DNA of 64,000 bases, taken from contig JACYXH010000007.1 in assembly GCA_026745465.1 (NCBI GenBank), positions 262,001 through 326,000 of the forward strand, given 5' to 3'. The position numbers and the translations under genes are program-made. This document shows, piece after piece, positions 1 to 64,000 of the stretch. Below the pieces are notes generated by a model. That model was not told the DNA's origin, did not search any database, and was given only the letters and a program-made list of their open reading frames with translations. The DNA comes from Lota lota. Lineage: Eukaryota; Chordata; Actinopteri; Gadiformes; Lotidae. Each line of letters opens with the position of its first letter. The first letter of the stretch is position 1.

Positions 1-253
1 AAAATCAATAAACGACATGCCTTTTTGAATGATATCTTATTATGTATATTGACATTGAGAAAACCAAATATCGTCATAGACGAACGGTCATCTTCATGGT
101 GGTCATACTGGCGGTGTAGTCTTTCCAGAGCGCAACCATTAGCCTAGCGTGAACGAGATGGCGGATCACAAAGACACTCGGTGTATCGTAACGCGCTTCC
201 TCTCTTACCTGTATGAATACTACAATGAATATTATTAATGTTGACCTTTTCAG
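1..253 (+). other. ppp1r12a intron, partial
   Basis: Intronic sequence ending in a TTGACCTTTTCAG acceptor at 241-253. I see no other feature in it. Confidence 0.8.
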
Positions 254-7239
<6,986 letters not shown>

Positions 7240-7835
7240 ACCAACCCCCGCCAGTCCTCTGCGCCCCCCCCCCCCCCCCCCCCCCACGCACCTCCCGCTT
7301 TGCCCATCACAACGGCCCACCCATCCCTTACACCTCCATGGGCAGTGGCTAATGGATTGCACATATTAAATATTAATTGCAACAGACATCAGAAATGAGA
7401 AATCCTTTTCTTACCCACACCCTTTCTTTACCTCCTTTTGTCCCTCCATCCCTTCATCCCTCATCCATACCTCCACCCACCCATCTATCATCCAGATAGA
7501 ACCACTGAGTTTACAGAGGACCGTGCAGGGGTGGAGCAGGGGCAGCATGTGACGTAGAAACACACAAAGAGGGTGGGGCCGCCTGAGAGTTGTTATTTAA
7601 CCAATAAGCCTTAGTTGTACATAAGGAAAAAAATGTAAGAAAAAACACTTGTATCCATCTTTCTTTTGACTTTCCATCTCCCTCACTCCCTCCCTCCCTC
7701 AGCCGCCACTGAAGACTTGTTTTACCTTCCCCATCGTATCTGTTTGGGTGAGAAATTGTCCCCCCCCCCGCCCCCCCACCCAAACCCATTTTCTTTAGAT
7801 TTTCTTGTTGAAAGTGTGTTATGAATCCCCCCCCC

Positions 7836-7969
<134 letters not shown>

Positions 7970-9045
7970 GTGTTAGTCTTGTCTCCCCCTTTACATGCAC
8001 CATCCAGATGTGTGCACATGTGCCCACCCCCCCCCCCCATCGTTCCCCCCTTCCAAACGTTTTGTCTTTTTTTTCTTCCCGATGGGAGACAAAAAGAGAG
8101 AGAGATAAAGACGAATCTTGCTTTCTTAAACAAGATAGAGTTTAAGCTTTCACTTTGTGCAATATGCATTTTTTTTATTTCTTCTTTTTAAATGCTTTAA
8201 TGACGAGTCCATCGCCAGCAGGATATTTCTTTCACTCTTCTGCTGCGTGCACAGCCCCATTAGCCCCCCCCCCCCCCCCCTTATTTTTTATTTTTTGTAG
8301 TGTAGTCAGTTTATACTCCGTATGTCTCATGTTTTGAGCAGGTACTGTGTGACGCTGTTTGTACCTGTAATGTATCGTTTGAATCAGCACATGGCATGCA
8401 CTCGTCTGTTACTATTAAACGTATACCAATCCCAGAGGACAAAAAAAGGTGTGGTTTTAAATTTTTAGTTTTTGGTTTTCGTCTGAAGACATTGGATGAC
8501 GGCGCGGCCACTCTGTTACAGGGGATGGCCCCCAGGGGTCTTTCTCTTCCTTTACTCAGTTTAAATAGAAAGTGTTTTAAGAAATAATAATATAATTGCT
8601 TCACAACATTTCACACATTGTATCCTTGGAAGAGTGCTGTTCAGTTTTTTTTTTTAAGCTGTAGTATAGCGAAGGTGTTGTCACTAAAAGAAACTAAAAT
8701 ATCTTGGCTATGGCTAACCCAGTCCTTTTTAACAACAATGTCTACATGCACTGTCGATACTGTAATACCTTGCCGCCATCAAATCGCCCGTGCTTCTGAA
8801 AACACATTTTATGCATTTCAGTGGCCTTTTTAAGATTTTTTTTTTAAGATTCTTTTTACGACTTTTTAGCAAAGAAATGTCCGGCAGAATGTTCACTATC
8901 TATCCCTTGGTTTGGATTTTATTTGTTGAGCTTTTTTCCCCTGATGTTTTGCTTTTCCCTTCCCCTCGCCATCTTGTAAAATAAGTGTGTAGCTTCATAC
9001 ATGCAAGCTGTGCTGTGACAACAACCACTGAAGAGTTCATTAAAA

Positions 9046-9051
9046 AATAAA
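9046..9051 (+). terminator. poly(A) signal of ppp1r12a
   Basis: AATAAA followed within 20 bp by ACTTGTACATTG and then a GT-rich stretch (GGTTGTTTTTTGT). This is a typical cleavage site 1.8 kb after the stop codon. Confidence 0.75.
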
Positions 9052-9107
9052 CTTGTACATTGTAAAGTTCCAATGGTTGTTTTTTGTAATTGTAGAACTG
9101 TAATTGT

Positions 9108-9246
9108 GTTAAAGGGCCGCTATTATACCACCAGGTGTGACACTCCCACTTGTGATGTCACTAAGGCACAGGAAAAGGCAGCTTTTCAAACGGCTTGTAA
9201 TGGCTGATCCCACTCACACCTGGTGGTGTAATAGGGGCCCTTTAAC
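9108..9246. mobile_element. short MITE with about 33-bp terminal inverted repeats
   Basis: Left end GTTAAAGGGCCGCTATTATA... and right end ...AATAGGGGCCCTTTAAC are inverted copies with about two mismatches. Both contain the word CACCAGGTGTGA or its complement. The total length is 139 bp and there is no coding capacity. A partial second copy lies at 33101-33330. Confidence 0.75.
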
Positions 9247-9701
9247 TTCTGGAGCCGTTATCATTTTTTTCCTCACAAAGAGGCTGCCGTCTTTACAAGC
9301 ACCATGGAAAGTTATTTCACCTTTGACCTTTTACTGCCAACTTTCGCCAACAGACAGCGCTTGGAATCACTCACTTCAGTTCATATGATAAAGAGGAAAT
9401 CATCGTCACGGTCATCGGGATCAACCGGTTCAACGACGCGATGTTTTTGCGTGGCTTTATATTCATGTTATCAACAATCCCAGCTAAAAAAGAACCCAGG
9501 GGATTCTTTGTAGTGAGTCATTCAAAGGTACTTGGACCACAAAGGATGTGTTGTTTTTTCATTAACACACACCGCCTCAGGTTGTCATCCACTCACCCCC
9601 CCCCCCCCCCCCCCCCCCCATTTGATGCATGCTTTTATCAAAAGCGTTTTACAATACAGTGGGTGTATACATTCTTGGCATGGGAGAGGAGGAGAGAGAG
9701 A
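9247..9701. other. spacer before the C1q array
   Basis: No gene seen. It holds a poly-C tract (9595-9619) and a sequence resembling the 3' end of the tRNA-type SINEs found later in the window (GCTTTTATCAAAAGCG, 9631-9646). Confidence 0.6.
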
Positions 9702-10140
9702 CAATGAGAGTGATGGTGAGCAAGGGAAAGGGAAAGAGGGGTGAGAGTGAGGGATACAGTAGGAGGGGAAGAGGGAGAGACACTCGCGATTCCCAAGGCC
9801 CTGGCTCTGCTTTATCTTAATGTTTAACTCGACTCATTTCTGACATCCCGTCCAAGACGCTGGAGCACTTTCTCCACACTAGGAATGGAAGCAGAGATAA
9901 CGTTGCGTTGCAACATTTCGGCTAGTCACACGGAATGACCACATGGATATGAGATATATATATATGATATAGTTTTAGATATGATATAAATAGTAGATAG
10001 ATATGATAACTATATATATATAGTTATCGGCTTTTCTACCTTGAAAAACACATCGGACTCTCAGCCGGACACATACACACTCAGGACAGACACGCAGCAA
10101 ACACACACCGCACAACCTCCATCACCTCAGTATGGTACTT

Positions 10141-10223
<83 letters not shown>

Positions 10224-10495
10224 TTGCAAATCCAAATTTGAAGATGCAACATATTTGTTGGACTAGGTATTGTAAAGAATGTGATAAACTGTGACTACAA
10301 TTGTCAAAGCAGTAGCCTCTGTAGAAAAAAGGACAAAATGCACCATAGATATTGCTGTAAAGAACACTCTGCCCATGGCAAACAAATGCACAATACCTTT
10401 AGCACACGTCAAACGTTTAAACAGAGCCAGCATTGCATTGTGCTCGGTCCGTATCGCAACCAACAGCACATTCATCAGCCCAATTAATGTATCGA
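9702..10495 (+). other. unit 1 upstream block
   Basis: Non-coding sequence repeated upstream of every gene in the array. It includes a perfect 24-bp palindrome, GATAAC-(TA)6-GTTATC, at 10005-10028. It also includes the (CA)n tract at 10143-10222, which is the longest of the six: about 40 repeats against 8-30 elsewhere. Confidence 0.8.
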
Positions 10496-10501
10496 TATAA
10501 A
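10496..10501 (+). promoter_or_regulatory. TATA box, C1q unit 1
   Basis: TATAAA within ATCGATATAAATGAC, identical in all six units and always 73 bp before the first hairpin arm. It would place the start site near 10526, making the hairpins and minisatellite part of the 5' leader. Inferred; no transcript evidence. Confidence 0.5.
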
Positions 10502-10568
10502 TGACAACAGAAGAGTGTAGCGTCAGGAAACCACCTGTGGGAGTGTGTGTGGGTGATGGCTGGTTGAA

Positions 10569-10656
10569 GCAGCCTCACCTGGCCCGAGTCAGACTGATTG
10601 GACTCTGGGTGAGGCTGCACACCTGTTGCACATTGAGTAATCAGTGTGCAACAGGT
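10569..10656 (+). promoter_or_regulatory. double hairpin, C1q unit 1
   Basis: The first hairpin pairs GCAGCCTCACC (10569-10579) with GGTGAGGCTGC (10608-10618), with an inner GAGTC/GACTC helix. The second pairs ACCTGTTGCACATTGA with TCAGTGTGCAACAGGT around a GTAA loop (10621-10656), 15 of 16 bp complementary. The block is kept in all six units and could act as a structured 5' leader or a protein-binding palindrome. Confidence 0.65.
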
Positions 10657-10760
10657 AAAACCAGCCGTCTTACGAGCTGCACTAGGGCTGGAAGACCAGA
10701 CTAGAACGAGTGAGGACCAAATCGAGAGCCACCTGAAGGCAAACGAAACCACAAGACCAA

Positions 10761-10990
10761 ACCAAGGAGCACCTCAAGACCAGACCAAGGAGCACCTCAA
10801 GACCAGACCAAGGAGCACCTCAAGACCAGACCAAGGAGCACCTCAAGACCAGACCAAGGAGCACCTCAAGACCAGACCAAGGAGCACCTCAAGACCAGAC
10901 CAAGGAGCACCTCAACACTAGACCAAGGAGCACCTCAACACCAGACCAAGGAGCACCTCAACACCAGACCAAGGCGCACCTCAAGACCAA
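10761..10990 (+). repeat. 23-bp minisatellite, unit 1, 10 copies
   Basis: Copies begin with ACCAAGGAGCACCTC at 10761, 10784 and so on to 10968, exactly 23 bp apart. The last copies change CAAG to CAAC and GGAG to GGCG. The array ends 21 bp before the ATG, so it sits in the presumed 5' leader. The 23-mer has no stop codon in any forward frame, which creates a spurious open frame across it. Confidence 0.95.
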
Positions 10991-11011
10991 ACGGAAGTCC
11001 TGAAGAGAACC

Positions 11012-11725
11012 ATGGGGCGCACGCTCTTCCTCTTGGTGGCCTTCATCGTCTCCAGCGGCCAGTGCGACGATAACAACACCTCCTGGGGCAGCAGCGCCGG
11101 GTCGGACCTGGTCGCCGAGCTGGCCCCCTTGTGGGAGGCTCCGGTGGTGGCGGCGACGAGCACGAACGGCCGCCTGCTGGAGATCGTCCGCTTCCTGGTG
11201 ACGGAGATGACGGCGCTCGGGACCAGGCTAGGGGTCTACGGCGCCCAGACGCTGGCGCTGCGGAAGCTGCACGAGGAGCAGGCCCAGCGGATCGAGTCTC
11301 TGGAGGAGAGCAGGGCGGCCCGGGTGGCGTTCACCGCGGCGCTGGGCCACCCCGCCGGCCCCTTCCGGCGGGACACGGCGGTCAAGTACGATCAGGTCCT
11401 CTCCAACGTGGGCGGGGGCTACGACCAGGCCACGGGCACCTTCACCGCCGTGGTGCCCGGCACGTACTTCTTCAGCTACACCATGTACAACAACAACGTG
11501 GGCAAGCCCAACTCGGTGCTGTCGCTGATGAAGAACGGCGACAGGCTGGTGTCCACCTGGGACACGGCGGCGGAGGGCGACGTCCACGACAGCGCCACCA
11601 ACGCCGCCGTGGTCGAGCTGGTGGCCGGGGACGCCGTCTACGTCAATATGGACGCCCGCCGCGTGCTTTACGACGACGCCCACAACTACAACACCTTCAG
11701 CGGCTTCCTGCTCTTCCCTCTGTAA
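11012..11725 (+). CDS. secreted C1q-domain protein, array copy 1
   Basis: Intronless 237-codon gene with an ideal start context (ACCATGG). Residues 1-18 are a signal peptide (MGRTLFLLVAFIVSSGQC). Residues 21-24 (NNTS) hold overlapping N-glycosylation sequons. Residues about 54-103 are heptad-like (LLEIVRFLVTEM, LRKLHEEQAQRIESLEES), probably a trimerising coiled coil, with no collagen Gly-X-Y repeats. Residues about 104-237 are a C1q domain that fits the family signature: Y126, N132, Y137, F144, then GTYFFSY at 150-156. It ends GFLLFPL. The protein should be a secreted trimer like the teleost C1q-like or cerebellin-type proteins, whose roles include ligand binding and innate immunity; the ligand is unknown. 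Copy 1 has V46 and is the only copy with G70. It is much richer in GC than its flanks. Confidence 0.93.
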   Translation: MGRTLFLLVAFIVSSGQCDDNNTSWGSSAGSDLVAELAPLWEAPVVAATSTNGRLLEIVRFLVTEMTALGTRLGVYGAQTLALRKLHEEQAQRIESLEESRAARVAFTAALGHPAGPFRRDTAVKYDQVLSNVGGGYDQATGTFTAVVPGTYFFSYTMYNNNVGKPNSVLSLMKNGDRLVSTWDTAAEGDVHDSATNAAVVELVAGDAVYVNMDARRVLYDDAHNYNTFSGFLLFPL

Positions 11726-11863
11726 AAAGCCCCGTCGGCCATTTTGTTTTTGGTTGATTTGCCGGTGTGATGGTGGCTGGTTGAAAGGAGGGGGTTTGGT
11801 GCTTTGTGTTGACCAAAATATATATTTTGGATCTGTATGACCGTATTGAACAGCTTGAACACA

Positions 11864-11869
11864 AATAAA
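11864..11869 (+). terminator. poly(A) signal, C1q unit 1
   Basis: AATAAA 139 bp after the stop, followed by a GTGTGAGTTTTTT downstream element. Present at the same offset in every unit. Confidence 0.85.
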
Positions 11870-12728
11870 ATAATGTGATATTAACACGGTGTGAGTTTTT
11901 TGAAGGTAGAGGGGGGGGGGGGGGGGGATGTTTGTCAACTGGAGAGGTGGTGTGCGGTTTTGAATTAAATGCCTCTCCTCTTAGGAGTGATAGGGGTTTT
12001 GTCAATGAGTGATGGTGAGCAAGGGAAAGAGGGGTGAGGGATACAGTAGGAGGGGAAGAGGGAGAGACACTCGCGATTCCCAAGGCCCTGGGTCTGCTTT
12101 ATCTTAATGTTTAACTCGACTCATTTCTGACATCCCGTCCAAGACGCTGGAGCACTTTCTCCACACTAGGAATGGAAGCAGAGATAACGTTGCGTTGCAA
12201 CATTTCGGCTAGTCACACGGAATGACCACATGGATATGATATATATATATATATGATATAGTTTTAGATATGATATAAATAGTAGATAGATATGATAACT
12301 ATATATATATAGTTATCGGCTTTTCTACCTTGAAAAACACATCGGACTCTCAGCCGGACACATACACACTCAGGACAGACACGCAGCAAACACACACCGC
12401 ACAACCTCCATCACCTCAGTATGGTACTTTATACACACACACACACACACACACATTTGCAAATCCAAATTTGAAGATGCAACATATTTGTTGGACTAGG
12501 GATTGTAAAGAATGTGATAAACTGTGACTACAATTGTCAAAGCAGTAGCCTCTGTAGAAAAAAGAACAAAACGCATCATAGATATTGCTGTAAAGAACAC
12601 TCTGCCCATGGCAAACAAATGCACAATACCTTTAGCACACGTCAAACGTTTAAACAGAGCCAGCATTGCATTGTGCTCGGTCCGTATCGCAACCAACAGC
12701 ACATTCATCAGCCCAATTAATGTATCGA
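11870..12728 (+). other. unit 1-2 spacer and unit 2 upstream block
   Basis: Poly-G (11911-11927), the inverted word CCTCTCCTCTTAGGAG near 11972, the unit border at 12003, the AT palindrome at about 12294-12318 and a short (CA)n tract (12433-12455). Its promoter-proximal variant (GGGATTGTAAAG, AACGCATCAT) is shared only with unit 5. Confidence 0.8.
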
Positions 12729-12734
12729 TATAAA
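12729..12734 (+). promoter_or_regulatory. TATA box, C1q unit 2
   Basis: TATAAA in the same conserved context as unit 1. Confidence 0.5.
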
Positions 12735-12801
12735 TGACAACAGAAGAGTGTAGCGTCAGGAAACCACCTGTGGGAGTGTGTGTGGGTGATGGCTGGTTGA
12801 A

Positions 12802-12889
12802 GCAGCCTCACCTGGCCCGAGTCAGACTGATTGGACTCTGGGTGAGGCTGCACACCTGTTGCACATTGAGTAATCAGTGTGCAACAGGT
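12802..12889 (+). promoter_or_regulatory. double hairpin, C1q unit 2
   Basis: Both stems are unchanged from unit 1, including the GTAA-loop hairpin at 12854-12889. Confidence 0.65.
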
Positions 12890-12993
12890 AAAACCAGCCA
12901 TCTTACGAGCTGCACTAGGGCTGGAAGACCAGACTAGAACGAGTGAGGACCAAATCGAGAGCCACCTGAAGGCAAACGAAACCACAAGGTCAG

Positions 12994-13131
12994 ACCAAGG
13001 AGCACCTCAACACCAGACCAAGGAGCACCTCAACACCAGACCAAGGAGCACCTCAACACCAGACCAAGGAGCACCTCAACACCAGACCAAGGAGCACCTC
13101 AACACCAGACCAAGGAGCACCTCAAGACCAA
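12994..13131 (+). repeat. 23-bp minisatellite, unit 2, 6 copies
   Basis: Shortest version in the array. Nearly all copies are of the CAAC type. Confidence 0.95.
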
Positions 13132-13152
13132 ACGGAAGTCCTGAAGAGAACC

Positions 13153-13866
13153 ATGGGGCGCACGCTCTTCCTCTTGGTGGCCTTCATCGTCTCCAGCGGC
13201 CAGTGCGACGATAACAACACCTCCTGGGGCAGCAGCGCCGGGTCGGACCTGGTCGCCGAGCTGGCCCCCTTGTGGGAGGCTCCGGTGGCGGCGGCGACGA
13301 GCACGAACGGCCGCCTGCTGGAGATCGTCCGCTTCCTGGTGACGGAGATGACGGCGCTCCACACCAGGCTAGGGGTCTACGGCGCCCAGACGCTGGCGCT
13401 GCGGAAGCTGCACGAGGAGCAGGCCCAGCGGATCGAGTCTCTGGAGGAGAGCAGGGCGGCCCGGGTGGCGTTCACCGCGGCGCTGGGCCACCCCGCCGGC
13501 CCCTTCCGGCGGGACACGGCGGTCAAGTACGATCAGGTCCTCTCCAACGTGGGCGGGGGCTACGACCAGGCCACGGGCACCTTCACCGCCGTGGTGCCCG
13601 GCACGTACTTCTTCAGCTACACCATGTACAACAACAACGTGGGAAAGCCCAACTCGGTGCTGTCGCTGATGAAGAACGGCGACAGGCTGGTGTCCACCTG
13701 GGACACGGCGGCGGAGGGCGACGTCCACGACAGCGCCACCAACGCCGCCGTGGTCGAGCTGGTGGCCGGGGACGCCGTCTACGTCAATATGGACGCCCGC
13801 CGCGTGCTTTATGACGACGCCCACAACTACAACACCTTCAGCGGCTTCCTGCTCTTCCCTCTGTAA
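13153..13866 (+). CDS. secreted C1q-domain protein, array copy 2
   Basis: Full-length 237-codon copy with the same start context, signal peptide, coiled coil and C1q signature as copy 1. It differs from copy 1 by A46 and H70. It also carries a few silent changes, for example GGA for GGC in the GKPNS segment and TAT for TAC at Y220. No disabling change. The start is fixed by the leader and the ACCATGG context shared with the other copies. Confidence 0.92.
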   Translation: MGRTLFLLVAFIVSSGQCDDNNTSWGSSAGSDLVAELAPLWEAPVAAATSTNGRLLEIVRFLVTEMTALHTRLGVYGAQTLALRKLHEEQAQRIESLEESRAARVAFTAALGHPAGPFRRDTAVKYDQVLSNVGGGYDQATGTFTAVVPGTYFFSYTMYNNNVGKPNSVLSLMKNGDRLVSTWDTAAEGDVHDSATNAAVVELVAGDAVYVNMDARRVLYDDAHNYNTFSGFLLFPL

Positions 13867-14004
13867 AAAGCCCCGTCGGCCATTTTGTTTTTGGTTGATT
13901 TGCCGGTGTGATGGTGGCTGGTTGAAAGGAGGGGGTTTGGTGCTTTGTGTTGACCAAAATATATATTTTGGATCTGTATGACCGTATTGAACAGCTTGAA
14001 CACA

Positions 14005-14010
14005 AATAAA
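14005..14010 (+). terminator. poly(A) signal, C1q unit 2
   Basis: AATAAA at the array-standard offset, 852 bp from the ATG. Confidence 0.85.
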
Positions 14011-14553
14011 ATAATGTGATATTAACACGGTGTGAGTTTTTTGAAGGTGGGGGGGGGGGGGGGGGGGGATGTTTGTCAACTGGAGAGGTGGTGTGCGGTT
14101 TTGAATTAAATGCCTCTCCTCTTAGGAGTGATAGGGGTTTTGTCAATGAGTGATGGTGAGCAAGGGAAAGAGGGGTGAGGGATACAGTAGGAGGGGAAGA
14201 GGGAGAGACACTGGCGATTCCCAAGGCCCTGGGTCTGCTTTATCTTAATGTTTAACTCGACTCATTTCTGACATCCCGTCCAAGACGCTGGAGCACTTTC
14301 TCCACACTAGGAATGGAAGCAGAGATAACGTTGCGATGCAACATTTCGGCTAGTCACACGGAACGACCACATGTATATGATATAGATATGATATAGATAG
14401 TAGATATGATAACTATATATATATAGTTATCGGCTTTTCTACCTTGAAAAACATATCGGACTCTCAGCCGGACACACACACTCAGGACAGACACGCAGCA
14501 AACACACACCGCACAACCTCAGTCACCTCAGTATGGTACTTTATACACACACA

Positions 14554-14604
<51 letters not shown>

Positions 14605-15021
14605 CAGGGTTCCCTTCAACAAAAACACCACCCATGCCAGTCTCACACCCAAGAACTGGCCGCAAAAGGGTATTCACCCTTAAAGTGGACGCTTTGAAAC
14701 ATTTCAACTCATTTAGCGGACGACTTTGGCAGCATGCACTCCATGCTGCATCGACTTCCAAATTTGAAGATGCAACATATTTGTTGGACTAGGTATTGTA
14801 AATAATGTGATAAACTGTGACTACAATTGTCAAAGCAGTAGCCTCTGTAGAAAAAAGGACAAAATGCACCATAGATATTGCTGTTAAGAACACTCTGCCC
14901 ATGGCAAACAAATGCACAATACCTTTAGCACACGTCAAACGTTTAAACAGAGCCAGCATTGCATTGTGCTCGGTCCGTATCGCAACCAACAGCACATTCA
15001 TCAGCCCAATTAATGTATCGA
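14011..15021 (+). other. unit 2-3 spacer and unit 3 upstream block
   Basis: Poly-G (about 14049-14068), border at 14144, AT palindrome near 14410-14431, (CA)n tract (14543-14602, interrupted once by AA), then the unit-3-specific insertion (14603-14758). Confidence 0.8.
14603..14758 (+). other. insertion specific to unit 3
   Basis: Where the other five units read (CA)n followed by TTTGCAAATCC, unit 3 has about 156 bp of unrelated sequence (GCAGGGTTCCCTTCAAC to CTGCATCGACTTCC). It has no clear terminal repeats. It is either an insertion beside the CA tract or an ancestral segment lost from the others. Confidence 0.85.
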
Positions 15022-15027
15022 TATAAA
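15022..15027 (+). promoter_or_regulatory. TATA box, C1q unit 3
   Basis: TATAAA in the conserved context, unaffected by the insertion upstream. Confidence 0.5.
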
Positions 15028-15094
15028 TGACAACAGAAGAGTGTAGCGTCAGGAAACCACCTGTGGGAGTGTGTGTGGGTGATGGCTGGTTGAA

Positions 15095-15182
15095 GCAGCC
15101 TCACCTGGCCCGAGTCAGACTGATTGGACTCTGGGTGAGGCTGCACACCTGTTGCACATTGAGTAATCAGTGTGCAACAGGT
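15095..15182 (+). promoter_or_regulatory. double hairpin, C1q unit 3
   Basis: Both stems intact. The second hairpin lies at 15147-15182. Confidence 0.65.
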
Positions 15183-15286
15183 AAAACCAGCCATCTTACG
15201 AGCTGCACTAGGGCTGGAAGACCAGACTAGAACGAGTGAGGACCAAATCGAGAGCCACCTGAAGGCAAACGAAACCACAAGGTCAG

Positions 15287-15493
15287 ACCAAGGAGCACCT
15301 CAACACCAGACCAAGGAGCACCTCAACACCAGACCAAGGAGCACCTCAACACCAGACCAAGGAGCACCTCAACACCAGACCAAGGAGCACCTCAACACCA
15401 GACCAAGGAGCACCTCAACACCAGACCAAGGAGCACCTCAACACCAGACCAAGGAGCACCTCAACACCAGACCAAGGCGCACCTCAAGACCAA
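15287..15493 (+). repeat. 23-bp minisatellite, unit 3, 9 copies
   Basis: All of the CAAC type except the last, which carries GGCG and CAAG. Confidence 0.95.
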
Positions 15494-15514
15494 ACGGAAG
15501 TCCTGAAGAGAACC

Positions 15515-16228
15515 ATGGGGCGCACGCTCTTCCTCTTGGTGGCTTTCATCGTCTCCAGCGGCCAGTGCGACGATAACAACACCTCCTGGGGCAGCAGCGC
15601 CGGGTCGGACCTGGTCGCCGAGCTGGCCCCCTTGTGGGAGGCTCCGGTGGCGGCGGCGACGAGCACGAACGGCCGCCTGCTGGAGATCGTCCGCTTCCTG
15701 GTGACGGAGATGACGGCGCTCCACACCAGGCTAGGGGTCTACGGCGCCCAGACGCTGGCGCTGCGGAAGCTGCACGAGGAGCAGGCCCAGCGGATCGAGT
15801 CTCTGGAGGAGAGCAGGGCGGCCCGGGTGGCGTTCACCGCGGCGCTGGGCCACCCCGCCGGCCCCTTCCGGCGGGACACGACGGTCAAGTACGATCAGGT
15901 CCTCTCCAACGTGGGCGGGGGCTACGACCAGGCCACGGGCACCTTCACCGCCGTGGTGCCCGGCACGTACTTCTTCAGCTACACCATGTACAACAACAAC
16001 GTGGGCAAGCCCAACTCGGTGCTGTCGCTGATGAAGAACGGCGACAGGCTGGTGTCCACCTGGGACACGGCGGCGGAGGGCGACGTCCACGACGGCGCCA
16101 CCAACGCCGCCGTGGTCGAGCTGGTGGCCAGGGACTCCGTCTACGTCAATATGGACGCCCGCCGTGTGCTTTACGACGACGCCCACAACTACAACACCTT
16201 CAGCGGCTTCCTGCTCTTCCCTCTGTAA
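15515..16228 (+). CDS. secreted C1q-domain protein, array copy 3
   Basis: Full-length copy and the most divergent in the C1q domain: T123, G194, R206 and S208 where copy 1 has A, S, G and A. It has A46 and H70 like copy 2. G206R falls in the VELVAGDAVYV segment, which lies on a domain strand in the family, so it is the change most likely to affect folding or ligand binding. No frameshift or stop. Confidence 0.92.
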   Translation: MGRTLFLLVAFIVSSGQCDDNNTSWGSSAGSDLVAELAPLWEAPVAAATSTNGRLLEIVRFLVTEMTALHTRLGVYGAQTLALRKLHEEQAQRIESLEESRAARVAFTAALGHPAGPFRRDTTVKYDQVLSNVGGGYDQATGTFTAVVPGTYFFSYTMYNNNVGKPNSVLSLMKNGDRLVSTWDTAAEGDVHDGATNAAVVELVARDSVYVNMDARRVLYDDAHNYNTFSGFLLFPL

Positions 16229-16366
16229 AAAGCCCCGTCGGCCATTTTGTTTTTGGTTGATTTGCCGGTGTGATGGTGGCTGGTTGAAAGGAGGGGGTTT
16301 GGTGCTTTGTGTTGACCAAAATATATATTTTGGATCTGTATGACCGTATTGAACAGCTTGAACACA

Positions 16367-16372
16367 AATAAA
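16367..16372 (+). terminator. poly(A) signal, C1q unit 3
   Basis: AATAAA followed by extra A bases (AATAAAAAAATG), a variant shared with unit 5. Confidence 0.85.
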
Positions 16373-17220
16373 AAAATGTGATATTAACACGGTGTGAGTT
16401 TTGTTTTTTGAAGGTAGAGGGGGGGGGGGGGGGGATGTTTGTCAACTGGAGAGGTGGTGTGCGGTTTTTAATTAAATGCCTCTCCTCTTAGGAGTGATAG
16501 GGGTTTTGTCAATGAGTGATGGTGAGCAAGGGAAAGAGGGGTGAGGTATACAGTAGGAGGGGAAGAGGGAGAGACACTCGTGATTCCCAAGGCCCTGGCT
16601 CTGCTTTATCTTAATGTTTAACTCGACTCATTTCTGACATCCCGTCCAAGCCGCTGGAGCACTTTCTCCACACTAGGAATGGAAGCAGAGATAACGTTGC
16701 GATGCAACATTTCGGCTAGTCACACGGAACGACCACATGGATATGAGATATATATGATACAGATATGATATAGATAGGTAGATAGATATGATAACTATAT
16801 ATATATATATAGTTATCGGCTTTTCTACCTTGAAAAACACATCGGACTCTCAGCCGGACACATACACACTCAGGACAGACACGCAGCAAACACACCGCAC
16901 AACCTCCATCACCTCAGTATGGTACTTTATACACACACACACACACACATTTGCAAATCCAAATTTGAAGATGCAACATATTTGTTGGACTAGGTATTGT
17001 AAAGAATGTGATAAACTGTGACTACAATTGTCAAAGCAGTAGCCTCTGTAGAAAAAAGGACAAAATGCACCATAGATATTGCAGTAAAGAACACTGCCCA
17101 TGGCAAACAAATGCACAATACCTTTAGCACACGTCAAACGTTTAAACAGAGCCAGCATTGCATTGTGCTCGGTCCGTATCGCAACCAACAGCACATTCAT
17201 CAGCCCAATTAATGTATCGA
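16373..17220 (+). other. unit 3-4 spacer and unit 4 upstream block
   Basis: Carries variants GTTTTTAATTAAATG, GAGGTATACAG, CTCGTGATTCCC and CAAGCCGCTGG, found again only in the unit 5-6 spacer, and AGTAAAGAACACTGCCC, found again only upstream of gene 6. Confidence 0.8.
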
Positions 17221-17226
17221 TATAAA
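17221..17226 (+). promoter_or_regulatory. TATA box, C1q unit 4
   Basis: TATAAA in the conserved context. Confidence 0.5.
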
Positions 17227-17293
17227 TGACAACAGAAGAGTGTAGCGTCAGGAAACCACCTGTGGGAGTGTGTGTGGGTGATGGCTGGTTGAA

Positions 17294-17381
17294 GCAGCCT
17301 CACCTGGCCCGAGTCAGACTGATTGGACTCTGGGTGAGGCTGCACACCTGTTGCACATTGAGTAATCAGTGTGCAACAGGT
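17294..17381 (+). promoter_or_regulatory. double hairpin, C1q unit 4
   Basis: Both stems intact. The second hairpin lies at 17346-17381. Confidence 0.65.
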
Positions 17382-17485
17382 AAAACCAGCCATCTTACGA
17401 GCTGCACTAGGGCTGGAAGACCAGACTACAACGAGTGAGGACCAAATCGAGAGCCACCTGAAGGCAAACGAAACCACAAGGTCAG

Positions 17486-17692
17486 ACCAAGGCGCACCTC
17501 AACACCAGACCAAGGCGCACCTCAACACCAGACCAAGGCGCTCCTCAAGACCAGACCAAGGAGCACCTCAAGACCAGACCAAGGAGCACCTCAAGACCAG
17601 ACCAAGGAGCACCTCAACACCAGACCAAGGAGCACCTCAACACCAGACCAAGGAGCACCTCAACACCAGACCAAGGCGCACCTCAAGACCAA
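17486..17692 (+). repeat. 23-bp minisatellite, unit 4, 9 copies
   Basis: Contains the GGCGCTCC variant as third copy followed by CAAG-type copies, a pattern nearly the same as in unit 6. Confidence 0.95.
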
Positions 17693-17713
17693 ACGGAAGT
17701 CCTGAAGAGAACC

Positions 17714-18427
17714 ATGGGGCGCACGCTCTTCCTCTTGGTGGCCTTCATCGTCTCCAGCGGCCAGTGCGACGATAACAACACCTCCTGGGGCAGCAGCGCC
17801 GGGTCGGACCTGGTCGCCGAGCTGGCCCCCTTGTGGGAGGCTCCGGTGGCGGCGGCGACGAGCACGAACGGCCGCCTGCTGGAGATCGTCCGCTTCCTGG
17901 TGATGGAGATGACGGCGCTCCGGACCAGGCTAGGGGTCTACGGCGCCCAGACGCTGGCGCTGCGGAAGCTGCACGAGGAGCAGGCCCAGCGGATCGAGTC
18001 TCTGGAGGAGAGCAGGGCGGCCCGGGTGGCGTTCACCGCGGCGCTGGGCCACCCCGCCGGCCCCTTCCGGCGGGACACGACGGTCAAGTACGATCAGGTC
18101 CTCTCCAACGTGGGCGGGGGCTACGACCAGGCCACGGGCACCTTCACCGCCGTGGTGCCCGGCACGTACTTCTTCAGCTACACCATGTACAACAACAACG
18201 TGGGCAAGCCCAACTCGGTGCTGTCGCTGATGAAGAACGGCGACAGGCTGGTGTCCACCTGGGACACGGCGGCGGAGGGCGACGTCCACGACAGCGCCAC
18301 CAACGCCGCCGTGGTCGAGCTGGTGGCCGGGGACGCCGTCTACGTCAATATGGACGCCCGCCGCGTGCTTTACGACGACGCCCACAACTACAACACCTTC
18401 AGCGGCTTCCTGCTCTTCCCTCTGTAA
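17714..18427 (+). CDS. secreted C1q-domain protein, array copy 4
   Basis: Full-length copy with A46, M64 (Thr in all others), R70 and T123. The M64 change is in the predicted coiled coil (FLVMEM), where a hydrophobic residue is tolerated. Signal peptide, sequons and C1q signature are unchanged. Confidence 0.92.
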   Translation: MGRTLFLLVAFIVSSGQCDDNNTSWGSSAGSDLVAELAPLWEAPVAAATSTNGRLLEIVRFLVMEMTALRTRLGVYGAQTLALRKLHEEQAQRIESLEESRAARVAFTAALGHPAGPFRRDTTVKYDQVLSNVGGGYDQATGTFTAVVPGTYFFSYTMYNNNVGKPNSVLSLMKNGDRLVSTWDTAAEGDVHDSATNAAVVELVAGDAVYVNMDARRVLYDDAHNYNTFSGFLLFPL

Positions 18428-18565
18428 AAAGCCCCGTCGGCCATTTTGTTTTTGGTTGATTTGCCGGTGTGATGGTGGCTGGTTGAAAGGAGGGGGTTTG
18501 GTGCTTTGTGTTGACCAAAATATATATTTTGGATCTGTATGACTGTATTGAACAGCTTGAACACA

Positions 18566-18571
18566 AATAAA
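18566..18571 (+). terminator. poly(A) signal, C1q unit 4
   Basis: AATAAA followed at once by ATGTG. A few bases are missing relative to unit 1. Confidence 0.85.
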
Positions 18572-19401
18572 ATGTGATATTAACACGGTGTGAGTTTTTT
18601 GAAGGTAGGGGGGGGGGGGATGTTTGTCAACTGGAGAGGTGGTGTGCGGTTTTGAATTAAATGCCTCTCCTCTTAGGAGTGATAGGGGTTTTGTCAATGA
18701 GTGATGGTGAGCAAGGGAAAGAGGGGTGAGGGATACAGTAGGAGGGGAAGAGGGAGAGACACTCGCGATTCCCAAGGCCCTGGCTCTGCTTTATCTTAAT
18801 GTTTAACTCGACTCATTTCTGACATCCCGTCCAAGACGCTGGAGCACTTTCTCCACACTAGGAATGGAAGCAGAGATAACGTTGCGATGCAACATTTCGG
18901 CTAGTCACACGGAACGACCACATGGATATGAGATATATATGATATAGATATGATATAGATAGGTAGATAGATATGATAACTATATATATATAGTTATCGG
19001 CTTTTCTACCTTGAAAAACACATCGGACTCTCAGCCGGACACATACACACTCAGGACAGACACGCAGCAAACACACACCGCACAACCTCCATCACCTCAG
19101 TATGGTACTTTATACACACACACACACATTTGCAAATCCAAATTTGAAGATGCAACATATTTGTTGGACTAGGGATTGTAAAGAATGTGATAAACTGTGA
19201 CTACAATTGTCAAAGCAGTAGCCTCTGTAGAAAAAAGAACAAAACGCATCATAGATATTGCTGTAAAGAACACTCTGCCCATGGCAAACAAATGCACAAT
19301 ACCTTTAACACACGTCAAACGTTTAAACAGAGCCAGCATTGCATTGTGCTCGGTCCGTATCGCAACCAACAGCACATTCATCAGCCCAATTAATGTATCG
19401 A
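18572..19401 (+). other. unit 4-5 spacer and unit 5 upstream block
   Basis: Shortest poly-G (about 18609-18619) and shortest (CA)n tract (about 19113-19128) in the array. The promoter-proximal variant matches unit 2. Confidence 0.8.
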
Positions 19402-19407
19402 TATAAA
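19402..19407 (+). promoter_or_regulatory. TATA box, C1q unit 5
   Basis: TATAAA in the conserved context. Confidence 0.5.
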
Positions 19408-19474
19408 TGACAACAGAAGAGTGTAGCGTCAGGAAACCACCTGTGGGAGTGTGTGTGGGTGATGGCTGGTTGAA

Positions 19475-19562
19475 GCAGCCTCACCTGGCCCCAGTCAGAC
19501 TGATTGGACTCTGGGTGAGGCTGCACACCTGTTGCACATTGAGTAATCAGTGTGCAACAGGT
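19475..19562 (+). promoter_or_regulatory. double hairpin, C1q unit 5
   Basis: The second hairpin (19527-19562) is unchanged. The inner helix of the first has CCCCAGTC instead of CCCGAGTC, which loses one pair. Confidence 0.6.
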
Positions 19563-19666
19563 AAAACCAGCCGTCTTACGAGCTGCACTAGGGCTGGAAG
19601 ACCAGACTAGAACGAGTGAGGACCAAATCGAGAGCCACCTGAAGGCAAACGAAACCACAAGGTCAG

Positions 19667-19987
19667 ACCAAGGAGCACCTCAACACCAGACCAAGGAGCA
19701 CCTCAACACCAGACCAAGGAGCACCTCAACACCAGACCAAGGAGCACCTCAACACCAGACCAAGGAGCACCTCAACACCAGACCAAGGAGCACCTCAACA
19801 CCAGACCAAGGAGCACCTCAACACCAGACCAAGGAGCACCTCAACACCAGACCAAGGAGCACCTCAACACCAGACCAAGGAGCACCTCAACACCAGACCA
19901 AGGCGCACCTCACAACAAACCAAGGAGCACCTCAACACCAGACCAAGGCGCTCCTCAACACCAGACCAAGGAGCACCTCAAGACCAA
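19667..19987 (+). repeat. 23-bp minisatellite, unit 5, 14 copies
   Basis: Longest version in the array. One copy near 19910-19920 (CTCACAACAAACC) is altered and one base shorter, so total spacing is 298 rather than 299 bp. Confidence 0.93.
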
Positions 19988-20008
19988 ACGGAAGTCCTGA
20001 AGAGAACC

Positions 20009-20722
20009 ATGGGGCGCACGCTCTTCCTCTTGGTGGCCTTCATCGTCTCCAGCGGCCAGTGCGACGATAACAACACCTCCTGGGGCAGCAGCGCCGGGTC
20101 GGACCTGGTCGCCGAGCTGGCCCCCTTGTGGGAGGCTCCGGTGGTGGCGGCGACGAGCACGAACGGCCGCCTGCTGGAGATCGTCCGCTTCCTGGTGACG
20201 GAGATGACGGCGCTCCGGACCAGGCTAGGGGTCTACGGCGCCCAGACGCTGGCGCTGCGGAAGCTGCACGAGGAGCAGGCCCAGCGGATCGAGTCTCTGG
20301 AGGAGAGCAGGGCGGCCCGGGTGGCGTTCACCGCGGCGCTGGGCCACCCCGCCGGCCCCTTCCGGCGGGACACGGCGGTCAAGTACGATCAGGTCCTCTC
20401 CAACGTGGGCGGGGGCTACGACCAGGCCACGGGCACCTTCACCGCCGTGGTGCCCGGCACGTACTTCTTCAGCTACACCATGTACAACAACAACGTGGGC
20501 AAGCCCAACTCGGTGCTGTCGCTGATGAAGAACGGCGACAGGCTGGTGTCCACCTGGGACACGGCGGCGGAGGGCGACGTCCATGACAGCGCCACCAACG
20601 CCGCCGTGGTCGAGCTGGTGGCCGGGGACGCCGTCTACGTCAATATGGACGCCCGCCGCGTGCTTTACGACGACGCCCACAACTACAACACCTTCAGCGG
20701 CTTCCTGCTCTTCCCTCTGTAA
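20009..20722 (+). CDS. secreted C1q-domain protein, array copy 5
   Basis: Full-length copy with V46 (shared only with copy 1) and R70 (shared with copies 4 and 6). The C1q domain is the same as in copies 1 and 2. One silent change, CAT for CAC at H192. No disabling change. Confidence 0.92.
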   Translation: MGRTLFLLVAFIVSSGQCDDNNTSWGSSAGSDLVAELAPLWEAPVVAATSTNGRLLEIVRFLVTEMTALRTRLGVYGAQTLALRKLHEEQAQRIESLEESRAARVAFTAALGHPAGPFRRDTAVKYDQVLSNVGGGYDQATGTFTAVVPGTYFFSYTMYNNNVGKPNSVLSLMKNGDRLVSTWDTAAEGDVHDSATNAAVVELVAGDAVYVNMDARRVLYDDAHNYNTFSGFLLFPL

Positions 20723-20860
20723 AAAGCCCCGTCGGCCATTTTGTTTTTGGTTGATTTGCCGGTGTGATGGTGGCTGGTTGAAAGGAGGGGGTTTGGTGCT
20801 TTGTGTTGACCAAAATATATATTTTGGATCTGTATGACCGTATTGAACAGCTTGAACACA

Positions 20861-20866
20861 AATAAA
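20861..20866 (+). terminator. poly(A) signal, C1q unit 5
   Basis: AATAAA with the A-extended variant shared with unit 3. Confidence 0.85.
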
Positions 20867-21715
20867 AAAATGTGATATTAACACGGTGTGAGTTTTTTGA
20901 AGGTAGAGGGGGGGGGGGGGGGGATGTTTGTCAACTGGAGAGGTGGTGTGCGGTTTTTAATTAAATGCCTCTCCTCTTAGGAGTGATAGGGGTTTTGTCA
21001 ATGAGTGATGGTGAGCAAGGGAAAGAGGGGTGAGGTATACAGTAGGAGGGGAAGAGGGAGAGACACTCGTGATTCCCAAGGCCCTGGCTCTGCTTTATCT
21101 TAATGTTTAACTCGACTCATTTCTGACATCCCGTCCAAGCCGCTGGAGCACTTTCTCCACACTAGGAATGGAAGCAGAGATAACGTTGCGATGCAACATT
21201 TCGGCTAGTCACACGGAACGACCACATGGATATGAGATATATATGATATAGATATGATATAGATAGGTAGATAGATATGATAACTATATATATATATATA
21301 TATAGTTATCGGCTTTTCTACCTTGAAAAACACATCGGACTCTCAGCCGGACACATACACACTCAGGACAGACACGCAGCAAACACACCGCACAACCTCC
21401 ATCACCTCAGTATGGTACTTTATACACACACACACACACACACATTTGCAAATCCAAATTTGAAGATGCAACATATTTGTTGGACTAGGTATTGTAAAGA
21501 ATGTGATAAACTGTGACTACAATTGTCAAAGCAGTAGCCTCTGTAGAAAAAAGGACAAAATGCACCATAGATATTGCAGTAAAGAACACTGCCCATGGCA
21601 AACAAATGCACAATACCTTTAGCACACGTCAAACGTTTAAACAGAGCCAGCATTGCATTGTGCTCGGTCCGTATCGCAACCAACAGCACATTCATCAGCC
21701 CAATTAATGTATCGA
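20867..21715 (+). other. unit 5-6 spacer and unit 6 upstream block
   Basis: Nearly the same as the unit 3-4 spacer, including all its diagnostic variants. The (CA)n tract is at about 21423-21444. Confidence 0.8.
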
Positions 21716-21721
21716 TATAAA
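21716..21721 (+). promoter_or_regulatory. TATA box, C1q unit 6
   Basis: TATAAA in the conserved context. Confidence 0.5.
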
Positions 21722-21788
21722 TGACAACAGAAGAGTGTAGCGTCAGGAAACCACCTGTGGGAGTGTGTGTGGGTGATGGCTGGTTGAA

Positions 21789-21876
21789 GCAGCCTCACCT
21801 GGCCCGAGTCAGACTGATTGGACTCTGGGTGAGGCTGCACACCTGTTGCACATTGAGTAATCAGTGTGCAACAGGT
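21789..21876 (+). promoter_or_regulatory. double hairpin, C1q unit 6
   Basis: Both stems intact. The second hairpin lies at 21841-21876. Confidence 0.65.
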
Positions 21877-21980
21877 AAAACCAGCCGTTTTACGAGCTGC
21901 ACTAGGGCTGGAAGACCAGACTAGAACGAGTGAGGACCAAATCGAGAGCCACCTGAAGGCAAACGAAACCACAAGGTCAA

Positions 21981-22187
21981 ACCAAGGAGCACCTCAACAC
22001 CAGACCAAGGAGCACCTCAACACCAGACCAAGGCGCTCCTCAACACCAGACCAAGGAGCACCTCAAGACCAGACCAAGGAGCACCTCAAGACCAGACCAA
22101 GGAGCACCTCAACACCAGACCAAGGAGCACCTCAACACCAGACCAAGGAGCACCTCAACACCAGACCAAGGCGCACCTCAAGACCAA
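21981..22187 (+). repeat. 23-bp minisatellite, unit 6, 9 copies
   Basis: Same copy number as unit 4 and the same third-copy GGCGCTCC variant. Confidence 0.95.
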
Positions 22188-22208
22188 ACGGAAGTCCTGA
22201 AGAGAACC

Positions 22209-22922
22209 ATGGGGCGCACGCTCTTCCTCTTGGTGGCCTTCATCGTCTCCAGCGGCCAGTGCGACGATAACAACACCTCCTGGGGCAGCAGCGCCGGGTC
22301 GGACCTGGTCGCCGAGCTGGCCCCCTTGTGGGAGGCTCCGGTGGCGGCGGCGACGAGCACGAACGGCCGCCTGCTGGAGATCGTCCGCTTCCTGGTGACG
22401 GAGATGACGGCGCTCCGGACCAGGCTAGGGGTCTACGGCGCCCAGACGCTGGCGCTGCGGAAGCTGCACGAGGAGCAGGCCCAGCGGATCGAGTCTCTGG
22501 AGGAGAGCAGGGCGGCCCGGGTGGCGTTCACCGCGGCGCTGGGCCACCCCGCCGGCCCCTTCCGGCGGGACACGGCGGTCAAGTACGATCAGGTCCTCTC
22601 CAACGTGGGCGGGGGCTACGACCAGGCCACGGGCACCTTCACCGCCGTGGTGCCCGGCACGTACTTCTTCAGCTACACCATGTACAACAACAACGTGGGC
22701 AAGCCCAACTCGGTGCTGTCGCTGATGAAGAACGGCGACAGGTTGGTGTCCACCTGGGACACGGCGGCGGAGGGCGACGTCCACGACAGCGCCACCAACG
22801 CCGCCGTGGTCGAGCTGGTGGCCGGGGACTCCGTCTACGTCAATATGGACGCCCGCCGTGTGCTTTACGACGACGCCCACAACTACAACACCTTCAGCGG
22901 CTTCCTGCTCTTCCTTCTGTAA
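22209..22922 (+). CDS. secreted C1q-domain protein, array copy 6
   Basis: Full-length copy with A46, R70, S208 (shared with copy 3) and L236, so it ends FLLFLL instead of FLLFPL. The C-terminal Pro-to-Leu change is unique. It is the last unit before the array breaks off at 23197. Confidence 0.92.
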   Translation: MGRTLFLLVAFIVSSGQCDDNNTSWGSSAGSDLVAELAPLWEAPVAAATSTNGRLLEIVRFLVTEMTALRTRLGVYGAQTLALRKLHEEQAQRIESLEESRAARVAFTAALGHPAGPFRRDTAVKYDQVLSNVGGGYDQATGTFTAVVPGTYFFSYTMYNNNVGKPNSVLSLMKNGDRLVSTWDTAAEGDVHDSATNAAVVELVAGDSVYVNMDARRVLYDDAHNYNTFSGFLLFLL

Positions 22923-23060
22923 AAAGCCCCGTCGGCCATTTTGTTTTTGGTTGATTTGCCGGTGTGATGGTGGCTGGTTGAAAGGAGGGGGTTTGGTGCT
23001 TTGTGTTGACCAAAATATATATTTTGGATCTGTATGACTGTATTGAACAGCTCGAACACA

Positions 23061-23066
23061 AATAAA
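23061..23066 (+). terminator. poly(A) signal, C1q unit 6
   Basis: AATAAA at the standard offset. Confidence 0.85.
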
Positions 23067-23197
23067 ATAATGTGATATTAACACGGTGTGAGTTTTTTGA
23101 AGGTAGAGGGGGGGGGGGGGGGGGGATGTTTGTCAACTGGATAGGTGGTGTGCGGTTTTGAATTGAATGCCTCTCCTCTTAGGAGTGATAGGGGTTT

Positions 23198-23845
23198 ATA
23201 GTTCTCTTCCTTCTCCTTAAAACTTTGTATTGACTGGTTTTCATTGACAGATAATGGGTGTGTGGATAAGATGCGTTTGATCAAATGTGCGTCGTGCGCA
23301 CGCGTTCCCTTGAGCTGTGTCCCTGCTAGGCATGAAATGTCGCATAGCCTTGCATCGAGTCGTAACCGACCGTCGGCCATGTGTGTCAGGGCCTTAAGGA
23401 AACGCTCCCGGTCTTATCAATGAGAGCTTCTACACTGAGCCCGCGCGCAACCGACGCGCAGCAAAATACTAAATTGATTTGAAGTCTATTTTTACGCGCG
23501 TCTGTTTTTGACGTACATAGGTGTATGTCAAATTAAATAATTTAAAGATAAGTAGGTTTAGTTGCATATTGCAGGGGGGGGGGGTATTTTAATGGAACTT
23601 TTTCCTAATAAAATTAGTAGACTAGTACATATTTTCATTCATGCATACAGTTGGCGGGGGTGCATCATGATCCCACCGTATGGATCATGACGCACCCCAT
23701 ATCATTTACAATGAAATAATAGGCTGAAGATCACCCAGCAAAAAAAAAAAGTGTTCATCCGCCGACAACACCACCCATGTGTCCCTCCGCGGACTATGCA
23801 GCTATTGTTGACTCCGCATCTTCGTTCTAGTTTCAATTTGCGGTG
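23198..23845. other. spacer after the C1q array
   Basis: No gene seen. The sequence diverges from the unit consensus at 23198. It contains a 17-bp-arm inverted repeat (23657-23698) and a short G run at about 23574-23584. Confidence 0.7.
23657..23698. repeat. inverted repeat, 17-bp arms
   Basis: GGGGTGCATCATGATCC and GGATCATGACGCACCCC flank an 8-bp loop, with one mismatch. It could be a transposon end or a cruciform site, just upstream of the MADF-like exon. Confidence 0.8.
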
Positions 23846-23978
23846 ATGGAGGAGGTGCTGTTGATAGTCGAGGTACAGAAATGCAGCGAGTCGTACGACC
23901 CCAGACATTGCTTATACAAGGACAAATTAAAGAAAGACGCCATTTGGAGGACAATTGGTGGTGTCATTGGAGCTTCAG
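23846..23978 (+). pseudogene. MADF-domain-like first exon, probably transposon-derived
   Basis: ATG at 23846 opens 44 codons that read like the N-terminal half of a MADF/Myb-SANT-like DNA-binding domain: VQKCSESYDPRHCLYKDKLK then KDAIWRTIGGVIG. The YD-x-x-H-x-x-YKDK-x-KKD-x-xW pattern is typical. It ends at a good donor (CAG|GTGAGT). I could not find the second half of the domain downstream. It may be a live first exon whose partner is beyond recognition, or a remnant of a PIF/Harbinger-type transposon, which carries such proteins. Confidence 0.5.
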
Positions 23979-25013
23979 GTGAGTTAGGTTGGATGTTCAC
24001 CAATGAAAACGTTGGCCCGTTAAATGACTAAACAATAACTTGTTTTTGATCTATTTCTCCTTATGAGCATGGCACTTAGTCGTTTTTGTTTTGTTTTTTG
24101 TTATCTCAGATGGTGGTCTTGTTTTATTGGGGTGGTAGTTGTTTCACTAAACGCTGTGAAGTTTTGTTGTCTTCATTTTCCCCGGGATCAACAAATGACC
24201 CAGCCACCCACCCACTCTTTGTATGCAATTCAACTGCAATAAAAAAAAAAAGGTATTACGTTTAGTACATGAACGTAAATGGAAACCGAGGGTTCCTGGC
24301 CGGTGGCGCCTGTGCAGCCTTTTGGCTGCTGATGATCTAACAGTGAACTGGGCAATGGCTTATTAGGCACTGCTGCCCCTATGGAAACAATTCATATTTT
24401 TACTGTTCATTTCTAAATGTTCATTTCTTTGGTACATTTGTTGTGTGTGTGAGAGCAAGACCTAGCCTATAGCAGCCTAGTAGTATTGGAGTATCTTTGT
24501 TGGTGGTTACTGTAAATAAAACCACTGTTTTGTAAATGTTTTAAACTAAATGTCTTTCTGAATGAGAGCGCATGCGTGGGAAAGAAAGTAGATCTTAGGC
24601 TAAGTATCTAACAATACCGTTTTATTGCATTCATACAAATAACAAAACACAAATATTTCAAAAGGTAGAGGTAGACCTTGGGTGTCAAGTATCAAACAAG
24701 TCAAGTGAAGTGTGTGCAAATAGCAAATAAAGTATCAAACGACGTATCAGGTATATATTACGCGTAACGTATCTGACAACAGAAGGATTCAAAAGGTGCA
24801 AAATGTAAGGCACCAACATAAACACCACTTTAAAATGAACAGCAACAACAGCTCTGGTCATTTACAGACCGGTGGAGTCTTTGTATTCGCTGTTCAGTGC
24901 GGCTGGACTGCGGCGCTCCATGTGCAGGCGAGTGGCTCTGGAGGGGCCTTCTTGTGGGCGTGTGCGCGCATGAAGAGGCGGGCTGGTGAGTGGTATGCTG
25001 CGTGTGTGGGGAA
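23979..25013. other. non-coding, AT-rich
   Basis: No gene supported. It contains an A-run after AATAAA (24239-24251), which may be an old poly(A) end of the MADF-like transcript or of a retroposed copy. Confidence 0.55.

Positions 25014-25099
<86 letters not shown>
25014..25099 (+). repeat. poly-G homopolymer (86 bp)
   Basis: Longest homopolymer in the window, uninterrupted. It abuts the transposon remnant at 25100. Confidence 0.95.
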
Positions 25100-25101
<2 letters not shown>

Positions 25102-25560
25102 CTGAGCCATATGCTGCCCCAGCCTCTTGATATTGGGAGTCCCAAACGGTCCATCGTAGAATGACCGTGCACCGCTTGACTGAAGGAGCTGCTGCTTAAC
25201 CTCCAGGTTCTGCTGTGCGGGAGTTTCTTTTTTTTTCTTCTTCTTCAGTTTGTCTCTCCTGTGGCCGTTCGGGGTAGCGCCGAGTCTCTTGTCGTCGATT
25301 CGCCGCCATCTCGGCAGACTCCGCATCCTCCGCAGCTCCGTCTGACGACAACCCTCAACAACCCAGCCTCCGCTGGGTTAGTGGCCCGTCTCGATACCCC
25401 CCGGGCATTGCATTTGTAGCAGGAGATCCTCCCCCGAATGGACTCACAGAGCTCAAAATAGAGCAGGGCCACGGGCACTTTTCCGAGCCGAATCGACTGC
25501 TTGCCTGTATCGGGTCCGGACGGCCTTTAGTTTGGAAGTCAATTGAGCTGTGAACACCAC
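25100..25560 (-). pseudogene. decayed Myb/SANT-like transposon protein fragment
   Basis: Minus-strand reading gives QLTSKLKAVRTRYRQAVDSA, then after a frame change VALLYFELCESI, then after another GGSPATNAM. A later basic stretch, RRDKLKKKKKKETPAQQNLE, is followed by a QQLLQSS segment. This order (Lys/Arg helix, YFELC, GGSPA, basic hinge) is what I know from Myb/SANT-like proteins carried by fish PIF/Harbinger-type elements. The frame changes and the poly-G abutting its end mark it as broken. Confidence 0.45.
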
Positions 25561-25570
25561 AACAAAAACA

Positions 25571-25901
25571 CAAAAACTAGTTTGTGGTGTCATGAAGTAC
25601 AGTACAGTTTAGGGGTTAGGGGGCAACATTATAGGCCTAGAATCCCCCTTGCTCCCCCCCGCCCCCCCGCCAACACAAAAGGTGTGCGCGACTTACTCGT
25701 ACACATAAGGGAGGTTCGCCAACACAAACACAAAAGGTGTGCGCAACTTAATCGTACACATCAGGAAGGTTAAAAACACCACCCCGTTTAAATCTATTGG
25801 GCTATTTAGCTTGCTATTTGGCTTAACATGCTATTTATTTTGGGGGGGGGGGGGGGAAACACATAGCCAGGCCAAGAATCCCTCTTGCACTCCACCCCCC
25901 C

Positions 25902-25944
<43 letters not shown>

Positions 25945-26267
25945 CCAACACAAAATGTGTGCGCGACCTTCTTACAAATGACAAAGGTTAAAAACAGGTA
26001 ACCAAGCCACAACGTTCTAGCTGGCGGTACATACCTCTTGTGATTTTATCCCTGTTGTTTGTGTACTCTTTTTCTCTTTTCCCCACTTCTTCCTCCGCCG
26101 ATAACGGGTAATCCTCCAAGATGCACTCTGCAACGACGCCCAATCGATGTTTTCCGACACGTTGGCCGCCTTCAAAATCACGTGTTACTTGACAGTAACA
26201 GTTCCACCTCGTTGTCGGTCCAAGAAAATACATCTCTCTTATTTTATTTTTCGCCGTTGTTGTTATA
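25571..26267. other. non-coding with a degenerate tandem repeat
   Basis: A unit of about 50-55 bp built on CCAACACAAAAGGTGTGCGC is present at about 25670 and 25717, and in partial form at 25944. Poly-G (about 25843-25856) and poly-C (about 25907-25943) lie between. A minus-strand frame over 26000-26250 has no recognisable domain. Confidence 0.6.
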
Positions 26268-26324
26268 GTGTTGTTAGTAGTAGCAGTAGTAGTAGTAGTG
26301 GTTGTAGTTGTAGTAGTTGTAGTT

Positions 26325-26374
<50 letters not shown>
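26268..26374 (+). repeat. (AGT)n trinucleotide repeat
   Basis: Interrupted AGT/TTG repeats that become pure near the end. Confidence 0.9.
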
Positions 26375-26378
<4 letters not shown>

Positions 26379-26467
26379 TTTTCTGTCACGCGGCATGCAC
26401 ATGCCCAGTGTACGTGAATGGTCCTGCGGTATGCGTTTTCAGGCGTTCCAGCGTAGACCTTTTTTAT

Positions 26468-26594
26468 TAAGCCTCAACCGCACAAAGCGGTTTTCCTAGG
26501 TGGGCCTCCATGAGCTCCTGCGTGATCTTCCAGCACTTGTCCGGGCTCTGCTTCAGCATTGTCCGGTCCCTCTGGATGTCTTCTCTCCCCTATG
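26468..26594 (-). other. exon-like orphan reading frame
   Basis: On the minus strand an acceptor-like CTCCATAG precedes about 40 codons (REDIQRDRTMLKQSPDKCWK, then ITQELMEAHLGKPL) and a TAA. I do not recognise it. It lies downstream of the DYRK-like gene and of the copied DYRK exon, so it could be an alternative last exon or belong to a second damaged copy. Confidence 0.35.
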
Positions 26595-26722
26595 GAGGAC
26601 ACAGTACATTTCCTCCCTGCAACAACATTGGGAGTATAAATGTACATTTGGCCACCTCCTTCGACTGCAAAGCTTTGTGTCTCCAATGTATTTTTTTGTT
26701 GTTGTCAGATCAAACATTGTGC

Positions 26723-27077
26723 AGGTTTGTGGTGGGATCCCTCAGGAGGATACGCGTTAGTATTCACCATCTTGTAGTGTCCCTGGATGTCATCGTAACC
26801 GTGGTTGCGGGTGAACGTCTCCTGGACCTTCTCTGATGCTGTGCCAAGGTACCACACCTCCCTGTACTGTTTGATTTCCCTCTGCTCAAACGGTGTCAGG
26901 TGTTTTCTGAAGGCCGACAAGGCGTCTGTGTGCAGGGAAAGAAACAAGACACAACGAGCGTGTTGAGGCCTTGCTGGTCAGCAGGAAGTGATGGCCTGGA
27001 TGAAAGGGACAGGCATCCGTTTCTCCGTGAAGCACTGGAGCTTTAAATGCTATTTCTCAGCAACATGGTTTAGAAGG
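26723..27077 (-). repeat. duplicate of the DYRK-like segment at 29662-30016
   Basis: 355 bp matching 29662-30016 at a fixed offset of 2939 bp, with one difference seen (AACATGG against AAAATGG). It contains a whole copy of the DYRK-box exon (26768-26925) with intact splice signals, placed 3' of the kinase gene. The near-identity implies a recent event. Confidence 0.93.
26768..26925 (-). pseudogene. extra copy of the DYRK-box exon
   Basis: Same 158-nt exon as 29707-29864. It encodes AFRKHLTPFEQREIKQYREV and GYDDIQGHYKM with acceptor GCACACAG and donor ATG|GTGAAT. No kinase exons follow it on this strand within reach, so it is probably not functional. It could still be spliced as a late exon. 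Confidence 0.8.
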
Positions 27078-27278
27078 TGCTGTGGTTGTTTTTCTGTCTT
27101 AATTCGTCTCGAGGTTGAGATGATAAACTAGGGTTGGTCTGAAAGTGTCCTCCCAGCAACAACATTGTAACATCTCCAATGTCTTTCTCGGTATCCCATA
27201 TCGGAGCAAACACTGCACAGACAAAACTGTCAATCATTATAACGACACAAAGATGAACGACGGCTCACTTGGGGGCGC

Positions 27279-31649
<4,371 letters not shown>

Positions 31650-31836
31650 GTTGATAAGCTCCTAACGATACAACGTAAGGAGAGGACGGTGTGACGTCAC
31701 ACCGTGCTGAACAACATGGTGAACTCGCCATCAGAGGTCGCTGCCTCTGATGGTCTGTTGCTTCTGTCTCACCGTATGGCGCCCGGCGTGACGTAACTTC
31801 ACGTTGCCTATTGTTGTGGTTATTATTATGGTTATT

Positions 31837-31875
31837 AATAATAATAATCATAATAATATTATGATTATTATTATT
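31837..31875. repeat. AT-rich near-perfect palindrome
   Basis: 19-bp arms (AATAATAATAATCATAATA and its complement) around a single A, inside a larger (ATT)n-type block at about 31818-31893. Confidence 0.9.
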
Positions 31876-32238
31876 ATTACTATTATTATTTATTATGAAA
31901 TATTACAATTTGACGTGAGACTGAACACAACTATTTGCATCCCGAAACCTCGAATTCAAGGATCTATTAAACAGGTGCTTAACGTTAGATGTATAGGCTT
32001 GTGTTTATAATTCAAAGAATTGCTGGCTAACTCAGTTAATTATCATTAGCCAGTCGGTCGAAACGAATTAATAACTAGCATTTCCAGCCATCCTGAACAA
32101 AAAAGCTTTGCATGCACTATCTGATCAAATATGTAGCTGACAACCAGAGCGTTGTCCTTCTCTTTCTTAACAATGCACCGCTCGGCCAGCGAGGATTTAC
32201 CGTGGTGGGCTGCCAGGACAAGTTTTCCCAACTCTTAC

Positions 32239-32430
32239 CTGTTTGTGTTGTTCAGGATCACCGTCTCCTGGGTCGATTTTAAGTTCGTGTCTTGAGTTTG
32301 TTTTGAAAGTATGGGTTACATGCAATCAGTTACCACGTCTTCTCAAAATTAAAACCGTCTATCTTACGTTGGAAGTCAGCAGCGCAATGAAATGCAGTGT
32401 TGTAACACTCGCCTATGACGCGACGTGGAA
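32239..32430 (-). other. putative 5' UTR exon of the DYRK-like gene
   Basis: Ends in AACACAAACAG|GTAAGAG (minus strand), a strong donor, with no long open frame in front. Its upstream border is a guess. It would splice to the exon starting at 31661. Confidence 0.45.
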
Positions 32431-32946
32431 CAGAATTAAGATGCAGCGCCTGTGACGTCATAATGATATCGTAGCCTGTCACCGACCGATTGCTTCTATA
32501 GAGATCAGCCATACGCATGCTATTCTAAAGTTTGCAAAAGGTCACTTGGAATCAATTGCTTAAATGTTTGCATGGAACATATACTAATATAAAATATGTT
32601 ATATATTTAATATGTCATATATATATAAAACATGACTTTCTCCATTGTTTTAATGCATACGTTTTTTTATTATAAAATAACTTATTTACAGTTTGATCAA
32701 CATGGGATCTTTGTAGTGTGGTTTGTACTGTATGATGCTATATATTGATGATATATTGTATATCCGTGTAGGGGTGAGCTGGTTTCAGATTCAGATGGTT
32801 CACTGAGAAATGTTACCCTAGAATGAACTAATTGGAAGCTCAACTGCCTAACTTTTCTTAATACCATGTTTGGTCACTAGATGGCAGACTAGGCTCTAAA
32901 CATCACTCTTGCACAACGTCATGCTTCAAATCCTACAGCAGCCTAC

Positions 32947-32977
<31 letters not shown>

Positions 32978-33100
32978 ATTTTCCTACATTTGTATGCAAT
33001 TTGGCTGTGGTGAAAGAGGTGTATATAGGACAAATCAATAATTGGCCATATTTTCCTTTTAGACCTTTATGCCCAGTGACGCTGTGGTCTGTGGCTATTT
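32431..33100. other. non-coding, AT-rich
   Basis: No gene seen. Poly-C tract at about 32948-32987. Confidence 0.65.
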
Positions 33101-33330
33101 AAAGGGCCATTATTTTACCACCAGGTGTGATGTTGATTTGCCATAACAAACCATTTCAAAATCTACGGGTCTAACCCACATGAAAGACATCCCTCCACCC
33201 ACATGATGGATAGATCAGCCTACCAGTTGGTACAGTCCACTTGGTAGGCTGGTGTAGGTTTATCCATAGAGCATACATCTGGGTGAACAACACCCACATG
33301 TGATGTCACTATAGGGTAGATCAACCCATT
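33101..33330. mobile_element. partial MITE, same family as 9108-9246
   Basis: Begins AAAGGGCCATTATTTTACCA then CCAGGTGTGA, matching the left inverted repeat of the first copy. It later contains CATGTGATGTCACTATAGG, matching the CTTGTGATGTCACTAAGG inside the first copy. The right inverted repeat is missing. Confidence 0.65.
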
Positions 33331-33382
33331 AAATACTGTTTTCCTTTTTCTCTCTCTCGCTCGCCCACTCTCGTTCTGTCCA

Positions 33383-33385
<3 letters not shown>

Positions 33386-33420
<35 letters not shown>
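33386..33420 (+). repeat. poly-C homopolymer
   Basis: Pure C run of about 35 bp just upstream of an acceptor-like CATCCCGCAG. Confidence 0.95.
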
Positions 33421-33438
33421 ACCCCCCTCATCCCGCAG

Positions 33439-33610
33439 GTTTGGTTACTTCGGCGAGGACCAGCCTGAGGTGGTGGCGCTGATGTGTTGTCTGGTCTCTG
33501 GATCTCTGACAGACGGCCAGATAAGAGCTGGTGCACGTGAACACAAGGGACACCATGGGCATCCGCAGTCTCTCAAGAGAAGGCGTGGAGGTTACCAATC
33601 AATCGTCTGA
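33439..33610 (+). other. exon-like orphan reading frame
   Basis: After CATCCCGCAG one open frame reads FGYFGEDQPEVVALMCCLVS then GSLTDGQIRAG and runs to TGA at 33608-33610. It looks protein-like but I do not recognise the family, and no partner exon is visible. It may be a captured exon fragment. Confidence 0.3.
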
Positions 33611-34084
33611 ATCGCCACAAAAAAATACAACCATTGTGAATGAATCCATCGTCCTCCCCCTTCATGGTTCAGCCAGCCTATGACACTGACTAGACATGTG
33701 TGTTTAGTTAAACTAACCAATCATGATACTTAGAATGTTAGGACTGTCTGGGGGTAAGGGATGCTACTTAGAATTGTCTTCCATCTCAGCAAAGAATTGC
33801 AAATAATTTTAAACTTACATTGATAACGTATTGATTGTTCAAACGTGTATTACAAAATGACAGATCCCACATTTTTTGTGTTATTAAGTTCGCCGCTGTT
33901 CCTTACACAGTTCTTCGGAAGTCAAACATAAAGATGAACTGTCTTATTTTAAACTAAATCAATATTACCACTCAATCGTTACTTTCCCTGTGTTCAACAC
34001 TAGGTGGAGCTGTTGCTCATGAATGAGGACCGCGTATCCTAAACGCGTTTTGATAAAGTGGCAGTGATGGTTGCGAGGTTAAGC
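33611..34084. other. non-coding
   Basis: I see nothing beyond unique AT-rich sequence. Confidence 0.6.
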
Positions 34085-34363
34085 AGGTGGCAGCAGAGCC
34101 CCTGCGATAAGGGAAGAAGTGAAGAGAGGACTGGACTGGAACATGGTGGTTTTCATGGGTAATTCAAGATAATTCCTCTTTTTACTATTATTGCCCATGG
34201 GTTGTAGGTGCCTGTTGAGTTTCTAGGGTTTACAATTACCCGAAGGACAATTTTATTTCATAATGGCCTTAAGAAGCACTGTGAGGAATGTTTAGAGCTC
34301 ATTTCCCTTTTGTACTGTATAAACCTATCTATAAACACTGACAGGTATAAACGGGAATATTGT
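34085..34363 (+). repeat. dispersed repeat, plus-oriented copy
   Basis: About 280 bp closely matching the reverse complement of 38852-39133 (shared words include CAGCAGAGCCCCTG, GGGAAGAAGTGAAGAGAGGA and TTACCCGAAGGACAATTTTA). A short open frame in both copies is kept by the repeat and is not evidence for a gene. Confidence 0.9.
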
Positions 34364-34379
34364 CCAATTGGACCAATCA

Positions 34380-34535
34380 GAGCGTCCTACGAGGAACTAC
34401 ATGATCTATGTGATAGACATGATAGACAGATGGTTCATCCAATCACCGGTCAAGTCTTTTTTTCCCGAACAGTTTCCAAGGATGCCTTCCCAGATGGTTC
34501 TGTGTAACAAATCATCTGGCGCATCAGGTTAACAT
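34380..34535 (+). repeat. dispersed repeat, also at 54254-54412
   Basis: Shared words: GATAGACAGATGGTTCATCC, CAGTTTCCAAGGATG and CCAGATGGTTCTGTGTAACA. It directly follows the 34085-34363 repeat here but stands alone at 54 kb. Confidence 0.85.
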
Positions 34536-34696
34536 TTACCAGCACAGGCGATCATTCTGCAAATGTCAGAGGCAGGAGTTGAGATGGTTTCAAAATTCAA
34601 AGGCTTGCAATTGTAATTCCAGGCAAACACTCTGGGCCGTCTTTTTCAAAGGCAAATCCACTAGCACAAGAATTAACAGTATGCGAGAGAAAACCC

Positions 34697-34760
<64 letters not shown>

Positions 34761-36058
34761 TCTATACTTGTTCCCTGAATAGGGTACTATACAGTGTTCA
34801 TTATATAGGGTTTAGAAAATGAGGTAACCAGTGAGCAAAATCGAACAAAGCATTAGTCTTTCAATTTATTTTCCTCCAAACACAACAGTAAGTAAGCGCC
34901 TCACTCCCTCAATAGTCAAGACATTTCTTTTAGCTCCGCTAACCTTTGTAAAGTCAAGGGCTGTATGCTTGTTTGCTCAACCATATAAACCCCTGCAGTT
35001 GACCTTTTCAGAACACTGTGAGTCAAAAGGTGATTGGACATCGTTGCGCCGTCGACAGTAGCCTCGGAGAAAGTCTCTGTACAGCCATGGCCTTTGGTCT
35101 CCGAATGTAAGCACCTAACAGCGTGGTGTAAAGCGCTTTGGGGAGAAATGTGTGTTTGGCTCCGAGCGTTCGTCACTAATGGGCCCGTGTGGAGGCAGTC
35201 GACGCTAATGGGAACAGGAATTGGATTCTGTCTGAATTTCTTTATGGGACTTAGTGGAGCTATGTGTGTCAACTGTCAACACAGACTGACAAGAAGTAGT
35301 GTTCAGTAATATGCGTTCTAGTAGGCCTACCTGGAGCTAGGGGCCATTCAATACAAGAGACGAATAAAGTTGCAGGGCATGAATACTTCTAAATAGCATC
35401 CGATAAAGAGCGGAAACGGTTAAGACACATTAAGGCATGTTCATTCCCTAATCAACAGACCACACGGAAGAGGCAAAATAAGATCACGCCACACTTTGTT
35501 TCGCTTCACAGGATATGGGACTACATTGAGATAAAATAAATAAACGAAGAGATGGGCCAGCATGAACTATTTGACTTCAAATTCCTCTCACAAGTCGAAA
35601 CACGTGAAGGCCAGACACCGGCGTCAACAGCCTCACGCACCGCTACGAGTGGCAGTTGTGCAGCGGCGCACATTCATGTCAGCATCCACCGCAGCGTGTG
35701 CAAAGTGCTCTTTCATCTCGCGCCTTTTGTGTGCCAAGAGGGACAAAAGAGCGACTGCATAAATGCAGAGCTACGGTGGCTCATGTCACGTTCAGCATAT
35801 TGAGCGTGCGCATTTCAGCTGGAGACACGCATTAGAGGGTAATCTGGGCTGTTGGTGCCTGTGGTGATGGAGTGAGTCATCCGTATATAGATACGGCCGG
35901 GAGGGAGTCCGCTATGTGCCTGTGGGATCTGCGTAGGCGAAGCTCAATCATCAACAAACTTGTTTTCCGAAGGAATGTCGAACGCAAACAGAATAAATGA
36001 CATTGGCCTTTTGGGAGATTAACCAAATCACACACAAACGAGACGAGAGACAAGGGGG

Positions 36059-36115
<57 letters not shown>

Positions 36116-36379
36116 CAGTGACTTTAGGCCAATATCATTTCAAAATCAAATGATTCAAATCAACAAATACAAATTAACCAACTCCTTTCGTAGATGTCCC
36201 ACCCATTTAAAATGCGTGTACACATAATTTGAAAACGAAAACATGAAAACCACTTCACTAATGGACCAATCATCACAACTATTTAAAATCGACCACAACT
36301 GACCATTTTAAATACATAGCCCCAAAAATAGCCATGCCCAACGTTATCCCTCGTTTATTTTCGAGAGCACTCGTGTGCA
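34536..36379. other. upstream region of pawr
   Basis: No gene supported. Contains (TA)n at 34701-34758 and (TG)n at 36059-36110. A region with several CG dinucleotides (35560-35960) may be regulatory. Confidence 0.6.
34701..34758 (+). repeat. (TA)n microsatellite
   Basis: Perfect TA array. Confidence 0.95.
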
Positions 36380-36509
36380 GTCGGGCCGGCCCAACGTGCG
36401 AGGGGCAGAGCTCCGCGTTGCTGCGTGCGCCAGACAGGCGTTCTTCATTACAGCGGACGGTGGCTCCACCTGAGGGTCGGCGAAAGCAGCGAGTAAACAA
36501 AGTGCACAG
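36380..36509 (+). other. pawr: putative 5' UTR exon of pawr
   Basis: GC-rich sequence ending in GTGCACAG|GTAAGTTC, a strong donor. The next acceptor, TCTTTACTAG at 36752-36761, leads into the coding exon. The 5' border is estimated. Confidence 0.6.
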
Positions 36510-36761
36510 GTAAGTTCAAACTTTACACTTCCCCAAATCAATGTACGTTCCCTCTTCGATAACGTTTATGTTGGCCTCGGTGTGGATGGAAAGCAATAGG
36601 TACCTCCAAAAGAAAAGTTGAGTTGGTCTATGTGGAAGTTTCATGCAACTTGTGGTGGCGCACTCCGGTAGTTTGATGCCGACATCGGCTCCGTGCAGTA
36701 GACCGTCCGATTACTGAATATGTTCCTGATTTCTTATTCGTCTTATTTCTCTCTTTACTAG

Positions 36762-36916
36762 GCCCGCGTTGATCACGTTGAGGAATGCCGTACCATTAGA
36801 AGCACTACCCGTGTTCGTTTGAGGGGAGTAGAAAGTTGACCGTCCACTTTCCAAGTGGTGCATTCCCAACCCACGTAGAAGTGCTTGTGAATACCTACCA
36901 ACAGGTAGAAGGCATC
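36762..36916 (+). other. pawr: 5' UTR part of the first coding exon of pawr
   Basis: From the acceptor CTCTTTACTAG to the chosen ATG. Translation through this part in the same frame lacks homology to Par-4. Confidence 0.6.
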
Positions 36917-37543
36917 ATGGCAGCGGGTGGATTCAAACCGAACGCAACGACAGACTTCTTGGAAGAATGGAAGGCTAAACGTGAGAAAATGCGGCTGAAA
37001 ATGCTCGGGGACATTGCCGCGGCCACTGGTGCGGGCGCAGGTAACGTGGGTGCAGGGAACGTGGGGGCAGGTAACGTGGGGGCTGGTAACGTGGGGGCTG
37101 GTAACGTGGGTGCCTCCCCCAGCGCGCCCCTAGGTACCAGCAACAGCAATAAAAGCACTCCAAACATCGAGCTCAATAACAATGGAAACCCTGAGCGCGG
37201 GGGCGCTGCCGGGAATACCGCGTCGTCTTGCCAACCTTTAGCGCGATCAATGTCGTCCCCGGCCTTGAAAAAACAACCCGAGGCGGACACTCATCCCGCG
37301 CCAGCCACGCCAGGAAGTAACCCGAAGAAGTCCCATCAGACGGAGAAGCCTCCGTGCCCGTCACTGGACTCGAGCCCTGCGGCGGAGGTTGACGTTGACA
37401 ACCAGGAGAGTCCGTCACCCAGCAAGGGGAAGGACAAGAAGAGCACGGGCCCTAGTGCCAGGAAGGGAAAGGGACAAATAGAGAAGAGAAAGTTACGAGA
37501 GAAGCGCCGATCAACAGGTGTTGTCAGCTTAGCATCCAACGAG
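36917..37543 (+). CDS. pawr: pawr (Par-4), first coding exon
   Basis: Encodes residues 1-209 of prostate apoptosis response 4, a pro-apoptotic scaffold acting in nucleus and cytoplasm. The ATG at 36917 (ATCATGG) starts MAAGGFKPNATTDFLEEWKA; human Par-4 has TTDFLEEWKAKREKM at the same place. Residues 40-64 are five tandem GAGNV repeats. Residues 85-89, ELNNN, are the SPSB/GUSTAVUS-binding motif known from human Par-4. Residues 178-200 (GPSARKGKGQIEKRKLREKR then RST) match the SAC-domain nuclear signal, with T200 in the PKA site RRST. The exon ends in phase 0 at GAG|GTGAGT. The C-terminal leucine zipper, which binds partners including MYPT1, must lie beyond 64000. The middle of the exon is low-complexity and diverged from mammals. 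Confidence 0.96.
37034..37108 (+). repeat. 15-bp coding minisatellite in pawr (5 copies)
   Basis: Five copies of a GGTAACGTGGG-type unit encoding GAGNV, in frame. Likely polymorphic in copy number without shifting the frame. Confidence 0.93.
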
Positions 37544-37700
37544 GTGAGTCATTTCGCCGACCCCACTTTGTTTGTTTGTTTGTTTGTTTTTGTTTACCAC
37601 CCGTTGCTTTGGTTGTACAAGTCACAGCCATCGAACACCCACAAACAAACCTGAAGCACCTTGCAACATGCCTAACATATCCATTTCTGTTCAAATCATG

Positions 37701-37837
<137 letters not shown>

Positions 37838-38030
37838 ACCAACAGATGGATGTGAGAAAATGTTTTTGTGTGTGCGATACAAAAATACTTGTTTTTATCA
37901 TTCACAGTCATGGGAAAAGGACTTTTAGATAACACCCAGGCCAAAAGCAAAAACCAATGCATGACCATGCAGGTATGAACATGTGCTCACAAATACTTTT
38001 GGAGGTAGTCCTTTAACTTAAGCCTTAAAG

Positions 38031-38356
<326 letters not shown>

Positions 38357-38540
38357 CACACATGTAAAGAATAGCACACAACAGACTTTGGTCTTTGTGA
38401 TTCAACATTTAGAGATGTGCTTGTATAGCAAATTCCCGACAGCGAGTTTCGGACACTCCACGTCCAGTCCATCGAAACCTGAGGAAGCCGGAGAGAAACA
38501 CGGAAGGAAGGACAAAGGGATATGAAACAGGAGTAGAACA

Positions 38541-38840
38541 CAATGGGCCTCATGCAACAGCGTTTGTGTATGTAAAGAGGCGATCCGTGGTAAAAAAAGA
38601 AATGGTTTGATTTTAAATGAGATTCCAGAGGACGGCTTGATGATGATGATTATTATTATTAGTAGGACTATTGATGTGATGATTATTGTTGTAAAATGGA
38701 AACAATACAAATATTTTAGAGCTTATGTGCGTACCTGAGAGATAATTCTAAATATGAGGATTTGGTGAAGGGGAGAAGTAAAACGCTCATACGAACGATT
38801 TAAGTCTGTGCGAACGAGGGGTTATGCATGAGGCCCATTG
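38541..38840. mobile_element. 300-bp MITE with perfect 16-bp inverted repeats
   Basis: Ends CAATGGGCCTCATGCA and TGCATGAGGCCCATTG are exact inverted copies. No coding capacity. Target duplication is not clear. Confidence 0.8.
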
Positions 38841-38851
38841 TCAAGGTGACG

Positions 38852-39129
38852 ACAATATTCCCGTTTATACCCGTAATTGTTTATAGATAGGTTTATACAG
38901 TACAAAAGGGAAATGAGCTCTAAACATTCCTCACAGTGCTTCTTAAGGCCATTATGAAATAAAATTGTCCTTCGGGTAATTGTAAACCCTAGAAACTCAA
39001 CAGGCACCTAAAACCCATGGGCAATAATAGCAAAAAGAGGAATTATCTTTAATTACCCATGAAAACCACCACGTTCCAGTCCAGTCCTCTCTTCACTTCT
39101 TCCCTTATCCCAGGGGCTCTGCTGCCACC

Positions 39130-39133
<4 letters not shown>
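38852..39133 (-). repeat. dispersed repeat, minus-oriented copy
   Basis: Reverse complement of 34085-34363 with few changes. It lies between the MITE and direct repeat A, copy 2. Confidence 0.9.
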
Positions 39134-40348
<1,215 letters not shown>

Positions 40349-40540
40349 GTGTGTGTGTGTGTGTGTGTGTGGGGAACATAGGATGTGTGTGTGTGTGTGG
40401 GGAACATAGGATGTGTGTGTGTGTGTGTGTGGGGAACATAGGGTGTGTGTGTCTGTGTGGGGAACATAGGATGTGTGTGTGGGGAACATAGGATGTGTGT
40501 GTGTGTGTGTGTGTGTGGGGAACATAGGGTGTGTGTGTAT
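40349..40540 (+). repeat. minisatellite of GGGGAACATAGG plus (TG)n
   Basis: Six copies of GGGGAACATAGGATGTGTG separated by TG runs of different length, a compound VNTR. Confidence 0.92.
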
Positions 40541-40963
40541 ACGTCAGAGACAAATCCGTACTCGAGTGGTTACTTTCCTCCGGGTCTGGACCTGATCACC
40601 TTCCAGATCTCTAGGCGTGTGTCTGCGCGTGTATATTCAGATCAGAGTTGCTTTTATTACACCTTAACGTACAAGTACGCAAGAGAAACATTCTTAGGCT
40701 TGGTTCCTCAACAGTCACATAGCAGCATCGATACAAGGTCCCAATAAAAAGTAGGTACTAATAAGTAGAGAAGAAAAACGGTGATAGTAAGTAATGAAGT
40801 GTGGTAAAGTGGCAGTGGTACCAGCCAACTTGGAGTGCAAAAAAAATAAAATGCTGTGCAAAATACAGAAATATTGAATGCAGTCAGATGATCAAATAAT
40901 CTGTTGTTGTAGTGTGCGTGGGGTTGGTTTGGGGGCAATGGATTTCTCCAGGAGCCTGACTGC

Positions 40964-40985
40964 TTGGGGGGGGGGGGGGGGGGGG
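40964..40985 (+). repeat. poly-G homopolymer
   Basis: Pure G run of about 22 bp. Confidence 0.95.
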
Positions 40986-41097
40986 AGGAAAGCAGTCATG
41001 CGCATGTAACTCTGGTGGGTTATGAGCTCCTGACCGCGGAGTATGATCTTTGATGTGGGTGACTGGTTTTATGGATCAAGGCTATGTCCACGGTGTG

Positions 41098-41149
41098 CCG
41101 ACAGCAGTGGGGGCCCCTCCAGTGGGGGCCCCCCACTGCTGTTGGTCGG
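41098..41149. repeat. GC-rich hairpin
   Basis: CCGACAGCAGTGGGGGCCCC pairs with the complement ending CCACTGCTGTTGGTCGG, with a small bulge and a short loop. Very stable as RNA or cruciform. Confidence 0.8.
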
Positions 41150-41704
41150 CCCCCGTAATCTAAAACGCTTTTGACACCCTACATGTAATGACGTAATTAC
41201 CGGCAGTTGGCACAGCATGGATCACAAAGCAGTACACCCAGTGAGATTACCTCATCTCGAAAGGACTGTTTGTTCAGCGTAGCGAGCAAATAGTGTTAGC
41301 CTTTATGATTCATGGCAGAGTGGATGGCAAGGTGTTGGCTTCTGTGGACGAGTTGCTGTGTTTGTGTTGGAGTTTCTGCTCGAGTGTGCTCTGTTGCGTG
41401 TGGGTGTCACCTTTTTTAATCCCGTCACAGGTCAATTTGGTCGGACAAATTGGACACCCCACTGAGATTTGATAGTCTACATGTAAATCCATCCAAGCTA
41501 GGGCATGAAAACCAAATGGAATCATAGTTTTGGCGGTTGGCGGTTTTGCCGTAAGCTTTTAGTGCTATTGCATCACTGGCTGCCAAATTATCATCCTGTT
41601 TTCACGGTAGCAAGATGATTCGCCAGAATGCTCTTGTAATGTGTTAATGAGCATTACCGGGTATGGGTGATCAAACCCCCGTAGCCGTCTCCCCTCGCTT
41701 CACT

Positions 41705-41940
41705 AAAACATCCGTTAACAACATCATTTGGCAAAATGACTTCCGTGTACCATTTCAGCCCAAGAACATGTAGCGTGCGCCGCGACTTAAAAACAATATT
41801 CAACATAGCACTTATGTTGTTTGGAATCCATTCGCGCCTATTTTGCCTTTGTTTACATTTGTAAACAATGAACGCACACGCCAAATGGGCTTTGGCACAA
41901 GGAAGTCATTTAGCCAAATTATTTAAATGACGGATGTTTT
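41705..41940. mobile_element. MITE with about 38-bp imperfect inverted repeats
   Basis: Left end AAAACATCCGT then CATTTGGCAAAATGACTT. The right end is the inverted counterpart (AAGTCATTTAGCCAAAT to ACGGATGTTTT). 236 bp, non-coding. Confidence 0.75.
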
Positions 41941-43886
<1,946 letters not shown>

Positions 43887-44667
43887 TGCCGTGTGTGCGC
43901 ACATGACAGTGCACAGTCATGCAAGACCTGAGTGACGATGCTTGTCGTGCCTGAGGGAGAGAGATGAAGGCTGCAGCAAGTGATCGGTTTCCCTGTGCAT
44001 GGTTTTTCGTTTTGTCACCTCAGTTTCAGTCCATGAATTGTAATACATACTGGATAACGGTTGTTACAATTCACCGGAGCCCAAAGTGATGTCTGAAGTT
44101 TGCTTGATTTTTGGTTATAACCGGCAGCCAAGAGAAGATGTACTAACGTCTTCATCGTTGTGTGATGATCTGAAAACTCGGGACAAAGCACACACCCTCA
44201 GCCTGACCAAACAAGCTTTTCACGTGCGTGTGTTTGCCTGAGATGCCTGTAAGCCAATCAGCGGTTACGGTGCAGACATTGGGGATTACCAGATGTTTCC
44301 ATGTAAACAAGTCTTTTAACTTCCTTCTTTCTGACAACAGATACAATTCCTGTTTTTGTATGCTGTTATATCCCTTTTGCCCTTTTTAAGCCCTATTACT
44401 TATCAGCTATGACACCAGAAACATAAGCCCTGGCTTCCTTGTAATGCCCATGGATGGGAATGAGTTTATGAGCCAACTAGCTAAAATAGGAGCTTATGTT
44501 AGATGCACGTCCTTATGGGGCAGGTAGTGGTGAGGACTACTGGTAAGGCTGAGGACATTGTGGTTTGAAACCTAGTTCCTTTCAGCCGGGAGCCGGAACC
44601 CTTACTTACTAATATAATAAGATTGGTAAAAATGCTAATCCTTTGACTATTAATAACTCTGCTGTAT

Positions 44668-44788
<121 letters not shown>

Positions 44789-45344
44789 GCTCGCTCTTCC
44801 CTCCCTCCCCCTCCCTCCCTGCAGGGGAAAAGCAAGCCGATCACCAGACACTGTCTGATCCTGCTCTCCCCCACCGTCTGTGTGTGTCCACGCCTATGTG
44901 TGTGTGATTCAGTTTGTTAGACATTCCTGTCTGTTTGGTGACAACTGCTGGGAATGTGAGTCTGACCCTAATCAGTCGCTCTGTTTGATTAAGCATTCGT
45001 GAGCCGTGCCTGTTAGTCTTCATTAAAGTAGAATAAATCAAATCTCTCCACTCTTTCCCTCTCTCCATCTTTCCCTCTCTCTATATCTCCCCCCCCTCTC
45101 CCACTATCTCAAATGTTGCACTCCTATCCCATGCTGAGACCATCCATTCATACCTTGTTCTTTTATTTCTTTTATTTCCCGCTGAGTCAGCCTGATTAAA
45201 ATGAAGCAGGGATTCGAAATTACTGCTTTTGAACGGAAAATAGAATACTAAGCACACACATTACCTTGATTCAAAGCTGTGTTTGTATACACCCTCTGCA
45301 AAGTGCTTTACTGAATGAAAGGATTGTCATACGTCTAATATATA

Positions 45345-45512
45345 GGGGGCAAGATAGCTATGGTGTTCACCTCCCTGCCAAAATGGTACTAGAGTCCCCA
45401 TGTCTGCAGTCTACCTGAAGGCATCCTTGAGCAGTTGCACGATCCCCTACCTGCTCATCAATGACCTGAATCTGAGTTCACTGTCAGCCACTTTGGATCA
45501 ACAACATGGCTG
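45345..45512 (+). mobile_element. tRNA-type SINE fragment
   Basis: Contains CTGCAGTCTACCTGAAGGC, ATCCTTGAGCAG, CCCTACCTGCTCATCAATGA and CCACTTTGGATCA. The same word order recurs at 49.6, 54.5 and 60.6 kb. Confidence 0.65.
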
Positions 45513-48098
45513 TCTGTCAAACCAGCCTTATCTACACTTATAAACAAACTCAGTGCAATGACGTCTCCTGTGTTTTCGAGAGAGGCCCCTAGCAGATTTA
45601 TAATATGGCACAAAAAAGTATTGGGTTGTGGTATGGATGTTGCGGATAACATACAATAAACCTGTGTGTCTCTCTCGCTCTTGCTCTCTCTCTCTCTCTC
45701 TGCTAATGACTTGAGCAGCTTGTATTACAGTTCTAGAAATGAATTGACCCAAGGGCCAACGAAGTATAAAACGTAACCATTTCAAATGCAGCTTCAGTGG
45801 TGTTCAGGTATTCCAGTCATAAGTGTTTTATCAAAGCCCGTCTGCGTGGAGGCAGAGGGCGACCAATAACGAACTCATCTGTATTCTTCCTCCATCTCAG
45901 CTTTAATGTTTGGTTTGTTGAAAGAAAAATGAAAGCTGGTGCAGAGATTTAATCTTTAATGTCCTTCGATATCTTCCTTATGTGAATATTAGGGCTGACA
46001 CGATACATCCATTTAGTCAATAGACGGAAAATGAATTGATAGTAAATACTTTTCTAATTGAGTGTCATTTTATTTTTATTTTTTTGTCAAGCTTCTTATA
46101 GCGTCATCTCAAAAGGCTCTGACTCAATTGATGAATGGACAGCCGAGCCTAGATCCTCCCAGCCAAGTTAAACACAGATGATTCTCATGTTGAACCTATA
46201 AAGGGTTGTCAACCTAATATCCCATATAGTACAGGGCCTTGGGGGTGATATCAAATGGTGTAATCACAACATTTCGCTTCTTCACACCGTCTCGCGGCCT
46301 CGCTCATAAAGGGTCTCATAAAGCATGCTATGTGGCGATGTCTCTCTCCCCCCTGGGTCTGGAACCTATTTGGCGTAACCTTGAGTGTAGATGGGGGTCA
46401 TGTGAGATTTTTGACTTGATGGACTTGAAATATGACCATAATTAACATAATAAATGAACACAATGAACACAGATTTACATAATAATATGTCATAATTTGA
46501 CATAGAAATATGATGGTGCATTTTGGATGCACCATCATATTGTATGCATACTGTAGGCATCGTTAAAGGATGCGTGGGGAAGAGGCCAGGGGACATTTCT
46601 ATTGAAGACGTAGCTGTGGTTGTTGAGTTGTTAAAGTTGGGTCAGGGTCCAGAAGATGTTTGAGCACCCCGGAGCAGTGTGAGATGGATGCAGCTTTTGT
46701 TCTCCATTAGTTATGTTTTGTAAGACTATATTTGAGTCTTTAATTTCATCAATAATAGCAAACTTGCATCAGAAGTCACCAAAGCCCAAAGTGATAACAT
46801 TTTCTTGGATTGTCTCTGGCCCCACCCTAAAATAAAATGTTTAATTAATAATGATCAAAGAAAATGTATTGTCATTTGTGAAGCTATTAGCATCATATGC
46901 TTGGTGTTTGTACTTGATAAATGCCCTACTAATTACACATTATGAGTACATTGTTCAAGGCAATGGACTACTTAATTGAGTAAGAATCTCGCCACTAGGA
47001 TAAACCCTGCTCAATGAAAGACCTCTACTCTCCCTCTCTCTAGCACTTTGATATTCTGTTTTTTGTCCTTCCTGTTCATTTTATTTCATTGTCCTCCTTC
47101 CTTCCCCTCTCTGCCTTTGAAATCTTCTGGAATTTGCCCTTTGGACACGCACAATCTATTTAGCTCTGCTTGGATGTTGTTGTTTTTCCCCCCTCTTTTA
47201 TTTTTCATGTGGAATTGTAGTTTGCACTTTTAATAAGACCGACTCCCATTGGTGGCCGTGTCCTCAAACGGCTCGTTTGCATCACAGCCTGTGGAGTGCC
47301 GAGGTCCTGACACATGGTTTGAGTTTGTACTGGGATTAGAAGGGAGAGCGTGTCTCGTGTTTTTCCACCTTTACTACCATTTGACTGCCTGTTCCTCTCT
47401 CTGTCCCTCTCTCCCTGTCTCTTTATCTGTTGCTTTGAATGTTTCTCTGTCTCTTCTCCTGTGGCCTCGGTCACTTACTCTCTCTTTTGCTTTCAGTCCA
47501 TCACTCGCACTCTGTCTGTCTGTCTTGCTTCATCTCACTCAGTCCCTCGCACTCACTCCGAAATTCCCGTCTTACCCTAAATACCTTTTTAGTTTCGACA
47601 AAGGTTTTCATAAAATTCCCTTTCAGCGGAGCGGCTGTTTCATGTGTCCACAATAAAACGGCAGACTCCATTTCATGTGCTCTGGATAATTTTACGTTTC
47701 ACCTTCTGTTGCTCCGGGCAGGGCAACTGTATTTTCACTGTAAACACTGATGATACTGCAAATCCCATCTTTGTTGCAATTATTTTCTTCTACTTATAGT
47801 CATCATATTATTACTTATAGTCATCAAACAAGGAATCAACCTCAAAAACGAGCATCTCCAAAACACGGATGTAGTAAAGTGCGCTCCAAATATGTCTCAA
47901 TGTCCTAATCTTCCTACGGTTAAACGTTCATTGCTCTTTGAAAGGGTGTACTTGCATTACTATGCTGTTATATGATCACTTGATCAGTGGCATAAAATGA
48001 CACTTATCGTTTATTGCAATTATTTCCGGGACAACATGTCGTCCCAACCAATGCAGTGGCCGTGACCGGAACTCATGAGCTCTGACCCCCCAGCCCCC
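45513..48098. other. unique intronic sequence
   Basis: No gene supported. A perfect hairpin at 46507-46541; pyrimidine-rich stretches at about 47030-47120 and 47390-47540. Confidence 0.6.
46507..46541. repeat. perfect hairpin, 15-bp stem
   Basis: AATATGATGGTGCAT, loop TTTGG, ATGCACCATCATATT. Too short for a typical pre-miRNA. Confidence 0.92.
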
Positions 48099-48334
48099 CC
48101 CCCCCCCCCCCCCCCGCGTTCTGACCTTTCCCCTACCCCGTGTTTGTGTTACCCCTGGCGGTGGGGTCTGAGTCAGGCCCATGGCATGAGTCACGGTCTG
48201 GCGTGGGGTGGCACTGCGCACGCCGCTGGTCATACACAATGGCCTCTGTACACAATGCAGCCGCCCCTCCCGCGCTGGAATGCCAAGCACGCCGCGGCCT
48301 GGTTTCCGACACACTGTGTCTGTGTGTATTGCGT

Positions 48335-48336
<2 letters not shown>

Positions 48337-48371
<35 letters not shown>
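48337..48371 (+). repeat. poly-C homopolymer
   Basis: Pure C run of about 35 bp. A shorter one lies at 48097-48115. Confidence 0.95.
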
Positions 48372-48372
<1 letters not shown>

Positions 48373-48531
48373 AGCCTGGAGAGGCTAGCCTCGGTGCACC
48401 CGGTAACCCGGCACAGATGGTGCATACCTCGGCATATGGGCACATGCATGCACACACCTTTAGTGGAGGGGTGGATTGGACTTGGCAAAAATGATACTTG
48501 ACTGGTACAGCTGGACGGCGGGATGGTGTTT

Positions 48532-48697
<166 letters not shown>

Positions 48698-49099
48698 AGT
48701 AGGTCACATTCCGTTTTTATTTGATTTACTTTACTCTGAAAGTAAATGTAGAAATAAAATGTAGGTAAGAGCTAAACCCAGTGGGTGATGTGAGCAAGCA
48801 AAACTTGAAGGTGTTTGTTTTCTTGTTTGTTTGTGTTTTACCATCAAAGTATGGCTCCACCGCTGCTGCTGAAACACTCTGCAGAGGTACAGAGCTGACT
48901 TAGGACAGGGATGAGTCTGTCCTCGACGATGACGTCATCTTACAGAGATACTCACGCTTACACAATCGCATCTTAAGTCTTGGGCAACGCTTGTGAACAC
49001 ACACGCACAGAGAATTTCTGCCAAAGGAAGATGTCATCATTTAGAAAGGTTATAGATGTTTATTCTTTGTTTCCGTACTTTCAGGCACAGCCGTCCATA

Positions 49100-49215
49100 G
49101 CTATATTGTCTTGTCTTACAAACTCATGAGGGGATACATTCTTGACAGAGGAGGCCCCAGTGGGAATAAACCCATAACCCAAGCAGTATAAATGCCATGC
49201 CCTACCAGTTAAGAT
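49100..49215 (-). mobile_element. tRNA-derived SINE head, second family
   Basis: On the minus strand it reads AACTGGTAGGGCATGGCATT and later GGGTTATGGGTTTATTCCCA, a degraded tRNA-like A-box to B-box order (original B box would be GGTTCGATTCCC). Divergent, no tail seen. Confidence 0.5.
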
Positions 49216-49334
49216 ACAGGACCACATTATTTCATATATATTTATTTGATTCCCCCATAAAACTGCTATTTTGACCAAAGCACTAGCTTAAAATGTGTAG
49301 CACTCCACCAGTACCTGTTTATCTTTCAAAATAT

Positions 49335-49390
49335 CTCTCACTCACTCACTCACTCACTCACTCACTCACTCACTCATGATGATGATGATG
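49335..49390 (+). repeat. (CTCA)n then (GAT)n
   Basis: About ten CTCA units followed by five GAT units. Confidence 0.9.
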
Positions 49391-49599
49391 CCCACTCTCC
49401 CCCCCCTCAGTGGCTGAAGGGGTTTTACTGTTGGATTATGAAAGGGTGAGCAATCCCAATCAGCTGCTGGAGATGACTCATTACCTGGCAGGCAACCTTA
49501 CCTTGGCGGGTGTGCTGAAACTACTTGCTGGCGATTCAATGAAATCGTATTTAAAATACATACATATATTTATTTGAAAACAGGAGGTGTTTGTGGGGT

Positions 49600-49757
49600 G
49601 GGGATAATTTAGTATCCCACCCAATGTCCGCAGCCTAACCTGGAGGCATCCCTAAGCTAGAAGCCCTGACCCCTACCTGCTTCTTAAAGACGCGTGTCTG
49701 AATTCACTTTGCGTTGTTTTGGATAAAAAAAACGTCTGCTAAACGGCTAAATAGTAA
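49600..49757 (+). mobile_element. tRNA-type SINE fragment
   Basis: CCAATGTCCGCAGCCTAACC, TGGAGGCATCC, CCCCTACCTGCT, GTGTCTGAATTCACTTTG and the tail TTTTGGATAAAA...CGTCTGCTAAACGGCTAAAT. Best-preserved tail of the family in this window. Confidence 0.7.
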
Positions 49758-50389
49758 AGAGTCGATGCATTAAATGGGATTTCAGCACCGTGCTGCAGTG
49801 GTTCTGAAGGTCTGTTTGACGTTTGAAGGTTAGTTTGGGTATTGGGTGAATGTGTACTTGGTTCCTCCTCTGTTGTTGTTCTCTTCACCTTCATTCCACC
49901 CTGATCCCTGAACATTTTCCCCTCTTGAATTCTAGCTTCTTGGACTCCTTCCAGGAATATATCCATTATCAGAGCCCTGAACTAATCCTCTCGCTCTTTT
50001 TTTTTTCTAACATTCTCTAGCCGTCTCCCCCTCGGTCTTCTTGTAACTCCAACTCTCCGCCTAGCTTTCCATCTGCTTCTTTCTCCCCCTCCTCTCTTCT
50101 CTCTGTGTGATGTGCCAGATAAGCCTGAATGGGGTGAAAGGTAAAGGAAAATTAAGCAAAATTTGAAGGCAGCTTGTACATAATGTTTTTTTAAATAAAA
50201 ACGTGGGGAAAGATGAACTTTCTCACAAATTCTATGTATAGAGCTTAAGAGTTCACACTGATAACCCCTCTCCTCCTCCTTCTGCCCCCTTCCTTCAGTC
50301 CTCCTATTCTCCACATTTTCACCTTAAACCTTTGAGCTACTCACCAGCAGGCTCACAGATTTGATTGCACATTTCTGCAGTGATCTTCT

Positions 50390-50390
<1 letters not shown>

Positions 50391-50451
<61 letters not shown>

Positions 50452-50485
50452 GCGCGCGCGCACGCGCACACGCACACGCACCTAC
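50391..50485 (+). repeat. (CACG)n/(CG)n repeat
   Basis: About 16 CACG units running into alternating CG and CACACG. Alternating purine-pyrimidine and CpG-dense, hence Z-DNA prone and a dense methylation target. Confidence 0.93.
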
Positions 50486-51332
50486 CTGACGGCCAGAGCT
50501 GGGTGTGGTGGGGAGAGGGTTGGGAATGAACATGTTGCCAGCAGGTTGGCAACCGGATGGCAAATAGAGGAACACTGTTTTGTAAACTGGTAAATTACAG
50601 TCTTTATGAAGTCGCTGCGCAGTACAGCACACACGAGACGGTTTAGGTAAGACAGAGAATGAGCCAATGGTCTCACATCACAACATTTATACAGTACAAA
50701 AAATCAAAAAAGAGTTGAGTACAAAAAGAGTTTGAATCTTGGCGTACATTTGCTGAAGCTACAGGAGTGTGTTGCGACTAAAAGCTAGCCATAGCCTAGT
50801 GATGGGCTACATCTTCAAGGCATTGGCCCATTTGTTTCATAAATGTGAGTTAACTCTCATAAGAGATACTGCCCTTGCATTTCATGTAATCTACAAATTA
50901 CATTGATAACGCACCGAATAGGTCAGAATCTGGTTCAGGACTGAAATAGGTGTGCATCTTTGATCACCTCCCATCAGAGGACACAACCGATTTCCTCACC
51001 GATTATACTAGGACTCGTTGGCGTCAGAATCAGGTCAAATGTCCTGTGGTGGGAGCTTGGCATAAGGAAGCAGGTAAGGGTTTAGATCATCTTGATCAAG
51101 GGTGCTTACGGGTTAGTCTTGCTTTAGGGGATCGAACCTGGAACTCTTTCGGCTGGGAGTCAAAGACATAAAGTAAGTGGTGGACCGCTGATGCTTTTCT
51201 TAGTGCAAATAACAAAGGCCCCCCTGCTACACCCCTATGAGTCCCTTCACGTTTCTCTCTTGCTCCTCAGCATGACGAGAATGTGGTGACACAGCAGTAA
51301 CGACCCAGCAGGTAATTGAATGACGTCCCATG

Positions 51333-53560
<2,228 letters not shown>

Positions 53561-53564
53561 AATA

Positions 53565-53705
53565 CTACTTATAGACGCTTTTATCCAGAGCGGATTTCCG
53601 ATACAGGTCATTAATGAGCTGGTAGGGGTTATGCTTCTTGCTTAAGGATTCCTACAGGTAGATTGCAGATGTTGGGTGGTTTTTAAACCCAGAACATTTT
53701 GTCTG
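53565..53705 (-). mobile_element. tRNA-type SINE fragment
   Basis: Contains AGACGCTTTTATCCAGAGCG (reverse of the SINE tail), TCATTAATGAGCTGGTAGGG and GCAGATGTTGGGTGG, in the reverse order of the plus-strand copies. Confidence 0.6.
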
Positions 53706-53948
53706 GGAGTTGTAGTTCCATTCTGTTGCATGTTTGAAGGCCGATTTTGATTTACCTGCCAAAGGTAATTTTATTCACCTTCTTTCCCCTGCCGATGTTT
53801 GTCATGTCTTTTATAAATAGTCTGTTTGAGGAAGCACACCTACTGCAAATATGGCCAACTTATCTTATAGATATTTACTTTGAAACCGGTTACCTCCTCT
53901 GAGTTCCTATTGCTTCAACAAACATCCAGCACCGTCTTTACTTGGATT

Positions 53949-54010
53949 CTCCTCCTCCTCCTCCTCCTCCTCCTCCTCCTCCTCCTCCTCCTCCTCCTCC
54001 TCCTCCTCCT
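53949..54010 (+). repeat. (CTC)n trinucleotide repeat
   Basis: About 20 CTC units. Confidence 0.95.
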
Positions 54011-54180
54011 TCAATCCATAGGAATAACAATGCGCCAAAACAAATCCTTCACAATTCTGCCAATCCTTCCCATTCTGAATGTCTCATTGGAAGCGTATGG
54101 CATGAATACAGACCAAAATAAGTCTGGCTAGTTTTGGAGCGATTGCTTGCCTGCACAGGTTTAATATATTCTCCAGATGT

Positions 54181-54206
54181 TGGGGGGGGGGGGGGGGGGG
54201 GGGGGG
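54181..54206 (+). repeat. poly-G homopolymer
   Basis: Pure G run of 26 bp, just upstream of a dispersed repeat. Confidence 0.95.
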
Positions 54207-54253
54207 TAATCCATCTTGCCAGGCTTCAAGTTACCGGACTAATTTGTGTCTTA

Positions 54254-54412
54254 TGAGGAACTATGTGATCTTTATGTTGGATGGTGATAGACAGATGGTT
54301 CATCCAATCACATGCCAAGCATTCTTTTAAAGTGTCTGCCCTTTTCCAAACAGTTTCCAAGGATGACGTCCCAGATGGTTCTGTGTAACAAATCATATGG
54401 CCCGTCAGGTTA
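54254..54412 (+). repeat. dispersed repeat, also at 34380-34535
   Basis: GAGGAACTATGTGATC, GATAGACAGATGGTTCATCC and GATGGTTCTGTGTAACAAAT are shared with the copy at 34 kb. An extra AAAGTGTCTGCC is present here. Confidence 0.85.
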
Positions 54413-54469
54413 TGGGGCGGGAGGGTGGGGGTGTAGAGGAGGCAGTTCTTCTAAAAGTTAACAAATAGT

Positions 54470-54600
54470 TAGTTGGTGATGATGTGCAGTTGGTTAAGGT
54501 GTTTAACTCCCAGATGGGCAATACTGGGCTCGATCCACCAATGTCCGAAGCCTAACCTGTGGGCTTCCTTGAGTGCATTTAGACTTTGTTTTGGGTTCTT
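54470..54600 (+). mobile_element. tRNA-type SINE fragment
   Basis: Head region is best seen here: GTTGGTTAAGGTGTTTAACT, GGGCAATACTGGGCTCGATC (B-box-like), then CCAATGTCCGAAGCCTAACC and GGCTTCCTTGAG. Confidence 0.65.
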
Positions 54601-57600
54601 TCTGTCTTCCTTTCCTTCCTAACTGGAACCAAATGGTGGAGGAATGTGTTGATGATGTTTTGTTATTTCCTGTCTCCGTCCACAACCACCATTCTTCCTC
54701 CAACCTTCCCTCTCCTCTCAATCCTCCTCTCCCGTACACACATCCCTGCACTTCTGTCTTTCCTAAGAAATACATTTTCAACAAATAATTTTGTTCCGTG
54801 GAACAATCACTCTATTCTTCCTCACAAACTGATAAGAACTCGTTAGGAATCAAACAACAAACTGCTATCATACAGGAAGTAGGCTTTGGCTAGTTAGGCG
54901 TATACAGGAAGACTCTGGTATTCTGAGTGTGTGTTTTGGGCACACTAACTTCTCCTGCTGTGCCAAGTGGTAAGGCAGTGCTGGCAGTCTGGCCGCATGC
55001 ATGCTCTGTTGTTTAGACACGCAAGTGTACTTAGCGCAGCTAATGATGATGTCCATACAAGCGCCTCGGGTCAAGTGAAAGTATACTATTATAAGTAAAC
55101 GTATTACTATTAGATTCTACAAGCATAGGAAGATGTCAGCAAATGCATGGTGATGTTTTGGTTTGGTATGTTTTTAGATTTTTCCTTCCCTTTTATAGTG
55201 GTAATAAAACCACAAACAAGTTGCAAATAGGGGGTCGGAAATTCATCCTGAATTGTCAGGATTTTTTTATTGTTTACTATTTGAATGCATATGGGAGGTT
55301 TTGAGTTTCATCATAAAAGACTGAATAATTGAAGTGCAACTAATGACGGGGCAAGAGATCAGGTTTTACTCATTAAATGTAAATATTTAGAAGACCTCTT
55401 TTAAATCTGGAAGCTCCATCTAAAGAGATAAAACTGTGGACAATTGCAGAACGCTGTAGCCATTAAAATCGTTCTTAGTTTTTCAACAAGACACTATCTC
55501 CTTAATTAGGGTGTTGGAACTGCCCTCCAATGGTCACGTCCTCTTAAAACCCTCTCAAAAGGAAATTATTACTTTTCAAGTTCAACTCTTTTCACTAGTC
55601 GCTGTGCCTAAAAGTCGACTCGCTTGTAAAAGAAAAAATGAAGCTTTTTTTAAATTTATTTTTTTACAAGCAACCAACCCCTTGTCTGGTTCCACTCTGG
55701 TTACTCTGAGAGCAGACTAGCGTACTTTATCACGAGGTTATACAAAACATAATACAAGGAGCCAACAGATTTGACATTGGTGTTTTTTGTTCCCACTGTT
55801 AATTACCCTGAAAACTCACTTGGTTGTAGACATGTACTGTCCTCTGCCTTTTTACATCTGCTTTTTTGTTGTCTATAAAAAACTAGTACACAAGGCTTCG
55901 TAATTGAAAAGGTCAAGCTGCAAAATGGGGAATCATTGGTGGGATTTAATGTCCCATGACCCACACAGCAGCGGTTTGTTTGGTGGACGGACTTTGTAGG
56001 GCTAGCGTTCCTCAGACCTACCATGGTCGTCGCCCGCCAAGTTTATAAGTAACAATATAAACCTACTGTTTTACTTAAGTCTCAACCCCTGGTGGGATTA
56101 TACATGTCAAAATGTCAACTGTATTTTTCTTATGATGACAGTTGATATCTTCATCCAAAAAAAGTATATGTTTCTTTAAAAAAATGAAATGTATTATGTA
56201 TAGATATAGAGATAGCTAGATATAGATGTGTGTGTGTTTATAGATAGATAGATCTTTTTTTTTCAGAAATAACAATGATAATTTGCAAGGTAACTGACTT
56301 ACAGGGGTACATACAGCTGTATTTTTTCAATGTGCCTTGAGGCCAATAGCATCAGCTAGTCTTGATGATTTGTGGAAACACTATTCTCACGACAGTGGAG
56401 GTCAGTGTGGCTTTTGTTGGCTTCCTGGATTCTTCCCTTTTGGACCAGACTGGTTTCTCCTCTTTCTCAGCAGCGTTGTCTGTGGCTTTTCGGTTAAACC
56501 TGGTTAGTCCCCAAGTTTAGGAAAGTCCTGAATACAAGTCAGACCAGTGTGTCTTGATTCTCCCCCCACCCCAATCTTCTCAAAGACTCTTCCTTGAAAA
56601 GACATCAGCCAATGAACTTCAAGATCCTCAATGGCATTCAACTCGTATTTCCAGTAACTTGGGAGATAAAGGCAATCAAAAGAGGTGTGTGTGTGGGGGG
56701 GTGTTAGTAACAGTTGAAGTAGAATACACCTCCCTTACGTCTCAGGATGGTACAAAGATATTTTTCACCAGATATTTCTCCGGAGTCAACAATAGCCCAT
56801 TATGTAAGAGCTCTGGGGTCATTTGTTTCTGAAGATGCTGCCACGGCCAATTAGGATGAGGGACGGCTGTGTTGGGCGCCCGGTTGCTAGGTGAACTAGG
56901 GGCTTAGGGACGCTGCTAGGCTGCTGGCCTTTCCAACTGGCATTCTTGGCATTGTGCCCATGGGCCGAGGAGGAGGAGGAGGAGGAGGAGGAGGAGCTCA
57001 CTCAACAGCGGATACCAAGAATTCCTGAGGAGATGTTTTCTTTTTTGCAAGAAAGGGAGGCTGTAGCCAAACATCTGCGGGGTTCAAGGGTCGCCATTAG
57101 GAGCTGTCCGCCGCGATGATGGCCGCCATTAGGGGATGCGAATCAGTCTCCCCTGGCAACCATCTCTTTAACTGTCCTAAGCTGTCCATCCGTACACAAA
57201 CACACACTTTTACAGTATATATATTTAATCCATTGAGCATATTTGAATTTGATCTAGCTATGGAAATACCAAAAGACTTGGTGAATATTATATGTACACA
57301 CGCATTAGGGATAGTTTGAAACTTTGGTCTTGAAACCTCTGTCACTTTATAGCCTGCTCAATGCTAATTAATTGGGAGGTCAAAAATAGATTGTTTCATT
57401 CTAAATAGAGTCATGAAAAGTCCCTTACTAAATGTATTTGATGTTGAGTAAGTGGATATTAACCAAATTATGCTAATCAGATGAGCAGGAGGGGATTTTT
57501 GAGACCGGTTGGGTTGAGAAACAAGAGAAGAAGGAAGAGGAAGTGAATTCCCACACAAAACGAAGAGTGGTTAGACAAAACATCCACCAGACCCACATCA

Positions 57601-58042
57601 CCCCATAAGGCCTTCTGTTGTCTGATGCTACACAGACCTACACACCCTTCTGGTCTGAAGGAACAGGATTTGGTTTAGGTCCCTCTCCCCCTCCACACAC
57701 CACACTTCCCCTACTGTCCCGGTGTCATCGTCTTGAGTTACGGCTGTCTCTGTCTGCGGGCGGAGACGGACAGATGTTATAGCTATCCGCCGTGGGTTGT
57801 AGTTGCTATGGGGTCCAGATGCTCCAAGGCTAACATGCTAACTGCGGATGGACGCTGTTATGACTCAATGTCAGGAAGACTGAAGTACGTTTGAAGATGT
57901 CCAGGGTTGGTTTTCAGGAGCTGATTTTGAAACATGTGTTTTAACTGATTTTTAGTACCGGTCTGCTGATCTTGATAAATCCGTGCATGAGACTGGTTTT
58001 GATACATTTCCACATGTAACTGGGTTCGATACCATTCAATGT

Positions 58043-58046
<4 letters not shown>
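54601..58046. other. unique intronic sequence
   Basis: No gene supported. (GGA)n at about 56967-56995 and a GATA-rich block near 56200-56250. Confidence 0.6.

Positions 58047-58081
<35 letters not shown>
58047..58081 (+). repeat. (TG)n microsatellite
   Basis: Perfect TG array of about 35 bp. Confidence 0.93.
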
Positions 58082-58083
<2 letters not shown>

Positions 58084-60594
58084 CCAGCTTTACCTGACCA
58101 TGACCCTCTGGGAGAGAGTAAAATACATAATGTCCGACTAGCTCATCTTCTTATTCCGGAAACGTCCTTCTCAGCGCGGGTCCTCCTGGCTGAACCAATA
58201 GCTATCTTAATCTACACCGTCCAATCACCTGCACTTCTTCCGCTTTGTGGTTGGTTAGAGTAGTGCTGCTGCTGTGCGTCTTCCTCACCTCTCAAAGACA
58301 GAGAGAAACAGACAGCTATACTCTCTACTGTGGCTGTAGGATCCTAATCTCCCCCTCCACTCATGCGCAGGTCCTCTGTGTTTGTTATGTCGAGGCTTGA
58401 GCAAATACACCATTGATGAGGTGGCCCGTTGGCCAATTAGGATAATTGGGTCGTCTCGCTACCGGCCCGGGTCAGAGTGTTTCCACTTGATGTAGAATGT
58501 GGACGAATACCAATGTCTTAATGGCTTCATTGGGAAAAACAGTAACTCTTTTTCTAGTCATTATGCAGTAAGTCGCACGCACGCACACGCCCACACCAAA
58601 CGTAATCAGAAACCTCAGTTCTAAAAGTAATCCTTTCATGGACACAAACAAATACTATTTGCACAGCAATATAATTGTTTTGTCATTTTTGTTGAGAAGA
58701 TGGGCAGACGCAGACAGACTCAGCCAACCTGTTATTTGTTGGTAAATAAGCTGTGGAGTAGTCTTGTTGCCCAATTCTGTGTGGCAAACATATATTTTCT
58801 CAAACAGTTGGATATCTTATAAACTAAAATAAGTCACAGCCGTGCAATCAGGAAATCCTCAGTCGTCTCTATAAATTGGCACCGCATTCAAATAAATGCA
58901 ATCAGCGATATGCAGACACAACATTTCCCCCTGTTTCCTGACATTATTCCCCAATCGCTCATGTTATTAAGTACTGCTTACCTTCAATCCACACACTGCC
59001 TGTCTGTATTTGGACTGACTCGAGTGTTTTTAATGAATAATTGAGAGCTCATCCGCAGCTGGTTGAAATGTTAATGAATGTTTTCCAGGATTAGTTTGAC
59101 AAGAAAAGTAATGCTCTGGCTCAGCTCCACGCAGGGACTCGACAAATGAATATTCAGTCTTTAAAAAAAGGAAAAACAGAAAAGGTGTGTGTGTGTGTGT
59201 GTGTGTGAGTAACTCTGCGATTGTGTGTATGTTATGAGCTGGGGGGTGGGGGGGGAGGGTTAAAGGGTGTCAAGAAGAAGGGATGAAGGTTATGTAACAC
59301 TTCCTCTTTTTCCTTTGTCTCTCTTCATCCTTGTCTGTTGTACCACAAAGAGGGGGGGGGGGGGGGGGGGGGGGGCACTTAGATGGCTTAAGATGGGAGC
59401 CAGCTCACACACAGCTCTGGCATGGCCCTGGCTAAGAGAAAGACTTAAACATAAGCCTCTCCCAATGATTAACGACGACGTTCTCTCCGGTGACGCAGAA
59501 CATGTGGGATTCAGTTCTGAGAGACGAGGAGAGGGCAGGAGGCTGGAGGGAGGGGGAGGGGGGGAGGGGGGGGGGGTATTGGCTCAAGGATGAAGCCACC
59601 CTTTAATACCGTACCATAGGCCCACCACCCCATCCCCATAGATCCAGAACCAAACGACGTGGGCCCACGCAAAGAGTTAACTTTTCCCGTTGAGTGAATC
59701 CTCCAAAACATTGATTAACATTTCAGCCCGGTGCTGTGCTGTTGTGGATGAGCTCTCAATGATTCATCAAGAAACATGCCAATCCCACGACTGGCGGGCA
59801 GGATGTGGATTCAAGGTACGCCGTACTCAGTGGCGCCAACTGAAGGAAAAAGGTGTGAAATATTTTGACGTAAATAAGAAATTAAAAACATTTCCAAGCC
59901 GGTCAACTCTGACTGACTCTTGACCAGTTCCATTCAAAACTGCGACTGTGGAGGTCAAACGGCCAAGAACATGCTTGGCGTAGAAGAGTTGCACTAAAGG
60001 GGCCATTACTTTTCGAGGAATTGAAGCTGTTCCAGACAGTAGAAGACCTTCTGCCCAGATAGCAGTGCTGGCCCCGCCAACAAAACACTTTCTCACATTG
60101 AAAGGAATGCCGACTCTGCTGCCACTGAGGTCCACAGGCCGTTTGATAAGGGCTTTGTGTTGTGCAATGTACCACTGTTGCACCTACCTGTTGCGAAAGC
60201 AATTCTCAGGTGTTGGAACGGTCCTCAGTGTGCTATTCCTACTTCAAATATAGTTATTTAGTTTCAATGCGCACAGGAGGTTATAGGGAGTTCAGTTGGA
60301 TAATAAGTTGAAGGCCAAAATGTTCACCCCTCCAATTTGATGAAGAATGTTTCTAAAAACAAGTGCTTGCGGTTCGTTGCCAATTCAAGCTACGCTGCAT
60401 GAGAATTTCTTGGATGTAATTTTACCCGCTGTCCTCAGCTAACCTGCTACGAAGAAAAGTGTAGTTAGTCAACGCTTTGCATTGAATCCCAGCAGAATAA
60501 GGCACCAGAGATCCAAAGGTCCAGATAGATTGGCTTTTTCCCGAAGCTAATGGTCGGAGATGGAGAAATTGCTTCCGGGAAAACTGCTGGTATA
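58082..60594. other. unique intronic sequence
   Basis: No gene supported. Poly-G at about 59351-59375 and G-rich sequence at 59540-59578. Confidence 0.6.
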
Positions 60595-60730
60595 CTCTGC
60601 TGAAAGAGGTCGAAAGATCCCCCGATCTCTGCAACCTACCCATTAGCATCCTTTGAGTGAGATGACCCCCTGCTGCTCATTAATGACATGTTTCTGAAGT
60701 CACTACAAGTCACCGGCGTTGTCCACTCAT
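60595..60730 (+). mobile_element. tRNA-type SINE fragment
   Basis: CTGCAACCTACCCATTAGCA, CCCCCTGCTGCTCATTAATG and TTTCTGAAGTCAC follow the SINE word order. Confidence 0.55.
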
Positions 60731-61520
60731 AGTTGGCAGCATACCTCTGCCTGACGTGAGACTGACCATGACACAACTCTCTGAACTTCACTCAACAGCC
60801 CCAGCTCTCCACAGTCCCTTCCTCGCCAGCATCACCATGGTTACCGTGTCCAACATCGGGCCCTTATTAGCACTGTTTGCGCCTCGCTGGTTGGCGCTGG
60901 GGCGATAAAAGACAGTGGGCATCAATGGCCGCCAATCTTTTGCAGCCCTCAAGCCGCCCATCCCTCCCTCTTCTCTAATGGATCAGCTTAATGAAGTCGC
61001 AGTGCTGGGCCCCACAGCCAGAAGGTTAATTTGTGATTAAGCCTGCAGCCTAGGAGGCCTGATGCAGAGGGGAAAGCTGCTGGCTTGTTTGTAGATAAAT
61101 CAGGGGTTTAAGTGGACAGGGTGCTGGCACTCTTGTCAAGGCAACCGGCATCTCCCTCCGTTTGGGGTTTATCCGGAGTCACAAGAAGAATGGGTTTAAA
61201 AGTTACATTAATAGGCAAAGATCGTCAGAATGCTCTTGGCAGAGTAAGGGTTTTAATTGGATTCCCCTGGTTGAAACAGGATAGTGTTTGTAAGGAAAAA
61301 CTTGAATCGATTAGCATTGCAGAGACACTTAAAGAGACGGTTTCAGGAAACAGTTGATTTAACCCTCTCCGACGACAAGTCGCTACAGCAAACGCAATCA
61401 GTTGGCGGAACTGGAGTTGTCCGTGGGGTAGCAACGCCACTATCAAGCCACACGGCTAGCAGGAATCTCCACATCGAACCGGCAGACGAGCAATAAAATA
61501 AGAGTTAAAGGAGACCTTAA
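60731..61520. other. unique intronic sequence
   Basis: I see nothing supported in this stretch. Confidence 0.6.
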
Positions 61521-61526
61521 CTTTGA

Positions 61527-61648
61527 AGAATTGCCCCAGTGCCCGAAGCCATCCGAGATGCCTTACCCTGTTCTTGACATGTATCTCAAAGAGTTATCTG
61601 CAAGACGCTTTGGATAGAAGCATCAGCCAAATGACTAAATCCTAAAGA
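61527..61648 (+). mobile_element. tRNA-type SINE fragment with tail
   Basis: GTGCCCGAAGCCATCCGAGA, then the tail CTGCAAGACGCTTTGGATAG and AGCATCAGCCAAATGACTAA, matching the tail at 49.7 kb. Confidence 0.65.
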
Positions 61649-63690
61649 GGAAAATTACTTGGAAACGAAAGTGCAGACGTGGGGAAGTGAATGATCCAGC
61701 CTAATAACGCCGAGGACCAAGATTCCCATGCAATACAAATCCCTTCTGCCAAGGGTAATGCGTTAGGATGATAGATGGCCGGTCCATTTCCTGGCCTTCA
61801 AAGGAAAGCTAGTTTCCAACCACAACACACATTCCAATCAAAGCGAGACAGTCTGTCCACCCCCCGTACTTATTGTTTTTGAAAGGTCAGCACTTTTATT
61901 GAAGGTACGTGCATTCTCCTGTCAACAGGAAACAATGGGGTGGGTGGGGGGGGGGGGGGGTAATGCACACAATCAGTACACAGCTTGACTTAGTTAGCAT
62001 ATGTCTTCATTTCAGGTGTGTGTCGTGCTGCCACGCCACTGGGGCTCTGTTGAGATGTTTAACACATGTTTTGTGTGTTTGTACATGCTTGTACTGCTTA
62101 CCTTGGCTAAAGCATTTTGGATATATTTAGGCATTCGTCATGGCAGGTTTAAACCTCCCCATTGTGAGGCCCTCTTTGACTGATTGCCCCCAGATCACAC
62201 CGTCAAATCATCATTCATCTACAGCACTAGGCTCACAATGTGGGTTTCTCCAAGGTAATGGCCGGGGAACTACGTGCACCATGACTGTTATGAGGATGTC
62301 AGCACTGAATAGACGAATATTGTCCTGGATTGTATATGTCCTTATATGGTCGTGCGGCCATCGTTCACTCCTTATTTGGAGTGCGAAGAAATGCATAGAA
62401 ATCCTACGACTTTCTGGGGCAAAAACGCTCCAATGTTTTCCTCCAAAGTAAACATTGCAAGTCCAGTGTTTTTGGAGCTGCCTGTGCATAGCCTAGCTGT
62501 GAGTCACAGGATGGATAGCCACTGGCTTCTGTTTGATTTTACCAGTTATGTATTATTTCATTACTGGCCCGACCCAACCAGATGTGCTCGGTAATTTGAT
62601 AATTATACAGATAATATTTCCGTGGATGAAGAGAGAGAAAAGGTAGTGCATCCATTTTCGGCTACGGATGAGACGACTAGCATGAGGGTTGGGGCTACGA
62701 CTTTCCCAGAAGGAAATGTCTGTGATTTATTATTTTCCTCCCTCCAAGGACAGCTGATAAACCGCAGCAAAAAAGCCGGAAGTGCCTCGCAAATGACCGC
62801 ATTTTTTGCGGGCCTTGTAAGCGCTATTTTTACCACCAAAAGACCCTGTTTGAGTGGGACACCCTTTGTTGGGTCCACACAATGTAGAGCAGGAAGGACT
62901 TTTTTTTTTTTGCACGGTATCCCGCTGGGGGCCTGTCTCGGGTCCCGCTCTTCAACCTGGTGATCTTCCACCATCCATTGTGGTTGTAATCGCCACCTTC
63001 TGGCTAATTAACCTGATAAGGTCCCTGAACAGTTCAGTCAGGCAATGCAAATAGGAAGTCGGGGGCCCCATGCTCATAGATGATGATAAATCGTGTTTCT
63101 TTTTCAGTGTCTGACAATTGCTACGCCATCAGTGTTATTCCCAGAATGAGCATGTCCAGGGTTAGGTCACAAATTCAAAACATTGTACGCTGTGATATAT
63201 GTAGACTCGATAACCTCTTTAATGAGTCAAAAAAAAATTGTGGTGTGTTTGGCTATGTTTAAATCCACCACTGGAATAAATGGAATCTAAATGCATTGTT
63301 CGATTGTTTCAATTGAATGAAAAAGAAACACAATAAATGTTTGTAGATAACATACGTTGTTAGCTACATTATGTCCATGTTATGTAATAATCATTACTTG
63401 GGGCAACGGCTCTGATCACGACAGAAATAGAAGCTAATCGGCTTCTTACTCCGTCTCCACCACCTCCCCTCTCAAGAGCCATCAAGCTGCTGTTTTGATT
63501 TTGGTCCCAGATGGAGACAGAGGACGGAGGTCTGAGCTGCTGTAGTTCTACCGTGTGTCTTCTAGATGCCAAGATGGAAGCTTTCTCAGGCAGCGTGAGA
63601 AAGAACTCACTCAGACATTAAGGCTGTCTCCTCACCTTTATGTCAAACTTAGGGCGTCATGGCGGTGTCTTTGTGTGTGTCTGAGAATTA
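61649..63690. other. unique intronic sequence
   Basis: No gene supported. Poly-G at about 61944-61961 and poly-T at 62901-62910. Confidence 0.6.
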
Positions 63691-63741
63691 GTGTGTGTGT
63701 GTGTGTGTGTGTGAGACACACACACACACACACACATACAC
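63691..63741. repeat. (TG)n-(CA)n inverted microsatellite
   Basis: About 23 bp of TG, then GAGA, then about 22 bp of CA. The two arms are complementary and form a long hairpin. Confidence 0.93.
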
Positions 63742-64000
63742 ACTCTCTGGTGTGTCTAGTTTTCTCTCTAGTGCGTGTCTCTGTCCAAGTGGGTGTGCGT
63801 CAGAGTGCTCATTGCAAAGAACACGGACACGTGTTGTCTGAAGGACATTCCAACGGTCAAAGAGCCTCTCTGGCCGTCCTCAGACCCAGGAGTACTGCAT
63901 GACCTCTCCAACATGCTTTCCTTGCCACCATAAGTTAGCAACACTCTTAACGGTGTGAATGACCTTCGGTTTAAACTAAAGTTCAACCCTGTATTTTTGT

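What the first reader, a model, noticed from the sequence alone, without database searches (positions are those of the whole stretch)
9702..23197. Six-unit tandem array of intronless secreted C1q genes between ppp1r12a and pawr
Seen: six intact 237-codon genes, each with its own TATA box, 5' leader and poly(A) signal, in 2.1-2.4 kb direct repeats. Known: teleosts have many C1q-domain proteins used in innate recognition. Inference: this is a recently amplified, possibly gadid-specific, secreted recognition factor family. An array with complete promoters suggests gene dosage rather than diversification. The signal peptide plus coiled coil plus C1q layout without collagen is simple, and the gene has no intron at all, which fits an origin by retrocopy or from an already intronless ancestor.
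Basis: partly seen in the sequence, partly recalled or inferred. Interest (0 to 1): 0.8.

Follow-up and report, generated by a model that had tools for sequence, protein, structure and literature searches.

The report
Six-copy fish C1q gene array
A fish genome that looks cod-like carries six nearly identical genes, each with one coding exon, for a small C1q-type protein that is probably secreted, each with a piece of an old retroelement upstream; it looks like a variation on a well-known protein family rather than a new kind of system.

Summary
Six intact 237-codon, single-coding-exon genes (98.6-99.7% identical in DNA to copy 1) lie in direct repeats of 2.1-2.4 kb between ppp1r12a and pawr. 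The protein has a hydrophobic N terminus, a helix and a C1q domain, no collagen. The genome looks gadiform (no MHC II beta candidate, 100 MHC I matches). Its only close relative there is one intronless gene elsewhere (L007, 58%). Array and L007 share upstream DNA, leader, CDS and early 3' UTR, so the array came by DNA duplication of an already intronless gene; three distant relatives have a predicted C1q-domain intron that both lack. New: (i) every unit carries the first 135 bp of a solo LTR (about 337 bp) upstream, absent from L007; (ii) a 23-bp tandem repeat of varying length makes up much of the ATG-free leader; (iii) L007's cysteine pair is missing; (iv) the apparent dN/dS of 1.6-1.7 against L007 is a GC3 artefact (modelled omega 0.42-0.46). 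Best reading: a dosage-amplified, secreted, trimeric C1q factor resembling trout TCBP1 or C1q-LP3. No expression, protein or cross-species data.

The parts
9708..23197 (+). whole tandem array, six direct units
   Evidence: blastn of unit 2 against the window; unit alignment, cut from 9702
11012..11725 (+). C1q gene copy 1, 237 aa, single coding exon
13153..13866 (+). C1q gene copy 2
15515..16228 (+). C1q gene copy 3 (most divergent unit)
17714..18427 (+). C1q gene copy 4
20009..20722 (+). C1q gene copy 5
22209..22922 (+). C1q gene copy 6
10748..10989 (+). 23-bp tandem repeat in the leader of copy 1 (10.5 copies)
   Evidence: TRF
12991..13130 (+). 23-bp tandem repeat, leader of copy 2 (6.1 copies)
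15284..15492 (+). 23-bp tandem repeat, leader of copy 3 (9.1 copies)
17483..17691 (+). 23-bp tandem repeat, leader of copy 4 (9.1 copies)
19664..19986 (+). 23-bp tandem repeat, leader of copy 5 (14.1 copies)
21981..22186 (+). 23-bp tandem repeat, leader of copy 6 (9.0 copies)
10536..10670 (+). first 135 bp of a solo LTR, upstream region of unit 1
   Evidence: genome search with the unit 2 spacer, alignment to 20 genomic copies, target duplications in those copies, coordinates
12769..12903 (+). LTR fragment, unit 2
15062..15196 (+). LTR fragment, unit 3
17261..17395 (+). LTR fragment, unit 4
19442..19576 (+). LTR fragment, unit 5
21756..21890 (+). LTR fragment, unit 6 (end read by eye; the script's junction pattern missed this unit)
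12539..12768 (+). upstream block shared with the L007 paralog (shown for unit 2), holding GATATAAATGACAA
   Evidence: alignment with L007
11864..11869 (+). poly(A) signal AATAAA of copy 1 (same place in all six)

Best explanation
A six-copy dosage array of one secreted C1q-domain protein. Shown: the array gene and the intronless gene L007 are DNA-level duplicates that share upstream DNA, leader, coding sequence and early 3' UTR; all six units carry a solo-LTR fragment upstream that L007 lacks; the array protein lacks L007's cysteine pair; the units are near-identical with a mosaic of site patterns. Inferred: the LTR arrived, and the cysteines went, before amplification (gain of the cysteines in L007 is not excluded); unequal crossing-over and gene conversion keep the copies alike; each unit is transcribed alone, with part of its core promoter now supplied by the LTR fragment; the A/C-rich, ATG-free leader suits efficient translation; the product is secreted, trimerises through coil and C1q head without inter-chain disulfides, and binds microbial or damaged-cell ligands as a soluble innate recognition or acute-phase factor, like trout TCBP1 and C1q-LP3. 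Amplification raises output rather than diversity.
For: Six intact ORFs; C1q domain; AlphaFold helix 52-99 and strands between 106 and 236, with the C1QL1 head as top PDB match, E 4.4e-14. One 1502-column alignment at 70% with L007, from about 610 bases before the ATG of unit 2 to about 100 bases past the stop. Solo-LTR identity: 10 of 20 genomic copies with exact 5-bp target duplications, 6 more with 4 of 5 letters, against 1 of 342 exact for swapped flanks. LTR fragment at the same place in 6 of 6 units, not seen in L007. Cysteines: only residue 18 in all six copies; 17, 33 and 38 in L007. Conflicting site patterns among units. Array against L007 omega 0.46 (copy 1) and 0.42 (copy 2), below 1 (2dlnL 7.5 and 10.1). 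Trout C1q-LP3 (256 aa) and TCBP1 (245 aa) have a leader peptide and C1q domain, trimerise and rise in plasma on infection (PMC10623068, sections 3.6 and 4.3 read).
Against: No expression, protein, ligand or copy-number data. Trout sequences were not at hand, so the link to TCBP1/C1q-LP3 rests on layout, size and family. An upstream TATAAA is present in both array and L007, so the LTR piece may merely lie in a 5' UTR; the transcript would then hold one upstream ATG, inside the LTR fragment, in every unit. Leader RNA of unit 1 is neither more nor less folded than shuffles (z 0.76), so nothing marks it as specially open. Intactness of six copies says little at 1-3% divergence. Within the array 10 non-synonymous and 6 synonymous sites vary and pairwise NG86 ratios run from 0.24 to 1.01: no strong constraint. 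Residues 1-51 are modelled with pLDDT below 50.
Confidence: 0.6

Rival explanations
1. Neutral tandem amplification: unequal crossing-over at repeat-rich DNA multiplied a dispensable gene; homogenisation keeps copies alike, and extra dosage has no function.
For: Very low divergence makes intact frames expected without selection; 10 non-synonymous against 6 synonymous variable sites; spacers with AC, AT and 23-bp repeats; mosaic site patterns.
Against: Array-L007 omega is below 1, so the lineage was under constraint at least for part of its past; every unit keeps start context, AATAAA and both TATA-like boxes.
Confidence: 0.25
2. A cerebellin/C1q-like neuronal or metabolic ligand (receptor binding) rather than an innate recognition factor.
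For: The best single heads among solved structures are C1QL1-3, Caprin-2 and cerebellin-1.
Against: No cysteine pair, cysteine-rich region or collagen; only 28-36% identity to those heads; the matches reflect which heads have been solved; near-identical amplification would be unusual for such ligands (inference).
Confidence: 0.1
3. Assembly artefact: haplotype copies or misjoined repeats inflate the number of units.
For: Units are near-identical; how the assembly was made is unknown.
Against: A doubled block of three would pair units 1-4, 2-5 and 3-6; the closest pairs are 4-6 (17 differences), 2-5 (20) and 1-5 (26), and unit 3 is far from all (39-58). The 23-bp repeat number varies among units from 6.1 to 14.1. 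No N.
Confidence: 0.05

Closest known systems
Trout TCBP1 (C-polysaccharide-binding protein) and C1q-LP3 (PMC10623068, sections 3.6 and 4.3 read)
   Same: Small C1q-domain protein with leader peptide (here by eye), 237 aa against 245 and 256; trimer reported for both trout proteins and expected here from the family
   Different: Sequence relation not tested. C1q-LP3 also forms higher multimers; the array protein has no cysteine for covalent ones. Induction and sugar binding unknown here.
L007 paralog in the same genome (C300:343702-344436, -)
   Same: Intronless; 58% identical; shared upstream block, leader motif and early 3' UTR; AATAAA (by eye)
   Different: Single copy; 245 aa with CQPDSC; no LTR fragment; no regular 23-bp array in the leader
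Cerebellins (Cbln1-4)
   Same: C1q head (cerebellin-1 head 5kc5, E 2.6e-14); secreted without collagen (recalled)
   Different: No N-terminal cysteine pair; that such a pair joins Cbln1 trimers into hexamers is recalled, not from a call
C1QL1-4 (C1q-like)
   Same: Closest head fold in PDB (C1QL1)
   Different: C1QL3 has a cysteine-rich region and a collagen-like part (PMC12048575, passages seen); the array protein has neither
Complement C1q A/B/C
   Same: C1q head
   Different: No collagen stalk, hence no route to C1r/C1s by the known mechanism (recalled)

Membership tests
C1q-domain protein (Pfam PF00386) | C1q domain above the curated cut-off | tested here: met
   96 and 91.1 bits against cut-off 23.7, copies 1 and 3, the two scanned
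Secreted globular-head C1q (no collagen) | helix or coiled coil then C1q; no Gly-X-Y stretch | tested here: met
   Helix 52-99 then strands; sequences read by eye
Secreted globular-head C1q (no collagen) | cleavable signal peptide | tested here: inconclusive
   Hydrophobic N terminus by eye; no signal-peptide program was available
Cerebellin | N-terminal cysteine pair linking trimers | tested here: not met
   Only Cys18 in 6 of 6 copies; the feature itself is recalled
C1QL1-4 | cysteine-rich region and collagen part | tested here: not met
   Absent from the sequence; feature from passages of PMC12048575 on C1QL3
Complement C1q subunit | collagen-like stalk | tested here: not met
   Absent
TCBP1/C1q-LP3-like acute-phase C1q | size and C-terminal C1q domain | tested here: met
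   237 aa against 245 and 256 aa
TCBP1/C1q-LP3-like acute-phase C1q | trimer in plasma, induction by infection, ligand binding | not testable with these tools
   No expression or protein data
TCBP1/C1q-LP3-like acute-phase C1q | sequence orthology | not tested
   No fish protein set is held; the one paper found for TCBP1 gave no sequence in the parts read
Processed retrocopy (for the array itself) | copy lacks the parent's promoter and introns | tested here: not met
   Upstream DNA shared with L007, which is itself intronless
Solo LTR (the dispersed repeat of which each unit holds the first 135 bp) | TG...CA ends and target-site duplication in genomic copies | tested here: met
   19 of 20 copies begin TGTGGGAG (L060 begins CATGGGAG); a TACA end was found in 18 of 20; 10 of 20 exact 5-bp duplications, 6 of 20 with 4 of 5 letters; control 1 of 342. 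The array's own piece lacks the 3' end, so it has no testable duplication

The most novel reading that the evidence does not exclude
A solo LTR took over the core promoter of an immune effector gene; the LTR-driven gene was then amplified sixfold, with a length-variable 23-bp repeat leader tuning each copy's translation, to mass-produce a cysteine-free, low-avidity C1q trimer in a fish without MHC class II.
Probability: 0.2. Interest if true: 0.65.

Novelty: new member of a known kind. Interest (0 to 1): 0.4.

Why it matters
Atlantic cod lacks the MHC class II pathway, and how such fish fight bacteria is an open question (abstract of PMC7588623). A dosage-amplified soluble C1q factor with an LTR-altered promoter would be a concrete, testable candidate for compensation and a clean case of retroelement rewiring followed by tandem amplification. 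Otherwise it is one more C1q expansion in a teleost.

Tried and rejected
Positive selection: the NG86 ratio between array and L007 is 1.56-1.74 over the six copies, and for copy 1 mismatches by codon position are 76, 47 and 38 over 234 codons, the reverse of the usual order. Both follow from third positions at about 96% G+C: with codon frequencies modelled (GY94, F3x4; copies 1 and 2 only) omega is 0.46 and 0.42 and a value of 1 is rejected (2dlnL 7.52 and 10.09). In that call the fit for residues 1-32 did not converge (dS ran to infinity); the coil alone (omega 0.57, 2dlnL 1.2) does not reject 1; the C1q domain alone (0.43, 2dlnL 4.1) does so narrowly.

Special conservation of the promoter among units: the longest invariant run is 183 columns, but 419 of 5000 shuffles reach it; dropped.

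Structured or specially open leader RNA: for unit 1 the z-score is 0.76 and 75 of 100 shuffles fold at least as well; neither.

Type of the LTR element: two 2-kb pieces between two LTR hits on contig C7 (L070, L071) hold 18 frames of 60 aa or more; 5 of the 18 were scanned and gave no Pfam match. The family of the element stays open.

Species: the burbot assembly paper (PMC8650494, passages seen) gives 583.78 Mb; the genome here has 575.3 Mb; not identified.

Papers: searches (5 papers, all listed; 40, 15 listed; 21, 12 listed; 203, 12 listed; C1q with ppp1r12a and pawr; 3, unrelated by title; 3) showed no report of this array in titles or abstract starts. The lists were partial and only open-licence papers are held, so this does not show it is unpublished. 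PMC7588623 mentions Atlantic cod cells, mostly in the spleen, that express a 'C1QL2' (one passage); whether this is the present gene cannot be told. PMC2939893 was seen in a listing only.
Full report
What is there. Six open frames of 237 codons lie on the + strand between 11012 and 22922, in direct repeats with start-to-start distances of 2141, 2362, 2199, 2295 and 2200 bp. Against copy 1 the others are 98.6-99.7% identical over all 714 bases; outside the six, no blastn or tblastn match in the window has E below 1. Homology between units was seen from 9708 to 23197. Each unit has the same start context and an AATAAA 139 bases after the stop (6 of 6). Left of the array is the last-exon fragment of ppp1r12a (PRKG1_interact, E 3.4e-11) at 7171-7239; right of it pawr, recognised by eye in the ORF at 36800-37654.

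The protein. Pfam finds one C1q domain at 106-234 in both copies scanned (copy 1, E 2.5e-27; copy 3, E 8.3e-26). The AlphaFold model has a helix at 52-99 and strands between 106 and 236; mean pLDDT is 73.9, but residues 1-51 are below 50. Foldseek's best solved match is the C1QL1 head (E 4.4e-14, TM 0.90 on the target). By sequence the top rows are multi-head fusion chains of cerebellin-1, C1q and adiponectin; the best single head is C1q-related factor (E 3.8e-20). There is no collagen stretch. The only cysteine is residue 18 in all six copies, which I take, by eye, to be the end of the signal peptide; no signal-peptide program was run.

The genome. The window lies in a genome of 575 Mb in 867 contigs. 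The search for MHC class II beta gave 0 candidates, with the tool's warning that, since no control genome rang, this alone does not show absence. The search for MHC class I gave 100 matches from 100 scored candidates in the same genome, although the control genomes do not ring for it either. Class II alpha was not searched. The species was not identified.

Relatives. A whole-genome search with copy 1 gives 37 matches: the six copies, one 58% full-length relative (L007, contig C300), and 30 weaker ones of 24-48% identity. Searching with L007 again puts the six copies next and all others far behind (40 matches). L007 is intronless, 245 aa. Unit 2 and L007 give one 1502-column alignment at 70%, from about 610 bases before the ATG, which is about 230 bases before the LTR fragment, to about 100 bases past the stop. 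A retrocopy would not carry the upstream DNA, so the array gene and L007 are DNA duplicates of an intronless gene.

The deeper intron history. Of four weaker relatives examined for this, L008, L015 and L027 have a predicted phase-1 intron (GT-AG, no transcripts) at the same glycine codon of the C1q domain; L009, like the array and L007, has none there. A tree of 21 C1q domains (2 of the 6 copies, L007 and 18 of the 30 weaker matches; midpoint root) puts these four with array and L007 (support 79), and array with L007 at 100. Loss in the array-L007 ancestor, possibly by retroposition, is the simplest reading; supports of 72-88 within that group, and the second loss needed for L009, leave room for others. 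The 12 weaker matches left out of the tree were not examined.

The LTR fragment. A genome search with the spacer of unit 2 gave 45 matches: 8 array pieces, 34 copies of a stretch of about 135 bp and 1 partial copy elsewhere, and 2 AT-rich matches at one place; only 40 of 2337 first-look candidates were scored, so this is a lower bound. Twenty of the copies were fetched. Nineteen of 20 begin TGTGGGAG and one CATGGGAG; a TACA end was found in 18 of 20. Ten of 20 have exact 5-bp target duplications and 6 more have 4 of 5 letters; in these 16 the length is 280-340 bases, most often 337. Swapped flanks match exactly in 1 of 342 (where a copy had several TACA ends the best-matching one was taken). 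These are solo LTRs. The array units keep the first 135 bases, in gene orientation, ending just after GGTAAAACC, and then continue in the gene's own leader. L007 shows no clear similarity at that place and has its own TATTAATA. Since 6 of 6 units share the fragment with the same 5' junction and near-same 3' junction, it came before amplification. Whether it works as promoter is inference: an older GATATAAATGACAA box, also in L007, lies just upstream. If that box is used, each transcript holds one upstream ATG, inside the LTR fragment.

The leader. The 23-bp tandem repeat has 6.1 to 14.1 copies per unit. In the five units measured, the stretch from GGGCTGGAAG to the ATG is 235-418 bases long with 6% T and no ATG; the script's pattern failed in unit 4, but its ATG scan finds none after the LTR fragment there either. 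L007's leader holds irregular versions of the same motif (by eye). The leader RNA of unit 1 folds as well as shuffles do.

Cysteines. Aligned with L007 the array lacks 8 residues that include Cys33, and a serine stands at Cys38. Loss in the array is inferred; gain in L007 was not excluded. In cerebellin-1 N-terminal cysteines join trimers into hexamers (recalled). The expected array product is therefore a non-covalent trimer.

Evolutionary forces. Simple counting gives dN/dS 1.56-1.74 for array against L007, which would look like positive selection. With third positions at about 96% G+C in both, a codon model gives 0.46 (copy 1) and 0.42 (copy 2), significantly below 1. Within the array, 16 sites vary in 14 codons: 10 non-synonymous and 6 synonymous; pairwise NG86 ratios are 0.24-1.01, one undefined. 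At that divergence intact frames are expected anyway. Among units 72 ungapped columns vary; informative ones group 2 with 5, 4 with 6, 2 with 3, 3 with 6 and 1 with 2 in different places, which no single branching order explains; exchange between units does, though some single columns may be repeated mutation. The pattern does not fit a duplicated haplotype block.

Known context. Trout C1q-LP3 (256 aa, leader, C1q domain, trimer and higher multimers; 10.7 ug/mL in plasma of infected fish of a susceptible line against 0.1-0.2 in controls) and TCBP1 (245 aa, trimer, carbohydrate-binding, transcripts induced in liver) are described in PMC10623068 (sections 3.6 and 4.3 read), which also cites 52 C1q genes for zebrafish and calls the function of C1q-LP3 unknown. 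The array fits this class in size and layout. Membership by sequence was not tested.

Verdict. A real, intact, recently amplified or homogenised array of a known kind of fish gene, with an LTR fragment upstream, a variable repeat leader and missing cysteines as its unusual points. Function is inferred from family and layout.

Noticed in passing
window 23849-23977 (+): Open frame with weak similarity to MADF/Myb-SANT-like (E 0.0014, 19.4 bits, below the curated cut-off of 22) followed by gtgagt, about 650 bp after the array: possible exon 1 of a gene or of a Harbinger-type transposon (link recalled).
   Followed up: partly
window 37033-37110: A 15-bp repeat (5.2 copies) inside the pawr first-exon frame, encoding a GAGNV repeat.
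   Followed up: no
window 31431-31614: A 45-bp tandem repeat, 4.1 copies, 99% matches, in an open frame on the - strand.
   Followed up: no
L007 neighbourhood, G000:C300:331269-331754 (-): Open frame resembling CKAP4 (name recalled, not searched) about 12 kb from the L007 paralog.
   Followed up: no
genome G000, contigs C654, C823 and C169: Large clusters of MHC class I exons (100 matches, the number of candidates scored, a few on other contigs) and no MHC II beta candidate.
   Followed up: partly
G000:C376:1610478-1610958 (-): Two LTR copies about 340 bases apart, perhaps LTRs in tandem.
   Followed up: no
array CDS codon 70 (e.g. 11219-11221): One coil codon has three states, GGG, CAC and CGG (Gly, His, Arg); all three positions vary among six otherwise near-identical copies.
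   Followed up: no
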